In this document: piece after piece, positions 1 to 64,000 of the stretch
Layout: the number at the start of each line of letters is the position of its first letter
How positions within the stretch are numbered: the stretch's first letter is position 1
Assembly (NCBI RefSeq): GCF_024600715.1
Contig: NZ_CP102332.1
Coordinates: forward strand, 558,001 to 622,000
Length of the DNA stretch: 64,000 nucleotides
Direction: 5' to 3'
DNA from: Streptomyces changanensis
Lineage (GTDB): Bacteria > Actinomycetota > Actinomycetes > Streptomycetales > Streptomycetaceae
Made by a program: the position numbers and the translations under genes
The notes under the pieces: model-generated
What the model was told of the DNA's origin: nothing
The model's input: only the letters and a program-made list of their open reading frames with translations
The model's database searches: none

Positions 1-2048
1 GGCAGGTCCTCGCCCCCGAACAGTCCGGCCCCGGCGAGGTGCTGCGGATGCGCACCGCCGAGGCCGGGTCGTTGACCGGCGACGCGCAGGCCGTCGTGGA
101 CTCCATGCTCGACCAGGCGCTCGCGCCACTGGGGGCGAAGGCCGCCGCGCTGTGGGCGGCGATCCCGGGCGGCGCGCTCGTCCTGGCCGCGCACGCCGGC
201 TTCGTCCACGGCGAGGCGCAGCGCTGGCACTACGTACCGCCCGGTGTGGGCACGCTCGCCCAGCGGGCCGTCGCCGAGCGCCGGCCGCTGTGGTTCGGCG
301 ACCTGCCCACCGACGTGCCGGGCATCGGGCAGCGGCGCGGCACCACCGGTGCCCGGGCCGTGCTGCCCGCCGAGGTGTCCGGCCGCGTCATGGGTGTCCT
401 GGAGGTGTGCTGGCCGCACACCCAGCCGCCGCTGTCCGGCATGGCGGCCCGGCAGCTCGACGCCCTCGCCGACCTGTGCGCCCACACCCTGCCCGGCTCC
501 GAGGCGGCCCTCGCCGAGCCGCGCACCCCGGACAACCCCGCGGGCCCGCTGGTGGAGTTGGCCGACAGCCTGCTCGACCCGACGATGGTGCTGCGGCCCG
601 TGCTCGACGACCGGGACCAGGTCACCGACTTCACCATCGCGTACGCCAACGAGCGCTTCAGCGACATCGCCGGCCGCGCCCGGTCGACGCTGATCGGCAT
701 GAGGCTGCTGGAGGCGTACCCGCTGACCGCCCGCGAGGGCGGGCTGTACGAGTACGTGCTGCGCGTCCACGCCACGGGCGAGGCGTTCCACGCCGAGCGG
801 ATGGCGCTGAGCGCCCTGGTCGGCGAGGTGCCCCTCACGTCGGTGGCGGCCGTCGGCATCGGCCGGTACGGCGATTCGGTGCTGCTCACGTGGCGGCTGG
901 AGGACGAGGCCACCCGGCTCGCCGCGCTGCTCCAGCACGCGCAGCGGCTGGGCCGGATCGGCGGCTTCGAGGAGAACGTCGTCAGCGGCGAGATCACCTG
1001 GAACAGCCAGCTGTTCGCGCTCTTCGGGCTGCCGCAGGGCTCCTCGCCCGTGCCGCTGGAGCGGCTGCACCACCACGCGCACCCGGACGACGCCGTGGCC
1101 ATCGGTCGGTTCCTGCGGGCCGTCCTGTACCACCGGCACGCGGCGTCCACGGCCGTCCGGCTCCAGCGCGCCGACGGCGTGGTGCGCCACATCCGCATCG
1201 TGGCGGAGCCGGTGACGGGTCCGGACGGCGCGCTGCTGGCCGTCAGGGGTGCCTACCAGGACGTGTCGGCGCAGCACTGGACGGAGGTGGCGCTCGCCGC
1301 GACCCGGGACCGGCTCGCCGACTCCGAGCAGCGCGTGGCCGAGCGGAACCGCCTCGCCCTCCAGCTCCAGCAGGCGATCATGCCGCCGACGTCGGCGCCG
1401 GTGGATCTCGCCGACCTGCGGGTCGCGGTGCGCTACCGGCCGGCGGAGGAGGGGCACCTCGTCGGGGGCGACTGGTACGACGCCGTGCTGCTGCCCACGA
1501 AGAAGGTGCTGCTCGTCGTCGGCGACGTGGCGGGGCACGGCATCGAGGCGGCGACCGGGATGGTGGTCCTGCGCAACGCCCTGCGCGGACTGGCGGCGAC
1601 CGGTTCGGGTCCCGCGCAGCTGCTCGGCTGGCTCAACACGGTGGCGCACCACCTCACGGAGCACGTGACCGCCACGGCCGTCTGCGGGGTGTACGACCCG
1701 GAGACGCGGGTGCTGCGCTGGGCGAGGGCGGGACACCCGCCGCCGGTGCTGGTGCGTGACGGCGAGGCGTTCACGCTGCCGCTGCCGCGCGGTCTGCTGC
1801 TGGGTGCCATACCGGACGCGGAGTACGAGGAGCACCGGCTGCCGATGGAACTGGGCGACCGGCTGTTCATGTACACCGACGGTCTGATCGAGCGGCGGGA
1901 CCGTTCGGTGGAGCACTCGCTCCAGCAGCTGCTGCCCATCGCCGGGCAGAGCACCCGCGACCTGGGCGAGCACCTGGACCTGCTCCTGACGCACAGCCGG
2001 TCCGACACGGACGACGACACGTGTCTGATCGGCGTGCAGGTCGGCTGA
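1..2048 (+). CDS. GAF-PAS-PAS-SpoIIE serine phosphatase, 5' end probably outside window
   Basis: PP2C-type (SpoIIE) phosphatase that probably dephosphorylates a STAS anti-anti-sigma factor. Counting from the GTG at 39 (669 residues): GAF-like region about 20-155, a PAS-like region about 170-290, a second PAS about 300-415, then a short coiled linker and the SpoIIE domain about 455-668. Metal-binding signatures are visible: GGDWYD (476-481), VGDVAGHG, YTDGL and the terminal DDDT. The frame stays open from 39 back to base 3, so the true start may lie upstream and the gene may be cut by the window edge. It converges on the SigB-type sigma gene; a functional link to it is inference. Confidence 0.88.
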   Translation, partial: QVLAPEQSGPGEVLRMRTAEAGSLTGDAQAVVDSMLDQALAPLGAKAAALWAAIPGGALVLAAHAGFVHGEAQRWHYVPPGVGTLAQRAVAERRPLWFGDLPTDVPGIGQRRGTTGARAVLPAEVSGRVMGVLEVCWPHTQPPLSGMAARQLDALADLCAHTLPGSEAALAEPRTPDNPAGPLVELADSLLDPTMVLRPVLDDRDQVTDFTIAYANERFSDIAGRARSTLIGMRLLEAYPLTAREGGLYEYVLRVHATGEAFHAERMALSALVGEVPLTSVAAVGIGRYGDSVLLTWRLEDEATRLAALLQHAQRLGRIGGFEENVVSGEITWNSQLFALFGLPQGSSPVPLERLHHHAHPDDAVAIGRFLRAVLYHRHAASTAVRLQRADGVVRHIRIVAEPVTGPDGALLAVRGAYQDVSAQHWTEVALAATRDRLADSEQRVAERNRLALQLQQAIMPPTSAPVDLADLRVAVRYRPAEEGHLVGGDWYDAVLLPTKKVLLVVGDVAGHGIEAATGMVVLRNALRGLAATGSGPAQLLGWLNTVAHHLTEHVTATAVCGVYDPETRVLRWARAGHPPPVLVRDGEAFTLPLPRGLLLGAIPDAEYEEHRLPMELGDRLFMYTDGLIERRDRSVEHSLQQLLPIAGQSTRDLGEHLDLLLTHSRSDTDDDTCLIGVQVG

Positions 2049-2444
2049 GCGGGCCGGCTGAGGGCCGTGGCCGGGCGGCCGGGGCCGTTGCGGAGCTCGG
2101 CGGGCTGGGGCCGAGCGGGCCTGGGCGGCCCTGCCGAGCGGGTCGGGGCTGGGCGGACTGCGGGCGGACGGGGGCTGAGCGGGCCCGCTGAGGGGCCGGG
2201 TGAGCGATGCCGGGTGGATCCGGGCGAGCGGGGGCTGAGCGGGCCCCGGCGGCCGGGGCCGAGCGGGCCTCGGCAGCCTTGCCGGGCGGGTCGGGGCCCG
2301 GCGAATCCGGGCGGTCTCCCGAGCGGTCGGGGCCGCGCGGGCCAGGACTGGGTCACTGGTTCGCCGGGCAGGTCGGTCCCCTCCGGCGTCCCGACATCCC
2401 GGCCTCCCCGGGCCCCCTCCTGGCGTCCCGGCTCCCCCGGCGCC
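2049..2444. repeat. Degenerate GAGCGGGCC-rich tract between convergent genes
   Basis: Between about 2040 and 2350 the sequence repeats close variants of GAGCGGGCC and GGGGCTGAGCGGGCC at irregular spacing, giving G-rich low complexity. I see no convincing gene here. Open frames in this tract have biased composition and no family resemblance. It separates the phosphatase from the convergent sigma gene and could contain both terminators. Confidence 0.55.
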
Positions 2445-3296
2445 TCAGGAGGTCGCCAGGAGGCCCTCCCGCAGGCGCCGCACGGTGCGGGCGAGCAGGC
2501 GCGACACGTGCATCTGCGACACCCCGAGCACCTCGGCGATCTGCGCCTGCGTCCGCTCCTCGACGAACCGCAGGTGCAGGATGGTGCGGTCCCGCTCGTC
2601 GAGTTCCGCGACGAGGGGGGCGAGGGAGTGGAAGTCCTCGATGAGTTCGAGGGCGTGCTCCTCGACGCCGATGAAGTCGGCGAGCACGGCCTCGCCGTCC
2701 GGTGAGTCGCCGCGCACGGCGGCGTCGAGCGAGGCCGAGCTGTACCCGGCGGCGGCGACCTGGGCCTTGCGGACCTCGTCCTCGGTCATGCCCGTCAGGT
2801 CGGCGAGTTCGGAGACCTTCGGGTCGCGGCCGAGCCGGGAGGTGAGTTCGTCCGTCGCGCGCACCAGTTCCTGACGCGCCTCCTGGAGGCGGCGCGGGAC
2901 GTGCACGGCCCACGAGGTGTCCCGGAAGAACCGCTTGATCTCTCCGAGGATGCAGGGCATGGCGAAGGTGGTGAACTCCACCTCGCGGGACAGGTCGAAC
3001 CGGTCGATCGCCTTGATGAGGCCGATCATGCCCACCTGGACGATGTCGTCCATGTCGCTGCCCGGCCCGCGGAAGCGCCGCGCGGCGAAGCGGACGAGCG
3101 ACATGTTCATCTCGATGAGCGTGTTGCGCACGTACTGGTGGTCGTGGGTGCCCTCCTCCAGCGTCGCCAGCCGGTCGAAGAACGTCCTGGAGAGTTCACG
3201 CGCGTCCTGGGGGGAGAGCCGCTGCGGCTCGACGTCCCCAGGGATGCGCCCCTCGCGATCCGCCGCCGTCGACGTCCCCGCCGCGATCACCGTCAT
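2445..3296 (-). CDS. SigB/SigF-family RNA polymerase sigma factor
   Basis: Alternative sigma factor (283 aa) of the general-stress/differentiation SigB-SigF-SigG group. Region 2 (about 60-130) includes DDIVQVGMIGLIKAIDRFD, the core-binding and -10 recognition part. Region 3 spans about 140-215. Region 4 (about 225-280) carries the helix-turn-helix TQAIAEVLGVSQMHVSRLLART-like segment, read here as QAQIAEVLGVSQMHVSRLL. Length fits the family. Start: ATG at 3296 with GGAGGGG just upstream. No anti-sigma gene of RsbW type is adjacent, but SpoIIE, MEDS and STAS regulators occur nearby and at 37-44 kb. Which Streptomyces paralogue this is cannot be settled from sequence alone. Confidence 0.93.
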   Translation of the reverse strand: MTVIAAGTSTAADREGRIPGDVEPQRLSPQDARELSRTFFDRLATLEEGTHDHQYVRNTLIEMNMSLVRFAARRFRGPGSDMDDIVQVGMIGLIKAIDRFDLSREVEFTTFAMPCILGEIKRFFRDTSWAVHVPRRLQEARQELVRATDELTSRLGRDPKVSELADLTGMTEDEVRKAQVAAAGYSSASLDAAVRGDSPDGEAVLADFIGVEEHALELIEDFHSLAPLVAELDERDRTILHLRFVEERTQAQIAEVLGVSQMHVSRLLARTVRRLREGLLATS

Positions 3297-3376
3297 GTCC
3301 CCTCCGATTCTGCCGTCGTGCCCGCCGTGCCGGCGCGCGTGTGGGTGGTCGGGGCCGGGCCGGGCCCGGCGGCCGG

Positions 3377-3601
3377 TCAGAGCGCGAGGACCGGGTCGTT
3401 CCCGTGGACCTCGGCGAGCCGGCGTCGGACCGCGGCGAGCGCGTCCTCGACGTCACGGGTGCCGGTCGAGACGCACAGCGTGTACGCGACGTCCTCCATG
3501 CGGCGCCGCACCTCGGGGCCGTCGGCCTGCGCGCGCCGGGCCTCCAACGACGCGTACTCCTCTGCCAGCTTGCTCAGCACGGCGGGGTGGGCCATCAACA
3601 C
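3377..3601 (-). CDS. DUF5133 small protein
   Basis: A 74-residue protein beginning M-L-M-A-HPAVL and containing RRMEDVAYTLCVSTGTRDVEDAL, the pattern I recognise from the actinobacterial DUF5133 family. Molecular function is unknown. It is charged and helical with no signal peptide or membrane segment. Start: GTG at 3601 preceded by GGAGAGGAG about 7 bases upstream; an ATG two codons later is an alternative. It lies 80 bases upstream of the sigma gene on the same strand, so the two may be co-transcribed. Confidence 0.8.
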   Translation of the reverse strand: MLMAHPAVLSKLAEEYASLEARRAQADGPEVRRRMEDVAYTLCVSTGTRDVEDALAAVRRRLAEVHGNDPVLAL

Positions 3602-3710
3602 GGCTCGTCTCCTCTCGCTCCGGCGGGCGTCCTACGCCTCGCCTGGAAGCGCTGCTACCCCCGACCCCCGCGCCCATGCCGGTGCGGTGCCCCGGTTCGA
3701 CGCAAAAGCG

Positions 3711-3744
3711 CGGGCCTCGGCCGAATCGTTTCGGTCGGGGCCCG
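3711..3744 (-). terminator. Rho-independent terminator downstream of the CBS gene
   Basis: Fifteen paired positions (3711-3725 with 3730-3744, two of them G-U) close a 4-base loop. On the minus strand the stem is followed at once by CGCTTTTGCG, a short U run. It lies 15 bases past the CBS stop codon. Confidence 0.7.
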
Positions 3745-3758
3745 TCGCTGAGGGGGCG

Positions 3759-4175
3759 TCAGTCCGTGGACAGCGCCTCCAGCAGGTCGCCGACCTTCGG
3801 CTCCGGCAGCGCCCGCGCCACGTCGGCCTGGGCGACCATGCCGACCAGTTCGTGGCCGTCGATGACCGGCAGGCGGCGCACCTTGTGGCTCGTCATGGTC
3901 CGCAGGATCTCGTCCGCGTCGTCGTCCGCGCCGATCGTCACGACCTCGCCCTGGGCCAGTTCGCCGGCCTTGCAGCTCGCCGGGTCCTTGCCGGCGCCGA
4001 GCACCTTCACGACGATGTCGCGGTCGGTCAGCATGCCCTTGAGCTTGTCGTCCGCGCCGCAGATGGGCAGGGCACCGACTCCGAGGTCCGTCATCTTCCT
4101 GGCGGCGTCGAGCACGCTCTCGTTCTCCCCGACACACTCGGCGCCCTCGGTCATGATCTCTCGTGCCGTCGTCAT
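3759..4175 (-). CDS. CBS-domain pair protein
   Basis: A 138-residue stand-alone Bateman module: CBS 1 at about 1-62 (TAREIMTEGAECVGENESV) and CBS 2 at about 70-130 (LAQGEVVTIGADDDADEIL, then HKVRRLPVIDGHELVGMVA). Such proteins bind adenine nucleotides and often respond to stress; the target is unknown. The frame extends upstream to 4271, but ATG 4175 is preferred because AGGAGGG lies upstream of it and the family motif starts there. No transmembrane or enzymatic domain is attached. Confidence 0.88.
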   Translation of the reverse strand: MTTAREIMTEGAECVGENESVLDAARKMTDLGVGALPICGADDKLKGMLTDRDIVVKVLGAGKDPASCKAGELAQGEVVTIGADDDADEILRTMTSHKVRRLPVIDGHELVGMVAQADVARALPEPKVGDLLEALSTD

Positions 4176-4376
4176 GGTCTGGCCTTCCCTCCTTCGATGA
4201 CCTCCCGACCGCGCGCCGTCCCGTGGGTCGCGGCGGCCGGTGTTCCGACGGAACGACGGGTCCCCCGCCATCCGGCCCGACTAACCCCGTTTCCCCCGAT
4301 CCGCAACCGGAGGGCGGCATGGGCATGCATGTACGAGTAACGGGCACACGATCGTCCCCCGAGTGTGGAGGACGCC

Positions 4377-4964
4377 ATGACCATGACAGAGCCGCCGGTC
4401 GACCGGGGCACGAGAACTCCCCCTGCCTGCCGTACGGGGGACGACTCCGTCACCCGCGACGACGTCACCCCCGACGACCGGCCGGAGTCGGCCCGGGACC
4501 GGGTGAACCGCAGGTGGCAGGAGATCCTGCAGGAGACCCGGGTGGCCCAGACGGGCGTCCAGATCCTCTTCGGCTTCCTGCTGAGCGTCGCCTTCACCCC
4601 CGTCTTCCGTGACCTGGGGACGTTCGACCGGGCGGTCTACGTCGTGACGGTGGTGACCGGGGCGTCCGCCACCGCGGCCCTCATAGCCCCGGTCTCCCTG
4701 CACCGGTTCCTGTCCGGCCAGCGCATGAAGGACGAGCTGGTCGGGACCGCGCACAAGCTGATGATGTGCGGCATGGTGCTGCTCGCCCTGACGATCGGCT
4801 GCACCCTGCTGCTCATCCTCCACGTGGTGGTCCCGGGCCTGCTCGCGGAGCTCCTGGTGGGCGGGGTGATGCTGTGGTTCGCGCTGTGCTGGTACGCCCT
4901 GCCCCTGTGGCTGCGGCACCGGTCGGGCCGCCGCGGGGACGACGACCCGGCGGCACGCGGATGA
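4377..4964 (+). CDS. DUF6328 membrane protein
   Basis: A 195-residue integral membrane protein. A charged N-terminus (about 1-55) precedes RRWQEILQETRVAQTGVQILFGFLLSVAFTP-type sequence and about four hydrophobic helices (VYVVTVVTGASATAALIA; LMMCGMVLLALTIGC; LLAELLVGGVMLWFAL). This pattern matches the actinobacterial DUF6328 family, function unknown. Start: ATG 4377 with GGAGG at 4373-4366 region upstream; GTG 4365 is less likely. It is divergent from the CBS gene, sharing the 4176-4364 region. Confidence 0.78.
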   Translation: MTMTEPPVDRGTRTPPACRTGDDSVTRDDVTPDDRPESARDRVNRRWQEILQETRVAQTGVQILFGFLLSVAFTPVFRDLGTFDRAVYVVTVVTGASATAALIAPVSLHRFLSGQRMKDELVGTAHKLMMCGMVLLALTIGCTLLLILHVVVPGLLAELLVGGVMLWFALCWYALPLWLRHRSGRRGDDDPAARG

Positions 4965-5101
4965 GCGGCGGCGCGTACGGGTCGCACGAGGGCGCGTACG
5001 GGCCGGGGTCGGGCGGCGGGCGCCGCGCGGGCCGGAGCAGGAGTGGGAGCCGACGATCGGGGCAGGCGGGCTGGACCCCAGCGCCGAGGAAGGGTGAGTG
5101 A
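4961..5101 (+). CDS. Possible 46-residue coupled small ORF
   Basis: ATG at 4961 overlaps the DUF6328 stop codon (ATGA) and the frame runs to TGA at 5099-5101, one base before the ligase GTG at 5103. The product is Gly/Arg/Ser-rich and low in complexity (MSGGAYGSHEGAYGPGSG...). The junctions are typical of translational coupling, but I recognise no family and the composition is weak evidence for a real protein. Confidence 0.3.
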   Translation: MSGGAYGSHEGAYGPGSGGGRRAGRSRSGSRRSGQAGWTPAPRKGE

Positions 5102-5102
5102 C

Positions 5103-6194
5103 GTGCGGAGTGTGGGTGTGGAGGAGGAGCTGCTCCTGGTGGACGGCCGTACCGGGGAGCCGCGTGCCTTGTCCGCGGCGGTCCTCGCGGCGGCCTCCCG
5201 GGACCCGCAGGGCAACGAGGAGGTCTTCGAGAGCGAGCTGCAGCGCCAGCAGCTGGAGTTCGCGACGAAGCCGCAGACGGACATGCGGGATCTGGAGGAG
5301 GAGATCCGACGCTGGCGGGCGGAGGCCGCCCGGCACGCCGAAGGGGTCGACGCCTCGGTCGCCGCGCTGGCGACGTCCCCGCTGGAGGTGAGCCCGACCA
5401 TCGGGAACGACGAGCGCCACCAGTGGCTCAAGGAGCACTTCGGCCTCACGGCGCAGGAGCAGCTGACGTGCGGCTGTCACGTCCACGTGTCGGTCGACTC
5501 CGACGACGAGGGCGTCGCGGTCCTGGACCGCATCCGCCCCTGGCTGCCCGCCCTGCTCGCCATGAGCGCCAACTCGCCGTTCTGGCAGGGCGAGGACAGC
5601 GGGTACGCCAGCTACCGCAACCGCGTGTGGGGCCGCTGGCCCTCGGCCGGTCCCGTGGAGGTGTTCGGCTCGGCGGACCGGTACCACGAGCAGGTCGCCG
5701 ACATGGTGGCCAGCGGCGCCCTCAAGGACGAGGGCATGGTGTACTTCGACGCCCGCCTCTCCCGCTCGTACCCCACCGTGGAGATCCGGGTCGCGGACGT
5801 CTGCCTCGACCCGTCCACCACGGCCCTGATCGCCACGCTGATCCGGGGCCTGGTCGACACGGCGGCCCGGGAGTGGCGCGACGGGGTGCCGCCCACGCGG
5901 CACGGCGTCGCCCTGCTGCGCCTGGCGTCCTGGCGGGCCGCCCGGTCCGGTCTGGAGGACCAGCTGATCCACCCCGTCACGATGCGCCCCGCGCCCGCCG
6001 AGGCCGTGGTGCGGGCGCTCTTCGACCACGTGCGCGACGCGCTGGAGGAGAACGGCGACCTCCTCGGCGCGCAGGACGCCCTCGCCGGACTGCTCGCCAC
6101 GGGCAACGGCGCCCGCGTCCAGCGGACGCTGCTGCACCGCACCGGGAGCCTGCAGGAGGTCGTGGCGGAGTGCGTGCGCCGCACGCTCGCCTGA
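5103..6194 (+). CDS. YbdK-type carboxylate-amine ligase (glutamate-cysteine ligase family 2)
   Basis: A 363-residue ATP-dependent ligase of the GCS2/YbdK family, which couples glutamate-like carboxylates to amines with weak or unknown physiological specificity. Visible features: the N-terminal VGVEEELLLVD motif, CGCHVHVSV (metal/ATP-site histidines), an RIRPWLPALLAMSANSPFW stretch and YPTVEIRVADV near residue 225. Length matches YbdK (about 370). Start: GTG 5103, with GAGGAAGGG about 11 bases upstream; the same frame is open to 5043. It could support low-molecular-weight thiol chemistry, but no mycothiol or ergothioneine genes are adjacent. Confidence 0.88.
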   Translation: MRSVGVEEELLLVDGRTGEPRALSAAVLAAASRDPQGNEEVFESELQRQQLEFATKPQTDMRDLEEEIRRWRAEAARHAEGVDASVAALATSPLEVSPTIGNDERHQWLKEHFGLTAQEQLTCGCHVHVSVDSDDEGVAVLDRIRPWLPALLAMSANSPFWQGEDSGYASYRNRVWGRWPSAGPVEVFGSADRYHEQVADMVASGALKDEGMVYFDARLSRSYPTVEIRVADVCLDPSTTALIATLIRGLVDTAAREWRDGVPPTRHGVALLRLASWRAARSGLEDQLIHPVTMRPAPAEAVVRALFDHVRDALEENGDLLGAQDALAGLLATGNGARVQRTLLHRTGSLQEVVAECVRRTLA

Positions 6195-6222
6195 CGCCCC
6201 GCACCGCGCCCCCCGCGGCGTG

Positions 6223-6262
6223 ACGGATCGGCCGGTCGCCCTACGGCGACCGGCCGATCCGT
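6223..6262 (+). terminator. Strong hairpin terminator after the ligase gene
   Basis: A perfect 18-bp stem (6223-6240 with 6245-6262) closes the tetraloop CTAC, 28 bases after the ligase stop codon. There is no U tract, as is common in high-GC actinomycetes. Confidence 0.7.
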
Positions 6263-6480
6263 GCGTACGGGAGACGGCCGACCTGCGGCGGAGCCCGGTC
6301 TACCGCGACCGCTCCCCTTTCGGGCGACGGGCGCGGCGCTCCCTTGTGACGGCCACCCGACGGTACGGACGCTGGTTCCCGGGCGCCCGTCGTCGGGTGC
6401 CCCGCCCGCGCGTGGTCGGGTGCCCCGCCCCGGCGCGGGCGGCGTGCCGGCCGCCCGCCCGTCATCGAGGAGGTGCCGTC

Positions 6481-7044
6481 TTGACGCCCTGCCGTATCCC
6501 CCCGGACCACGACCCCGACGTCATCAGGACCGTCCACCGGGTCGGCCTCACCCTCGGCGTGTCGGACAAGGTCATGCTGGCCGCGTTCGAAGCCGGCTGG
6601 GTCGAGTCGCACATGAACAACCTGGACTGCGGCGACAAGGACTCGCTCGGCGTCTTCCAGCAGCGCCCCAGCCAGGGGTGGGGCACGCCCGAGCAGATCA
6701 GGGACGTGCCCTACGCGGCCGAGCGGTTCTTCCGCGGCGCGATGGGCGTCGAGCGGCGGTCACCCGGCCTGTCCGCCGGCCGCACCGCCCAGGAGGTGCA
6801 GCGGTCGGCGCACCCGGACCGCTACGACGCGGCGGAGGGCAAGGCGAGGGCCCTCCTCCGCGAGGCCGAGGCGGCGGCCGCAGCCGCGCCCCCGCGGGTC
6901 GGGGCGGCCGGGATCCCCGCGCCGACCGAGCCGGCACCACCACGGGCCGTACCCGCGCAGGCCATCCCTCCGTCGGCCGGGCAGGCGCGGCGGGCCGGGC
7001 AGGCGCGCGGCAGGTCGGCCGACGGGGCCGCGGCGGGGCAGTGA
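6481..7044 (+). CDS. Lysozyme-like-fold protein of unknown role
   Basis: A 187-residue protein. The N-terminal half has GLTLGVSDKVMLAAFEAGWVESHMNN followed by DSLGVFQQRPSQGWGTPEQI, resembling the lysozyme-like (transglycosylase-type) motif of many Streptomyces proteins, with a candidate catalytic Glu in WVES. The C-terminal 80 residues are Ala/Pro/Arg-rich and disordered. No signal peptide is visible from the chosen start. Start: TTG 6481, with GAGGAGG about 7 bases upstream; the frame is open to 6220, but that part looks non-coding. Whether it cleaves peptidoglycan is unproven. Confidence 0.68.
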   Translation: MTPCRIPPDHDPDVIRTVHRVGLTLGVSDKVMLAAFEAGWVESHMNNLDCGDKDSLGVFQQRPSQGWGTPEQIRDVPYAAERFFRGAMGVERRSPGLSAGRTAQEVQRSAHPDRYDAAEGKARALLREAEAAAAAAPPRVGAAGIPAPTEPAPPRAVPAQAIPPSAGQARRAGQARGRSADGAAAGQ

Positions 7045-7669
7045 CCCGGCGCGCACCGGCCCGGCCGCCTTCCGGCACCTGACCGCCCGGAACACCACCG
7101 GCGGCGTCCGGTGTACGGCGGCCCCGCCGTACACCGGTCACGTCCGATCAGGGCATGCCGGTGCGGGGTCCCGGTGCGGGGTCCCGGCGACCGCGACCGC
7201 CGCGCGGGGACGCGCGAAGCGGCCCCCTCGCGTCGACGGCGACCCGGGTGGAGCCGGTCGGTGCCCGAGAATCGACCGGCTCACTTGGGTGGGGCGGTTG
7301 CCCGTGGACGGCGCGCGGAGGGGACGCGGTGCGCCGGGCGCCGCTCGTCGTCTCCAGCCGGGCGGACGGGGCTCAGGGAGGGCGCGGGCCATCCCGGTGC
7401 AGGTCGAATCGTTTCAGCAGGGAAGCGGTGGCCACACTCGGTCGATCACAACCGAGTCGAGTCCCAAGTGGCCACCGAAGGAAGACCGATTGGCCCGATA
7501 GTCCGACTAGGCCTTGCAGGGTTGTGATTCCGCCTGACCGTGCGGATAGCTGGTGGTCGGGGCGACCACCCCGGTCGTGGAGCCTGATGGGCCCACCACC
7601 GGGTCGGCCCCCACGGCACAGCCGCCACCCCCCGCCCGGGTGGGTGGCGAACCGACCGGAGGAATAGTC
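7045..7669 (+). promoter_or_regulatory. Lasso-cluster leader region with promoter and nested inverted repeats
   Basis: No gene is seen in these 625 bases. A terminator-like hairpin lies at 7108-7137. GTGGCCAC occurs at 7428-7435 and 7468-7475, enclosing an ACTCGGT (7436-7442)/ACCGAGT (7451-7457) stem, a possible regulator site. A candidate promoter is TTGTGA (7522-7527), 17 bases, GATAGC (7545-7550). Just past it an 8-bp hairpin (7552-7559 with 7563-7570) would lie at the 5' end of an approximately 110-base leader before the precursor gene. Confidence 0.5.
7108..7137 (+). terminator. Hairpin terminator after the lysozyme-like gene
   Basis: CCGGTGTACGGCGG (7108-7121) is perfectly complementary to 7124-7137, giving about 13 usable base pairs around a tight C-rich loop, 64 bases past the stop codon. 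Confidence 0.65.
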
Positions 7670-7780
7670 ATGAAGAAGGCGTACGAGGCTCCGACCCTGG
7701 CCCGGCTGGGCAGCTTCCGCAAGACGACGGGGCTCCTGCAGCGCTCCGGCAACGACCGGCTGATCTTCAGCAAGAACTGA
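7670..7780 (+). CDS. Citrulassin-like lasso peptide precursor (A)
   Basis: A 36-residue precursor. The leader carries the lasso signature Y5-x2-P8-x-L10-x3-G14-x5-T20, recognised by the B1 (RRE) protein. With Thr20 at position -2, the predicted core is LLQRSGNDRLIFSKN (15 residues), with a macrolactam between Leu1 and Asp8 and an Arg at position 9. Core length, the GNDRL centre and the SKN end match citrulassin-type lasso peptides, in which Arg9 can be converted to citrulline by an enzyme encoded elsewhere. GGAGGAA lies just upstream of ATG 7670. An alternative core starting at Gly21 with ring closure at its Asp9 is possible but fits the leader spacing less well. Confidence 0.92.
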   Translation: MKKAYEAPTLARLGSFRKTTGLLQRSGNDRLIFSKN

Positions 7781-7798
7781 CGCTCCCGACCTGACGTC

Positions 7799-9655
7799 AT
7801 GACGGAACTGCACGAAAGTGCGGGGACGGGCCACGGCGGCGCGCACTTCGCGGTCTTCACCGACCGCGCGGACGCGGCCGCCGCGGCCCGCTCCTTCCGA
7901 CGCCCCGGGACCCGCGTCCTGGCCCACGCCTCCGGGAGGCCCTGGCTGATCGGCCGGTGGGACGACGACGAACTCGTCACCGCCCGCGCCGGCTCCGCCG
8001 CGCTCGCCCTGGTCGGCACCTGCCCCGTCGACGCCGCCGAGGTGCGCCGGGTCGCCGGCCGCCTGCGCGACCTGGCCGACCTGGACGCCTGGGTACGGTC
8101 CCTGCCCGGCAGCTTCCACCTGGTCGCCGCGCTCGACGGCCGGACCAGGGTGCAGGGCACCGCGTCCGGCCTCCGCCTCGTCCACCACGCCGACCTCGGC
8201 GGGGTGACGGTCGCCGCCACCCGCGCCGACTGGCTCGCCGCCGCCCTGGGCCGCGCGCCCGACCGCGCGCAGCTGGCCGTACGGCTGCTGTGGCCGGTGC
8301 CGCACCCACTGTCCGAGGCCTCCCTCTGGGAGGGGGTCCACGCGGTCCCGCCGGACGAGGCGCTCGTCGTCGCGGCGGACGGGCGCGGGGTGCGCCGCTC
8401 GCGGTGGTGGATGCCCCCGGAGCCGGTCCAGGCCCTGGCGGAGGGGGCCCCGCGGGTACGACAGGCCCTCGCCGAGGCCGTGGACGCCCGCACCCGGGGC
8501 GGCGGCGTCGTCAGCTGCGACCTGTCGGGCGGGCTGGACTCCACCTCCGTCTGCTTCCTCGCCGACCGGTCACCGGCCCGTGTGGTGGCGAGCACCTGGC
8601 CGGGCCGCGACCCTGCCGACACCGACCTGGAGTGGGCCCGCCGGGCCGCCCGCGCCCTGCCCGACGTGGAGCACGTCGTGTGGGACGCCGACGCCTCGCC
8701 ACTCGTCTACGACGACCTGCTCGGCATCGACGATCTCCTGGACGAGCCGACGATCGGGGTCATGGACCGGTCGCGCGTCCTGCACCACCTGCCCGGCATG
8801 GCGCGCCGGGGCAGCCGCATCCACCTGACGGGCATCGGCGGGGACCACGTCGCCTGGTGCTCGGAGGCGTACTATCACCGGCTCGCCCGGACACGGCCGT
8901 TGTTCGCCCTGCGGCAGCTGCGCGGCTTCCGCGCCCTGTGGCAGTGGCCGCTCGGCGGGACACTGCGGGCGCTGGCCGACAACCGGCCGTACGGCAGGTG
9001 GCTCCGCGACTGCACGGTCGACCTGCGCGGGGCGCGGCCCGCCACCGTCACCACCAGCCTCGGCTGGGGCATGCCTCCCCGCCTGTTCGACTGGGTCACG
9101 TCGGACGCCGCGGAGCTGGCGGGGCGGGCACTGCGCGACGCGGCCGCCGGGGCCCGGCCCCTGCACCCGGACCGCGGTCTCCACACCGACCTGGAGCAGA
9201 TCCGCGGCTGCACCCGCATCATCCGCCAGTGGGACCACATGGCCGCCCGGACGGGGCTGCCCATGGCGTCCCCCTTCCTGGACGACCGGGTCATCGAGGC
9301 CTGCCTCGCGGTGCGCCCCGCCGAGCGGGTCTCCCCGTGGCGGTACAAGCCCCTGCTCACCGCGGCGATGCGCGGGATCGTGCCGGAGGAGTGCCTGCGG
9401 CGCACCGACAAGGCCGCCGCCTCCATGGACGCGGCGGACGGGCTGCGGGAGCACCGCGCCGACCTCATGGCCCTGTGGGAGGACTCCCGGCTGGAGCGGC
9501 TGGGGCTCGTCGACGGCGTGGCCCTGCGCCGTCTCGCCCAGCGTCCCTCCACGCCGGAGCTGCACGACGGGGTCCTCTACCCGACCATCGCGGCGGAGGT
9601 GTGGCTCCGCGGCCTCGAACCGGCCCGCGACGGCACGGCCCCCGCCCGCCCCTGA
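7799..9655 (+). CDS. Lasso cyclase (C), asparagine-synthetase homologue
   Basis: A 618-residue ATP-dependent macrolactam synthetase that adenylates the core Asp side chain and joins it to the core N-terminus. The N-terminal half resembles class II glutamine amidotransferase but lacks the catalytic Cys at position 2, as expected for lasso cyclases. The PP-loop SGGLDS lies at about residues 243-248. Later conserved parts include GIGGDHVAW and ASPFLDDRVIEACL. It starts 19 bases after the precursor stop with no strong ribosome site, so it is probably translated with the precursor as one operon. Length fits the family (about 600). Confidence 0.93.
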   Translation: MTELHESAGTGHGGAHFAVFTDRADAAAAARSFRRPGTRVLAHASGRPWLIGRWDDDELVTARAGSAALALVGTCPVDAAEVRRVAGRLRDLADLDAWVRSLPGSFHLVAALDGRTRVQGTASGLRLVHHADLGGVTVAATRADWLAAALGRAPDRAQLAVRLLWPVPHPLSEASLWEGVHAVPPDEALVVAADGRGVRRSRWWMPPEPVQALAEGAPRVRQALAEAVDARTRGGGVVSCDLSGGLDSTSVCFLADRSPARVVASTWPGRDPADTDLEWARRAARALPDVEHVVWDADASPLVYDDLLGIDDLLDEPTIGVMDRSRVLHHLPGMARRGSRIHLTGIGGDHVAWCSEAYYHRLARTRPLFALRQLRGFRALWQWPLGGTLRALADNRPYGRWLRDCTVDLRGARPATVTTSLGWGMPPRLFDWVTSDAAELAGRALRDAAAGARPLHPDRGLHTDLEQIRGCTRIIRQWDHMAARTGLPMASPFLDDRVIEACLAVRPAERVSPWRYKPLLTAAMRGIVPEECLRRTDKAAASMDAADGLREHRADLMALWEDSRLERLGLVDGVALRRLAQRPSTPELHDGVLYPTIAAEVWLRGLEPARDGTAPARP

Positions 9656-9805
9656 CCCCTTCCCACCCCCGGCCGGCTCTCCCCCGGCCGGCTCCCCCCG
9701 CATCTCCCCCTCCGATCGGCCCCGCCGGCCCAGCCCGCCCCGGCCACCCCCGGCGCCCGGCCCTTCCGGCGCCGCCCGGCGCCCACCACCAGAAAGGACC
9801 CTCGC

Positions 9806-10060
9806 ATGGCACTGCGGTTCTCGGCGGACGTGTCCACCGCGAAGACGGACTACGGCACCGTCCTCCTGGACGAACGCGGCGGTGAGTACTGGGAGCTGAA
9901 CCCGAGCGCGACCCTGGTGGTCGGCGTCCTGATGTCGGGTGGTGACGAGGACGCCGCCGCGGCGGCGCTGGTCGCGGAGTTCGACGTCGATCCGCAGGGC
10001 GCCGCGCGGGACGTCGCGGCCCTCGTCGGGGAGCTGCGGGCCGCGGGGCTGGCCGCATGA
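9806..10060 (+). CDS. Lasso RiPP recognition element (B1, PqqD-like)
   Basis: An 84-residue PqqD-like protein that binds the precursor leader and presents it to the peptidase. It shows the expected layout: DYGTVLLDERGGEYWELNPSA beta-hairpins, then two or three helices ending VGELRAAGLAA. ATG 9806 is preceded by AAAGGACC. It overlaps the B2 gene by ATGA, implying coupling. The 150-base gap behind the cyclase is Pro/Gly-codon-like low complexity with repeated CCGGCCGGCTC and no gene. Confidence 0.9.
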   Translation: MALRFSADVSTAKTDYGTVLLDERGGEYWELNPSATLVVGVLMSGGDEDAAAAALVAEFDVDPQGAARDVAALVGELRAAGLAA

Positions 10061-10494
10061 CGACACCGTCCGCGCTCGAACGGCCCGAGGGCGTACCGTT
10101 CGCCCGGCGGTGCGCCGCCCGGCTGGTGCTGCTGCCCGCCCTCGCCCTCTCCCTCCTGCCGCCCCGCCGGATCCGCGGCGTCCTCGACCTGTTGCGGCGG
10201 GGCGCCGCGCCGGCGAGCGCGGCGCAGGCGGCGGACGCCCGTGACGCGGTGTGCGCGGTGAGCCTGCGCTGCGCCGGCCCCAAGGGCTGCCTGCCGCGGT
10301 CCCTCGGCGCGGCGCTGCTCTGCCGGCTCGGCGGCACGTGGCCCACGTGGTGCACCGGTGTGCGCGTCGTCCCCCCGTTCACGGCCCACGCCTGGGTCGA
10401 GGCGGAGGGGCGTCCCGTGGGCGAGGACGCGCCGGACGACTACTTCACGCGTCTGATGGCGATCGGTCCCGCCCCCCGGCCGCCCCGCCGGTGA
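10057..10494 (+). CDS. Lasso leader peptidase (B2, transglutaminase-like)
   Basis: A 145-residue cysteine protease of the lasso B2 family, which removes the leader before cyclisation. The catalytic Cys is in GPKGCLPRSLG and the His in TAHAWVEAEG; an acidic partner follows. Length (about 145) is normal. The start ATG overlaps the B1 stop, and its own TGA (10492-10494) overlaps a GTG at 10491 that begins the exporter. All three core biosynthetic proteins look intact, unlike the exporter. Confidence 0.92.
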   Translation: MTTPSALERPEGVPFARRCAARLVLLPALALSLLPPRRIRGVLDLLRRGAAPASAAQAADARDAVCAVSLRCAGPKGCLPRSLGAALLCRLGGTWPTWCTGVRVVPPFTAHAWVEAEGRPVGEDAPDDYFTRLMAIGPAPRPPRR

Positions 10495-11999
10495 GCGCCG
10501 CGCACGGCCCCGCGACCCCGACGGCACCACAGGGGCGACGGCGACGGCCGCGGGGGCGACGTCCACGTGGACGTCCATCGCCACCCTGTACGGCCTCACG
10601 GTCGGGCACCGCCGCGCCATCGCCCTGGCTGTCGTCCTCAGCCTCGCGGCGGCGGCCCTCGGACTCACCCAGCCGCTGCTCGCCCGGGAGGCCGTCGAAC
10701 GGGGTGCCGGGGGGCGGGCGTTCGGGTCGGTCCTGCTGCTCCTGGCCGCCGTGTTCGCCGCGGAGGCCTCGACGGGCGCCGTCGGCCGCTACCTCCTGGA
10801 GCGCACGGGCGAGGGCGTGGTCCGCCGGCTGCGCCACGGGCTGGTCGACCGGTTCCTGCGGCTGGAGGTGCGCGAGTACCACCGGCACCGCGCCGGTGAC
10901 CTGACCTCCCGCGTCACCGCCGACACGACCGTCCTGCGCGAGGTCGTCTCGCAGGCGCTCGTCGACCTGGTCACGGGGGCACTGGTCGCGGCCGGGGCCA
11001 TCGCGCTCATGGCGTGGCTCGACCCGCTGCTGCTCCTCGTGGCGTTGACGGTGGTGGTGGCCTCGATGCTGGTCGCCTCGATGCTGAAGGGGATCCGCGC
11101 GGCGTCGGCGCACACACAGGACTCGGTCGGCGCGGTCGCCGCGGAACTGGAACGGGCCCTGGGTGCCCTGCCCCTGGTGCGGGTGCACCGTGCCGAGGAG
11201 CGCGAGGCGGCCGCCATCGGGACTCCAGCGCGGTGCCGGCGCCCACGCGCGGGTACGGCAGGCCCTGGGCCTGCCGGCGGAGCCACCGGACCCCCCCGCC
11301 CAGGTCCTCGACGCCGCCCCTGCCCCCGCCACGGCCACGGCGGCCACTCACGGTCCCGGTGCCACGCCCGCCACGGCGTCCGCCGCCCCCCGCGTCCCCG
11401 CCTCCGCCCGGCGGGCGGACGCTACCGGTGCGGCGGCACCCGTACTCGCCCTGCACGACGTGCACTTCGCGTACACGTCGGGCCGGCCCGTCCTGCGCGG
11501 GGTGTCGCTGACGGTGCCGTCCCGGCGCCAGGTGGCCCTGGTCGGTACCTCGGGTGCGGGCAAGAGCACCCTGTTCGCCCTGGTGGCGCGGTTCTATGAG
11601 CCGGACGCGGGGACCCTGTCGTTCGACGGTGTGCCCGCGGCGGAGCTGGGCCGATCCGACTGCCGCGCGCGCATCGCGGTCGTCGACCAGAACACCCGCG
11701 TGGTCCACGGCACCCTGTGGGACAACATCACGTACGGCGCCCCCGACGCCGGCGAGGCCGAGGTCCGCCGCGTCGTCGACCTGGCCCGGCTCGGTGCCGT
11801 CGTCGAGCGGCTCCCCGGCGGTCTGCGCGGAGCGGTCGGCGAGCGCGGCGCGACCCTGTCGGGGGGCGAGCGCCAACGCGTCGCCCTCGCGCGGGCGCTG
11901 CTCACGCGCCCCTCCTGCTCTTGCCGCGCAGGTGCTCCGACCGGCGGTGGTGGCGGGCGCCTCCCTCGGTACCCCCACCGGCCGGGGCGGAACAGGCGA
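10491..11999 (+). pseudogene. Broken lasso ABC exporter (D): two frame changes, internal deletion, lost 3' end
   Basis: Translation needs three segments. The GTG at 10491 reads VSAAHGPATPTAPQ, then the frame must shift near the G run at 10532-10535. The second segment (to about 11220) holds the first membrane helices, from SIATLYGLTVGHRRAIALAVV to ALPLVRVHRAEEREAAAIG. There it jumps to the other frame at LQRGAGAHARVRQALGLP, so the remaining membrane helices (roughly 100-130 residues by family comparison) are missing. The ATPase follows with Walker A GTSGAGKST, the Q-loop VDQNTR and signature LSGGERQRVALARALL, but ends after LLTRP with no Walker B in any frame. Real decay or assembly error are both possible; three independent lesions favour decay. 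Confidence 0.8.
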
Positions 12000-12168
12000 C
12001 TTCCGTTCATTGCGCCCCTAAAGGGGCGCCATCGCGTAGCGAAACAGGGCGAAACAGGCGCTTTTTCCTCCCATTCGAGCTGGGTGTCCGCTCAGGTGGG
12101 CACCGCTTGAAAGGTCAAAGTGCTGTCGGGTTAGCATATGAGCACCGCCTAGCTCGAAAGATGAACCT
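12000..12168 (+). promoter_or_regulatory. GAPDH promoter region
   Basis: Candidate -35 TTGAAA (12107-12112) and -10 TAGCAT (12132-12137), spacer 19, about 25-30 bases before the GTG start. Upstream are a perfect 8-bp inverted repeat (12012-12019 with 12022-12029) and a tandem pair of GCGAAACAGG (12039-12048, 12049-12058). This stretch is notably less GC-rich than its surroundings. Confidence 0.55.
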
Positions 12169-13614
12169 GTGACTGTCAATGAGGACTCGTTCACCAGCTG
12201 GAAGAACCGCGAGGAGATCGCGGAGTCGATGATCCCGATCATCGGGAAGCTGCACAGGGAGCGGGACGTCACGGTCCTGCTCCACAGCCGCTCCCTGGTG
12301 AACAAGTCGGTGGTCAGCATCCTCAAGACCCACCGGTTCGCCCGGCAGATCGCCGGTGAGGAGCTCTCGGTCACCGAGACGATGCCCTTCCTGCGGGCCC
12401 TCACCACGCTCGACCTCGGCCCGTCCCAGATCGACATCGGCATGCTCGCGGCGACCTACCGGACCGACGACCGCGGCCTGTCCGTCGAGGAGTTCACCGC
12501 CGAGGCCGTGGCCGGCGCGACCGGCGCCGACAAGATCGAGCGCAGCGAGCCCCGCGACGTGGTCCTCTACGGCTTCGGCCGCATCGGCCGCCTCGTCGCG
12601 CGCCTCCTCATCGAGAAGGCCGGCTCCGGCAACGGCCTGCGCCTGCGCGCCATCGTGGTCCGCCGGGGCGGCGAGCAGGACATCGTCAAGCGCGCCTCGC
12701 TGCTGCGGCGCGACTCGATCCACGGCCAGTTCCAGGGCACGATCACCGTCGACGAGGCGAACAGCACGATCGTCGCCAACGGCAACGCCATCAAGGTGAT
12801 CTACGCGGGCGACCCGTCGGAGATCGACTACACGGCGTACGGCATCAAGAACGCCATCCTCATCGACAACACCGGCAAGTGGCGCGACCGCGAGGGCCTG
12901 TCGCAGCACCTGCGACCCGGCATCGACAAGGTCGTCCTGACCGCCCCGGGCAAGGGCGACGTCCCGAACATCGTCCACGGCGTCAACCACGACACCATCA
13001 AGCCGGACGAGCAGGTCCTGTCCTGCGCCTCCTGCACCACCAACGCGATCGTCCCGCCGCTCAAGGCGATGGCGGACGAGTACGGCGTCCTGCGCGGGCA
13101 CGTGGAGACCGTCCACTCGTTCACCAACGACCAGAACCTGCTGGACAACTACCACAAGGCGGACCGCCGGGGCCGCTCCGCGCCGCTCAACATGGTCATC
13201 ACCGAGACCGGCGCCGCCTCCGCCGTCGCCAAGGCGCTGCCGGAGCTGAAGGCGCCGATCACCGGCAGCTCCATCCGCGTCCCGGTGCCGGACGTGTCGA
13301 TCGCCATCCTCAGCCTCCGGCTGGGCCGCGAGACCACCCGCGAGGAGGTCCTCGACTACCTCCGCAACGTCTCGCTGACGTCGCCGCTGAAGCGTCAGAT
13401 CGACTTCACCACCGCCCCCGACGCGGTGTCGAGCGACTTCATCGGATCGCGCCACGCCTCGATCGTCGACGCCGGCGCCACCAAGGTCGACGGCGACAAC
13501 GCCATCCTCTACCTGTGGTACGACAACGAGTTCGGCTACTCGTGCCAGGTGATCCGCGTCGTGCAGCACGTCTCCGGGGTGGAGTACCCGACGTACCCGG
13601 CGCCCGCAGTCTGA
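12169..13614 (+). CDS. gap: Glyceraldehyde-3-phosphate dehydrogenase, long actinobacterial form
   Basis: A 481-residue GAPDH, cytosolic, converting glyceraldehyde-3-phosphate, NAD(P)+ and phosphate to 1,3-bisphosphoglycerate or the reverse. The catalytic region is clear: GFGRIGR nucleotide motif near residue 130, then SCASCTTNAIVPPLKAM with the active-site Cys, and WYDNEFGYSCQV near the end. It is longer than standard GAPDH (about 335) by an N-terminal extension of about 125 residues (NREEIAESMIPIIGKLHRERDVTVLL...), a form found in a second gap gene of several actinomycetes. Start: GTG 12169. It stands alone after the broken lasso exporter. Confidence 0.95.
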   Translation: MTVNEDSFTSWKNREEIAESMIPIIGKLHRERDVTVLLHSRSLVNKSVVSILKTHRFARQIAGEELSVTETMPFLRALTTLDLGPSQIDIGMLAATYRTDDRGLSVEEFTAEAVAGATGADKIERSEPRDVVLYGFGRIGRLVARLLIEKAGSGNGLRLRAIVVRRGGEQDIVKRASLLRRDSIHGQFQGTITVDEANSTIVANGNAIKVIYAGDPSEIDYTAYGIKNAILIDNTGKWRDREGLSQHLRPGIDKVVLTAPGKGDVPNIVHGVNHDTIKPDEQVLSCASCTTNAIVPPLKAMADEYGVLRGHVETVHSFTNDQNLLDNYHKADRRGRSAPLNMVITETGAASAVAKALPELKAPITGSSIRVPVPDVSIAILSLRLGRETTREEVLDYLRNVSLTSPLKRQIDFTTAPDAVSSDFIGSRHASIVDAGATKVDGDNAILYLWYDNEFGYSCQVIRVVQHVSGVEYPTYPAPAV

Positions 13615-14067
13615 CACGGCGTCACCACCTCCCGGCCCGCGTCGCGCGGCCGGGGCGGCGGTGGGGCGGCGGCCGGTCGACCCGGCTCCCCCCACTCCCC
13701 CGCCCCGCCCGCTCGGCGCGGGCCGTCGGCGTGCCGACCCGAGCGGACGGCCCGAGCCGGCGGGGGCCCGAGCGCGGCCTTCCGGACCCGACGGCCCGAG
13801 CGCGGCGGGGCCTGCGTGACGGCGGCCGCGTGCGGCGGCGGCCCCGGCACGGCGGCTCCGAGCGGCGCTGCCCGTGCCGGGCGGGTGCCGGGCCGGGCGG
13901 GGCGGGTGCCGGGCCGGGCGGGGCGGGTGCCGGGCCGAGCGGCGGACCTGCCGCGCCGGAGTTACCTTGGCAGTGCGACCGTGCGCACGCCCCGCGCCCG
14001 CCCGGCCCCACGGGCCCCTCTCGTGGACGCTCACCCGACATGCCCTGCTCCGGAAGGGGCGAACGCC
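13615..14067. repeat. GC-rich intergenic region with 21-base tandem repeat
   Basis: Between gap and the S8 protease gene. Three copies of a 21-base unit, GCGGGTGCCGGGCCGGGCGG plus one G, occupy 13881-13942 (third copy with one change). The protease frame is open across part of this region but reads as Gly/Arg/Ala low complexity. A slightly AT-richer GAGTTACCTTGGCAG at about 13958-13973 may hold the protease promoter. I see no gene. Confidence 0.55.
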
Positions 14068-16320
14068 ATGCGTGTCATCGCCTATTACCTGCACGAGGGG
14101 GAGGCCGCCGAGGCCGTGCGCGTGCTCCGCAACACCTCGGTCACCAGCGGTTTCGTCGTCGGCGACGCCGACGCGGACGACCTGCCGCGGCTCGCCGCGG
14201 CAGGCCTGCTGGTCGACCCGCTCGACCCGGGCCCCGCTGCCGTACCGCCCTCCCCCGCCCGCGCCACGCTCCGCGCCCACGACACCGGAACCGGGGCCGG
14301 GGCCGACGCGCGGGAGGGCAGTGGACCCGAACCGCTCCCCCCGGAGCCCGGGGTGTCCGCGCAGTGGGTGCTGCACCTGGGCGAACCGCTGCTGGAGGAG
14401 TACCGCGCCGGGATCGTCAGCCAGGGCGTGGTCCTGCTGCGCGCCCTGCCCGGCGGCGCCTACCTCGTCACGGCCACCCCCGAGCAGGCCGAGGACGTCC
14501 TGAACCTGCCCTACGTCAGATCCGTACGGCACCACGACCCCGACGCGGCGGCCCCGCTGCGGTTGTCGGCCGGGGAGCTCACCGAGGTGGAGACGGAAGG
14601 TCACGGCACGACGGCCCTGCGCACCTGGGACCTGGTGACGGCCGACGCCGACGCCCGCGCGGGCGTACGCGCCTGGCTGCTGGCGCGCGCCGACGCGCAC
14701 GGACCGGAGATCGTCGCCGAGGGCGGGCGCCGCCTGCGCGTCCGGCTCCCCGCCGGATCGCCGCTGGAGGAGGAGGTCGCCCGGGTCCCGGGAGTCCTGG
14801 CCGTGACCGAGTACGTGGAGCCGAAGCTCTTCAACGACGTCGCCCGCGCACTGCTCGGCGTGACGCCGGCGGAGGCGGCGGGCGGCCTGCCGCTGACGGG
14901 CCGGGGCGAGGTCGTCGCCGTGGCCGACACCGGCTTCGACACCACGCACCCCGACTTCGACGGCCGCGTGGTCGGCACGGCCGCCCTGGGCCGCCCCGGC
15001 GACTCCTCCGACCCCCACGGACACGGCACGCACGTGGCGGGGTCCGTCCTCGGCGACGGCAGCGCCTCCCAGGGCGCCTTCCGGGGCGTCGCGCCGGAGG
15101 CGAAGCTGTACTTCCAGTCGGTGCAGGACCGGCACGGCGGCCTCGGCGGTCTGCCGGCCTCGCTGGAGGACCTGTTCGAGCCCGCCTACCAGGCCGGGGC
15201 CCGCGTCCACAACGACAGTTGGGGCGCCGCCACCGAGGCCGCGTACACCGCCAACTCCGACGACGTCGACGCCTACGTGCGGCGGCGGCCCGACATGCTC
15301 GTCGTGATCGCCGCGGGGAACGAGGGCACGGCGGCGGCCCGCCTCCACGCGCAGGAGGGGTTCGTCGACTGGCTGTCGCTGGGCTCGCCCGGGTCGAGCA
15401 AGAACGCCCTGACGGTCGGCGCCGCGCGCACCAGCCGCGCCGACGGGCCCGGTGGGGACCTCACCTGGGGCGAATGGGACCGGGGCACGCCCTTCCCCGA
15501 CGACCCGATCGCCGGCGAGCGGGTCTCGGGCGACCCCGAGGCGCTGGCCGCGTTCAGCAGCCGCGGCCCGTGCGACGACTGGCGCGTGAAGCCCGACGTG
15601 GTGGCGCCCGGCACGGACATCCTGTCGACGCGCGCCGCCGGCGCCCCCCGGCAGAGCTTCTGGGGCCTCCACGACAACCCCCGGTACGCCTTCATGGGCG
15701 GCACCAGCATGGCCACCCCGCTCGTCGCGGGCTGCGCCGCGCTGGTGCGCGAGTACTACGTGCGGGAGCGGGGCACCAGCCCCAGCGCCGCCCTGGTGAA
15801 GGCCACGCTGATCAACGGCGCCCGGCGGCTCACCGCGCCGGACGCCACGGCCCCGGACCCCCACTTCCACCAGGGGTTCGGCGCGGTGCACCTGCCGTCC
15901 ACCCTGCCGAACCCGGCCGTCCCGGACCTGGTGCTCGACTTCGCCGACACCTGGCAGACCCCCGCACGGCAGCTCGCCCGGACCGGTGACGTCAGCCGCT
16001 TCACGGTGGAGGTGGCGGCCGGCGCACCCCTGCGGCTCTGCCTGGCGTACACGGACCTGCCGGGCCGGTCCCTGCAGAACGACCTCAGCGTGCTGGTGGA
16101 GACGCCCGACGGCGTCCGGCACGCCGGGAACGACACCCTGCCCAACCGGCTTCTGCAGACGGACAGCACGAACAACGTCGAGGTCGTCCGCCTCCCGGAC
16201 GCCCCGCAGGGCCGGTACCTGATCCAGGTGTTCGCCCGCAATCTGCTGGAGGGCCCGCAGGACTTCGCCCTGGTGGTGACGGGCAGGCTGACCGGCCCCC
16301 TGCGGCGCACGACCGGCTGA
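14068..16320 (+). CDS. S8 (subtilisin-type) serine protease, no signal peptide
   Basis: A 750-residue subtilase. The triad is visible: Asp in VVAVADTGFD (near residue 290), His in DPHGHGTHVAGS and Ser in GGTSMATPL (near residue 550). The approximately 270 residues before it (MRVIAYYLHEGEAAEAVRVL...; repeated EYRAGIV/VLLRALPGG-like units) look like a propeptide or regulatory region. About 180 C-terminal residues (FTVEVAAGAPLRLCLAYTDLPG, then NNVEVVRLPDAPQGRYLIQV) resemble a jelly-roll P-type domain. Start: ATG 14068 with GGAAGGGG upstream. No secretion signal is seen, so it may be intracellular or use a non-classical route. Confidence 0.88.
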   Translation: MRVIAYYLHEGEAAEAVRVLRNTSVTSGFVVGDADADDLPRLAAAGLLVDPLDPGPAAVPPSPARATLRAHDTGTGAGADAREGSGPEPLPPEPGVSAQWVLHLGEPLLEEYRAGIVSQGVVLLRALPGGAYLVTATPEQAEDVLNLPYVRSVRHHDPDAAAPLRLSAGELTEVETEGHGTTALRTWDLVTADADARAGVRAWLLARADAHGPEIVAEGGRRLRVRLPAGSPLEEEVARVPGVLAVTEYVEPKLFNDVARALLGVTPAEAAGGLPLTGRGEVVAVADTGFDTTHPDFDGRVVGTAALGRPGDSSDPHGHGTHVAGSVLGDGSASQGAFRGVAPEAKLYFQSVQDRHGGLGGLPASLEDLFEPAYQAGARVHNDSWGAATEAAYTANSDDVDAYVRRRPDMLVVIAAGNEGTAAARLHAQEGFVDWLSLGSPGSSKNALTVGAARTSRADGPGGDLTWGEWDRGTPFPDDPIAGERVSGDPEALAAFSSRGPCDDWRVKPDVVAPGTDILSTRAAGAPRQSFWGLHDNPRYAFMGGTSMATPLVAGCAALVREYYVRERGTSPSAALVKATLINGARRLTAPDATAPDPHFHQGFGAVHLPSTLPNPAVPDLVLDFADTWQTPARQLARTGDVSRFTVEVAAGAPLRLCLAYTDLPGRSLQNDLSVLVETPDGVRHAGNDTLPNRLLQTDSTNNVEVVRLPDAPQGRYLIQVFARNLLEGPQDFALVVTGRLTGPLRRTTG

Positions 16321-16546
16321 ACCGCGTCCTGGACGGCGAGCGGGTGGCCGGGGACCGGGCGCGATCGCGGCGCGCCCGTGCGCCCCGCCAACGCCGTCCC
16401 GCCCGTCCCGCCCGTCCCGGGGCACCGGCCACGGGGCACCGGCTACAGGGTGCGGGCCACGGGGTGCGGGCGCTCGGGGCACCCGGTCCCGGGGCGGAAG
16501 CGACGGCGCCGGGCCCCCGGGGGCAGGGGCCGGAGCCCCCGCCGTT
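16321..16546. other. Gap between convergent genes
   Basis: No gene seen. Contains short CCGTCCCGCC and CCACGGGGYRCCGG-like repeats and GC palindromes (for example GCCCCCGGGGGC near 16512) that could serve as bidirectional termination structures. Confidence 0.4.
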
Positions 16547-17362
16547 TCAGCCCGCCTCGTCGGGTGGTTCCGGTGCCGCCGCCGGGTCCTCCCAGGGCGG
16601 GGGCGTGCGGCCGTCGGTCCAGGCGGCGAGGGCCTCCCCGTCCACGCAGACGATGCCGATCGTCTCGGCGTACTCGACGGCCGGCGCCGTGAACGTGCTG
16701 GTCGTCACGACGACCGCGACCTCCGCCCCGTGGACGGCGAAGCAGGTGCCACCGAAGCGCTGGAGGTCCTGCGAGCCGACGGGATTGTCGGCGGCGTACT
16801 GCTTGCACTGGACGATCAGCCGGCGGCCGTCGGGTGCCGTCGCCACGACGTCGGCACCCAGGTCGCCCGGGCCGCCGGACACCTCCGTCCGCGTGCAGCC
16901 GTCCCGTACGCACAGCGCGGCCACCGTGTGCTCGAAGCCGTACGCGTCGACCTCCTCGTGGTCGACGCTGTCGCCGTCCAGCCGGGGTACCGGCGGGGCC
17001 GGCGCGGCGCCTTCGACGGGGAGCACCGCCGTGACCTCGTCGGGGCCCGGGGGCGGGGCCTGCGCCGGGATCGCCGCCCGGCCGGGGGCGCGGCGCGTGG
17101 CGGCCCGGCCCGCCACGACGGCCGCGAGGACCACCATGACGAGCAGCAGGACGGGGCCGAACGCCCCGTCGGGCACGTGCCACACGGTGCGCACCAGCAA
17201 CGCCAGCCCGCCGACGGCCACCCCGACCAGCCCCAGGGCGAGCACCACGTCCCGCCAGCCGGCCCGCCGTGCCCCCGGCACCCTCGGCGCCCTCCGCGCT
17301 CTCGGCACCCTCTGGGCTCTCGGCGCCCTCGGCGCCCTCGTCGTCCTCTGCGGTACGGTCAC
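16547..17362 (-). CDS. Membrane-anchored Mrr-type restriction-endonuclease-domain protein
   Basis: A 271-residue protein. An Arg/Pro/Ala repeat-like N-terminus (about 1-35) precedes two membrane helices (VVLALGLVGVAVGGLALLV; VLLLVMVVLAAVVAG), a Pro-rich linker and a C-terminal Mrr-like PD-(D/E)xK nuclease domain (about 140-255). The nuclease motif is readable as GDLGADVV...RLIVQCKQYA, with Asp, Gln-x-Lys and the conserved GSQDLQRF and VVVTTSTFT parts. Membrane tethering makes classic restriction unlikely; similar proteins are common in Streptomyces with no known role. Start: GTG 17362 with AGGGAGGGGG upstream. Confidence 0.82.
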   Translation of the reverse strand: MTVPQRTTRAPRAPRAQRVPRARRAPRVPGARRAGWRDVVLALGLVGVAVGGLALLVRTVWHVPDGAFGPVLLLVMVVLAAVVAGRAATRRAPGRAAIPAQAPPPGPDEVTAVLPVEGAAPAPPVPRLDGDSVDHEEVDAYGFEHTVAALCVRDGCTRTEVSGGPGDLGADVVATAPDGRRLIVQCKQYAADNPVGSQDLQRFGGTCFAVHGAEVAVVVTTSTFTAPAVEYAETIGIVCVDGEALAAWTDGRTPPPWEDPAAAPEPPDEAG

Positions 17363-17533
17363 GCGGCACCCCCTCCCTGACACCCCGTCTGGCCCCGCCG
17401 CCCGGCGCCAAACCCCGCGGCCCGAACCGGCTCCCGCCCGGACCGGCTCCGGCCCGGCGGCCCGCGGGCACCGACACGCGTGCGCCGGGCCGCCGTCGCG
17501 AGGACGGCGGCCCGGCGAGGAGCGCGGGACGGG

Positions 17534-17884
17534 TCAGCAGTGACCGACGGCCGTCTGGTTGGCCACGAGCGACGAGTGGACGTAGCCGGTGCCCTTGTGG
17601 CTGCTCACCCGGAACCAGCGGTTCGACGCGTAGTTCGCGCTGGGCGGGTAGACCCACTGGCTGTCGAGCCAGCACTGCATGGACACGCCGGTGCCGTTGG
17701 TGAGGTAGCCGAGGGAGCCGCAGGAGGTGGAGGCGCAGGTGCGGAGGTTGGCGCCGCCGCTGTTGGAGGAGATGTGGCTGCCGGCCGCTTCGGCCGTACC
17801 CGCGCCGACGGTGAGGGCTGTCAGGGCGACGGCCGCCGCCGTGGCCAGTCCGGCACGGGTCCGCAGGAGGGTGGGTGTCCGCAT
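17534..17884 (-). CDS. Secreted SH3-like small protein
   Basis: A 116-residue exported protein. The first 34 residues are a Sec signal (RTRAGLATAAAVALTALTVGAGTAEAA). The mature part has NLRTCASTSCGSLGYLTNGTGVSMQC and RWFRVSSHKGTGYVHSSLV, the pattern of bacterial SH3 domains, with four Cys likely forming disulphides and a terminal Cys. SH3-type domains often bind cell wall, but this small protein has no catalytic domain. ATG 17884; upstream reads GGAAGGACACC. Confidence 0.82.
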   Translation of the reverse strand: MRTPTLLRTRAGLATAAAVALTALTVGAGTAEAAGSHISSNSGGANLRTCASTSCGSLGYLTNGTGVSMQCWLDSQWVYPPSANYASNRWFRVSSHKGTGYVHSSLVANQTAVGHC

Positions 17885-18030
17885 GGTGGTGTCCTTCCGA
17901 TCGGTGTGCGCCCCGGTGGCGCCCCATCAGGAAGTCACCCGGGTGGGGCACTCGGGAAGGGGAGACCCGCAGGTCGGACGGGTCCGTACGGCGGTCCGTA
18001 CAACTCCGTACGGCCGAGCGGCGGGCCGGC

Positions 18031-18226
18031 GCGGCGGGACTGGGCGCTGGTGCGCGGCGAGCGGGTGTCCCGGGCCACCCTGGTCCGGTTCGTCCGCAGC
18101 GCGGCGGAGCTGCGCCGACTGCTGGAGGGGGCGGGGTTCGCCCGGGTCGAACTTCTTCGGCGGCTTCGACGGCCGGCCCTACGACCAGGACGCCGAGCGG
18201 CTCGTGGTGCGGTGCGGGCAGGCTGA
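18031..18226 (+). pseudogene. Remnant of a SAM-dependent methyltransferase C-terminus
   Basis: One frame reads WALVRGERVSRATLVRFV and LRRLLEGAGFARVE, and after one extra base (near 18150) another reads FFGGFDGRPYDQDAERLVV. Joined, this is the usual ending of Streptomyces class I methyltransferases, including the final beta-hairpin and R-L-V strand. No catalytic (GxGxG) region exists upstream, so only the 3' end survives and it carries a frameshift. Confidence 0.65.
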
Positions 18227-18236
18227 CGGATCGGCG

Positions 18237-18262
18237 GGGCGCACGGTTCCGGCCGTGCGCCC
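18237..18262 (+). terminator. Hairpin terminator before the cobalamin leader
   Basis: GGGCGCACGG (18237-18246) pairs perfectly with 18253-18262 around a 6-base loop and is followed by TTT. It probably ended the lost methyltransferase gene and insulates the btu promoter. Confidence 0.6.
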
Positions 18263-18289
18263 TTTCGTCCCTGACGTGGCGAATCGTAG

Positions 18290-18485
18290 GATCATCTGGT
18301 CATCACCGCGACGGGAGACAGGAAGCCGGTGCGATTCCGGCACGGTCCCGCCACTGTGACCGGGGAGTGGACCCCACCGGAAGGCCACTGCGCACGCGCG
18401 GGAAGGCCGGGGGAACGTCGATCCGGGAGTCAGGACACTGGCCTGTCGCGGGCCCGATCCGAGGAGCGCGGACTCCGCAGGAGGC
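18290..18485 (+). ncRNA. Cobalamin (B12) riboswitch
   Basis: Conserved elements appear in order: ACAGGAAGCCGGTGCGATTC at about 18319, GGTCCCGCCACTGTGAC at about 18344-18360, GGAAGGCC at about 18399, and the B12-box-like GAGTCAGGACACTGGCCTG at about 18427-18445. A final GCGGACTCCGC element runs directly into AGGAGG (18479-18484), the ribosome site of btuF, so binding of adenosylcobalamin probably blocks translation. A possible -10 box, TAGGAT, lies at 18287-18292. Confidence 0.95.
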
Positions 18486-18490
18486 TTCAC

Positions 18491-19537
18491 GTGTACGACG
18501 GCTCGTCCCGTCCCCCCTTCCCCACCCCTGCCCGGGCGCGCGGGCGCGCCCTGGGCGCGGCGGCCCTGGCCGCCGTCCTCTCCGCGACCCTGCTGTCCGG
18601 CTGCGGCACCTCGCGCGGCGCGGACGACGGCCGCCCGTCCGCGGCGGCGCGGCCCGCGAAGGGCTTCCCCGTCACCGTCGACAACTGCGGCACGCGCACG
18701 ACGTACGACAGGCCGCCGGAGCGGGTGGTCACCATCCACCAGCACCCGGCCGAACTGCTGCTGGCCCTCGGTCTGAAGGACCGCATGGTGGGCACCGCCT
18801 TCCCCGACTCGGCGGTCCTGCCCCAGTACCGGAAGGACTTCGCGGCCGTCCCCCGACTCGCGGAGAAGGAGCCGTCCTTCGAGACGGTCCTCGACGCCGA
18901 ACCGGACCTCGTGTACGGCGGCTACGCCAGCGCGTTCGACGACAAGGCGGGCCGCTCCCGGGCGGCGTTCCGGGACGCGGGGATCGACACGTACCTGAAC
19001 CGCGAGTACTGCGGCGGCAGGAGCGTGTCCATGCGGGACACGTACGAGGAGATCCGTACCCTCGGCTCGATCTTCGGCGTGCCGGAGCGGGCCGACGCGC
19101 TCGTCGCCGACCTCCGCTCGCGCATCGACGAGGCGACGCGGGCGGTGAAGGGCGCCCCGCAGGTCCCGGTGTTCGTCTACGACAGCGGCGACAAGGCGGC
19201 GTTCACGGCCGGCGGCAAGGGGCTCGGCACCGAGATCATCCGGCTGGCCGGCGGCCGGAACGTCTTCGCGGACCTCGACGAGGTCTTCGGCGACGTGTCG
19301 TGGGAGCAGGTCGTCGCGCGCAAGCCCGAGGTCATCGCGATCTACGACTACGCGGGCGCGGGCGGCGTCGAGCAGAAGAAGCGGTTCCTGCTGGCGCAAC
19401 CGGCGCTCGCCGACGTGCCCGCGATCAGGAACAAGCGGTTCGTGGTGCTGCCGCTGACGGCGACGCTCGTCGGCGTCCGCCCGCCGTACGCGGTCGGGGA
19501 CCTGGCCAAGGCCCTGCACCCCGAGCGGTTCCGGTGA
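18491..19537 (+). CDS. btuF: Cobalamin ABC transporter substrate-binding lipoprotein
   Basis: A 348-residue extracellular lipoprotein of the BtuF/FhuD family. The signal ends in the lipobox LLSGC (Cys at about residue 37). The mature part has the two-lobe periplasmic-binding fold: TTYDRPPERVVTIHQHPAELLLALGLKD and later KPEVIAIYDYAG, ending in a TLVGVRPPYAVGDLAKALHPE segment. Sequence alone allows either a siderophore or a cobamide ligand; the riboswitch directly before it decides for cobalamin. Start: GTG 18491, six bases after AGGAGG. It overlaps btuC by GTGA. Confidence 0.9.
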   Translation: MYDGSSRPPFPTPARARGRALGAAALAAVLSATLLSGCGTSRGADDGRPSAAARPAKGFPVTVDNCGTRTTYDRPPERVVTIHQHPAELLLALGLKDRMVGTAFPDSAVLPQYRKDFAAVPRLAEKEPSFETVLDAEPDLVYGGYASAFDDKAGRSRAAFRDAGIDTYLNREYCGGRSVSMRDTYEEIRTLGSIFGVPERADALVADLRSRIDEATRAVKGAPQVPVFVYDSGDKAAFTAGGKGLGTEIIRLAGGRNVFADLDEVFGDVSWEQVVARKPEVIAIYDYAGAGGVEQKKRFLLAQPALADVPAIRNKRFVVLPLTATLVGVRPPYAVGDLAKALHPERFR

Positions 19538-20654
19538 CGGCCACCGCCCCCGCCGCCCCCGCCGACCGCACCGACCCCGGCCCCCGGGGCCGGGCGGGCG
19601 GCGGCGGGCCCCGCCGTGCCTCGTTCGCCTTCACCCTCGTCCTCCTCGGCGTCCTGCTGGTGGTCTCCGCGACGGCGGGCATGGCCATCGGCTCGGTGCG
19701 CGTGCCGCCGGGCGAGGTGTGGGGCATCGTGACGCACGCGCTGGGCGCGGACTGGTCCGAGCCGACGTGGTCGCGGGCGCGCGAGACGATCGTGCTCGAC
19801 GTGCGGGCGCCACGCGTACTGCTCGGCGTGGTCACGGGCGCGGGTCTCGCGGTGGTGGGCGCCGCCCTGCAGGCACTGGTGCGCAACCCGCTCGCCGAGC
19901 CGTACCTGCTGGGCGTGTCGTCCGGGGCGGCGCTCGGCGCCGTCAGCGTCATCGTCCTCGGCCTCGGCGTCTTCGGGGCGCTGTCCCTGTCGGTCGCCGC
20001 CTTCGCCGGCGCCCTGCTCGCCCTGCTCGTCGTGTACGCCACCGCCCGCGCGGGCGGGCGGATCACCTCCGTGCGGCTGGTGCTGTCCGGCGTGGCCGTC
20101 GCCGCGGTCCTCACGGCGGTCGTGGACCTGCTGCTGCTCACCTCCGGCACCGGCGACCAGGCCCGCGCGGTCCTCGCCTGGACGCTCGGCGGGCTCGGCG
20201 GCGTCCGGTGGGCCGGCCTGTGGCTGCCCGCGGCGGCGCTGCTGCTGGGGATCGGCGTGCTGCTGGTCCAGGCGCGGTCGCTGAACCTGCTGCTGTCGGG
20301 CGAGGAGGCCGCCGCGACGATGGGCCTGGACGTGGCCCGGTTCCGGGCCCGGATGTTCGTGCTGCTCTCCCTGGTGACGGGGGTCATGGTGGCGGCGACC
20401 GGACCGATCGGCTTCGTCGGGCTGATGCTGCCGCACATGGTGCGGGTCCTCGTCGGCGGCGACCACCGCCGGGTCCTGCCGACGGCCGCGCTGGGCGGGG
20501 CGGTCTTCCTCGTCTGGGCGGACATCGCGGCGCGGACCGTGGCCGCGCCCATGGAGATCCCCGTCGGCATCCTCACGGCCCTGTGCGGCGGGCCGTTCTT
20601 CCTGTGGCTGATGCGGCGCGACGCCCGGCGCGCCAGCGACCGGGGAGTGGTGGG

Positions 20655-20658
<4 letters not shown>
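19534..20658 (+). CDS. btuC: Cobalamin ABC transporter permease
   Basis: A 374-residue FecCD/BtuC-type permease with about ten membrane helices. Family motifs are readable: RAPRVLLGVVTGAGLAVVGAALQALVRNPLAEPYLLGVSSGAALG, EEAAATMGLDV (the L-loop that docks with the ATPase) and GPIGFVGLMLPHMVR near the C-terminus, with EIPVGILTALCGGPFFL last. A Pro/Ala-rich cytoplasmic N-terminus of about 35 residues precedes helix 1. It starts at GTG 19534 inside the btuF stop and overlaps btuD by ATGA, giving a tightly coupled btuFCD operon. Confidence 0.93.
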
Positions 20659-21485
<827 letters not shown>

Positions 21486-21893
21486 GGCCCGCCCGCGGGG
21501 GCGCCGTCCGGGTCACTGGGGGGCCGGTGCGGGGACGTGCGGCCCGCCCCGGACAGGAAAGGGCCGCCGCACCGCCGACGGCCGTACCGGGCGTAGGCAG
21601 CGGGCCGCCGGCGGGTACCGCGCCGACAGGGACGGCGCGGTGTGGGAGCCGGGCGCCACGGTCACGGGCCCGTGGTCGCGACGGCCCGCAGCCGGCTGTC
21701 CGGCGTCGACGACCGGGCACCTCGATGAGGCCGGGCGTGTCCTTCCCGACCGGATCCGGGAGCGCCCCGGGCGCACGCCGCGAACGCACGACCCGGGCGC
21801 GCGCACCGGCGCCGGCCCCGGCGGTCGGCCGGACGGAGGCGCGCGGGGGGCCGGCGGTGGCACACTGTGCGGGTCCCGGCGAAGGAGAACCGC
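21486..21893. other. Gene-free stretch upstream of corA
   Basis: I see no gene here. Open frames read as Arg/Gly/Pro-rich non-coding translation. Short GC palindromes (for example ACGGGCCCGT near 21662) could end the btu transcript. The last part, ending GAAGGAGAACCGC, is the corA ribosome site. Confidence 0.5.
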
Positions 21894-22988
21894 ATGTCCA
21901 TGGTCGGCAGCCTGCGCAAGGTCGCCCGCCTCGCCCGCGGCGGGCGGCGAGTCGACCTCAGCCACCCCGCCCGGTCGCCGCTCGGCAGCAGCGTCGTCAA
22001 CTGCGTCGTCTACCGGGGCGGGGTGCGGCAGGAGTGCGCGGAGGGCGTCGGGGAGGCCGTACGGCGGGTGCGGAAGCAGGGTGACGGATTCGTGTGGCTG
22101 GGTCTGCACGAACCGACCACGGAGCAGATCGCGGACGTCGCCGAGCTGTTCGGCCTGCACCCGCTCGCCGTCGAGGACGCCGTGCACGCCCACCAGCGGC
22201 CCAAGGTGGAGCAGTACGAGGACGTGCTGTTCGCCGTCTTCAAGACCGTCACCTACGTCGAGCACGAGGCGCTCAGCGCCGTGAGCGAGGTGGTCGACAC
22301 GGGCGAGCTCATGGTCTTCACGGGCCCCGATTTCGTCGTCACGGTCCGGCACGGCCGCCACGGCTCGCTGGGGCCGCTGCGCGAGACCCTGGAGGCCCTC
22401 CCCGAGCAGCTGGCCAAGGGGCCTTCGGCGGTGCTGCACGCGATCGCGGACCACGTCGTCGACGAGTACCTGGCCACCGCCGACGCCGTGCAGAGCGACA
22501 TCGACCAGGTGGAGATCGACGTGTTCGCGCCGCGCGGGTCGAAGCCCGTCGACCCGGGCCGCATCTACCAGCTGAAGCGGGAACTGCTGGAGCTGAAGCG
22601 GGCCGTGGTCCCCCTCGGCCGTCCGCTGCACCTGCTGTCGACGGGCACGAGCCGGGTGGTCGACCCGGAGATACGCGCGTACTTCCGTGACGTCGCGGAC
22701 CACCTGGCCCGCGTCACCGAGCAGATCCAGGGCTTCGACGGCCTGGTCGACTCCATCCTCCAGGCGCACCTCGCGCAGGTGACCGTCGCGCAGAACGAGG
22801 ACATGCGCAGGATCACCGCCTGGGCCGCGATCATCGCCGTCCCCACCATGGTCTGCGGGGTGTACGGGATGAACTTCACGCACATGCCGGAGCTGCGCTG
22901 GCGGTTCGGCTACCCCCTGACGCTCGCCGTGATCACGGCGGCCTGCGTCCTCATCCACCGCGGTTTCCGGCGCAACGGCTGGCTGTGA
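21894..22988 (+). CDS. corA: CorA-family magnesium/cobalt channel
   Basis: A 364-residue CorA protein. A large cytosolic domain (about 1-300) includes WLGLHEPTTEQIADVAELFGLHPLAVEDAVH, a hallmark of the family, and long charged helices. Two C-terminal membrane helices flank the selectivity motif YGMNF, followed by THMPE in the loop. It should form a pentameric divalent-cation channel. Start: ATG 21894 with GAAGGAG upstream; an in-frame GTG at 21867 is less likely. Substrate (Mg, Co or Ni) cannot be told from sequence. It lies next to a cobalamin uptake operon, but nothing proves a functional link. Confidence 0.95.
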   Translation: MSMVGSLRKVARLARGGRRVDLSHPARSPLGSSVVNCVVYRGGVRQECAEGVGEAVRRVRKQGDGFVWLGLHEPTTEQIADVAELFGLHPLAVEDAVHAHQRPKVEQYEDVLFAVFKTVTYVEHEALSAVSEVVDTGELMVFTGPDFVVTVRHGRHGSLGPLRETLEALPEQLAKGPSAVLHAIADHVVDEYLATADAVQSDIDQVEIDVFAPRGSKPVDPGRIYQLKRELLELKRAVVPLGRPLHLLSTGTSRVVDPEIRAYFRDVADHLARVTEQIQGFDGLVDSILQAHLAQVTVAQNEDMRRITAWAAIIAVPTMVCGVYGMNFTHMPELRWRFGYPLTLAVITAACVLIHRGFRRNGWL

Positions 22989-23043
22989 CACCGGTGCCCG
23001 TTTCCGCGCCGCCGGCGGGGGCAGGCGACCCCGGGAGGATGAA

Positions 23044-23883
23044 ATGAACACACGCATGTTCTCGCTGCCCGGCCGCATGTCGGCGCGCGGCGCGGCGAAC
23101 AGTTCGGCGGTCGGTGTCGCGGCGCGGTGGGGGCTCGCCGCCAGGGGTGTTCTCTACGTACTCATAGGGCTGCTCGCCGTGCGGATCGCGTTCGGCGAGG
23201 GTGACCAGCAGGCGGACCGGGGTGGTGCGCTCGCCGAGCTGTCGAAGCAGCCCATGGGCTCGCCGCTGCTGTGGGCCGTCGGCATCGGCCTGGTGGGCAT
23301 GGCGCTGTGGCGGCTCTCGGAGGCCCTGTTCGGCGCCGCGGGCGAAGGCGGGCACAAGGCGCGCAAACGCCTCATGTCCGCCGTCCGCTGCGTCTTCTAC
23401 GGGTTCGTCGCCTACTCGGTGCTGGCGTTCGCCGGTGGGGAGGGCGGCAGCGGGAGCGGCTCGGGCGACCAGCAGTCCGAGGACGTCACCGCGCGGGCGA
23501 TGGAGCTGCCCGGCGGCCGGTGGATCGTGGGCCTGGTCGGGGTCGGTATCGTCGTCGTCGGCGTCTGGATGGCCGTCCGGGCGGCGCTGCGCAAGTACCG
23601 CAAGCACCTGAAGGTCGGCACGATGTCGCGGCGGGCCCGTCAGTTCACGGACGTGACCGGGGTGGGCGGCGGTGTCGCGCGCGGCGCCGTGTTCGCGGTG
23701 GTCGGCGTCTTCGTGGTGCGCGCCGCCCTGACCTACGAGCCGGACGAGGCGAAGGGGCTGGACGACGCGTTGCGGTCCTTCGCCGCGACTCCGGTCGGCC
23801 CGTGGCTGCTGGTACTGGTCGCGTCGGGGCTCACGCTGTTCGGGCTGTTCTCCTTCGCGATGGCGCGGTGGCGCCGCGTGTGA
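23044..23883 (+). CDS. DUF1206 membrane protein
   Basis: A 279-residue protein with about six membrane helices arranged as three repeats of a two-helix unit (WGLAARGVLYVLIGLLAVRIAF; RLMSAVRCVFYGFVAYSVLAF; GGGVARGAVFAVVGVFVVRAAL), the pattern of the DUF1206 family. Function is unknown. A Gly/Ser-rich loop (GGSGSGSGDQQSED) lies between repeats 1 and 2. ATG 23044; upstream reads GGGAGGATGAA. It follows corA by 55 bases and may be co-transcribed. Confidence 0.88.
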   Translation: MNTRMFSLPGRMSARGAANSSAVGVAARWGLAARGVLYVLIGLLAVRIAFGEGDQQADRGGALAELSKQPMGSPLLWAVGIGLVGMALWRLSEALFGAAGEGGHKARKRLMSAVRCVFYGFVAYSVLAFAGGEGGSGSGSGDQQSEDVTARAMELPGGRWIVGLVGVGIVVVGVWMAVRAALRKYRKHLKVGTMSRRARQFTDVTGVGGGVARGAVFAVVGVFVVRAALTYEPDEAKGLDDALRSFAATPVGPWLLVLVASGLTLFGLFSFAMARWRRV

Positions 23884-23935
23884 CCCGCGGTCCACGCCGC
23901 ACACGACACCGCACGTGGCACCGCGTGCGCCGCGT

Positions 23936-23977
23936 GGGTCAGGGGCCCGGCCGTCGATACGGCCGGGCCCCTGACCC
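23936..23977. terminator. Bidirectional terminator between convergent genes
   Basis: A perfect 19-bp stem (23936-23954 with 23959-23977) around the loop CGAT. It lies 53 bases past the DUF1206 stop and 37 bases past the DUF1360 stop, so it can serve both. Confidence 0.8.
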
Positions 23978-24013
23978 GTCCCCCGCCCCCCGCCCTGGCG
24001 CGGCGGGCCGGGC

Positions 24014-24514
24014 TCACTCCCCGCCCGTGACCTTGTCCATCAGCCCGCTGTAGGCCAGCTGCAGGGCGTCCGCGCCGGCCAGGGACGCCATGACGGCCGT
24101 GACGGTGCGGGTCGCCCGCGGCCACACGCAGCGGCCGGCGGTGAGCGCGGTACCGACCCACAGGCTCATGCAGAACGGGCAGGTCAGCAGCTCCCCCACG
24201 GTGTGCCGGTGCCCCTCGCGCGACTCCTCGCTCACCTCGGCGGGCCCCTGCGGGCCCTGGTAGGTGGTGAACGGCGCTCGCAGCGGACTGGTGACCGCCC
24301 CCTTCGTCACCAGCCTGCTGAACCGGAACGTGGCGACCGCGGTCAGGGCGACGTCCATGGCGTCGTGCCGCTCGGGCAGCCGGCCGCGGCACCGGATCAG
24401 CGCGGCCCATGCCCCGGCGTACGCCGCGTAGCCGGCCATCGCGGCCGCGTATCCGCCGAGCGGCCGCTCGGCGTCTCCCTCGTAGGTCTCCCGGATGCCT
24501 TCGTCTGCTCCCAC
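24014..24514 (-). CDS. DUF1360 membrane protein
   Basis: A 166-residue protein matching DUF1360: DVALTAVATFRFSRLVTKGAVTSPLRAPFT near the middle and LLTCPFCMSLWVGTAL with the CPFC pair, then a hydrophobic tail segment. Related proteins occur in Bacillus sporulation genes (YjcA-like) and widely in Streptomyces; no reaction is known. Start: GTG 24514 after GAGAGGGG. The 309 bases upstream (24515-24823) hold no gene that I can see. Confidence 0.82.
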   Translation of the reverse strand: MGADEGIRETYEGDAERPLGGYAAAMAGYAAYAGAWAALIRCRGRLPERHDAMDVALTAVATFRFSRLVTKGAVTSPLRAPFTTYQGPQGPAEVSEESREGHRHTVGELLTCPFCMSLWVGTALTAGRCVWPRATRTVTAVMASLAGADALQLAYSGLMDKVTGGE

Positions 24515-24823
24515 CAGCGCCCCTCTCCTCGTTCGGGCGGCGGGTTGTCCGCGCGCCCTCTCCGTGCTCGTCCCGGCCCGTCACGGACCGGTACGGACGG
24601 CGGCCCGGCCCGCACCCCCGCGCCCCCGGCACGGACACGGTCCGGACGGGGACGGGACGGGAAGCGGTACGCCGCCTGCCCCTCCCCGGTGCCCATGGCG
24701 CCCGGGCACAAACGGAACCGGTGCGCCCGTCCCCCCAGGGCGTGACCGCGACGGCCACGCCGTCCCCGCTGGGCGGCTCCGGGGAGGGGCGACCTTCGGG
24801 CCGTCGCCGTCGCCGGCGCCGGG

Positions 24824-25150
24824 TCAGCGGAGGGCCGACCAGGTCCCCGCGCAGAGGGCGGCGGCGGTGAGGAGGGTGGCGGCGCCGGCGCACAGGAGGC
24901 GCCGGCGCAGGCGGTCGTAGTGCGCGGCGTACTCCTCGCGCAGCTCCCCGCAGCGGGCGGTGGTCCTCCCCAGCAGCCGGGCCGACGACTCGACGCGGTC
25001 CTCGGCGTAGAGCCGGGCGACCTCCTCGTGCTGGGCGGCGGTCAGCCACGGCATGCGGCGCGCGAACGCCTCGCCCTCCGCGCGGGCCTCCCGCGAGTGC
25101 GTCCGGTGGAGCGGGCGGCCTGCGCGGCGCGCGGCCCGGTGTGCGGTCAC
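24824..25150 (-). CDS. Small C-terminally membrane-anchored protein coupled to ctaD
   Basis: A 108-residue protein, basic and helical ([43 protein letters not shown], then [24 protein letters not shown]), with one C-terminal hydrophobic helix ([20 protein letters not shown]). The start GTG overlaps the ctaD stop (GTGA), so translation is coupled. I know no function; position suggests a role with the oxidase, which is inference. Confidence 0.7.
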
Positions 25151-26880
25151 GGCCGTTCGTCGCGGTCGTCGTCGGTCAGGGGCGCCACGCCCATCCCCGG
25201 TTCGACGACGTCCCGGCGTCCGCCGGTGTCGGCCTTCACCAGCTGGGAGATCGCCGGGTGGTGCAGGTCGAAGGCGGGGGACTCGGAGCGGATCTGCGGG
25301 ATGGTGACGAAGTTGTGGCGCGGTGGCGGGCAGGAGGTGGCCCATTCGAGGGAGCGGCCGTATCCCCAGGGGTCGTCGACGTCGATCCGCTTGCCGACCT
25401 TGGCGGTCTTCCACACGTTGTAGAGGAACGGCAGCGTGGAGAGGCCGAGGAGGAACGCGCCGACGGACGACAGGGTGTTGAGGGCGGTGAAGCCGTCGGC
25501 GGCGAGGTAGTCGGCGTACCGGCGGGGCATGCCCTCCGCGCCGAGCCAGTGCTGCACGAGGAAGGTGAGGTGGAAGCCGATGAACAGGGTCCAGAAGTGG
25601 ATCTTGCCGAGGCGTTCGTCGAGCATCGTGCCGGTCATCTTCGGCCACCAGAAGTGGAAGCCCGCGAACATCGCGAACACGATCGTCCCGAAGAGGACGT
25701 AGTGGAAGTGCGCCACCACGAAGTACGAGTCCGTGACGTGCCAGTCCAGGGGCGGGGAGCCGAGGATGACACCCGTCAGGCCGCCGAAGAGGAACGTGAC
25801 GAGGAAGCCCACCGACCACAGCATCGGTGTCTCGAAGCTGAGTGACCCCTTCCACATGGTGCCGATCCAGTTGAAGAACTTCACCCCCGTGGGGACCGCG
25901 ATGAGGAACGTCATGAAGGAGAAGAACGGCAGCAGCACCGCACCGGTGGCGAACATGTGGTGCGCCCACACCGTCGCCGAGAGGCCCGTGATGGCGATGG
26001 TGGCCCCCACCAGCCCGATGTAGCCGAACAGCGGCTTGCGGCAGAAGACCGGGATGACCTCGCTGACCACGCCGAAGAACGGCAGCGCCAGGATGTACAC
26101 CTCCGGGTGCCCGAAGAACCAGAACAGGTGCTGCCACAGCAGCGCCCCGCCGTTCTCCGGGTCGAACACCTGCGCCCCGAACCGCCGGTCCGCCTCCAGG
26201 GCGAACAGCGCGGCGGCGAGGACGGGGAAGGCCAGCAGCACGAGGACCGACGTGAGCAGGACGTTCCAGGTGAAGATCGGCATCCGGAACATCGTCATGC
26301 CGGGCGCCCGCATGCAGATGATCGTCGTCATGAAGTTGACCGCGCCCAGGATCGTGCCGAAGCCGGCCAGGGCGAGACCCATGATCCACATGTCGCCGCC
26401 CACGTACGGCGTGCGCTCCCCGCCGCTCAGCGGGGTGTAGGCGGTCCAGCCGAAGTCCGCCGTGCCCTGGGGGGTGAGGAGACCGGCGACGACGATGAGG
26501 CCGCCGAAGAGGAACAGCCAGTACGAGAACATGTTGAGCCGCGGGAAGGCGACGTCGGGCGACCCGATCTGCAGCGGCATGATCGCGTTGGCGAAGCCGG
26601 CGAAGGTCGGCGTCGCGAACAGCAGCAGCATGACCGTGCCGTGCAGCGTGAACGCCTGGTTGTACTGCTCCGCCGAGACGAGCTGCAGACCCGGGCGCGC
26701 CAGCTCCGCGCGCAGCACCAGAGCCAGCAGGCCGCCGAAGAGGAAGAACGCGAACGACGTGATCAGGTAGAGGTGACCGATCTTCTTGTGGTCGGTCGTC
26801 GTCAGCCAGTCCACGACGACGCGCCCCCACCCCCTCCCCTTCACGGGGACCAGCGTGGTGGGCTCGGTGGTCATGGTCAT
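25147..26880 (-). CDS. ctaD: Cytochrome c oxidase subunit I (aa3 type)
   Basis: A 577-residue subunit I of heme-copper oxidase, the catalytic core that reduces oxygen to water at the membrane. About twelve membrane helices are readable. Ligand motifs: TLHGTVM (low-spin heme His), [10 protein letters not shown] (CuB His and cross-linked Tyr), HHMF (CuB His pair) and [10 protein letters not shown] (heme a3 and heme a His). Start: ATG 26880 with GAGG a few bases upstream; open frame continues to 27036. No subunit II, III or cytochrome bc genes are adjacent, so this is probably an additional ctaD copy outside the main cta-qcr cluster. It lies downstream of ctaG. Confidence 0.95.
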
Positions 26881-27022
26881 GCGGGACCTCATCCGGGCGG
26901 GGGCGGGGGCGGGGCACGGGACGCGGGACGCGGGGCCGTCTCCGACGGGGCGCGCCAGGGACAAGTTACGGACCATCGCCCTCCCCGGCGCGGTGGACGA
27001 GCCGTTTCGGGCACAAGACATC

Positions 27023-27859
27023 TCATGCGACTGCACGGATGCGGGCGGACCGCTCCCTGCGAAGGGCCCTCGCCCTGGCCCGGCCGGTGGCGGTGTACCA
27101 CTGGACCGCGAGGGTGACGGCGAGGGCCACCTCGACCAGGTCGCCGCCGTAGTACATGAGCTGCGCCCCGGTGCGCAGGTCCGCCAGGGCGTAGGCGGTA
27201 CCGGGCGGCGGGGCGGCGTACAGGCTCTTGGCGAGCACCGCGTGGGCGCCGCCGGCGGCCAGCAGCGTGCCGCCGCGCAGGGCGAGGCCCCAGGGGCGGC
27301 GTACCGGTTCGAGCCGGCAGACGGCCAGCGTGAACAGCATCCCGGCCGCCAGGACGTGGACGTGCACGAGGACGTGCGGCAGCGTCTCGCGCTGGGTGGT
27401 GGCGAACAGGTCCGTGCGGTAGAGCACCCACAGTCCGCCGACGTCCAGGAGGGCCGTCGCCGGGGGGAGGAGCAGCAGGCCGGCCGGCCCCGAGTGGAGC
27501 AGGGCGAGCAGGCGGCGCCGGGCCGGGCCCGGCGGCAGGACGCGCAGGGCGAGCGTGAAGGGACGGGCGAGGACGAACAGCAGCGGGGCCGCCATCCCGA
27601 CGACCAGGTGCTGGGTCATGTGGGCCGTGAACGGACCGCCCGGCAGGCCGCCCACGGCCGCCCACGCGAGGGCGGCGCCGCCGCAGGCGAACCACGCGTC
27701 CCGCGCCCGAGGCCAGGCATCCCCGCGGCGCCGCAACCGGGCGGCGGCCCACAGGTACGCGACGGTGGCCAGCACCGCGGCGGCGGCCGTCAGCTGCTCC
27801 GCGAGGCCGGGGCCGGCGTGGACGGCGACCGGACCGGTGTGGCCGTGCAGCGGCGTCAC
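27023..27859 (-). CDS. CtaG-type cytochrome c oxidase assembly protein
   Basis: A 278-residue caa3-type CtaG membrane protein with about seven helices, implicated in copper insertion during oxidase assembly. Readable family parts: [25 protein letters not shown] (His-rich metal-binding region), [31 protein letters not shown], and late [14 protein letters not shown]. The start GTG overlaps the DUF2243 stop (GTGA). It precedes ctaD by 142 bases on the same strand, supporting a joint role in oxidase biogenesis. Confidence 0.9.
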
Positions 27860-28395
27860 GCGCCCCCTCCCCTACGGTCCGCGCCGCCGTCCGCGCCGCC
27901 GTCCGGGTGACGGTCGAGACGGTGGTCGAGGCGGCGGGCGCGGAGGGCGAGGCCGGCGCCGACCAGGAGCAGGAGCAGGCCGCCGAGGTTCCAGGCCCAG
28001 TCGTAGGGGGCGGTGTCCACGCCGTAGCGGATCTGGTGCACGCGCAGCACCTTGTGGTCCACGATCCCGTCGAACAGTTGGAATCCGCCCAGGCCGAGGA
28101 AGAACCCGGACCAGGCGTACGGGCGGGCCAGCGCGCCGCGGCGGCGCAGGTCGGCGAGGAGGAAGAAGCCCGCGACGAGGGCGAGCAGTTCCGCCGTGTG
28201 GAGCAGTCCGTCGGAGAGCAGGCCGATCCGGGGCGTGGAGCGGTCGTAGAAGTGGTGCCAGGCCAGGATCTGGTGGAAGACGATCTCGTCCACGGCCGCC
28301 ATGACGGCCGCTCCGACGACCGCGCAGACGGCCGTCGACGCGCGGGGCCGCGGGGGCTCCCGGCGGGTGGCGGGGGAAGGGACCTGCCGGCTCAT
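27856..28395 (-). CDS. DUF2243 membrane protein
   Basis: A 179-residue, four-helix membrane protein matching DUF2243: AVDEIVFHQILAWHHFYDR and LLSDGLLHTAELLALVAGFFLL, then GFQLFDGIVDHKVLRVHQIRYGV. Several conserved His residues face the same side and could bind metal or heme. It often travels with CtaG, as here (overlapping reading frames). Role unproven; probably respiratory-chain assembly. The C-terminal tail is a [15 protein letters not shown] repeat. Confidence 0.85.
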   Translation of the reverse strand: MSRQVPSPATRREPPRPRASTAVCAVVGAAVMAAVDEIVFHQILAWHHFYDRSTPRIGLLSDGLLHTAELLALVAGFFLLADLRRRGALARPYAWSGFFLGLGGFQLFDGIVDHKVLRVHQIRYGVDTAPYDWAWNLGGLLLLLVGAGLALRARRLDHRLDRHPDGGADGGADRRGGGA

Positions 28396-28677
28396 GGAGC
28401 CTGCCTTTCTGTCTGCCCGGTGGGGCGCGCCGGACGGGCGGGGAGGGGCGTGTGCCCCGGGGCATGTACCCGGCCGGGAACCGTTCGAGCGGTGGCCGTG
28501 CGCGGCCGTGCCCGGGGCGGTCGCCGGCCCGGGTGTGCGGCCGTCCGGGTGGCACGCGGCGGCCCGCCGGGGCGCACGGCACGCGGGTGGCTAGGGATCG
28601 TCATGCCCCGGCGTCTGTGCTGTTCCGCCGGCGCGTTTCGGGGTACCCAGCCGTGAACCCCCGACGAGGAGGCGTGG
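28396..28677 (+). promoter_or_regulatory. Divergent promoter region, with a SigB-like promoter for the ferritin-like gene
   Basis: On the plus strand GTTC (28622-28625), 15 bases, GGGTAC (28641-28646) resembles the Streptomyces SigB-type promoter (G-N-N-T, 14-16 bases, GGGTAY). Transcription from it would start about 25 bases before ATG 28678. No gene is seen in the rest of the region. Confidence 0.45.
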
Positions 28678-29877
28678 ATGACGTTCAATCCCCTGCAACA
28701 GCGTGGTATCCCGCTGGACCGCCAGCTGCGGAACTGGCGGGAGCTGAACGTGAGCCCCATCGACCCCGACCACTGCGACCCGTACACGCGGTGCCGCATC
28801 ATCACGATGAACGGGATCGAGGTCGAGGCGATCCTCTTCAGCCACCAGCTGGCGCGCAACACCGTCGACCCGGAGGTCAAGCGCCAGTTGGCGCGGACCC
28901 GCTACATCGAGGCGCAGCAGCAGAAGGTGGTGAACTGGCTCCTGCCCGGTGTGTCGTCGGTGCTGGAGACGACCATCGCGTACGAGCAGGTCGCCGTGGA
29001 CCTCACCGCGTGGGTGGCCCGGATGGAGCCGGACCCGTACCTGAAGCAGGCGTACCAGTTCGGTGTCCTGGAGGACTTCGACCACCTGTACCGGTACGCG
29101 AACCTGTACGAGATGATCGAGCACCGCAAGGCCGAGTCGATCGTCGACGGCCTCACCGAGGTCATCCCGGGCCGGCCGACGAAGTACCACCACCGCCACC
29201 CGTTCGACAACGTGCGCGACCCCTACGACCGAGAGGCCACCAGCCCGCTGTCGAAGCTGCACGCCCTGACGATCCTGTCGGCCGAGCAGCAGACGATGAA
29301 CTTCTACATGAACACCGGCCCCACCTACATGGAGCCCATCGCCCGCCAGCTGTACCAGGAGATCGGGCTCATCGAGGAGGAGCACGTCACGCACTACGAG
29401 TCCCTGGTGGACCCGGGCGAGACGTGGTGGGAGCAGCTGGTCAACCACGAGTACAACGAGTGCTACCTGTACTACTCGTTCATGGAGCAGGAGAGCGACC
29501 CGAAGGTCAAGGCCATCTGGGAGCTGCACCTCAACATGGAGCTGGAGCACCTGCACCTGGCGTGCGACCTGATGCGCCGCCACGACGGGCGCGACCCGGA
29601 GTCGGTGCTGGCGCCGGAGCTGCCGAACGTCCTGACGTTCGAACCGAACAAGGCGTACCTGCGCGAGCTGCTCGACACCCAGATGGACCTGACGACGCTG
29701 GGCGCCGGCTACGTCCGGGAGGCGCACGAGCGGTTCGAGCAGATGCAGGCGGGGATCCACGGCGGCGAGGAGCCGCCGAGCGAGCGGGTCATCACGCAGC
29801 ACGACGAGATGTTCGGTCGTGAGTACCGCGTCCAGACGGAGGGCGAGCACCCCGACCCCGCGATGCGCGAGAAGTAG
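28678..29877 (+). CDS. Ferritin-like-fold protein of unknown role
   Basis: A 399-residue soluble protein, largely helical and rich in Glu/His/Tyr. Paired metal-ligand-like motifs: VEAILFSHQLAR, TTIAYEQVAVDL, LEDFDHLYRYANLYEMIEHRKAE, LIEEEHVTHYESLV and NMELEHLHLACDLM. The Glu-x2-His spacing in successive helices suggests a ferritin-like di-metal centre. I do not know a characterised homologue. GAGGAGG precedes ATG 28678. It is followed after 9 bases by a hemerythrin gene, and a SigB-like promoter lies upstream, suggesting an oxygen, iron or stress role (inference). Confidence 0.75.
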   Translation: MTFNPLQQRGIPLDRQLRNWRELNVSPIDPDHCDPYTRCRIITMNGIEVEAILFSHQLARNTVDPEVKRQLARTRYIEAQQQKVVNWLLPGVSSVLETTIAYEQVAVDLTAWVARMEPDPYLKQAYQFGVLEDFDHLYRYANLYEMIEHRKAESIVDGLTEVIPGRPTKYHHRHPFDNVRDPYDREATSPLSKLHALTILSAEQQTMNFYMNTGPTYMEPIARQLYQEIGLIEEEHVTHYESLVDPGETWWEQLVNHEYNECYLYYSFMEQESDPKVKAIWELHLNMELEHLHLACDLMRRHDGRDPESVLAPELPNVLTFEPNKAYLRELLDTQMDLTTLGAGYVREAHERFEQMQAGIHGGEEPPSERVITQHDEMFGREYRVQTEGEHPDPAMREK

Positions 29878-29886
29878 GAGGCCGGC

Positions 29887-30492
29887 ATGGACCGGATCGA
29901 GACCCCGCACGCCGGGGACGACCACGCCGTCGACGACGACGTGGTGTCCCTGCTGATGCGGCAGCACGGGGACATCCGCAACCTCTTCGACGAGGTCGAG
30001 CGGACCGACGGCGACGAGCGGCGCGACGCGTTCCGCCGGCTGGTGCGCCTCCTCGCGGTGCACGAGACCGCGGAGGAGGAGGTCGTGCACCCCTTCGCGC
30101 GCCGCAACCTCCCGGGCGGCGAGGAGGTCGTGGAGGACCGGCTCGCCGAGGAGCGGGCGGCCAAGGAGACGCTGTCCGCGCTGGACGACATGGACACCGA
30201 CGACCCGAAGTTCCTGCCGCGGCTCCTGGAACTGCGCCGCGACGTGCAGGAGCACGCGCGGTCGGAGGAGCGGTACGAGTTCACGCACATCCGGCGCGGC
30301 GCGGACGCGGCGGCGCTGGCCTCCATGGCGAAGGGGGTCAAGGCCGCGGAGGCCATGGCGCCCACCCGGCCGCACCCGGGGGTGCAGTCGGCCGCGGCGA
30401 ATATGGCGCTCGGCCCGGTCGCCGCGGTGATGGACCGGACGAGGGACGCGGTGCGCGCGGCCATGGGCAAGGACGGCGGCAAGCAGGGCTGA
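29887..30492 (+). CDS. Hemerythrin-domain protein
   Basis: A 201-residue protein with a hemerythrin HHE-type four-helix region (about 18-140). Candidate iron ligands: MRQHGDIRNLFDEVE, LLAVHETAEEEVVHPFA, and later DVQEHARSEERYEFTHI. The C-terminal 55 residues (MAKGVKAAEAMAPTRPHPGVQS...) are a family tail common in actinomycetes. It could bind oxygen or nitric oxide via a di-iron site. AGGAGG precedes ATG 29887; coupled to the ferritin-like gene. Confidence 0.9.
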   Translation: MDRIETPHAGDDHAVDDDVVSLLMRQHGDIRNLFDEVERTDGDERRDAFRRLVRLLAVHETAEEEVVHPFARRNLPGGEEVVEDRLAEERAAKETLSALDDMDTDDPKFLPRLLELRRDVQEHARSEERYEFTHIRRGADAAALASMAKGVKAAEAMAPTRPHPGVQSAAANMALGPVAAVMDRTRDAVRAAMGKDGGKQG

Positions 30493-30557
30493 CCCGCCGG
30501 ACGCCTCGGGCGGACGTCGTGCGCGAACCTCGGGCGGACGCCGTACGCGAAGAGGGC

Positions 30558-30598
30558 GCCGGTCCGTGGCGGAACCCCGGGTTCCGCCACGGACCGGC
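30558..30598. terminator. Strong hairpin terminator between convergent genes
   Basis: A perfect 19-bp stem (30558-30576 with 30580-30598) with a 3-base loop. It lies between the hemerythrin gene and the SPW gene and can serve both. Just upstream CCTCGGGCGGACG occurs twice (about 30502 and 30526), a partial tandem repeat. Confidence 0.8.
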
Positions 30599-30650
30599 GT
30601 CCTTGGCGTGCACCGGTCCGTGGCCGCCGCGCGTGGGGCGGCCGGCCGGC

Positions 30651-31157
30651 TCAGTGCTCCCGCTGCTGGTCCGGCTCGGGGTCGTCCCCGACCGCCGGGC
30701 GGTACAGCAGGAGGGAGACGACGGACAGGACGACCAGGACCGTCCCGGCCGCCACGTCGAAGACGTGCGCGCCGTCGGCGAAGACGACGGTGTCCTGCAG
30801 GGCCAGCAGCCAGGGCGAGCCGATCAGCCAGGCGCCGGCCGCCAGCATCGCCAGGTCGGACCAGCGGCCGAGGTGCCACCGGAGACGGGCCATCGCCACG
30901 AAGACGACGACCATGCCGACCGCCAGCTCGTTGCGGTGGGCGTCCTTGGCGGTGTCGGGTTCGCCGGCCACCCAGGGGGCGACGAACAGGGCGATCGCGA
31001 CGAGCCCCATCAGCAGGCTGATGATCTGGTCGCGCTGCCCTTCCCGCAGTATCCGGCGGGCGGCCGGCGCCGAGGGCTGCCGGCCTCCCGCGGCCGAAGC
31101 CGGCGTCGGCGTCCGCGTCGACGTCGCCGCCACCGTTGCTGCCGCTTTGCGTTCCAT
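30651..31157 (-). CDS. SPW-repeat membrane protein
   Basis: A 168-residue protein. A Ala/Thr/Pro-rich N-terminus (about 1-45) precedes four hydrophobic helices: IISLLMGLVAIALFVAPWVAG, LAVGMVVVFVAMARL, LAMLAAGAWLIGSPWLLAL and AAGTVLVVLSVVSLLLY. The SPWLL and APW elements mark SPW-repeat proteins, function unknown. On the minus strand upstream, GTTT, 14 bases, GGGCTA resembles a SigB-type promoter, weakly. Start ATG 31157; the open frame continues to 31799 but reads as non-coding Arg/Pro-rich sequence. Confidence 0.8.
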   Translation of the reverse strand: MERKAAATVAATSTRTPTPASAAGGRQPSAPAARRILREGQRDQIISLLMGLVAIALFVAPWVAGEPDTAKDAHRNELAVGMVVVFVAMARLRWHLGRWSDLAMLAAGAWLIGSPWLLALQDTVVFADGAHVFDVAAGTVLVVLSVVSLLLYRPAVGDDPEPDQQREH

Positions 31158-31234
31158 GCCGCACCGGGTAGCCCTTCCCGCGGCGGGGAAACACCCCTCC
31201 CCGCCGGGGCCCTGCCGGGCGGCCCCGGGCCCGC

Positions 31235-31972
31235 TCAGGCGGCCCGGTGGCGTCCGGCGCGGGACCCGGCGTAGGCGGCCTGCCGCAGCGGGCCCAGGCG
31301 GGCGCTCGGGCGGAGTCCCGGGGCGGTGTGCCGGTAGGGGTCGTAGCCGGGGGACGTGCCCGTCCAGGGCAGGCGCGGGGTGAGGACGAGGACGCCGACC
31401 GGCCGCCACGGCTGGCCGCGCGCGGCGACGCACAGGTCGAGGACCACGTCGGTGCGGAGCAGGTGCCGTCGCAGGGCCGGCAGCCCGCCGCGCACCGCGT
31501 GGTGCGGATCGCGGGGCACGGCGGCCAGCCAGCAGGTGCGGGGGCCGACCCGGTAGGCGGTGAGCGTCCCGTACGGCCCGGCCAGCGGACGGCGGCGTGG
31601 GAGGGGGACGTGACGCAGCAGCCGCCCGCCGCCGCTGGTGGTGAGCAGCAGGTCCCACGGCCGTCCCGGGCCGCCCGCGTCCTCCACGCGCAGCGCCAGG
31701 CCGAAGCCGTCGGGGAGGGCCTGCGGCAGGCCGAGCGCGCGCGACCAGCGGGCGGTCACCTCGTACGTGCCCGGGTCGTCGAGGAGCGGCACGCCCCACG
31801 CGCGGTGGGGCGAGCCGGGGACCGTCAGGACGGCGGAGCAGACGAGGCCGTCCGGGTGCAGCGCGGGGGCGCGCCGCAGCCGTGCGAGGTTCCGGGCCGC
31901 GGCCTGCGCGAGCCGGAGCGACGCCGCCGCCGCGGCGTCCCTGGCGGCCGGGGGTGCGGGGAGTCGTCGCAC
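31235..31972 (-). CDS. Unassigned conserved protein, catalase-like-fold resemblance
   Basis: A 245-residue basic protein. The core reads ARLRRAPALHPDGLVCSAVLTVPG, TARWSRALGLPQALPDGFGLALRV, DLLLTTSGGGRLLRHVPLPRR and RPVGVLVLTPRLPW. The order HPDG, then WSR, then D-G-x-G-L-A-L-R-V faintly recalls small catalase-fold proteins, though no heme-ligand Tyr motif is certain. In Streptomyces, similar sequences are often labelled phosphodiesterase without evidence. Start: GTG 31972 chosen because GAGGGGG lies 6 bases upstream; GTG 31996 is the alternative. No function assigned. Confidence 0.6.
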   Translation of the reverse strand: MRRLPAPPAARDAAAAASLRLAQAAARNLARLRRAPALHPDGLVCSAVLTVPGSPHRAWGVPLLDDPGTYEVTARWSRALGLPQALPDGFGLALRVEDAGGPGRPWDLLLTTSGGGRLLRHVPLPRRRPLAGPYGTLTAYRVGPRTCWLAAVPRDPHHAVRGGLPALRRHLLRTDVVLDLCVAARGQPWRPVGVLVLTPRLPWTGTSPGYDPYRHTAPGLRPSARLGPLRQAAYAGSRAGRHRAA

Positions 31973-32237
31973 GCGCCGCCCCCTCACCGGCCGCACTCCG
32001 CGCCGCGGGGCGGCGGACGGTCGGGCGCCGGCCCGCCGCGGTGCGGCGGTCCGGCGTCCGGGCCGCGCCCGGGCCGGAGCGCGGCGTGGCGCCGTCCGGG
32101 GCCGGTGCCGACGCTTCCCTCGGCCGGTGTCGTGACGACGGGTCCGGCGGGGCCGGCGGGGAGCCCCTGCCGGCGTGCTCGTTGCCTCATGGCGCCACGG
32201 GTACCCGGCCCGGCCCCGGACAGGCCGCCGGGCCGCG

Positions 32238-34271
32238 TCAGCCGGTGTGGACCTCCAGGGCGGCGCGTACGGCCGACTCCAGGGCGCCCTCGATCCAGGC
32301 GGGCTTCACGGAGGTGTGGTCCCCGGCGAAGTGCAGGGGGCCCTCCGGCTCGGGGATGGCGGGGAGGAGCTCCGTGTGCTGGCCGGGCAGCAGGACGGAC
32401 GCCTCGCCGTACGCGTACGGGTCGCGCAGCCAGCTCTGGGTGCGGCCGGCGCCGGTGTAGAAGACCTCGACGCGCTGTCCGTAGACCTGCTGCAGTCCGC
32501 CGAGGGCGTGCGGGTAGCGGGCCTCGTCGGGCAGGGAGTCCCAGCGCAGGGCGTCGTCGGCCCAGCTGTACGAGGCCAGGACCACGCCGCCGTCACTGCC
32601 GGGAACGGGGTGGGAGGGGTTGAACATGAACCGGTTGGCGTTGTCCGACACCGACCCGCCGCCGATCACCCCGGCCGCCTCGGGCTGGTCGCGGGCGGCG
32701 TGCCGGTTGGCGGCGTAGTGCACCCGCTGCGCCGGGGTGAGGTACCCGCGGGGCACGGAGGGGTGGGCGCCGAGGAGGCTGCCGTCGGTGGCGGCGCCGC
32801 CCGTGCGGTACGCGTCGTACAGCCCGGGGTCGATGCGGTCGAGTTCGCGCTTCCAGTCGGCCTCGGTGAACTCCCACCAGCGGCGGCTGAACTCCAGCAG
32901 GACCTTGGTGGCGCAGTCGTAGTGGAGTTCGGCGACGGCGCGGCGCTTGGTGTACGACATCGGCGGGGCGACCTGCACGTGCCGCAGACCGGAGAAGGGG
33001 ACCGTGACGACGGCCGCGTCGGCGGTGAACTGCCGGCGGGTCGGGGGGCCGTCGCGGCCCTCGGAGACCGTGTCCACCCACACGCGGGGGCCGCCGGGTC
33101 GGACGTGGTGGAGGTCGCCGGCGGGCCGGTCGGGGTGGAGGTACTCGATGCGCGTCACCCGGCGGTCGAAGCGCACGCTGTCGCGGACGAGCCGCAGCAG
33201 GGCGTCGGGCAGGACTGCGGTGCCTCCGGCCAGCTCCCAGAACGTGGTGTCGGGGCTGATGAGCGAGGAGCCGGTGAAGCTGTGGAGGAAGGAGAGGGGC
33301 AGCCGGGAGGTGAGGTTCTCCAGGGTGCCGATGAGGTCGACGGTGCGTTCGTCGAGGCCGGCGTGCTCGGTGAGGAAGCGGAACATGGACCAGTCGCCGA
33401 AGCGCTGGATGACCCGCGCCCATCCCTGCACCCGCTCCGGGAGCGGCTTGTCGACGCGCTTGCCGTCCGGGCCGACGGTGCTGAACTCGTCGCGCACCGG
33501 GTCCAGCACGCCGCGCAGGATGGCGCCCGCGGGCGTGTCCCAGTACGCCTGCGGCACGCCGAACGAGCGGTTGACGCGGCGGGGGGCGCGGGCGTAGTCG
33601 GCGCGGCGCACGCGGACGCCGTTGACGTGGATCCAGGTGCGGTTGGCCGGGCGGCCGTCCCCGTCGACGTCCACGTAGTGGAACCGCCGCTTCGCCAGCT
33701 CCAGCCGGTCGATGAGGTCCATGACGAGCGGGTGGCTGCCGGGGATGCGCATGGCGCCCGCCTCGGCGTACTGGCGGGGGTCGGCGAACGGCTGCTCCGC
33801 CCCCTCGTGGCCACCGGTGCGGAACGTCTTGATGCGCCCGCCGGCGCGGTTGCCGTTGGCCTCCAGGAGCGTCACGTCGTGCCCGGCGCGCAGCAGCAGC
33901 CAGGCCGCGACCAGTCCGGCCGGACCGGCGCCGATGACGAGGACCTTCCGGCCCGTGCCGGAGCGGCGCCGGGGCAGGCCGTCGCGCAGGACGCGCTGGT
34001 AGTGGGGCACCAGGGGCCGGTCCTGTTCGTCCACGACGAGCAGCGCGCGGGCCACGGCCAGGCAGCGGTCGAAGTCCGCGCCGCGTGCGGCGGGGGGCCG
34101 GGCCGCGGGAGCCGGCGGCGCGGCCGGGCCGGCCTGGGTGAGCGCCGACGCGGGTCCGGCGGCGGTGGCGGCGAGGGGCGCCGCCGCGGCGACGGCCCCG
34201 GCCACCGTGGTGAACCGGCGCCGCGACAGGGAGGCGTCGGACGGGCGCCCCTGGAGTTGATCTTCAGTCAT
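32238..34271 (-). CDS. Tat-exported flavin L-amino-acid oxidase
   Basis: A 677-residue FAD-dependent amine oxidase. The Tat signal [10 protein letters not shown] lies at residues 16-25, followed by an Ala-rich hydrophobic stretch. The FAD-binding motif [15 protein letters not shown] is at about 112-126, with [16 protein letters not shown] and EAGAMRIP following; [23 protein letters not shown] near the C-terminus completes the flavin site. This arrangement fits secreted L-amino-acid oxidases, including Streptomyces L-glutamate oxidase; substrate is not determined. Oxidation releases ammonia, 2-oxo acid and hydrogen peroxide outside the cell. ATG 34271; no obvious operon partner. Confidence 0.9.
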
Positions 34272-34355
34272 GCGCCCTTCCTAGTGGTTCCGCGCGCCGG
34301 GACACGGAGCCATGCGTGGGCATCATCCTGATAGGGGAACGCCACGGCGCAGGGT

Positions 34356-34382
34356 TGACTCCCTTTCCGGGGGCGGGAGTCA
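34356..34382 (-). terminator. Weak hairpin at the channel gene stop
   Basis: TGACTCCC (34356-34363) pairs with GGGAGTCA (34375-34382) around an 11-base loop; the right arm includes the stop codon of the channel gene. No U run follows, so this is a weak terminator call. Confidence 0.4.
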
Positions 34383-36383
34383 GTCCGCGGCGAGCACGAT
34401 GACCTCGTCGTGCGCGGTCCACCGCCGCACCGCCGTCTTGGCGGGGTTGACGCGCACCCCGTGGTCGTCGCCCGTCCGCCGGTCCGGGGCGCTGCGGTAC
34501 CCGACGGCGCATTCGCCGCGCCGCCGGGCCGACTCGACGACCGTGGCGAAGGCGGTCTCGCACCCCGGGCGGACGTAGTGCCCGGCGGGCCGCAGGTGGA
34601 GGCCGTTGCCGTCCGGGGAGAACAACTCCTCGAACACACCGGCCAGATGCCGGTTCTGCGAGATCTGCGACATCAGCAGTCCGACCAGCTTCCCGCTCAC
34701 GATGAAGTCGGAGCCGGCGCTGACGGGGGCGAGCACCCGGTTGCGGTCGTCGGTCATCTCCGTCACCACGGGGATCTCCCGGCCCGACGCCCGCTCGATG
34801 GCGCGCAGGAGCAGCAGCGTGACGAGCGTGCGGTCGTCAGGTTCGTCGTGACCGGGCCGGTGGTCGGGGCCGAGCACGATGACGCTGTCGTAGGAGGCGG
34901 CGTCGACGCCGTCCAGCGTCTCGGGCCTGGTCGGGTCCCCCCGGCGGAGGAGGACCGCGAGGGACGGGGCGGCCTCGGCCGCGGCCGACCGGACGGCCGC
35001 GGCGGTCGGCTTCCCGCCGTCCGCGACGACGTCGAGGACGGAACCGGGCGGGGTGTAGCGGGCGAGCTGGGTGACGATGCGGGTGGCGCGGCGGTTCCAC
35101 CCCAGGAGCAGGATCCGCTCGGGACGGGCGGTGACCGGGGGCCGGTCGACGATGACCGCCGGGTCGACGGCCGCGCACACGTCGGACAGGACGGTGGTGT
35201 CGTCGTCCTCGGCGATGACGACGAGCCGGTCGCCGGGGCCGAGCACCGTGTCGGGCGACGGGTTGAGCGCGAGGGCCCCGCCGTCCCGGACGAGGCCGAC
35301 GACGCAGGACGAGGCGTGGGCGAGCAGCGTCTCCCCGAACGGGCGGCCGAGCAGGGCCGGTTCGTCGACCGTGTAGAACTCGACCCCCTCGAAGTCGAGC
35401 AGCTCCTGGTGCACCAGGGACAGGCCCGGCTGGCGCGCGGCCCGCGCGACGAGCCGGGCGGTGATGTCGTCGATCTCCAGCACCGCCGCGTCCGGCCCCG
35501 CCGCGAGCGTCGCGGCCAGCCGGTAGCGGTCGTCGCGGACCGCGGCGACGACGCGCACCCCGCTGTCGTCGCCCACCGCCGCGCGCAGCGCGAGCAGCGT
35601 CTTGACGACCTCCCCGTCCTCTGACGGACTGTCACGCGGCAGCACGATCACGGAGTCGGCGGTCGCCGGGCCCACGCGGGTCAGGTCGTCGGGGTCGGTG
35701 AGGCGACCGCTGCGGCAGATCAGCCGGGTCCGCCCGGTCGGGCCGACCTTGGCGTCGAGGGCGTCCTGCATCTCCGTCTTGCCGCGGTCGGCGAGGACCG
35801 CCACGGCGGCACGCCGCTGGTTGGCGTTGGCCCTGACCAGTTCGGAGACGACGGTGAACACCTGCTCCGACCAGCCCAGTACGACCGCGTGCCGCCGCTC
35901 CAGCACCGGGGAGCGCCCCCTGCGCAGGGCCAGCAGCCGTTCGCTGATCCCGGTCGTGATCAGGCTGACCAGGGTCGAGACGTACAGCAGGGTGACGAGG
36001 GCGAGCAGCACCGACAGCGCGATGCGCGGTGCGGGTCCGACCTCGCCGCCCAGCCGGAGCGTCTGGCCGGTGCTCCGCCACACCTCCGCGAGCTTCCCCG
36101 ACAGCGAGGCGGGTGCCCGGCCGTCCGTCCACACCAGCACGGCGCTCACCGGGAGGACCACGCTCAGGCAGGCGACGACGAGCCAGCCGACCAGGACGTA
36201 CGTCCCTCCGGCGAGCGTGTTGTCGAACCAGTAGACCGCGCGCTGCGCCCACGGCCACCGTCCCCCCGATCCCGCCGGCGCTCCTCCGCCCTCCTCCACC
36301 GCGGCGCCGCGCGCACCGCCCCCGTGCCGGTGGCCCGCCACCGGTTCCGACCGACCACCGGATCCGTCACTCGTCTTCTGCAC
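34380..36383 (-). CDS. CASTOR/POLLUX-like ion channel with tandem RCK-type domains
   Basis: A 667-residue membrane protein. The first 45 residues are Gly/Ser-rich. Two membrane helices (TYVLVGWLVVACLSVVLPVSAVLV; IALSVLLALVTLLYVSTLVSLI) are separated by a loop that replaces the usual pore helix (SLSGKLAEVWRSTGQTLRLGGEVG). Then two Rossmann/RCK-like modules: HAVVLGWSEQVFTVVSELV (about 160-400) and RILLLGWNRRATRIVTQLA (about 410-600). This layout matches bacterial relatives of plant CASTOR and POLLUX cation channels. It should be regulated by nucleotide or calcium, inferred from the family. ATG 36383; divergent from the GlsB gene. Confidence 0.85.
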   Translation of the reverse strand: MQKTSDGSGGRSEPVAGHRHGGGARGAAVEEGGGAPAGSGGRWPWAQRAVYWFDNTLAGGTYVLVGWLVVACLSVVLPVSAVLVWTDGRAPASLSGKLAEVWRSTGQTLRLGGEVGPAPRIALSVLLALVTLLYVSTLVSLITTGISERLLALRRGRSPVLERRHAVVLGWSEQVFTVVSELVRANANQRRAAVAVLADRGKTEMQDALDAKVGPTGRTRLICRSGRLTDPDDLTRVGPATADSVIVLPRDSPSEDGEVVKTLLALRAAVGDDSGVRVVAAVRDDRYRLAATLAAGPDAAVLEIDDITARLVARAARQPGLSLVHQELLDFEGVEFYTVDEPALLGRPFGETLLAHASSCVVGLVRDGGALALNPSPDTVLGPGDRLVVIAEDDDTTVLSDVCAAVDPAVIVDRPPVTARPERILLLGWNRRATRIVTQLARYTPPGSVLDVVADGGKPTAAAVRSAAAEAAPSLAVLLRRGDPTRPETLDGVDAASYDSVIVLGPDHRPGHDEPDDRTLVTLLLLRAIERASGREIPVVTEMTDDRNRVLAPVSAGSDFIVSGKLVGLLMSQISQNRHLAGVFEELFSPDGNGLHLRPAGHYVRPGCETAFATVVESARRRGECAVGYRSAPDRRTGDDHGVRVNPAKTAVRRWTAHDEVIVLAAD

Positions 36384-36570
36384 ACCAGCAGCGTGGTCCC
36401 CCGCCCCGCCCGCTGATCGCCGGAAGGCCGGGATTCATCCCTTCGAGCCACGGCCCCGCGCCGCGCCGCGACCCCGGGACGGCACCGCGGAGAACGCGAC
36501 GCATACGGCGGCGTCCGGCGGGCACGCGGAGTACTACCCGAAGGTCGGGCAAGCAACGTTAGGAGTCGTC

Positions 36571-36831
36571 GTGTCGTTCCTCTGGGCCATCATCGCGGGG
36601 CTGATCATCGGTCTTCTGGCCAAGCTCGTCCTCCCCGGCCGTCAGCCCATCCCGCTGTGGATGACGGTGCTGCTCGGCATCGCCGGCGCCGTCGTGGGAA
36701 ACGCGCTCGCCTCCGCCGTCGGCGTGCGCGACACCGGCGGCATCGACTGGATCCGTCACATCTTCCAGATCGGTGTGGCAGCCGTCCTCATCGGCGTCAT
36801 CAGCCCGATGTGGGCGCGACGACACGCCTGA
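36571..36831 (+). CDS. GlsB/YeaQ/YmgE-family membrane stress protein
   Basis: An 86-residue protein with three hydrophobic helices: SFLWAIIAGLIIGLLAKLVLPG, PLWMTVLLGIAGAVVGNALASAVG and FQIGVAAVLIGVISPMWARR. The family (formerly transglycosylase-associated) is induced by stress in many bacteria; no enzymatic activity is known. Start: GTG 36571 with AGGAG 7 bases upstream. A very strong terminator follows. Confidence 0.88.
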   Translation: MSFLWAIIAGLIIGLLAKLVLPGRQPIPLWMTVLLGIAGAVVGNALASAVGVRDTGGIDWIRHIFQIGVAAVLIGVISPMWARRHA

Positions 36832-36869
36832 CCCGGTACCAGGACACCCCGCGCGGACACCCCGCGCCG

Positions 36870-36923
36870 GGACACGTGAGAAGCCCCCGCGGCCTTCGGG
36901 CCGCCGGGGCTTCTCACGTGTCC
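36870..36923. terminator. Very strong terminator with UUCG tetraloop
   Basis: An 18-bp stem (36870-36887 with 36906-36923), then after one mismatch six further pairs closing C(TTCG)G at 36894-36899. The right arm holds the stop codon of the minus-strand PP2C remnant, so the structure probably ended both transcripts. Confidence 0.88.
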
Positions 36924-37100
36924 ATGGCCCTTCGGGAAGTCCCCCCGGCGCGACCGGTGGCGTCGGCGGGAACGGACAGGGCCAGCACGGCGACGTCGTC
37001 CCCCGCCCCGTCGGGAAACGCCTCCAGCAGGGCGACCGTGTCCTCCACGAGGGAGGCGGCCCGCAGCGGGCCGCAGGCCCGGGCGGGGCGCGCCCGTCGT
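36914..37100 (-). pseudogene. 3' remnant of a SpoIIE-type PP2C phosphatase
   Basis: On the minus strand an uninterrupted reading reads GPLRAASLVEDTVALLEAF, PDGAGDDVAVLALSVPADA, then GRAGGTSRRAMDT and TGA at 36916-36914. The GDDVAVLAL ending, with the metal-binding Asp pair, is the usual C-terminus of Streptomyces SpoIIE/PP2C phosphatases. No start or upstream phosphatase motifs exist before the neighbouring MEDS gene ends at 37167, so only about 60 codons remain. Confidence 0.65.
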
Positions 37101-37166
37101 CCCGGTGGCGGGCCCGCCGTCTTCAGCGGACCGGAGCGGGACGCCCCGCGTGCCCGACCGCGGTCC

Positions 37167-38120
37167 TCACTTCAGCCCCATGTGCAGGCGCAGGACGAGT
37201 CCCCGCGCGGCTGCCCGGATCTCGACCAGGTCGCACAGCTGGTGCATCATCCACACGCCGCGGCCGCCGGTCGGGGCGAGGGGGTCGGGCCGGCGGCGGC
37301 CGGTGAGCGGGTCGCCGAGCCGGCCCCGGTCGCTGATCTCCGCGACGAGTCCGCCGTCCGCGCGCCACATCCGCAGGGTCCCGCGGCCGCCGCCGTGACG
37401 CACGGAGTTGCTGATCGCCTCGGCGACGGCGAGCAGCCAGTCCGTGCGGCGGTCCTGCGGCAGTCCTTCGGCCGCTGCCCAGCGGTCGGCCTCGTCCCGG
37501 GTCCGCGCCAGGTCCCACTCGCCGAAGGCGACGACGACCGCGTCCACCGGTTCCGGCAGCGGGACGTCGCAGTCGCGGCAGACCTCGTGCGGGTCGGTGT
37601 AGCGGTGGCTGGCGCGGTAGGCGCCGGGCTCGCCGACGACCGGGTGGGTGCGGTACGCGTGGGTCAGGACCTCGGCCGGCAGGGCCGTGTCGTAGGGACA
37701 GAGGATGGCGGCCCGGCGACCCTCGAACGCGAGGTTGATCAGCGCCTCGTGCCGGGTCGCCTCCCACGCCTCCGCGGGGGTGCGCCCGACCCAGATGGGC
37801 TCCCCCACGATCGACACGGGCGCGGTGTCCTCGTGGCGGTCGGCGAAGTCCTGCAGCATCGACAGGATCCGCCCCGGGTTGCGCCCGGCGTCGGTCATGT
37901 CCACCCATGTGACGCGGTGGTGGTCGGCGCCGACGGCGTCCCGCAGCAGCGCCAGTTGCGGGCCGGGGACGGCCACCAGGGTGGTGTGCCCGTCGTCGAG
38001 GGCGTCCCGGACGAAGGCGCCGACGCCGGCGCGGTACTCGTCGTCCGTGGAGTAGAAGAGTGCCGGGTGGTGGAAGCCGGCGAGCCGGTCGGTCCCGTCT
38101 GCTGTTCGCGTGTACGTCAT
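37167..38120 (-). CDS. MEDS-domain sensor with HATPase (RsbA-like anti-sigma regulator)
   Basis: A 317-residue regulator. The MEDS sensory domain (about 15-185) begins FHHPALFYSTDDEYRAGVGAFVRDALDDGH and includes MTDAGRNPGRILSMLQDFAD. A GHKL-type ATPase follows (about 195-317): WLLAVAEAISNSVRHGGG (N-box), EISDRGRLGDPL (G1) and GRGVWMMHQLCD (G2). Such proteins act as anti-sigma or serine-kinase partners in SigB-type partner switching. ATG 38120 overlaps the stop of the MEDS-STAS gene (ATGA), so they are translated together. Confidence 0.9.
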   Translation of the reverse strand: MTYTRTADGTDRLAGFHHPALFYSTDDEYRAGVGAFVRDALDDGHTTLVAVPGPQLALLRDAVGADHHRVTWVDMTDAGRNPGRILSMLQDFADRHEDTAPVSIVGEPIWVGRTPAEAWEATRHEALINLAFEGRRAAILCPYDTALPAEVLTHAYRTHPVVGEPGAYRASHRYTDPHEVCRDCDVPLPEPVDAVVVAFGEWDLARTRDEADRWAAAEGLPQDRRTDWLLAVAEAISNSVRHGGGRGTLRMWRADGGLVAEISDRGRLGDPLTGRRRPDPLAPTGGRGVWMMHQLCDLVEIRAAARGLVLRLHMGLK

Positions 38121-38992
38121 CGGCCCACGACCTCCACGGCGGAGCCGAGTTCGGGGAAGAGTTCCAGGAGCCGCCGCAGGTGCGGCGGTGCCTGCCGGAC
38201 GCGCAGGGGCACGCCGTCCGGCCGGCCGGTGGCCGCGCCGGCCAGGGTGGCCAGCGAGGCGGCGTCGAGGTGGCGCAGGGCCGACAGGTCCAGCTCCACC
38301 CGGTGTGCCGGCGCGCTTCTGACGGCGGCGGCCGCGGCGGCGACGACGTCACGCGTGTCGTGGCCGGCGGAGCCCGCCATCACCAGACCGGGGCGGTCGA
38401 CGAGCGGGGCCACCCGCAGCGCGGGCCTGGCGGAGGGGTCGCCGCGGTGCGTCAGGTGGGCGCCCGCCAGGACGTCCACGTACGCGTCGGGGAGCAGGCG
38501 CCGGTCGTAGAAGCACCAGGCGGTGACCGGCAGCCGGTCCACGACCTCGTGGTGGACGCGCAGCTCGTACTCGAGCAGCCGGTCGGCGCCGGCGACGTCG
38601 CGCGTGCCCCAGGACATCTCGCCGATCGCGCGCAGTCCCCGGTGCCCCCGCGCCGAGGCGGCCTCGAACGCGTCGTGCCAGAGCCCGACCATCGCGTCCG
38701 GGTCGAAGCCGGTGTCGGCGAGGTACGTCCGCGCGGCGGTCGCCACGGACAGCTGTCCGCGGGTCACGGCCGCCGCGGCGTCGATGCCGTCGTCGGCGAG
38801 GGTGCGCAGCACCCGCTCGGGGTCCGTGGCGTCGGCGAAGTACTCGATCCGCTCGTCCCGCTCCAGCCCGTCGCGGACGAACGCGCACAGGTGGCGCGCC
38901 CACGCCCGGTCGTCGGAGTAGACGACGCTGGAGTGGCGTCCCACGGCCGGCCCTCGCACGGGGGGTACGGCCACCTCAGGCACCATCGCCAC
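38117..38992 (-). CDS. MEDS-domain and STAS-domain regulator
   Basis: A 291-residue protein. The MEDS-type sensory domain (about 15-175) reads RHSSVVYSDDRAWARHLCAFVRDGLERDERI and IGEMSWGTRDVAGADRLLEYELRVH. A STAS domain follows (about 185-290): HRVELDLSALRHLDAASLATLAGAA, with the Asp-Ala-Ala-Ser segment in place of the usual D-S-S/T-G phosphoserine loop. It is coupled to the MEDS-HATPase gene downstream, which suggests the STAS part binds that kinase. Start: GTG 38992 (GAGGGG 8 bases upstream) or ATG 38986; open frame extends to 39046. Confidence 0.85.
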   Translation of the reverse strand: MAMVPEVAVPPVRGPAVGRHSSVVYSDDRAWARHLCAFVRDGLERDERIEYFADATDPERVLRTLADDGIDAAAAVTRGQLSVATAARTYLADTGFDPDAMVGLWHDAFEAASARGHRGLRAIGEMSWGTRDVAGADRLLEYELRVHHEVVDRLPVTAWCFYDRRLLPDAYVDVLAGAHLTHRGDPSARPALRVAPLVDRPGLVMAGSAGHDTRDVVAAAAAAVRSAPAHRVELDLSALRHLDAASLATLAGAATGRPDGVPLRVRQAPPHLRRLLELFPELGSAVEVVGR

Positions 38993-39094
38993 GCTGCCCG
39001 CCCCTCGTCCTGTCCGGCCTGCCTGCTTGCCTCTCCATGGAAACACACCAGGCCGCGGCGCTCGCCGACCTGCGCGACCAGCCTACTGCCACCC

Positions 39095-39114
39095 GGCCGG
39101 CGGTACCGCCGGCC
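39095..39114 (-). terminator. Palindrome downstream of the STAS gene
   Basis: A perfect 20-base palindrome (8-bp stem and GTAC loop when folded), 60 bases past the STAS stop codon; probably terminates the large hybrid/STAS operon. Confidence 0.5.
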
Positions 39115-39174
39115 TCGGCGCCGTGCATGGCGACCCCGGCGTGGCCGGCCGGGAGCCGCCCGGCGAGGCGCCCC

Positions 39175-39462
39175 CTACGCCTGTCGGACGATCGTGAGCT
39201 CGGCGAGTCCCGAGACGGCCAGTACCGGGGCGAGCAGCGGGCCGGTGACCAGTTCGAGCCGGTCGGCCCGGGAGAACAGCACGTTGAGACCGGCGCTGTC
39301 CAGGTACCCGACCTCCGTGAGGTCGAGGACGACCGGGCCGTGCGCGGTGTCCAGCGCCGCCGCCAGGGCGTCGGCGTTGCTCATGTCGATCTCGCCGACG
39401 GCCGTGAGCAGGGCGGTGCCGTCGGGCCGCCGGCCCGGGGCCAGGCTGAGCGGAGTGGTCAT
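39175..39462 (-). CDS. STAS anti-sigma-factor antagonist coupled to the hybrid kinase
   Basis: A 95-residue STAS-domain protein (RsbV/SpoIIAA-like): ALLTAVGEIDMSNADALAAAL, then VVLDLTEVGYLDSAGLNVLFSRAD with the phosphorylatable Ser in LDSAG. In the family, the dephosphorylated form sequesters the anti-sigma kinase and frees sigma. Start ATG 39462 overlaps the stop of the 1438-residue hybrid by one base (TGATG), so production is coupled with the protein that both carries a phosphatase and a kinase-like domain. Confidence 0.93.
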   Translation of the reverse strand: MTTPLSLAPGRRPDGTALLTAVGEIDMSNADALAAALDTAHGPVVLDLTEVGYLDSAGLNVLFSRADRLELVTGPLLAPVLAVSGLAELTIVRQA

Positions 39463-42400
39463 CACGCGATCCTCGTGTGCATCTGGACGGTGGTTCCGGA
39501 GGCGCCGGGGACGACGGTCACCTGCTGCATCATGGCCTTCATCAACGTCAGGCCACGGCCGCGGTGGGCGTTGGCCTCGGGTTGGGGGGTCCTCCACTCG
39601 CCGCTGTCGGAGACGGTCAGCCACAGGTCGTCGACGCGGGCCTCGGCGCGCAGCACGACGGGTTGGCCCGGGTTGTGGCGGTGGCCGTGCTCGATGGCGT
39701 TGGCGCATGCCTCGCCCGCCGCGACGAGGACGTTCTGCGCGGTCTGCCGGGGCAGACCGCACCGTTCGAGCCAGGTGCGCAGGGCATTGCGGACCGGCGC
39801 GAGCTGCGAGGACTCGGCGGGGAAGGTGACCTCCAGCGGGCCGGGGTGGCGGTAGAGGAGCAGGGCGACGTCGTCGTCGTAGCCGTTCGCGGGCGCCAGG
39901 CGGGACATCACCCGCGTCGCGAGGTCGTCGACGGCGGCGTCCCTGCCGTCCTGCACGGCCTCGCCGGCGCGGTCGATGCCGACGCTCAGCGGGCGGCGGC
40001 GGCGCTCGACGAGCCCGTCGGTGTAGAGGAGCAGGGTGGCGCGGGCGGGGATGGTGCACTCCGCCTCCGGGCGCTCCCTGCCGGGCCGGACGGCGAGGGG
40101 GACGGACCGCCCGTCCTCCAGGAGGCGGGTCGTGCCGTCGCGGTCGGCGAGGATGCCGGGCGGGTGTCCGGCGCTGGAGTAGGTCATCCGGCCGGTCTCC
40201 GGGTCGAGGACCCCGCAGAAGACGGTGGTGCACAGCGCCCCGGGGACGCCGGCCGCGAAGTGGTCCAGCGCCATCAGGGTCCGGGACGGGCTGGAGTCCT
40301 GCAGCAGCAGGGCGCGGCAGGCGCTGCGCAGCTGGCCCATGACGGTGGCCGCCGCCAGGCCGCGGCCGACGCAGTCGCCGACGACGATGCCGATGCGCCC
40401 GTCGGGCAGGGTGACCGTGTCGTACCAGTCGCCGCCCACTTCCAGCGGCTCGGTGGCGGGTTCGTAGCGGACGGCGAAGCCGTCGGGCAGGTGCGAGGGG
40501 CCGAGGATGGCCCGCTGCAGGGTGATGGCGGTCTCGCGCTGCTGGTCGATCTGGTGGGCGCGGACCAGGCCCTGCGCGAGGTGCCCGGCGAGCAGCGACA
40601 GCAGCAGCTGGTCCTCGTCCGTGAAGGGCCGCCTCTCGCCCAGGTCCACCCACAGGACCATCGACCCGTCGGGGTGTCCGAGGGTGACGCCCACGCCGGA
40701 GTGGTCGCCGACCGGGGTCAGCGGGGCGTGTTCGCGCAGCGCGGCGAGCGCGTCGCGGCGGTCGGCGGGCAGTTCCCGCCACTGCGGTGCGCCGTCGGTC
40801 GCCGTGAGTGCGGGCTCGTCGTGGTGGCCGAAGACGACGGCCAGGACCTGGCGGGCGCGCCACAGCTCCTTCAGCTCGTCCAGGGCGCCGGTGAGGGCCT
40901 CGTCCAGGCTGGTGGCGCCCGACAGCCGCAGGCCGAGCGCGGCGAGGGCGCCGTCGCGCTGGACGGCGTAGTGCTCCGCGGTGACGTCCCGGAAGGTGCC
41001 GACGGTGACGCGGCGCCCGGTGCCGGGGTCCCGCGCCTGGTTGAAGGCGACGTCGATCCACAGCCGGTGCCCGTCGCGGTGGGTGACGGGGATGGTGTGG
41101 CGGCCGTGGCCGTGCCGCAGGAGCTTGCTGAACACCTCGCCGACCTGCCGGTGCGCCTCGGGGTCGGTGTCGGCGGCGGGCCACCAGGGGTGGATCGGCA
41201 CGTACGGCAGGCCGTCGGGGCCGTAGCCGAGGATGTCGGCGAACGCGGTGTTGATCTCGATGACGGCGCCGTCCTCGTCGCAGACGTAGAACGCCTCCTG
41301 GAGGGACTCGATCAGCGCGGCGCGCCAGCGGGCGTGGTGGGTGCGGATGCGGGAGAGCTCCACGTTGGCGCGCACGCGGGCCAGGAGCTCCGCCGCCGCG
41401 AACGGCTTGACCAGGTAGTCGTCGGCTCCGGCCTGCAGGCCCTCGATGGAGGCTTCCTGGCCGGCGCGGGCGGAGAGCAGCAGCACGGGCACGGCGGCGG
41501 TGCGCGGGTCCGCGCGCAGCTCCCGCACGAGGGACAGTCCGTCGAGGACCGGCATCATGACGTCGCTGACCACGAGGTCGGGGGCGTGGGCGCGCACCGC
41601 GTCCAGTGCCGCCCGGCCGTCGCCGACCGCCTCGACGTGGTGGCCGGCGCCGCCGAGGATCCGGGTGAGGTACTCGCGCATGTCGGCGTTGTCGTCGGCG
41701 ATCAGTACGCGCGCCGGCGTGACGGTCCCGGCGGCGCCACCCTCGGCGCCGGGACGCTGCCCGGTGCCGGTGCCGGGCGCGGTGGTCCCGGTGCGCGTGC
41801 CGGTGGCGGGCGCGGCGGCGGGGACGGGGGCCACGGGGGCGTCCAGGTCGGACGGCGGGTCCGGCAGCCAGCGCCGCACCTCCATGACGTACGGCTCCGC
41901 GGAGGCCGGGAGCCCGCCGGAGGGCGTCGCGGGGGGCGCGGCCGCGGGCGGTGCCGCAGACGGCGGCGACGCGGCGGGCGGTGCGGCCCCGACGGACGCG
42001 GCGGGCTCCGACGGGCCGAGGGCGTCGGCGGGCAGGTGGTCCGAGCCGAAGGGCAGCCGGACGGTGAAGCACGTGCCCTCGCCCGGCTCGCTCTCCGCCG
42101 TGATCGTCCCGCCGTGCAGCCCGATGAGCTCCTTGACGAGGGCGAGACCGATGCCGCTGCCCTCGTTGGAGCGGGAGCGGGTGTTCTCGATGCGGTGGAA
42201 GCGTTCGAAGAGCCGGGGCATCTCCCCGGCGGGCACGCCGACGCCGGTGTCGGCGACGGTGACCACGGCGTGGTCGCCGTCGGCGCGGACCGCGACGCGG
42301 ATGGAGCCCTCGAAGGTGAACTTCACCGCGTTGCTGAGCAGGTTGAGGACGACCTTCTCCCACATGCCCCGGTCGACGTACACCGGCTCGTCCAGCGCGG

Positions 42401-43778
42401 GGCAGTCGACGTCGAAGGCGAGACCGGCCCGGTCCACGGCGGAGCGGAAGACGCTGGCGAGTTCGGCCGTGGCCGCCGCGAGCTCCACCGGCTCGTACCT
42501 GGCGCGCATCCGCCCGGCCTCGATGCGGGAGAAGTCCAGCAGGCTGTTGACGAGCTTGCCCAGCCGCAGGCCGTTGCGGTGGACGGCCTCCAGCTCCTCG
42601 CGCACGCGGGGGTCGGCGTCGCGGCCCAGCCGCGAGCGCAGTTCCTCGACCGGGCCCATGATCAGGGTGAGCGGCGTGCGGAACTCGTGGCTGATGTTGG
42701 AGAAGAAGGTGGTCTTCGCCCGGTCCAGTTCGGCCAGTTCCTCGGCCCGCCGCTGCTGTGCCTCGTAGCTGCGCGCGCTGGCGACGCCGGCCGCGAGGTG
42801 CCCGGCGACCAGCTCGACGAAGCCGCGGTGGCCCGCGTCGAGGACCCGGTACCGGTTGAGCCCGGCCACCAGGAAGCCGTACGGGTCTCCGCCCTGCCGC
42901 AGCAGGGGCACGACGAGGGCGTGGAGGGGCGGTTGCGGCCACACCCCGGCGGGCAGGTCGCCGAACGGGGCACCGTCGAGCGCCAGTACGGCGCTCTCGC
43001 CGCGGGCCGCGGCGGCGGCCGGCCAGGGCGCGGCCCCGTCGCCGGCCGCCAGGACGGTGGGCGCCGCCGGGTGGCCGGCGGGCAGCCCCGTGGAGGCGGC
43101 GAGCCGCGCGGTGCCGTCCGGCTGGAAGAGGTACGTGAGGGTGAACGGCAGGTCGCGGGGGTTGCGGCCGAGCTGCCGGCCGGCGAAGGCGAGCATCTCC
43201 TCCTCGGTCCGCACCACGCTGGGGTCCGAGCCGAGGTCGCGGAGCGTGGCCATGCGCCGTTCGCCGATGACCCGCTCGGTCTCCTCGCTGACGACGCAGA
43301 GCATCCCGACGACCGCGCCGGTGTCGTCGCGCAGCGGGCTGTAGGAGAAGGTGTGGTAGGTCTCCTCCGGGTACCCCGACCTCTTCAGGAACAGCAGCAG
43401 CGCCTCGTCCCAGGTGGCCCGGCCCGTGGCGAGCACGGCGTCGATGCGCGGGCCGATGTCGTCCCAGATCTCCGCCCACACCTCGTCGGCCGGGCGGCCC
43501 AGCGCCCAGGGGTACTTCTGCCCCAGGGTGTCCCGGCGGTAGGCGGCGTTGCAGAAGAACGTCAGGTCCGGGCCCCACGCCATCCACATGGGGAACCGGG
43601 ACGACAGCAGGATGCTCACCGCCGTCCGCAGGCTCTGCGGCCAGTCGGCCGGCGGTCCGAGGGGGGTCGCGGCCCAGTCGACCGCGGCCAGGTCGCGTCC
43701 GACCTCCTCGTCGGCGGCGAAGACGCCGCTCCCCGCCGCGGTGGACGGCCGGTGCTCGGCGTCCGCGGAACGCGCCAC
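39462..43778 (-). CDS. Giant hybrid: PAS-GAF-histidine kinase-receiver-PAS-GAF-SpoIIE-HATPase
   Basis: A 1438-residue multidomain regulator. In order: PAS-like (about 30-165), GAF (about 185-335), HisKA with HEFRTP (His364), HATPase with NAVKFT and DTGVGVP (about 470-578), Pro/Ala-rich linker, receiver (about 688-805; phospho-Asp739, Lys791), PAS (about 815-935), GAF (about 940-1075), SpoIIE phosphatase (GGDWYD 1115-1120, VVGDCVGRG, YTDGL 1252-1256, DDDVALL) and a second, RsbW-like HATPase (EACANAIEHG 1357-1366, DSGEW). Thus one chain can autophosphorylate on His, receive on Asp, and probably both kinase and dephosphorylate a STAS partner such as the coupled gene. Start: GTG 43778. Confidence 0.9.
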   Translation of the reverse strand: MARSADAEHRPSTAAGSGVFAADEEVGRDLAAVDWAATPLGPPADWPQSLRTAVSILLSSRFPMWMAWGPDLTFFCNAAYRRDTLGQKYPWALGRPADEVWAEIWDDIGPRIDAVLATGRATWDEALLLFLKRSGYPEETYHTFSYSPLRDDTGAVVGMLCVVSEETERVIGERRMATLRDLGSDPSVVRTEEEMLAFAGRQLGRNPRDLPFTLTYLFQPDGTARLAASTGLPAGHPAAPTVLAAGDGAAPWPAAAAARGESAVLALDGAPFGDLPAGVWPQPPLHALVVPLLRQGGDPYGFLVAGLNRYRVLDAGHRGFVELVAGHLAAGVASARSYEAQQRRAEELAELDRAKTTFFSNISHEFRTPLTLIMGPVEELRSRLGRDADPRVREELEAVHRNGLRLGKLVNSLLDFSRIEAGRMRARYEPVELAAATAELASVFRSAVDRAGLAFDVDCPALDEPVYVDRGMWEKVVLNLLSNAVKFTFEGSIRVAVRADGDHAVVTVADTGVGVPAGEMPRLFERFHRIENTRSRSNEGSGIGLALVKELIGLHGGTITAESEPGEGTCFTVRLPFGSDHLPADALGPSEPAASVGAAPPAASPPSAAPPAAAPPATPSGGLPASAEPYVMEVRRWLPDPPSDLDAPVAPVPAAAPATGTRTGTTAPGTGTGQRPGAEGGAAGTVTPARVLIADDNADMREYLTRILGGAGHHVEAVGDGRAALDAVRAHAPDLVVSDVMMPVLDGLSLVRELRADPRTAAVPVLLLSARAGQEASIEGLQAGADDYLVKPFAAAELLARVRANVELSRIRTHHARWRAALIESLQEAFYVCDEDGAVIEINTAFADILGYGPDGLPYVPIHPWWPAADTDPEAHRQVGEVFSKLLRHGHGRHTIPVTHRDGHRLWIDVAFNQARDPGTGRRVTVGTFRDVTAEHYAVQRDGALAALGLRLSGATSLDEALTGALDELKELWRARQVLAVVFGHHDEPALTATDGAPQWRELPADRRDALAALREHAPLTPVGDHSGVGVTLGHPDGSMVLWVDLGERRPFTDEDQLLLSLLAGHLAQGLVRAHQIDQQRETAITLQRAILGPSHLPDGFAVRYEPATEPLEVGGDWYDTVTLPDGRIGIVVGDCVGRGLAAATVMGQLRSACRALLLQDSSPSRTLMALDHFAAGVPGALCTTVFCGVLDPETGRMTYSSAGHPPGILADRDGTTRLLEDGRSVPLAVRPGRERPEAECTIPARATLLLYTDGLVERRRRPLSVGIDRAGEAVQDGRDAAVDDLATRVMSRLAPANGYDDDVALLLYRHPGPLEVTFPAESSQLAPVRNALRTWLERCGLPRQTAQNVLVAAGEACANAIEHGHRHNPGQPVVLRAEARVDDLWLTVSDSGEWRTPQPEANAHRGRGLTLMKAMMQQVTVVPGASGTTVQMHTRIA

Positions 43779-44045
43779 AGGTAACCCTTTCCTCCACGCC
43801 CGTGCGACCGGGCGGAACGGGCGCGGCCCGCGCACCCGTCCCCCCGGCGGTCCGCCGGCTCCCCACCCGTGCCGATCCCTACGTAGGATAGGTCCCCGGC
43901 CAGGGCGCCGACATCCGGCAGGGTGTGCCGGCCGCCGTGGCGCACACGGGGTTGGTGAGCCTCCCGACGGGCCGGGTCCGGGAACCGGCGAACGGCACCG
44001 CCCCTGCCGACCCCGTACCGCCCGCATCGCCCCACAGGAGAACCG
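43779..44045. promoter_or_regulatory. Divergent promoter region of hybrid kinase and STAS genes
   Basis: No gene. CCTACGTAGG (43878-43887) is a perfect palindrome within ATCCCTACGTAGGAT and is locally AT-richer; TAGGAT (plus) and TATCCT (minus) here could be -10 boxes of the divergent genes. A regulator site is possible. Confidence 0.4.
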
Positions 44046-44402
44046 GTGACCCAGCCCGTCCTGACCGTCGACCAGCAGATCCACCGGGACGGGCCCGTCG
44101 TGCTGAGGGTGGTCGGCGAGCTGGACCACCACACCGCCCCCCGGCTCACCGAGGCGCTCGACGGGGTCCCGTCGTCCGCCACCAGGGGTCTGGTGATCGA
44201 CCTGTCCGGGCTCACCTACTGCGACTCGACCGGCATCACGGTGCTCGTCACCACCTACCACCGTGCCGGGGCCGTCGGCTGCCCCCTCGTCCTGTCCGGT
44301 CTCGGTGACGACCTGACCCGGGTCTTCCACACCATCGGCCTCGACCAGGTGTTCACGCTGCGGCCCACGACCGACGCCGCGGTGGCGGCACTGCGCGCCT
44401 GA
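44046..44402 (+). CDS. STAS anti-sigma-factor antagonist
   Basis: A 118-residue STAS protein (RsbV/BldG-like): VVLRVVGELDHHTAPRLTEAL, LVIDLSGLTYCDSTGITVLVTTY with Ser in CDSTG as likely phosphorylation site, and LDQVFTLRPTTDAAVAAL. It is divergent from the hybrid kinase/phosphatase gene and is a natural second substrate for it. GTG 44046 with AGGAG 5-6 bases upstream. Confidence 0.92.
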   Translation: MTQPVLTVDQQIHRDGPVVLRVVGELDHHTAPRLTEALDGVPSSATRGLVIDLSGLTYCDSTGITVLVTTYHRAGAVGCPLVLSGLGDDLTRVFHTIGLDQVFTLRPTTDAAVAALRA

Positions 44403-44425
44403 CGCGGGACGCGTGACCACCGTCG

Positions 44426-44450
44426 GGCCCCCGCCCGGAGGACGGGGGCC
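44426..44450. terminator. Hairpin between convergent STAS and protease genes
   Basis: GGCCCCCG (44426-44433) pairs with 44443-44450 around a 9-base loop. Followed by direct repeats of GCACGGGGTGGCGGG (44480-44494, 44499-44513). Confidence 0.5.
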
Positions 44451-44570
44451 GTTGCCCGCACCACTGATGGCGGGGTGCGGCACGGGGTGGCGGGCTCCGC
44501 ACGGGGTGGCGGGGCGCGGAGTCGGGGACCGTGGCGCGGTGAGCGGTGCCGGTCGCGGGGCCGGGTGGTG

Positions 44571-45797
44571 TCAGGCGGTGTGGAGCCGCAGCCCGTAGCG
44601 CCCGAGGATCTCGTTGACCGGCTGGAACCAGGTCTCGCCGCCGCCGCGGCAGTCGCCCCAGCCTCCGGAGGTCACGCCCTGCGCCTGGTCGCCGCTGAGG
44701 AAGGAGCCGCCCGAGTCACCGCCCTCGGCGCACACGCTCGTCTTGGTCATCTGGTGGACGGCGCCCTGGCTGTAGTTGACCGTCTCGTTCTTCGCCAGGA
44801 CGGTCCCGCAGTGCCAGCGCGTGGTGGAGCCGGAGCGGCAGACGGAGGCCCCGACCGGTGCCACGGCCGAGCCGCGTACCAACTGGTCCGGGACCGTGCC
44901 CCAGCCGAGGACGACCGGAACCGTCCACCAGCCGCTGTGGACGCTCACGTACGCGTAGTCGTCCCCGGGGAACGACGATCCCTGGAACGTGCCCATCGCC
45001 GATCCGTCCCACCCCCGCACGGCCGCCCCGGCACGCCCGCAGTGGCCCGCGGTGACGAAGCCGCCGTGCACGGAGAAGCCGATGGAGCAGCGGACGTTGC
45101 CGGTGTAGTACGGGTCGCCGCCGACGGTCCCGGCGGCGTACGGGGTGGGGACCCCGGCGCGTTCGGCGACCGTGACCGGGCCGGCCGCGCGGGCCCGAGC
45201 GAGGAAGTTCCGCACGGCGGGTTCGTCGCGCGCGGCGCTCACCACGGTGACGACGACGCGGTTGAGGCGGGGGTCGACGTGCCAGCCGGCGATCCCGGCG
45301 GGCGCGGGCAGGGCGTCGACGCGCGCCTTGACGCGGTCGAGGTGCGCGGCGCTGTGGCGCACGAGCCGGATGTCGGCGCCCGTGGCCGCCACGGCGGAGG
45401 CCTTGGCGCGGCTGGTCACGGCGACGGTGAGCCGGCCCCGGGCGGGGTCGAACCAGGAGCCCGCGTACTCCTGCCCGGCGGCCTCGCGGGCCGCCGGCTC
45501 CACGGCCGTCGCGGTGCGTTCGGCGGCGAGGCGCGCCTCGGCCTGACCTCTCGTCAGACCGAGGTCGCGCTGCATGGCCTCGACCATCCCGGGGGACGCG
45601 GGCGCCCGCGACGGTGACGGCGTCGGGGCAGGTGCGGCGGTCGCGGCGGACGGCGCGGTGCCGTGGAGGGCGCCGGCGAGGAGCAGCGCGGACAGGGCGG
45701 CCCGCAGGGCGGTGAGGCGGGGGGCCCGGGGTCGGGGGGCACGGGCGCGCGGGGCAGGGCGTGGGGCGGGCGGGCGGGGGGCGGGGGTACGACGCAC
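44571..45797 (-). CDS. Secreted S1 serine protease (streptogrisin/alpha-lytic type)
   Basis: A 408-residue preproprotease. An Arg/Pro-rich extended signal (RAPRPRAPRLTALRAALSALLLAGALHGTAPSA) ends near residue 55. An alpha-lytic-type prodomain follows (MVEAMQRDLGLTRGQAEARLAAER to about residue 215), then the chymotrypsin-fold domain with His in GFVTAGHCG, Asp in GDDYAYV and Ser in EGGDSGGSF. Cys pairs typical of streptogrisins are present. The N-terminus repeats PRAPRP motifs. A palindrome resembling a LacI-family box lies about 116 bases upstream. Start: GTG 45797. Confidence 0.93.
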   Translation of the reverse strand: MRRTPAPRPPAPRPAPRARAPRPRAPRLTALRAALSALLLAGALHGTAPSAATAAPAPTPSPSRAPASPGMVEAMQRDLGLTRGQAEARLAAERTATAVEPAAREAAGQEYAGSWFDPARGRLTVAVTSRAKASAVAATGADIRLVRHSAAHLDRVKARVDALPAPAGIAGWHVDPRLNRVVVTVVSAARDEPAVRNFLARARAAGPVTVAERAGVPTPYAAGTVGGDPYYTGNVRCSIGFSVHGGFVTAGHCGRAGAAVRGWDGSAMGTFQGSSFPGDDYAYVSVHSGWWTVPVVLGWGTVPDQLVRGSAVAPVGASVCRSGSTTRWHCGTVLAKNETVNYSQGAVHQMTKTSVCAEGGDSGGSFLSGDQAQGVTSGGWGDCRGGGETWFQPVNEILGRYGLRLHTA

Positions 45798-45912
45798 GGC
45801 GGAGACCTTTCGTCGGTCCGGCCGGGCCGTTGCCGGTCAGGGCGCCGCGTCCGGGGAAGGCCCCGGACGCGGCGCCCTTCGCGGGTGGCCCGGATGATGG
45901 CGGGGAGCTGCT

Positions 45913-45926
45913 TGAGAGCGCTCTCA
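45913..45926. promoter_or_regulatory. LacI/CebR-type operator-like palindrome
   Basis: TGAGAGCGCTCTCA is a perfect 14-base palindrome, two substitutions (one per half) from the CebR box TGGGAGCGCTCCCA known upstream of Streptomyces cellulase genes. It lies just after the likely transcription start of the S1 protease gene, a position suited to repression. Confidence 0.6.
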
Positions 45927-46066
45927 GCAGGGCTAGCGTAGCGACCAGTCATTGTCAGGTCCATACCAAAATCAGCCCTGCGACGAGAGCCCCTCGAACC
46001 GAGCCGGAACACGGACGCCCACGGCCGGCGAGCGCGGCACCCCGGCGGCTGCCGCGCGGCCCGGCC

Positions 46067-46149
46067 GGGCACGGACCCGGGGTGGGCACGGACCCGGGGT
46101 GGGCACGGACCCGGGGTGGGCACGGCCCCGGGGTGGGCACGGCCCCGGG
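46067..46149. repeat. 17-base tandem repeat, five copies
   Basis: GGGCACGGACCCGGGGT is repeated head to tail at 46067, 46084 and 46101 exactly, at 46118 with one change, and partially at 46135. It is intergenic, with no spacers, so it is not CRISPR. Copy number may vary between strains. Confidence 0.9.
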
Positions 46150-46273
46150 CCGGAGTGGAGTGCGGCCATGATCAGGCGTGCGCGGACCGCACGAAGCGGC
46201 CCGGGAGGGGGCCGATGCGAGGCCGGTGCGGGACGGCGCGGCGCCCGGCACGCGGCCCCGGAAGCGCTCCGGC

Positions 46274-46294
46274 TTAATTTAGAGGATGAGTTAA
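46274..46294. promoter_or_regulatory. ROK-type operator-like site A
   Basis: A 21-base AT-rich imperfect palindrome with half sites TTAATTTA and GAGTTAA, in a region otherwise very GC-rich, 74 bases upstream of the ROK regulator start. On the minus strand it overlaps the -10 of a promoter-like pair: TTGACG (46316-46311), 17 bases, TTAACT. The same design is found at 51313-51333. Confidence 0.6.
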
Positions 46295-46367
46295 AGCCCA
46301 AGCGAAGGTCGCGTCAAGGCCCCGTCCCCTGTAGGTTGCGGAGAGGAACACGAGGCGAGGGGGCAGG

Positions 46368-47690
46368 GTGAAGGTGCGCGGCGGTCGTACGGTGCGTGAC
46401 CTGCGGCGGGAGAACCGCAGCGCGGTATTGCAACGGTTGTACTTCGACGGGCCGCTGAGCCGCTTCTCGCTCGGTCCGGCGACCGGCCTGAGCTCCGGCT
46501 CGGTCAGCAACGTCGTGTCCGAGCTGGTCGCCGAGGGCCTGGTGGAGGAGGCCGGGAGCGTCGACTCGGCCGGGGGCCGCCCCCGCACGCTCCTGCGGAT
46601 CAGCGCGAACAGCGGCTACATGATCGGTGTCGACATCGGTGAGACGCGGGTGCGGATCGAGCTCTTCGACCTGACCCTCACCGAACTCGCCCGGGTCGAG
46701 AGGCCCCTGGCGGAGGCCGGCCCGCGCCGCGTCGACCGGTACGACGTCGGCGTCGTCGTCGGCCACCTGCGCGAGGGCATCCCGGAGGTGCTGGACCGGG
46801 CCGGCATCGCGGCGGAGCGGCTGCTCGGCGTCGGGATCGGCGTGCCCGGGATCGTCGCCAGGACCGCCGAGGACGGCGCCGTCGTGCACGGGCAGACCAT
46901 CGGCTGGGACGCGGTCCCCCTGGAGCGGTTGCTGCGCGAGTCGCGACTCCTGCCCGACACGGTGCCGTACGCCATCGACAACGGCGCCAAGACGCTCGGC
47001 CAGGCGGAGATGTGGTTCGGTGCCGGGCGGGGCGCGCAGAGCGCGGCGGTGGTCCTCTTCGGCTCCGGCGTGGGCGCCTGCGTCGTCACCGACGACACGC
47101 GCCCCGGCCGGGCCGTGGAATGGGGGCACCTGACCGTGCGGGTGCGCGGCCGCCGCTGCCGCTGCGGCGCCCAGGGCTGCCTGGAGGCGTACGCGGGGGC
47201 GGAGGCGCTGCTGGAGCGCTGGGCGGAGGCGGGTGGCCGGCCGCCCGCCGGGGCCGACGAGGAGACCGCGCTGAGCGCGATGATCGACGCCGCCTACCCG
47301 GCCGCCTCCCCCGACGGCACGGTCCCGGCGGCCGACGCCACGGCGCTGGCCGTCCTGGAGGAGACCGCCGAGTACCTGGGCGCGGGTTTCTCCGACCTGA
47401 TCAACCTCTTCCAGCCGGAGCGCATCCTCGTCGGCGGCTGGGCGGGGCTCCAGCTCGGCCGGCGCTTCCTCGACGCGGTACGGACCCACGCCACCGCGTA
47501 CTCGCTCGCCTACCCGGCCGCCCGCGTCCGGATCGACCTCGGGACCCTCGGCCCGGACGCCGTCACCGTCGGCGCCGCGATCCTGCCGCTCGCCGACTTC
47601 TTCGCCCGCGGCGGCCGGCGGGAGGACGCGGAGACGGAGGAACCCGACCCGGCCTGGCGCGCGAGCCTGCGCGGCCGCGCGGCGCGGTGA
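46368..47690 (+). CDS. ROK-family transcriptional repressor
   Basis: A 440-residue NagC/XylR-type regulator. N-terminal winged helix (about 5-75): TVRDLRRENRSAVLQRLYF, LSSGSVSNVVSELVAEGLVEE and GGRPRTLL wing. The ROK sugar-binding domain follows with GVDIGET phosphate motif, GVGIGVPG, EWGH, and the zinc motif CRCGAQGCLEAYAG near residue 265. Such repressors are released by sugars. Start: GTG 46368; purine-rich upstream region GAGGGGGCAGGG. Two operator-like sites, one upstream of this gene and one at the GH16 gene, suggest its targets. Confidence 0.92.
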   Translation: MKVRGGRTVRDLRRENRSAVLQRLYFDGPLSRFSLGPATGLSSGSVSNVVSELVAEGLVEEAGSVDSAGGRPRTLLRISANSGYMIGVDIGETRVRIELFDLTLTELARVERPLAEAGPRRVDRYDVGVVVGHLREGIPEVLDRAGIAAERLLGVGIGVPGIVARTAEDGAVVHGQTIGWDAVPLERLLRESRLLPDTVPYAIDNGAKTLGQAEMWFGAGRGAQSAAVVLFGSGVGACVVTDDTRPGRAVEWGHLTVRVRGRRCRCGAQGCLEAYAGAEALLERWAEAGGRPPAGADEETALSAMIDAAYPAASPDGTVPAADATALAVLEETAEYLGAGFSDLINLFQPERILVGGWAGLQLGRRFLDAVRTHATAYSLAYPAARVRIDLGTLGPDAVTVGAAILPLADFFARGGRREDAETEEPDPAWRASLRGRAAR

Positions 47691-48247
47691 GAGGCCCGGA
47701 CAGCGGCCACGAGGCCGAGACGGCAACGTGCGCGTCCGTGACCCTGCCGGGCTGACGGCGGCAGGTCGGCGGCCACGACGACCTGCACCCGGCCGTGCTC
47801 CACGACGACCGGGGCCCGGCCGTGCTCCACGCCGGGGAGGGCCTGCCCGCCCTTCCCGTCCGGGTACGCGTGCGGGAACCGCTCACGGCAGGGCTCGTCA
47901 CGTCGTGGCCGGAGGCGGGGCGTCACGACGCCGGGGGCGGTCTGGCCCCGTTCTCCCCCGCCCGTCCGCGCTGACGCGAACGGCACGTGCCTCGCGGCGA
48001 CCGCCGAGGAAGGGCCCCGCCGGACCCGGTCAGGCGGGGCCCGGCACGTATGCCGCGTACGAGCGGAGTGCTCGCCCGCCCGCCGGACGGCCGGGACCGG
48101 GAGGGTGTCCAGGGGGCGCGGCTGGGCGGCGATCCCGGGGCCGGGGCGGCCTCGATGCGGGGAGGACCAGGTGCCCGGTTCCCCGCCGAGTCGGCTCATC
48201 CACCGATGGAGCTGTCGCGGGTGTGCCACGGCCGCCGGGCCGCCCGT
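47691..48247 (+). other. Intergenic region with a possible gene remnant (47756-47976)
   Basis: On the plus strand 47756-47976 reads RQVGGHDDLHPAVLHDDRGP, AVLHAGEGLPALPVRVRVRE, PLTAGLVTSWPEAG and stops at TGA. It has strong third-position GC bias but no start codon, and the preceding codon in frame is TGA. It looks like the 3' end of a decayed gene, family not recognised. The remaining bases hold nothing clear. Confidence 0.35.
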
Positions 48248-49318
48248 CTACTCGAGGAACTTCAGGCCCCACCCGGTGTCGGTCCCGGCGCCGGGGACGC
48301 CGGACCGGCTGTAGGTGGTGTCGCCCCACCAGCCGAACGTGCCGGTGTACCAGTAGCGGTTGTCCCACGTGTACGGCTGCCCCTTGGGCACCGCGTGGTA
48401 CATCAGCGGGAACGTCGGACCGGCGGGAGGGCTCGTGGCGATGTCGCCGTCGAGGAGCACGAAGGTGTGGTGGCCGGGCCCGTTGACGTGCCGGGTCGGG
48501 TCCCAACCGCGCATCATCGAGGCCCTGTCGGAGCCGAAGAGGCAGCCGTTCGACTTGTACCAGTCCCACACGTGCGTCGGGTCGCCCCCGGCCCGCAGTC
48601 GCAGGTCGGCCAGGCAGTACTGGTCGCTCCAGCTGCCGTTGGCGGAGTAGACGATGTGCAGCTGCCCGTTCGGGTCCTTGATCGGCTCGGGCCCCTCGTT
48701 GACGAACGGGTGGCCGACGATCCGCTCCCAGCTCTCGCGCGGCTGCGAGATCACGTACCGGGGGCCGGTGGTCGTGCTGGGGCTGCTCATCCGGGCGATG
48801 TAGAGGTTCTGTTCGCCGTCGGTGTCGCCGGCCCAGCCCGACCAGACGAACCAGCGCTGCCCCTCGAAGGTGAACATCGTGCCGTCGATGGCCCACGTGT
48901 CGTCCGGCAGGGCCATCCGCGTCGCGGCGCCGTACCCGCTGTCCGGGCTGGCGGAGCTGATGACGTACATCCGGTGGGCCGCCTTCCGGCCGGCCGTGAA
49001 GTAGATGTGGTACCGGCCGCCGTCCCGCACGATCTCCGGGGCCCAGACGTCGCCGAGGTCGTGGGTGTCCGACCAGACCTGCCGGGCGGGCGCGGAGGCG
49101 AGGGCGGCCGGCGACGACGCCTGCCGCACGACGATGCCCGTACCGACGGACTGCACCGCGACGTAGGTGCCGCCGACCCGGAGCACGCTCGGGTCGGCGG
49201 CACGGAGGCCGGTCTGGCCCGCGCGGGCGGACCCGGTGGACGACAGGGACATCGCGGTGGCGAGGAGGCCGGCCAGCACGAGGGCGGCGGCGCCGGACAG
49301 GCGGCGAGGAAGCTTCAT
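48248..49318 (-). CDS. Secreted GH43-family glycosidase (arabinan/xylan-type)
   Basis: A 356-residue exported five-bladed beta-propeller enzyme. Signal peptide about 1-34 (ALVLAGLLATAMSLSSTGSARA). GH43-type catalytic acids: Asp in RAADPSVLRVGG, Asp in DDTWAIDGTMF and Glu in PFVNEGPEPIKD; also DVWAPEIVRDGGRYHIYF. Likely an alpha-L-arabinofuranosidase, arabinanase or beta-xylosidase; the activity is not determined. ATG 49318 with AGGGAAGGGA upstream. Promoter-like TTGACA (49511-49506), 18 bases, CAGGCT lies about 165 bases upstream. Confidence 0.85.
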   Translation of the reverse strand: MKLPRRLSGAAALVLAGLLATAMSLSSTGSARAGQTGLRAADPSVLRVGGTYVAVQSVGTGIVVRQASSPAALASAPARQVWSDTHDLGDVWAPEIVRDGGRYHIYFTAGRKAAHRMYVISSASPDSGYGAATRMALPDDTWAIDGTMFTFEGQRWFVWSGWAGDTDGEQNLYIARMSSPSTTTGPRYVISQPRESWERIVGHPFVNEGPEPIKDPNGQLHIVYSANGSWSDQYCLADLRLRAGGDPTHVWDWYKSNGCLFGSDRASMMRGWDPTRHVNGPGHHTFVLLDGDIATSPPAGPTFPLMYHAVPKGQPYTWDNRYWYTGTFGWWGDTTYSRSGVPGAGTDTGWGLKFLE

Positions 49319-49890
49319 GGTCCCTTCCCTGGTCGGTCCTCCGCCACGACACCGGGCGACGGGGGAACACCGACGGGAGGGCGGCGTACGGTCGGGGGCG
49401 GCGGCGCGGAGGCAGCGGCGGGACCCGGACGGCACACACCACGGCTCCCACCGGCGTCCGCATCGGCGGAACGCACCCGACAGCCTGCTGACGCCCGCCG
49501 GAGCCTGTCAACGCGCCACGCACGCCGGCCACATGGCGCCACGGACCGGTCGGAAAACGCCGACGAGCGCCCCGGAACGCGCAGCCATGGACGGTACGTG
49601 ACCAGGGCGGAGTCACCGGTGATCACGGCGCACCGGGCACACGTTCACGGCGGCCCCTGGTGCGCCGGGACCGCCGTGGTCACACGTACGCCGGTCGCGA
49701 ACCCGGCCGGCCCCCTCCTCGCGGTGGGAGTCGAGGAGCGGCCGGACCTGCCGGCCGCCCTGGGGGACGCGCCCCCTCAGCGCCTCCCGGTGAGGCGGCG
49801 AAGCGGTGCAGCGCCGAGCCGCGGGGCCGCCCGGCCGCCGGACCTCGTACGGCCGGGCCTCGTGCGGCCGGTCCCCGCCGAGGGGTGGGA
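49319..49890. other. Region upstream of the GH43 gene
   Basis: No gene seen. The minus strand has a candidate GH43 promoter, TTGACA at 49511-49506 and CAGGCT at 49487-49482 (spacer 18). The part 49840-49880 contains two near copies of CCGGRCCTCGTRCGGCCGG, perhaps the GH16 terminator area. TCACCGGTGA at about 49615 is a short palindrome. Confidence 0.45.
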
Positions 49891-51171
49891 TCAGCGGGTG
49901 GCCGTCCACTTCTGGTGGGCCGCGCCGGTGCAGGTCCAGATCTGGAGGCGGGTGCCGTTGGCGGGGGCGCCGCCGGTGGCGTCGAGGCACTTGTCCGCGC
50001 GGGGGTTGACGATGTCCCGGGCGGCGGGGAGGGCCCACTGCTGGGCGGCGGTGCCGTTGCACTCCCACAGCTGCACGGGGGTCCCGTCCGCCGTACCGCC
50101 CGACGCCACGTCGAGGCACTTGCCGAGCGCGCGGACCGTCCCGTCGGAGCCGACGGTCCACCGCTGCGCGGCGGTGCCGTTGCAGTCGTGGAGCTGTACG
50201 GGGGTGCCGTTGGCGGTGTCGGCCCCCGCCACGTCCACGCACTTGCCGCCGATGCCCGTGATGGGTCCGCCGGCCGGCTGGGCGCCGCCGCTGGTGACGC
50301 GGACGTAGTCGACCAGGAGCTGCTGGGGGAAGACGGTGCTGCCGTCGGGGTCCCCGGGCCAGTAGCCGCCGACGGCGAGGTTGAGGATGAGGAAGAAGGG
50401 CTTGTCGAAGACCCACTGCCGGCCGCCGAGGTCGGCGGGGGTGCGCCGCTGGTAGACCGTGCCGTCGACGGACCAGGTGACGGCGCCCGGGCTCCAGTCG
50501 ACGGCGAAGGTGTGGAAGGCGTCGGCGAACGCCTGGCCGCCGGGCAGGGTGTACCCGGCGCCGATGCCCCCGGCGCCGGAGTAGCCGGGGCCGTGCAGGG
50601 TGCCGTGGACGGTGGACGGCTCGAAGCCGACGTTCTCCATCACGTCGATCTCGCCGGAGGCCGGCCAGCCGACCTGGCCGATGTCGTTGCCGAGCATCCA
50701 GAAGGCGGGCCACATGCCCTGCCCGCGCGGGACCTTCATCCGGGCCTCGACCCGGCCGTACGTGGTGGTGAACCGTCCGGCCGTGTTGAGCCGCGCCGAG
50801 GTGTACTCGCACCGCCCGTACCAGCACTGGTAGTTGCCGGGGTTCTCGCGGCGGGCGGTGATGACCAGGTTGCCCCGGCCGTCCAGGGCGGCGTTGCGGT
50901 TGCCCGCGGTGTAGTACTGCCGCTCGTGGTTGTTGACGTTGTCGCCCGTCTCGATCTGCCACTTGGCGCCGTCGACGGTGGAGCCCGCGGGCCCGTCGAA
51001 GTCGTCGGAGAAGGTGACGGCGGCGGGGGCGGCGGCCGGGGCGGGCGCGGTGCGCGGGGCGGGGGCCGCCGCGGGTGGGGACGCCAGGGCCGGTCCGGTG
51101 GCCAGGGCGGTGAGGGCGAGGAGCGGGACGAGCGGGAGCAGCAGACGCCGGAGTGAGCGCGGGGAGTCCAT
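49891..51171 (-). CDS. Secreted GH16 endo-beta-1,3-glucanase with ricin-type lectin
   Basis: A 426-residue exported enzyme. Signal peptide about 1-31, Pro/Ala linker, GH16 domain about 50-290 with the catalytic GEIDVMENVG (two Glu and Asp in ExDxxE), WPAFWML and VDGTVYQRR; then a ricin B/CBM13 lectin (about 300-425) with repeated QxW units (AAQRWTV, AAQQWAL, AHQKWTA). It should cleave laminarin-type beta-1,3-glucan. ATG 51171 with GGGAGAG upstream. Its promoter carries a ROK-type site. Confidence 0.93.
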   Translation of the reverse strand: MDSPRSLRRLLLPLVPLLALTALATGPALASPPAAAPAPRTAPAPAAAPAAVTFSDDFDGPAGSTVDGAKWQIETGDNVNNHERQYYTAGNRNAALDGRGNLVITARRENPGNYQCWYGRCEYTSARLNTAGRFTTTYGRVEARMKVPRGQGMWPAFWMLGNDIGQVGWPASGEIDVMENVGFEPSTVHGTLHGPGYSGAGGIGAGYTLPGGQAFADAFHTFAVDWSPGAVTWSVDGTVYQRRTPADLGGRQWVFDKPFFLILNLAVGGYWPGDPDGSTVFPQQLLVDYVRVTSGGAQPAGGPITGIGGKCVDVAGADTANGTPVQLHDCNGTAAQRWTVGSDGTVRALGKCLDVASGGTADGTPVQLWECNGTAAQQWALPAARDIVNPRADKCLDATGGAPANGTRLQIWTCTGAAHQKWTATR

Positions 51172-51481
51172 GACTCTCCCTTCGTGGGGCACGTCGGGAC
51201 GGGGGGACTGCCTGGGCGTAATGGCATGCGCATGACATGCAGCGGCGTGGGTGCGGCCGGCCGACCGCTTCGCCGACAGGTGGGGGCGCCGGGAACGGGG
51301 CCGGGGCGCCGCTTAGTTCAGTACGTGATTTAAGAAGTGACCGATCACGGTGTCAAGAGCGCGGCGGGAAGCGGGACCGGGACGCGGCCCGTTTCCGCAC
51401 CGCCGCCGCAGCGCTCCCCCGGTCGGATCCCCCGGTCGGATCCCCCGTCGTTCGCGCGCCTTGCGCAGGTGAGGTCGGGGG
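51172..51481 (-). promoter_or_regulatory. GH16 promoter with overlapping ROK-type operator-like site B
   Basis: On the minus strand: -35 TTGACA (51356-51351), 17 bases, -10 TTAAAT. The 21-base imperfect palindrome 51313-51333 (halves TTAGTTCA and GATTTAA) covers the -10. It matches site A near the ROK gene at 14 of 21 positions, including both ends and the central TGA. No gene lies in this interval. Confidence 0.65.
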
Positions 51482-52906
51482 TCAGCGGCCCCGGCGCACG
51501 CGGGCCGCCGCGCGGGCCTCCGCGGCCTTGCGGGCCTCGGCGGTCTTGCGGGACTCCTTCGCGGGGCGGCCGGTACGGGTGCCGAGGCCGCGGAAGGGGG
51601 CGTTGCCCACGGCGGGCTTCGTCGCGGTCGGCGGGCGCTTCGCGCCGGTGATGACGGTCAACTGCTGCTCGCCGGAGCGGACCTGGGTGACCGTCGGCCG
51701 GATCCGGGCGTCGGACATCAGCCGGTTCACGTCGCGCCGCTCGCCGGGCGTGACCAGGGTGACCACGCTCCCCGACTCCCCCGCGCGCGCCGTGCGCCCG
51801 CCGCGGTGCAGGTAGTCCTTGGCGTCGGCCGGCGGGTCGACGTTGACGACGAGGTCGAGCGCGTCGACGTGGATGCCCCGCGCCGCGACGTCGGTGGCCA
51901 CCAGGACCGTGACCGCGCCCTCCTTGAACTGGGCGAGGGTGTGCGTGCGCTGCGGCTGCGACTTCCCGCTGTGCAGGGCGGCGGCCCGTACGCCGGCGGC
52001 GCGCAGGTGGCGGGTGAACCGGTCCACGCCGGCCTTGGTGTCCAGGAACATCAGCACCCGGCCGTCCCGGGCGGCGATCTCCGTCGCGACCGCGTACTTG
52101 TCGGCGGGGTGGACGTTGAGGACGTGGTGCTCCATCGTGCCCACCTCGCCGGGCGCCCCGTCGACGGACACGCGCACCGGATCGTGGAGGTACTGACGCA
52201 CGAGCTGGTCGACGTCACCGTCGAGCGTGGCCGAGAACAGCAGCCGCTGCCCGCCGGGGCGCACCCGGTCCAGGACGTCCGTCACCTGCGGCAGGAACCC
52301 GAGGTCGCACATGCGGTCCGCCTCGTCGAGCACGGTCGTGCGCACCTGGTCGAGGTGGCAGTCGCGCCGCGACACGAGGTCGGCCAGCCGCCCCGGGGTC
52401 GCGACGACGACATCGGTCCCGGCCCGCAGCTGCGCCTGCTGCCGGTTGATCGACAGGCCGCCCACGACGGTCGCCATGCGCACGCCCAGCACCCGCGCGT
52501 ACGGCTCCAGCGCCTCGCCCACCTGCTGGGCGAGTTCGCGGGTCGGTACGAGGACCAGGCCGAGCGGTCGCTTCGCGTCCGCGCGCAGGCCCGCCGTCCG
52601 GACGAGCAGCGGCAGCCCGAAGGCGAGCGTCTTGCCGCTGCCGGTCCGGGCGCGGCCGAGGACGTCCCGGCCGGCCAGCGCGTCGGGCAGGGTCGCCGCC
52701 TGGACCGGGAAGGGCTCCGACACCCCGAGGCCGGTCATCGCCCGGAGCAGTTCGGGCGGCAGCCCGAACCCGTCGAAGGACGCGGCGGGCGTCGGGGGCG
52801 AGGTCGGGTCCACGGCGTCCGGGACGGTGGCCCCGCCGCGCGGCGCGGTCGCCCGCCGCGGCTCGTCCGCGCGGGAGGGGTCGGGGGTCGGGGGCTTCGC
52901 GTTCAT
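51482..52906 (-). CDS. DEAD-box RNA helicase
   Basis: A 474-residue ATP-dependent RNA helicase. Motifs in order: Q motif (FPVQAATLPDAL), Walker A RARTGSGKT, PTRELAQQV, TPGRLADL, DEAD in VLDEADRMC, SAT, then TDVAARGIHVDALDLVVNVD and HRGGRTARAG. A basic C-terminus rich in Arg/Ala (ESRKTAEARKAAEARAAARVRRGR) may bind RNA. Start ATG 52906 with GAGGAAGG upstream. Family members act in RNA decay, ribosome assembly or cold response; a very strong hairpin lies in the leader. Confidence 0.95.
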   Translation of the reverse strand: MNAKPPTPDPSRADEPRRATAPRGGATVPDAVDPTSPPTPAASFDGFGLPPELLRAMTGLGVSEPFPVQAATLPDALAGRDVLGRARTGSGKTLAFGLPLLVRTAGLRADAKRPLGLVLVPTRELAQQVGEALEPYARVLGVRMATVVGGLSINRQQAQLRAGTDVVVATPGRLADLVSRRDCHLDQVRTTVLDEADRMCDLGFLPQVTDVLDRVRPGGQRLLFSATLDGDVDQLVRQYLHDPVRVSVDGAPGEVGTMEHHVLNVHPADKYAVATEIAARDGRVLMFLDTKAGVDRFTRHLRAAGVRAAALHSGKSQPQRTHTLAQFKEGAVTVLVATDVAARGIHVDALDLVVNVDPPADAKDYLHRGGRTARAGESGSVVTLVTPGERRDVNRLMSDARIRPTVTQVRSGEQQLTVITGAKRPPTATKPAVGNAPFRGLGTRTGRPAKESRKTAEARKAAEARAAARVRRGR

Positions 52907-52938
52907 GGGGGACCTTCCTCGGTGGGGCGCCCGGAACG

Positions 52939-52997
52939 CGCCGGGGCCCGTACCCCTCGGTACGGGCCCCGGCGGTGCGAAGCGTGCCCCTATTTTA
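52939..52997 (-). promoter_or_regulatory. Helicase promoter -10 and leader hairpin
   Basis: A perfect -10 TAAAAT (52997-52992) is followed within about 20 bases by a perfect 16-bp stem (52974-52959 with 52954-52939) around a 4-base loop, ending 32 bases before the ATG. It would sit at the 5' end of the mRNA. No good -35 is visible. It could act in autoregulation or transcript stability. Confidence 0.65.
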
Positions 52998-53152
52998 CCA
53001 GCGGGCCCCGGGCGGCCGGGCGGGCTCACGGCCGCCGTACCGGTCCGCAGCGCGGCCGGGTCCGCAGCGCGGCCCGGGGACAGCCGCACGCGGGGCACCA
53101 CGGGACCCGGGAATCGGCGGGACCCGGCGCGGGGCGCACCGAGGGGCGGGGG

Positions 53153-54199
53153 TCAGCGGCCGAGGCTGGAGCGGCGCACCACAAGCTCCGGCTGGAGGAC
53201 GATCCGGCGGTGCCGGTGTTCCTCCGGCGCGGCCCCGCTCTCCTCCAGCAGCAGCTCCGTCGCCAGGCGGCCCATCTCGGCGGCGGGCTGCCGGACGGAG
53301 GTGAGCGGGATCAGGGACGCCTCGGCGAACTCGATGTCGTCGTACCCGACGACCGCGAGATCCTCGGGGACCCTGACCCCCGCCGCGTGGACCGTCTGGA
53401 GGAGGCCGAGCGCCAGGAGGTCGTTGGCGCAGAAGACGGCGGTGGGGCGGGGCGCGAGTCCGAGGAGCCGCGCGCCCGCGTCCCGGCCGGCGCCGACGTC
53501 GAGACGGTCGACGTCCAGCTCGACGAGGTCGTCCGCGGCGCCGCCCGCCTCCTCCAGGGCGCGGACGAGGCCCGTGCGCCGGTCCCGCACCTGCTGCAGG
53601 CGGTCGGGGCCGCGGACGTACGCGACACGCCGGTGCCCGGCGTCGAGGAGGTGCCGCCCGGCGAGGAGGCCGCCCGCGACGTCGTCCACCGCCACGGAGC
53701 ACGCCTCGGCCTCGTCCACCACGCGGTCCACCAGGACGAACGGGATGCCCTGCCGGCCGAGCAGGCGCCAGGGGGTTCCGCGCGGGTCGGTGGTGGCCAG
53801 CAGGGCGCCCCTGACCCGCTGTTCCGCGAAGAGGGACACGTAGGACTCCTCGGCGGAGACGTCCTCCGCGCTGTTGCACACCATGACCCCGAGGTCCGCC
53901 CGTCGCGCCACGTCCTCGGCGCCACGCGCCAGCGCCGCGAAGAACGGGTTGGCGGTGTCCATGACGAGCAGTCCCAGCATGCGGCTCCGGCCGGCCCGGA
54001 GCTGGCGGGCCGACTCGCTGCGCACGTACCCGAGGCTCCGGATCGCGGCGTGCACGCGCGCCCTGACCTCGTCGGACACGCGGTCCGGCCGGTTGATCAC
54101 GTTCGACACCGTGCCCACGGAGACCCCCGCCTCCCGTGCCACGTCCTTGATGCCCGCCGCCATGTCCGCCCCGTCCGCTCCGGTGTCCGCGGCCGTCAT
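53153..54199 (-). CDS. LacI-family repressor of the rhamnose genes
   Basis: A 348-residue LacI/GalR regulator. Helix-turn-helix and hinge at about 15-70 (IKDVAREAGVSVGTVSNVINRPDRVSDEVRARV), then the periplasmic-binding-type sugar domain (MLGLLVMDTANPFFAALARGAEDVA; RRVAYVRGPDRLQQVRDR; AVVGYDDIEFAEASLIPLTSVRQPAAEMG). It is divergent from the rhamnose operon and both flanking operators match each other, so it probably represses the operon until rhamnose or a derivative binds. Start ATG 54199; ATG 54163 is possible. Confidence 0.92.
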   Translation of the reverse strand: MTAADTGADGADMAAGIKDVAREAGVSVGTVSNVINRPDRVSDEVRARVHAAIRSLGYVRSESARQLRAGRSRMLGLLVMDTANPFFAALARGAEDVARRADLGVMVCNSAEDVSAEESYVSLFAEQRVRGALLATTDPRGTPWRLLGRQGIPFVLVDRVVDEAEACSVAVDDVAGGLLAGRHLLDAGHRRVAYVRGPDRLQQVRDRRTGLVRALEEAGGAADDLVELDVDRLDVGAGRDAGARLLGLAPRPTAVFCANDLLALGLLQTVHAAGVRVPEDLAVVGYDDIEFAEASLIPLTSVRQPAAEMGRLATELLLEESGAAPEEHRHRRIVLQPELVVRRSSLGR

Positions 54200-54229
54200 C
54201 CTAAGCGGGCCGCACGCCGTCGGCCTACC

Positions 54230-54307
54230 TGAATCCTTTCACTACAGGGCCGGTGGAACCTCTTGACGGTCGACAGACCCCGGCCCTACGGTCAGTGAAA
54301 CGATTCA
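54230..54307 (+). promoter_or_regulatory. Twin LacI-type operators and rhaI promoter
   Basis: TGAATCCTTTCA (54230-54241) and TGAAACGATTCA (54296-54307): the second read on the other strand is TGAATCGTTTCA, one base from the first. Between them lies TTGACG (54263-54268), 18 bases, TACGGT (54287-54292), a good promoter. The downstream operator sits at the expected transcription start; the upstream one lies near the regulator's own start. Confidence 0.75.
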
Positions 54308-54343
54308 TTCAGCCGTGGTCGCGGCGCGCCCCCGAGGTGGCTC

Positions 54344-55513
54344 ATGACTGATGTGCGGCAGGCCGTGAAGGCCGCCCTGAAGGCCCAGACCGTCGAGACG
54401 CCCTCCTGGGCCTACGGCGACTCCGGCACCCGGTTCAAGGTCTTCGCCCAGCCCGGCGTCCCCCGGACGCCCCGGGAGAAGCTGGACGACGCGGCGAAGG
54501 TGCAGGAGTTCACCGGCGTCGCGCCCACGGTGGCCCTGCACATCCCGTGGGACCGGGTGGAGGACTACGCGGCCCTCGCCGCGTACGCCCGGGAGCGCGG
54601 CCTGCGCCTCGGCACCGTCAACTCCAACACGTTCCAGGACGACGACTACCGGCTCGGCAGCGTCTGCCACCCTGACGCGAAGGTCCGTCGCAAAGCCGTG
54701 GACCACCTCCTGGCCTGCGTCGACGTCATGGACGCGACGGGCTCCCGGGACCTGAAGCTGTGGTTCGCGGACGGCACCAACTACCCCGGCCAGGACGACG
54801 TCCGCGCGCGCCAGGACCGGCTGGCCGACGCGCTGCGGGAGGTGTACGACCGGCTGGGCGGGGCGCAGCGGATGCTCCTGGAGTACAAGTTCTTCGAGCC
54901 CGCCTTCTACGCCACGGACGTCCCCGACTGGGGCACCGCCTACGCCCACTGCCTGAAGCTGGGCCCCCGGGCCCGGGTCGTGGTGGACACCGGGCACCAC
55001 GCGCCCGGCACGAACATCGAGTTCATCGTCGCCACGCTGCTGCGCGAGGGGAGGCTCGGCGGCTTCGACTTCAACTCGCGCTTCTACGCCGACGACGACC
55101 TGATGGCAGGCGCGGCGGACCCCTTCCAGCTGTTCCGGATCATGTACGAGGTGGTCCGGGGCGGCGGTCTTGAGCCGGCGGCCGGCGTGGCCTTCATGCT
55201 CGACCAGTGCCACAACGTGGAGGCGAAGATCCCCGCGGTCATCCGCTCCGTGATGAACGTCCAGGAGGCCACCGCGAAGGCGCTGCTGGTGGACCGCGGG
55301 GCACTCGCGGCCGCCCAGCGGGACGGCGACGTCCTCGGGGCGAACGCCGTGCTGATGGACGCCTACGCCACGGACGTGCGCCCGCTGCTCGCCGAGGTCC
55401 GCGAGGAGTGCGGCCTCGACCCCGACCCCCTCGCCGCCTACGCCCGCTCGGGCTGGGCCCGCAGGATCGTCGAGGAGCGGGTCGGCGGCACTCCGGCGGG
55501 CTGGGGCGCCTGA
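54344..55513 (+). CDS. rhaI: L-rhamnose isomerase (RhaI type)
   Basis: A 389-residue TIM-barrel isomerase converting L-rhamnose to L-rhamnulose with a divalent metal. It belongs to the RhaI type (Pseudomonas/actinobacteria), distinct from E. coli RhaA. Readable parts: LKLWFADGTNYPGQDD, LLEYKFFEPAFYATDVPDWGTAY, VVVDTGHHAPGTNIEFIVA and GFDFNSRFYADDDLMAGAADPFQLF, which supply Glu, Asp and His metal ligands. Length is usual. GAGGTGG precedes ATG 54344. First gene of the operon. Confidence 0.92.
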   Translation: MTDVRQAVKAALKAQTVETPSWAYGDSGTRFKVFAQPGVPRTPREKLDDAAKVQEFTGVAPTVALHIPWDRVEDYAALAAYARERGLRLGTVNSNTFQDDDYRLGSVCHPDAKVRRKAVDHLLACVDVMDATGSRDLKLWFADGTNYPGQDDVRARQDRLADALREVYDRLGGAQRMLLEYKFFEPAFYATDVPDWGTAYAHCLKLGPRARVVVDTGHHAPGTNIEFIVATLLREGRLGGFDFNSRFYADDDLMAGAADPFQLFRIMYEVVRGGGLEPAAGVAFMLDQCHNVEAKIPAVIRSVMNVQEATAKALLVDRGALAAAQRDGDVLGANAVLMDAYATDVRPLLAEVREECGLDPDPLAAYARSGWARRIVEERVGGTPAGWGA

Positions 55514-55792
55514 CCGCGCCCCACGCCGTCCCCCGCGCCCGCGCCCTCCGTGCGCGGCCCCCTCCCCGCGGCCCGTCCCACCTCGACCCCCTCCCGCCCC
55601 CGGTACCGCCACCCCGCTCACGGCGGCGCCTCACCCCGACCCCGGCACCGCCCCGCTCACGGCGGCGCCCCACCCCGACCCCGGTACCGCCCACGCCCCG
55701 CCCACGGCCGCGCCCCGCCCACGGCTCCGCCCCGCTCGCGACCGGTTCGACTCCCTCCTCCCCCGCGTTCGCCACGTCTCGAAGGACGATGC
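55514..55792. repeat. Tandem-repeat intergenic region inside the rha operon
   Basis: Proline-codon-like repeats: an approximately 38-base unit containing CCCCGCTCACGGCGGCGCC and CACCCCGACCCCGG is present about twice (near 55611-55690) with further partial copies. No gene. The length, 279 bases, is unusual for an operon interior. Confidence 0.6.
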
Positions 55793-57844
55793 ATGTCTTC
55801 CGCTCTCCCCCCGCCTCCCGCGCCGGCCGCCCTCCTGGCCCGTTCGCACCGCCTGGGCGCGGATCCGCGCAACACCAACCACGCCGGCGGCAACACCTCG
55901 GCGAAGGGCACCGGCACGGACCCCGTGACCGGTACGGACGTCGACCTGCTGTGGGTGAAGGGGTCGGGCGGTGACCTCGCCACGCTCACCGCGTCCGGCC
56001 TCGCGGTGCTGCGGCTCGACCGGCTGCGGTCGCTGCGGGACACCTACCCCGGGGTCGAGCGGGAGGACGAGATGGTCGCCGCCTTCGACCACTGCCTCCA
56101 CGGCAGGGGCGGCGCCGCCCCGTCGATCGACACCGCGATGCACGGCCTGGTCGAGGCGGCGCACGTCGACCACCTGCACCCGGACTCCGGCATCGCCCTG
56201 GCCTGCGCGGCCGACGGGGAGGAGCTGACCACCGCGTGCTTCGGCGACCGCGTCGTGTGGGTGCCGTGGCGCCGGCCCGGCTTCCAGCTCGGCCTGGACA
56301 TCGCCGCGGTCAAGGAGGCCCACCCGCAGGCCGTGGGGTGCGTCCTCGGCGGCCACGGCATCACGGCCTGGGGCGACACCTCGGAGGAATGCGAGGCGAA
56401 CTCCCTGTACATCATCCGCACCGCCGAGGCGTTCCTCGCCGAGCGCGGCCGCCCCGAGCCCTTCGGCCCGGTCCTCCAGGGGTACGAGGCGCTCCCGGCG
56501 GCCGAGCGGTGGGCGCGGGCGGCCGCGCTCGCCCCGTACGTCCGGGCGCTCGCCTCCCACGACCGGCCCCAGGTCGGCCACTTCACCGACACGGACGTCG
56601 TCCTGGACTTCCTCTCCCGGGCCGGGCACCCGCGCCTGGCGGCGCTCGGCACCTCCTGCCCCGACCACTTCCTGCGGACCAAGGTGCGACCCCTGGTCCT
56701 GGACCTCCCCGCCACGGCTCCCCTGGAGGCCACGGTCGGCCGGCTGGCGGAACTGCACGCCGCGTACCGCGACGAGTACACGGCCTACTACACCCGGCAC
56801 GCCGCCCCCGACTCCCCCGCGATGCGCGGCGCCGACCCGGCGATCGTCCTCGTCCCCGGCGTCGGCATGTTCTCCTTCGGCCGGGACAAGCAGACGGCGC
56901 GGGTGGCGGGCGAGTTCTACGTCAACGCGATCAACGTGATGCGCGGGGCCGAGGCGGTGTCGACGTACGCGCCGATCGAGGAGGCGGAGAAGTTCCGCAT
57001 CGAGTACTGGGAGTTGGAGGAGGCCAAGCTCCGGCGCATGCCGGAGCCCAGGCCCCTGGCGACGCGGGTCGCCCTGGTGACGGGCGCCGGCAGCGGCATC
57101 GGCAGGGCCGTCGCCCACCGGCTGGCCGCCGAGGGCGCGTGCGTGGTCGTCGCCGACGTCGACGCCCGCAGCGCCGCGGCCGTCGCCGAGGAGCTCGGCG
57201 GCCCCGACACCGCCGTGCCGGTCACGGTCGACGTCACCGACGAGGAGGCGGTCGGAGCGGCGTTCGAGAGCGCGGTGCTCGCCTTCGGCGGCGTGGACCT
57301 CGTCGTCAACAACGCCGGGATCTCGATCTCCAAGCCGCTCCTGGAGACGACGGCGCGGGACTGGGACGTCCAGCACGCCGTCATGGCACGGGGCTCCTTC
57401 CTCGTCTCGCGGGAGGCCGCCCGGATCATGACCGCGCAGGGCCTGGGGGGCGACATCGTCTACGTCGTCTCCAAGAACGCCGTCGTCGCCGGCCCGAACA
57501 ACGTCGCCTACTCCGCCACCAAGGCCGACCAGGCGCACCAGGTCCGGCTGCTCGCCGCCGAGTTGGGCGAGCACGGCATCCGCGTCAACGGCGTCAACCC
57601 CGACGGGGTCGTGCGCGGTTCCGGCATCTTCGCCGGCGGCTGGGGCGCCCGGCGCGCCGCGACGTACGGCATCGAGGAGGAGGAGCTCGGCGCGTTCTAC
57701 GCCCGGCGCACCCTCCTGAAGCGCGAGGTGCTGCCCGAGCACGTGGCGAACGCGGTGTTCGCCCTGACCGGCGGCGACCTCACCCACACCACCGGGCTGC
57801 ACGTGCCCGTCGACGCCGGCGTCGCCGCCGCGTTCCTGCGGTGA
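55793..57844 (+). CDS. rhaEW: Bifunctional rhamnulose-1-phosphate aldolase/short-chain dehydrogenase
   Basis: A 683-residue fusion. N-terminal class II aldolase (about 1-400) with NHAGGNTSAKG, the zinc His pair in DHLHPDSGIA (127-133) and GGHGITAWG. C-terminal short-chain dehydrogenase (about 420-683) with TGAGSGIG (about 427), NNAG and the catalytic YSATK (about 572). The family (TIGR-type bifunctional enzyme, RhaEW in Bacillus) splits L-rhamnulose-1-phosphate to DHAP and L-lactaldehyde and oxidises the latter to L-lactate. GAAGGA precedes ATG 55793. The stop overlaps rhaB (GTGA). Confidence 0.93.
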   Translation: MSSALPPPPAPAALLARSHRLGADPRNTNHAGGNTSAKGTGTDPVTGTDVDLLWVKGSGGDLATLTASGLAVLRLDRLRSLRDTYPGVEREDEMVAAFDHCLHGRGGAAPSIDTAMHGLVEAAHVDHLHPDSGIALACAADGEELTTACFGDRVVWVPWRRPGFQLGLDIAAVKEAHPQAVGCVLGGHGITAWGDTSEECEANSLYIIRTAEAFLAERGRPEPFGPVLQGYEALPAAERWARAAALAPYVRALASHDRPQVGHFTDTDVVLDFLSRAGHPRLAALGTSCPDHFLRTKVRPLVLDLPATAPLEATVGRLAELHAAYRDEYTAYYTRHAAPDSPAMRGADPAIVLVPGVGMFSFGRDKQTARVAGEFYVNAINVMRGAEAVSTYAPIEEAEKFRIEYWELEEAKLRRMPEPRPLATRVALVTGAGSGIGRAVAHRLAAEGACVVVADVDARSAAAVAEELGGPDTAVPVTVDVTDEEAVGAAFESAVLAFGGVDLVVNNAGISISKPLLETTARDWDVQHAVMARGSFLVSREAARIMTAQGLGGDIVYVVSKNAVVAGPNNVAYSATKADQAHQVRLLAAELGEHGIRVNGVNPDGVVRGSGIFAGGWGARRAATYGIEEEELGAFYARRTLLKREVLPEHVANAVFALTGGDLTHTTGLHVPVDAGVAAAFLR

Positions 57845-59301
57845 GCGGGGGCGCGGCGGCGTTCGCCGCGGTCGACCTCGGAGCGAGCAGCGGACGCGTC
57901 ATGGTCGGCAGCGTCACACCCGACGACCTGGACCTCGCCGAGGTCCTGCGGTTCGCCAACCGGCCGGCCCGGCTGCCCGAGGGGCTGCGCTGGGACGTCC
58001 TCGCCCTGTACGCGGGCGTCCTGGACGGGCTGCGCGCCGCCGGTCCGGTGGCGTCCGTCGGCATCGACGGCTGGGCCGTCGACTACGGCCTGCTCGACGC
58101 CGACGGGCACCTCCTCGGCCCCCCGGCGCACTACCGGGACGCCCGTACCGAGGGCGTGGCGGCGCGGGCCCGGCGGACGGTCCCGGCGGAGCGGCTGTAC
58201 GCCCGGACGGGCGTCCAGGACGCCCCGTTCAACACCCTGCACCAGCTGCTGGCCGCCCGGGACAGCGCCCAGTTCACCGCCGCGCGGCGCCTGCTGCTGG
58301 TGCCCGACCTGATCACGTACTGGCTGACGGGCGAGGCGGGCACGGAGGTGACCAACGCGTCGACGACCCAGCTGCTCGACCCCCGCACGGGCCGTTGGGC
58401 GGCCGACGTGGCGGAGGCGTTCGGCATCGACCTCGGCCTGTTCGCGCCGTTCCGGCACCCGGGCGATCCGGCCGGGACGCTCCTGCCGCACGTGCGGGAG
58501 CACCTCGGCCGGGCGGACCCCGTACCGGTCACGACCGTGGCGTCGCACGACACCGCCTCCGCCGTGGTCGCCGTACCGGCCCGCGACGGCGAACGCTTCG
58601 CCTACATCTGCACGGGCACCTGGTCGCTGGTCGGGCTGGAACTCGACGCGCCGGTCCTGACGGCGGCGAGCAGGGCCGCGAACTTCACCAACGAACTCGG
58701 GCTCGACGGCACCGTCCGCTACCTGCGCAACATCACGGGCCTGTGGCTGCTCCAGGAATGCATGCGTGCCTGGGCCGAGGACGACGTCGGGGCCCTCCTG
58801 CGGGAGGCGGCCGCGGTGCCGGGCCTGCGGTCGGTGGTGGACGCGTCGGACCCCGCGTTCCTCCCGCCGGGCCGGATGCCGGAGCGGATCGCCGACGCGT
58901 GCCGGTCCACGGGCCAGCCGGTCCCCTCGACGCGCGGGGAGACGACCCGCTGCGTCCTCGACTCGCTCGCGCTGGCACACCGCCGGGCGGTCGAGGAGGC
59001 GCAGCGGCTCGCCGACCACCCGGTCGACGTGGTGTACGTGGTCGGCGGCGCCGCCCGCAACGCCCTGCTGTGCCGGCTCACGGCCGACGCGTGCGGACTG
59101 CCCGTCGTCGCGGGCCCGGCCGAAGCGGCCGCGCTCGGCAACGTCCTCGTCCAGGCGCGCGCGCACGGCCTCGTCGGCGACCGGGCCGCCATGCGCGGGC
59201 TCGTCGCCCGCACGCAGCCGCTGCGCCGGTACGAGCCCTCGGGTGACGGGGCCGCGTGGGACGCGGCGGCCCGACGGGTCGCCGGGCGGACCCGGCCGTG
59301 A
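57841..59301 (+). CDS. rhaB: L-rhamnulokinase
   Basis: A 486-residue FGGY-type sugar kinase phosphorylating L-rhamnulose. Nucleotide and substrate motifs: AVDLGASSGRVMVG (phosphate 1), SVGIDGWAVDYGLLD, THHQLLAARD-like FNTLHQLLAA, TNASTTQLLDPRTG, and VVGGAARNALLCRLTADACGLPV (adenosine site). GTG 57841 overlaps the aldolase/dehydrogenase stop. It lies third in the pathway order but fits the operon. Confidence 0.94.
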   Translation: MSGGAAAFAAVDLGASSGRVMVGSVTPDDLDLAEVLRFANRPARLPEGLRWDVLALYAGVLDGLRAAGPVASVGIDGWAVDYGLLDADGHLLGPPAHYRDARTEGVAARARRTVPAERLYARTGVQDAPFNTLHQLLAARDSAQFTAARRLLLVPDLITYWLTGEAGTEVTNASTTQLLDPRTGRWAADVAEAFGIDLGLFAPFRHPGDPAGTLLPHVREHLGRADPVPVTTVASHDTASAVVAVPARDGERFAYICTGTWSLVGLELDAPVLTAASRAANFTNELGLDGTVRYLRNITGLWLLQECMRAWAEDDVGALLREAAAVPGLRSVVDASDPAFLPPGRMPERIADACRSTGQPVPSTRGETTRCVLDSLALAHRRAVEEAQRLADHPVDVVYVVGGAARNALLCRLTADACGLPVVAGPAEAAALGNVLVQARAHGLVGDRAAMRGLVARTQPLRRYEPSGDGAAWDAAARRVAGRTRP

Positions 59302-59374
59302 TACCTCCGGGTGGGTACGACTCCTGACACCGTGCCCACCCGGAGCCCCACCGATCGAGACCGAAGGAGCCGCG

Positions 59375-60130
59375 ATGCGTGTCGCCCTCTTCCTCACCTG
59401 TGTCAACGACGCGCTCCATCCGGGCACGGGCCGTGCCGTGGTGAGACTCCTGGCCCGCCTGGGCGTCGACGTGGACTTCCCCTCGGCGCAGACGTGTTGC
59501 GGGCAGCCGCAGTACAACACCGGGTACCGGCGCCAGGCGGAGCCGCTCGCCCGCCGGTTCGCCGAGGTGTTCGGCGGCTACGACGCGGTGGTCACCCCGT
59601 CCGGCTCCTGCGGGGCCATGGTGCGCGAGCTGTACCCGCGCATGGGCGAGCGGGCACGGGCGGAGGGCCGCGGGGACGGGCTCGCCCTCGCCGTCGCGCC
59701 CGTCGTCCCGAAGACGTACGAACTGACGGAGTTCCTCGTGGACGTCCTGGGCGTCACGGACGTGGGCGCGTACTACCCGCACACCGTGACCTACCACCCG
59801 ACGTGCCACGGGTTGCGCGGTCTCGGCCTCGGGGACCGGCCGTACCGGCTGCTCCGGGCCGTGCGGGGGCTGCGGCTCGTGGAACTGCCCGGTGCCGAGG
59901 AGTGCTGCGGCTTCGGCGGCACGTTCGCCGTGAAGAACGCCGACGTCTCCGCGGCGATGGGCGCGGACAAGGTGCGCCACGCCGCCTCCACCGGCGCAGA
60001 CGCCCTGTGCGCGGCCGACAACTCCTGTCTGCTGCACCTCGGTGGCATGATCCGCCGCATGGGGGCAGGGGTCCGGCCGGTGCACATCGCCGAGATCCTC
60101 GCGAGCACCGCAGAGGAGGCCCGCGCATGA
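59375..60130 (+). CDS. lutA: L-lactate oxidation iron-sulfur subunit LutA
   Basis: A 251-residue protein with two CCG domains: TCCGQPQYNTGYRR near residue 41 and AEECCGFGGTFAVKN near residue 180, plus TYHPTCHGLRGLGL. These Cys-rich sites bind Fe-S. In the LutABC system it works with LutB and LutC in L-lactate oxidation to pyruvate. Start: ATG 59375 with GAAGGAG upstream; it overlaps lutB (ATGA). It sits 73 bases after rhaB, linking lactate oxidation to rhamnose breakdown. Confidence 0.92.
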   Translation: MRVALFLTCVNDALHPGTGRAVVRLLARLGVDVDFPSAQTCCGQPQYNTGYRRQAEPLARRFAEVFGGYDAVVTPSGSCGAMVRELYPRMGERARAEGRGDGLALAVAPVVPKTYELTEFLVDVLGVTDVGAYYPHTVTYHPTCHGLRGLGLGDRPYRLLRAVRGLRLVELPGAEECCGFGGTFAVKNADVSAAMGADKVRHAASTGADALCAADNSCLLHLGGMIRRMGAGVRPVHIAEILASTAEEARA

Positions 60131-61596
60131 GCGGTACGTACCTCGGCATGCCGTCGTTCCCGCAGGCGGCGCGGCAGGCGGTGCGCGACGAGACCCTGCG
60201 CGGGAACCTGCGGCACGCCACCCGCACCATTCGCGACAAGCGCGCCGCCGCCGTCGCCGAACTCGACGACTGGGCCGAACTCCGCGAGGCCGGAAAGCAG
60301 ATCAAGGACCGCACCCTGCGCCACCTCGACCACTACCTGGTCCAGCTGGAGCAGGCCGTCACCGCGGCGGGCGGGACGGTGCACTGGGCGGCCGACGCCG
60401 CCGCGGCGAACCGCATCGTCACCGACCTGGTGAGGGCGACCGGCGAGACCGAGGTCGTCAAGGTCAAGTCGATGGTCACGCAGGAGATCGGCCTCAACGA
60501 AGCGCTCGCCGCGGCGGGCATCCGCGCCTACGAGACCGACCTCGCCGAACTCATCGTGCAGCTCGGCGACGACCGTCCGTCCCACATCCTCGTCCCCGCC
60601 ATCCACCGCAACCGCACCGAGATCCGCGACATCTTCACCCGGCACATGGCCGACTGGGGCCGTCCCGCGCCCGGCGACCTCACCGACGCCCCCGCCGACC
60701 TCGCCGAAGCCGCCCGCCTCCACCTGCGCGAGAAGTTCCTCCGCGCCAAGGTCGCCGTCTCGGGCGCCAACTTCATGGTCGCCGAGACCGGCACCCTCGT
60801 CGTCGTCGAGTCCGAGGGCAACGGCCGCATGTGCCTGACCCTCCCCGAGACCCTCATCTCCGTCGTCGGCATCGAGAAGACCGTCCCCACCTGGCAGGAC
60901 CTGGAGGTCTTCCTCCAGCTCCTCCCCCGCTCCTCCACCGCCGAGCGCATGAACCCCTACACCAGCACCTGGACCGGCACCAGCGACGGCGACGGCCCCC
61001 GCGCCTTCCACCTCGTCCTCCTCGACAACGGCCGCACCGACGCCCTCGCCGACACCGTCGGCCGCCAGGCCCTGCGCTGCATCCGCTGCTCCGCCTGCCT
61101 CAACGTCTGCCCCGTCTACGAACGCGCCGGCGGCCACGCCTACGGCTCGACCTACCCGGGCCCCATCGGCGCGATCCTCACCCCCCAACTCCGCGGCACG
61201 ACCACGCCGCTCGACGCCTCCCTCCCGTACGCCTCCACCCTCTGCGGCGCCTGCTACGACGTCTGCCCCGTCGCCATCGACATCCCCGAGGTCCTGGTGC
61301 ACCTGCGTGAACGGGTCGTCGAGGGCGGCGAGACGACACGGCGCGGCGTACGGGTCACCCTGCGGCCGGCGAAGGGCCACGCGGCGGAACGGGCCGCGAT
61401 GCGCGCCGCGCGCTGGGTGTTCGACCACCCGGCGGCCCTGCGCGCCGGGCAGCGTCTGGCCGCCCGCACCCGGCGGTGGCACCCCCGGCGGCTGCCGGGC
61501 CCCGGGCGGGCGTGGACGGACAGCCGCGCGCTGCCCGACGTGCCGGCGGAGTCGTTCCGGGACTGGTGGCAGCGGACGCGGGGAGGCACGCGATGA
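60127..61596 (+). CDS. lutB: L-lactate oxidation iron-sulfur subunit LutB
   Basis: A 489-residue protein. An LUD domain (about 60-310; VAVSGANFMVAETGTLVVVESEGNGR) is followed by two 4Fe-4S clusters, CIRCSACLNVCPVY and CGACYDVCPVAIDIPEV, and a C-terminal tail. It is the central electron-transfer part of LutABC. ATG 60127 overlaps lutA; its stop overlaps lutC. The region about 60200-61290 uses C at third codon positions far more than the flanks. Confidence 0.92.
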   Translation: MSGTYLGMPSFPQAARQAVRDETLRGNLRHATRTIRDKRAAAVAELDDWAELREAGKQIKDRTLRHLDHYLVQLEQAVTAAGGTVHWAADAAAANRIVTDLVRATGETEVVKVKSMVTQEIGLNEALAAAGIRAYETDLAELIVQLGDDRPSHILVPAIHRNRTEIRDIFTRHMADWGRPAPGDLTDAPADLAEAARLHLREKFLRAKVAVSGANFMVAETGTLVVVESEGNGRMCLTLPETLISVVGIEKTVPTWQDLEVFLQLLPRSSTAERMNPYTSTWTGTSDGDGPRAFHLVLLDNGRTDALADTVGRQALRCIRCSACLNVCPVYERAGGHAYGSTYPGPIGAILTPQLRGTTTPLDASLPYASTLCGACYDVCPVAIDIPEVLVHLRERVVEGGETTRRGVRVTLRPAKGHAAERAAMRAARWVFDHPAALRAGQRLAARTRRWHPRRLPGPGRAWTDSRALPDVPAESFRDWWQRTRGGTR

Positions 61597-62249
61597 ACGG
61601 CGACAGGGAACGGGTCCTGGCCCGGGTGCGCCGCGCCCTGGCCGACGTGCCGCGCGGCGAGCGGCCGGAGGACGTGCCGGTGGAGCGCGCGTACGCGCGG
61701 GTGCACGGCGAGCGGGGCGAGGAGACCGTCGACCTGCTGGCCCGCAACCTCGCCGAGTACCGGGCGGTCGTGCACCGTGTCGCGCGGGACGGCCTGCCGG
61801 AGCTGCTGGCGGGGCTCCTCGCGGCCCGGGGCGCGGCGTCGGTGCTGGTGCCGCCGGCGCTGCCGGCCTCCTGGCTGGCGGCGGTGGACGCGACCCGGGT
61901 GCACGACCGGGAGGAGGCGACGGCACGGGAGTCGGACGCCGTGGACAGCGTGGTCACCGGGTGCGCGCTGGCCGTCGCGGAGACGGGCACGATCGTCCTC
62001 GACGGCGGGCCCGACCAGGGCAGGCGGCGCATCACGCTCGTCCCCGACCACCACGTCTGCGTGGTCCGCGTCCCCGACCAGGTCGTCTCCTCCGTGTCGC
62101 AGGCCCTCGCCCGCCTCGATCCGACGCGTCCGCTGACCTGGATCTCCGGGCCGTCGGCCACCAGCGACATCGAGCTCGACCGCGTCGAGGGCGTCCACGG
62201 CCCGCGCCGTCTGGACGTCGTGCTGGTCACGGGGGACCGGGACGGCTGA
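61593..62249 (+). CDS. lutC: L-lactate oxidation subunit LutC
   Basis: A 218-residue LUD-domain protein: SVVTGCALAVAETGTIVLDG, HHVCVVRVPDQVVSSVSQAL and SGPSATSDIELDRVEGVHGPRRLDVVLV, all typical of LutC. It completes LutABC, which oxidises L-lactate in the cytosol. ATG 61593 overlaps the lutB stop. Last gene of the operon. Confidence 0.92.
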   Translation: MNGDRERVLARVRRALADVPRGERPEDVPVERAYARVHGERGEETVDLLARNLAEYRAVVHRVARDGLPELLAGLLAARGAASVLVPPALPASWLAAVDATRVHDREEATARESDAVDSVVTGCALAVAETGTIVLDGGPDQGRRRITLVPDHHVCVVRVPDQVVSSVSQALARLDPTRPLTWISGPSATSDIELDRVEGVHGPRRLDVVLVTGDRDG

Positions 62250-62332
62250 CCGGTCCGACGGCCGGCCCCCACGGGACGGTCGGCCTTGGCGGGCCCGCGG
62301 GCCCGCGGGCCCGTCCGTCGGGGCGGGCCGGT

Positions 62333-62638
62333 CCCGCCACGCTGCTGCGGGCGACGCGGGAGGGGCTCTCCACGTCCCTCGACTCGAAGGCCGTCGAGTG
62401 GCCGAAGCTGCGCTGGGTCCTGCGCGATCCGGTGTCGGGGACGGGTTACCCGCAGACGCTGATCCGCCTCGGCTACGGGCCGCAGACCCCGGCGAGCCCG
62501 CGACGGCCCCTGTCGGACGTCCTGGACGTCGACCGGGAATCCGGACCGTGCGCGCCGGCGGGCCCGTCGCCGACCGCCCGGCCGGCACGGACCCCCGACG
62601 GGGACGGGCCTGACCGGTACGGACCTGACGACCGGTAG
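62333..62638 (+). pseudogene. C-terminal remnant of an Acg-type nitroreductase
   Basis: Frame reads PATLLRATREGLSTSLDSKA, VEWPKLRWVLRDPVSGTG, YPQTLIRLGYGPQTPASPRR and PLSDVLDV. The RLGYGP and PRRPL-x-DVL ending is that of Acg/nitroreductase-fold FMN proteins (about 320 residues whole). Only about the last 80 residues survive; the start and FMN site are absent. Just upstream GCGGGCCC is repeated three times (near 62291-62314), perhaps the deletion junction. Confidence 0.65.
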
Positions 62639-62684
62639 GACCTCCCGACCGGCACGGACCCGGCTCCGTCACCGGGGGCCGCGG

Positions 62685-63698
62685 TCACCGGCGGCCGGAG
62701 GGTCCCGGCGGTACCAGGACGTCGTCGCCGGTGCGCCCGGCGAGGTAGTCGTCGATGTTGCGGGCGGTGGTGTCGACGATCTGCCCGACGGCGTCCCGGG
62801 TGAAGTACGCCTGGTGGGAGGTGATCAGCACGTTCCGGAAGGTCATCAGGCGGGCGAGAACGTCGTCGGTCATCACCTCCAGCGACTTGTCGAGGAAGAA
62901 GACCCCCGCCTCCTCCTCGTAGACGTCCAGCCCGACGCCGTCGAGGCGTCCGTCGCGCAGGGTCTCCACCAGGGCGCGGGCGTCGATGAGGCCGCCGCGG
63001 CTGGTGTTGACCAGGATGGCGTCCCGCTTCATGAGCGCGAGGGCGGCGGCGTCCACGAGGTGGTGGGTCTGCGGGACGAGCGGTACGTGCAGGCTGACCA
63101 GGTCGGACTCCGCGAAGAGGTGGTCTCGCTCCACGTACTCCATGCCCAGCTCCCGACACTCGGGGTTCTCCGTCACGTCCCAGCCGAGCGACCGCATGCC
63201 GAAGCCGTGGGCGATCCGTGCGAACGCCGTGCCGATCTTGCCGGTGCCGAGGACGCCGACGGTCCGGCCGTGCAGGTCCCGGCCCATCAGACCGGTCAGG
63301 CGAAAGTCGAACTCCCGGGTCCGCCCGGTCGCCCGGACCAGCCGGCGGTCCACCGCGAGGGCCAGCGCCCAGGCGAACTCGGCCACCGAGTACGGCGAGT
63401 AGGACGACACCCGGGCCACACCGATGCCGATCCTGCGGGCCGCGTCGACGTCGATGTTGTTGTATCCGGTGGAGCGCTGGACGACCATCCGCGTGCCCCC
63501 CTCGCGGAGGGCCCCGAGGACGGTCGCGTCCAGGACGTCGTTCACACTGCTGCAGACGACCTCGTACCCGGCGGCCGTCGACGCGGTGTCCCCGTCGAGG
63601 AAGAAGTCGAGGCACCGTACCCGGTGCCGGTCGGCGAGCGCCGCCTCCAGCAGTGGACGCTCGTCGGGCACCACCCCGTACGCGACGACCTCGACCAT
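62685..63698 (-). CDS. D-2-hydroxyacid dehydrogenase (LdhA-like)
   Basis: A 337-residue NAD-dependent D-2-hydroxyacid dehydrogenase, closest in pattern to fermentative D-lactate dehydrogenase. Readable: RSTGYNNIDVDAARRIGI, VGVLGTGKIGTAFARIAHGFGM (nucleotide motif), NTSRGGLIDARALVE (catalytic Arg), DVYEEEAGVFF and SHQAYFTRDAV (catalytic His with QAY). It reduces pyruvate to D-lactate or the reverse. Start ATG 63698 with GAGGAG upstream; frame is open to 63830. Convergent with the lut genes; no proof of shared regulation. Confidence 0.92.
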   Translation of the reverse strand: MVEVVAYGVVPDERPLLEAALADRHRVRCLDFFLDGDTASTAAGYEVVCSSVNDVLDATVLGALREGGTRMVVQRSTGYNNIDVDAARRIGIGVARVSSYSPYSVAEFAWALALAVDRRLVRATGRTREFDFRLTGLMGRDLHGRTVGVLGTGKIGTAFARIAHGFGMRSLGWDVTENPECRELGMEYVERDHLFAESDLVSLHVPLVPQTHHLVDAAALALMKRDAILVNTSRGGLIDARALVETLRDGRLDGVGLDVYEEEAGVFFLDKSLEVMTDDVLARLMTFRNVLITSHQAYFTRDAVGQIVDTTARNIDDYLAGRTGDDVLVPPGPSGRR

Positions 63699-64000
63699 GC
63701 CCCTGCTCCTCTTCCGAGCGTTCCCGGGCCCAAGCCCCTGCCCATGGCCCTGCCCGTGCCGGTGCGCGTCGCGTGGGGCCTCCGGCGGCCGGGACCCGCT
63801 GGGCGGGCCACAGCCCGGACGACCGCCCACTGTCCCTTCCTACGGCACGCGGGGCACCGGCCGCCACCGGTGGCGCGGAGCGCCCGCTCCCTTCCTGCCG
63901 GTCCCCGGGCGGTCGCCCCGGCCGGGCGCGGCCCTCGGGCGCACGGCAGCGGCATGGGGCGCGCGGCAAGACTGCCGGGGTCCGGCAGTGTCCTGCCACC
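63699..64000. other. Window end, upstream of the dehydrogenase
   Basis: No gene seen. CGCCACCGGTGGCG (63861-63874 region) is a perfect 14-base palindrome and ACTGCCGG/CCGGCAGT (63971-63989) forms a short hairpin; either could be regulatory. Open frames on both strands read as low-complexity Arg/Pro/Gly. Confidence 0.4.

Follow-up and report, generated by a model that had tools for sequence, protein, structure and literature searches.

The locus examined here lies in a stretch of 64,000 nucleotides of the Streptomyces changanensis genome (contig NZ_CP102332.1, positions 558,001 to 622,000; hereafter the window) and encodes a lasso peptide of the citrulassin type, next to a broken exporter gene and far from the one peptidylarginine deiminase (PAD) gene found in the genome. 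The question it raises is whether the mature peptide is made and its Arg9 converted to citrulline, and, if so, where. We consider it quite likely that the cluster supports citrulassin maturation, followed by a probable citrullination of Arg9 outside the cytoplasm by a remotely encoded PAD, and that the peptide, if it leaves the cell, does so by a route other than its own exporter.

The cluster and its core peptide

The window locus is an ordinary citrulassin-type lasso peptide cluster, in which the genes for the precursor, the cyclase, the recognition element and the peptidase are all intact and follow one another in this order on the forward (+) strand. The precursor gene (7670-7780) encodes 36 residues, MKKAYEAPTLARLGSFRKTTG|LLQRSGNDRLIFSKN, which consist of a 21 aa leader (7670..7732) with a YEAP motif and a Thr as the penultimate residue, and the core peptide LLQRSGNDRLIFSKN followed by the stop codon (7733..7780), in which a Leu1-Asp8 ring is expected and Arg9 is the citrulline site. 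The precursor matched Pfam DUF5972 (4.9e-18) and scored above the cut-off of the NCBIfam lasso leader model. The cyclase (C protein, asparagine-synthetase-like; 7799..9655), whose SGGLDS motif was seen in the DNA, matched Pfam Asn_synthase (1.6e-51); it scored below the curated NCBIfam cyclase cut-offs (best model 247.9 of 300 bits), and its assignment thus rests on the Pfam match and on its relatives. The recognition element (E/B1 protein, PqqD-like; 9806..10060; NF033530, 3.8e-31) and the leader peptidase (B/B2 protein, transglutaminase-like; 10057..10494; NF033537, 8.2e-35) are separate genes, as in citrulassin clusters, and the latter is the sole lasso B2 match in the genome, which comprises 6.9 Mb in two contigs. 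The preliminary description had reported these four genes as intact and in the usual order, and its coordinates proved exact: all four are open frames with matches to lasso or parent families. Judged by its sequence, the cluster is a citrulassin biosynthetic cluster and belongs to a known kind of system. In the maturation expected of it, the leader would be bound by the recognition element, the B2 peptidase would cleave after TG, a site that we infer from the family pattern of relatives, and the cyclase would link Leu1 to the Asp8 side chain around the tail to give a 15-residue threaded lasso.

A cyclase scan of the named genomes gave 109 confirmed relatives, of which the best 80 were kept. 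These belong to Streptomyces (79) and Actinocorallia (1) and are 66-94% identical to the window cyclase. A citrulassin-type precursor was present upstream of the cyclase in 80/80, which excludes chance. Among the best 80 of the 109 relatives we found 49 distinct cores, in which Leu2, Gly6, Asp8, Arg9, Ser13, Lys14 and Asn15 are invariant. The citrulassin pattern recognized in the preliminary description, with Asp8, Arg9 and the SKN end, is therefore borne out. Arg4 and Phe12, which it had taken as distinguishing, are not: in the same 80 relatives Arg4 is more frequent than any other residue at position 4 (48/80) and Phe12 occurs in 10/80. The closest cyclase found, at 94% identity, is that of Streptomyces sp. 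DH12 (L062), which has its upstream flank in common with the window (89-95% DNA identity) and of which the contig stops before the exporter. Its core carries Leu12, which suggests that Phe12 probably arose recently in the window lineage.

The comparison with published citrulassin cores, proposed in the preliminary description, showed that the exact core is already in print. Table 1 of PMC12971885, in the part of that paper available to us, gives LLQRSGNDRLIFSKN as a prediction for Streptomyces sp. NAK5540 with a PAD marked as present; the likeness to NAK5540 concerns the printed core and this flag alone. The identical core was also found in a second public genome, that of Streptomyces sp. AC550_RSS872 (L104). 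That the core might be new was thus ruled out by both. Citrulassin N, described in the available part of PMC12971885, belongs to the same family and has Cit9 and an 8-residue ring as established by NMR and MS/MS, while its core, LLQSSGNDRLILSKN, has Ser4 and Leu12. The citrulassin A strain, NRRL B-3066 (L128), is entered as S. noursei in its record and called S. albulus in papers. Its cluster resembles that of the window in the order precursor, cyclase, RRE, B2, in its 15-residue core with Asp8-Arg9 and the SKN end, and in a remote PAD of ~80% identity. The B-3066 core, LLGLAGNDRLVLSKN, has other residues at positions 3, 4, 5, 11 and 12, and no exporter remnant was found within ~8 kb, whereas the window keeps a broken exporter.

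Several relatives showed features of their own. Two citrulassin clusters with different cores occur in one genome in Streptomyces sp. CB03234 (L075, L141) and likewise in S. ficellus (L063, L085). A citrulassin-type cluster with 66% cyclase identity and the core LLGKNGNDRLILSKN is present outside Streptomyces, in Actinocorallia populi (L139:8001-9788), of which the PAD match is distant only (3.0e-65). In Streptomyces sp. NRRL B-1140 (L120, upstream of 8001), Arg7 (GRDRL) results in two Arg residues flanking the ring Asp; cores of the GRDRL type are also found in Table 1 of PMC12971885, in its available part.

The broken exporter

The preliminary description ended at the peptidase and so omitted the fifth usual gene, an ABC exporter that follows just 3'. 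In the window this gene beside B2 is present as a pseudogene only, with its 5' membrane part at 10500..11221 (5' limit approximate) and its 3' part in a different frame at 11222..11970 (3' limit approximate), both on the + strand. It carries three lesions. The frame of the membrane part has no ATG, GTG or TTG before 10751 and none at the usual start, where a start codon stands in 70/71 exporter alignments tested, the exception being the window itself; the public gene call of the fragment (P0002) starts from a CTG further 3' than the usual start. At 11221, ~70-76 codons are lost and the frame changes. Finally, the exporter sequence ends near 11970, after the signature motif, with the Walker B region lost. 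The broken end abuts the next downstream gene, gap (glyceraldehyde-3-phosphate dehydrogenase; 12169..13614, +). In both relatives in which its position was checked, gap and the cluster lie on separate contigs, so that a rearrangement is likely.

The 586-residue exporter of L063 served as the reference for the relatives. Among the best 80 of the 109, 77 had enough DNA, and 69/77 showed an exporter match 3' of the cyclase. The match spans >500 residues in one frame in 68/69, two of these 68 having one internal stop, and runs into the contig end in the remaining one. At the first threshold, the linked exporter was absent or fragmentary in 8/77, including B-3066 and L110, in which a 36-residue fragment remains. 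The relocation of the exporter in these strains was considered and rejected: no copy of >46% identity was found in the seven genomes searched (E <= 1e-90), and the eighth relative, L085, has its genome in common with L063, whose cluster has an exporter. Since the eight include B-3066, the strain of citrulassin A, the linked exporter is usual for citrulassins while being neither universal nor defining, and it is dispensable in some strains.

Elsewhere in the window genome, no full-length exporter relative of >46% identity was found; the best one (C1:1689849-1691561, its flanking ORFs viewed by eye) is 46% identical. A second lasso cluster that could lend its exporter was sought and not found in this genome, which has a single B2 match. 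When proteins were searched with the exporter fragment, with 8000 candidates scored, a related exporter protein from Streptomyces stramineus (P0007) seemed to go out of frame beyond the linker, perhaps as another decaying copy or by a sequencing error.

A remote deiminase

As the preliminary description had noted, the window contains no PAD. The genome search that it proposed detected one PAD, at C1:6539816-6541744 (PF03068, E 6.1e-115), ~5.97 Mb from the cluster on the same contig. Two strains served as controls: the search detected a PAD in B-3066 but not in S. katrae B-16271, in agreement with the published result in the available part of PMC9266682. The PAD of the window strain and that of B-3066 (L182) share 79.5% identity over 606 aa, and both fall in one clade of 10 rows in the PAD tree (support 100/99). 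In the window-strain enzyme, Asp280, His405, Asp407 and Cys628 align with the corresponding residues of human PAD1 and PAD4, and we take their catalytic roles to be those known in human PAD4.

The PAD rows comprised the 30 best of 66 genomes from the genus draw described below and the loci from the named genomes. When 54 distinct PAD rows and pieces were counted with frames chosen without any motif, the residues at the four positions were kept in 51/52, 53/53, 53/53 and 52/52 of the rows with a letter there, respectively. An earlier count of 46/46 was partly so by construction, because its rows were chosen by the G-H/N-V-D-E motif. The same motif-based choice of frames underlies the tree and the signal peptide analysis below; L001 (a copy of the strain's own PAD) was left out of these rows, together with six duplicate entries, three short fragments and a further seven loci whose long frame has no G-H/N-V-D-E, four of these seven being distant PADs (~E 1e-65). 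The genome of L104 (G393), which has the identical core, contains three long PADs, which fall into two of the tree's lineages, and two PAD pieces. Because the PAD of the window strain is ~80% identical to the B-3066 enzyme and keeps the presumed catalytic residues, the predicted product is probably the Cit9 form. The calculated monoisotopic mass of the lasso is 1741.959 Da with Arg9 ([M+2H]2+ 871.987), 1742.943 Da with Cit9 (872.479) and 1743.927 Da were Arg4 converted as well; for citrulassin N, this calculation returns the m/z of 820.9519 given as calculated in PMC12971885.

To what extent PAD and citrulassin clusters occur together was assessed in the genus draw of 392 genomes, in which a genome was called citrulassin-type when a cyclase match of >=60% identity was listed for it, with precursors unread and up to three candidates scored per genome; the next cyclase group reached at most 49% among the matches listed. 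By this definition, at least 48 of the 392 genomes have a citrulassin-type cyclase (four partial or broken), and 56 have a PAD at E <= 1e-80, a count that takes in some partial or split genes, e.g. in G128 and G381. Among the matches listed, a PAD was present in 14/48 citrulassin-type genomes versus 42/344 others (Fisher p 0.003, which ignores relatedness). Conversely, 34/48 citrulassin-type genomes lack a PAD at this threshold and 42/56 PAD genomes lack a cyclase match of >=60% identity, again among the matches listed. The link between PAD and citrulassin is thus real but loose, and the latter fraction speaks against a dedicated role of the PAD and indicates that the presence of a PAD alone does not equal citrullination. 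A PAD >=78% identical to that of the window strain was found in 10 genomes, 5 of them with a citrulassin-type cyclase among the matches listed (4/9 when the window genome is subtracted; p 0.015). Any PAD match was found in 23/75 named genomes, these being 75 of the 78 distinct ones (L062, L093 and L127 left out). The review PMC9266682, in its available part, describes the PAD gene as present in all citrulassin producers but one.

We also considered a PAD clade dedicated to citrulassins. The 10-row clade holds 9/10 citrulassin rows, but its named rows had been chosen for citrulassin and the proportion in the genus draw is 5/10, so that this idea was rejected. On the whole PAD tree, the citrulassin label required 12 changes against a mean of 15.3 after shuffling, and 30/500 shuffles were as low, which indicates that the clustering is weak.

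Place of deimination and fate of the peptide

The N-terminus of the window-strain PAD, MGRTVVTSNARRVTLALTAIGAVLAPTTPAFA|APVPP, combines a positively charged segment and a hydrophobic core with A-x-A at its end. By a simple rule combining hydrophobicity and A-x-A, which is not SignalP, a signal-peptide-like N-terminus was present in 53/53 PAD rows (46 distinct), whereas 4/80 control cyclase N-termini were positive. The rule covered the motif-chosen Streptomyces PADs and left out the distant ones (~E 1e-65); among the latter, the N-termini of L186 and L200 look hydrophobic too, by eye. As the PAD looks secreted, it would be exported and meet the lasso outside the cytoplasm, and the final deimination of Arg9 to citrulline by this enzyme would probably take place there, on the finished, exported peptide. 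A search of titles and abstract beginnings, with Harris et al. 2020 outside its scope, found no literature on a signal peptide of these PADs.

This useful by-product of the analysis bears on the timing of citrulassin deimination, which is given as unknown in the available parts of two reviews (PMC8498205, PMC9266682), one of which states the same of whether the precursor or the folded lasso is the substrate. A 2026 paper (PMC12971885) proposes, with no test of the order in its available part, that deimination precedes tail threading. From the signal-peptide-like N-termini of 46 distinct Streptomyces PADs it is predicted that the substrate is the finished exported lasso. A more specific proposal, which we put forward tentatively and at somewhat less than even chances, is that citrulline is added extracellularly, after export of the finished lasso, by a secreted and widespread PAD that also has other targets. 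The PAD gene would then be unlinked to the cluster because the modification is an extracellular encounter rather than a step of the pathway.

The dead exporter complicates any such scheme: the lasso may never reach a secreted PAD. Since its own exporter is dead, the peptide would need another transporter, or else it would remain inside the cell unmodified; the lesions may lower the product or trap it. It is accordingly conceivable, though rather unlikely in our estimation, that the strain makes the Arg9 form (des-citrulassin) only, because the peptide is trapped or because the PAD serves another substrate. The absence of a full-length exporter relative of >46% identity elsewhere in the genome, the frequency of PADs in genomes without a citrulassin-type cyclase and the need of leepeptin for its two ABC transporters, without which it was not made (PMC6856326, available part), agree with this explanation. 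Against it, B-3066 has no linked exporter and no copy of >46% identity elsewhere, yet citrullinated citrulassin A comes from this strain according to the available parts of PMC9266682 and PMC8498205, and chaxapeptin was exported from cells without a dedicated transporter (PMC6856326, available part). These two precedents indicate that the dead exporter alone does not rule out a product.

We regard it as improbable that the whole cluster is decaying and silent, with the loss of the exporter as the first step and no peptide made. Three lesions and a broken end abutting gap, where a rearrangement is likely, would suit such decay, as would the citrulassin-type Lp1 of S. leeuwenhoekii, which has its exporter and for which the available part of PMC6856326 reports no detectable product, either natively or in S. 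coelicolor; the other four genes, however, are intact and in the order of the relatives. It is very improbable that the exporter lesions are assembly errors. In favour of such errors, the identical protein (P0002) is found on two contigs, of which the longer, with 6,817,869 bases, is the window's own and the other may not be independent, and the contig of the nearest relative (L062) ends 68 bases past the cyclase match. A deletion of ~70-76 codons together with a lost 3' end does not amount to single-base errors, and when the window is compared with five relatives (L063, L065, L072, L075 and L104), the homology breaks off at 11208-11220 and is found again from 11435-11445. With its broken exporter, the strain is a natural test of the need for a linked exporter.
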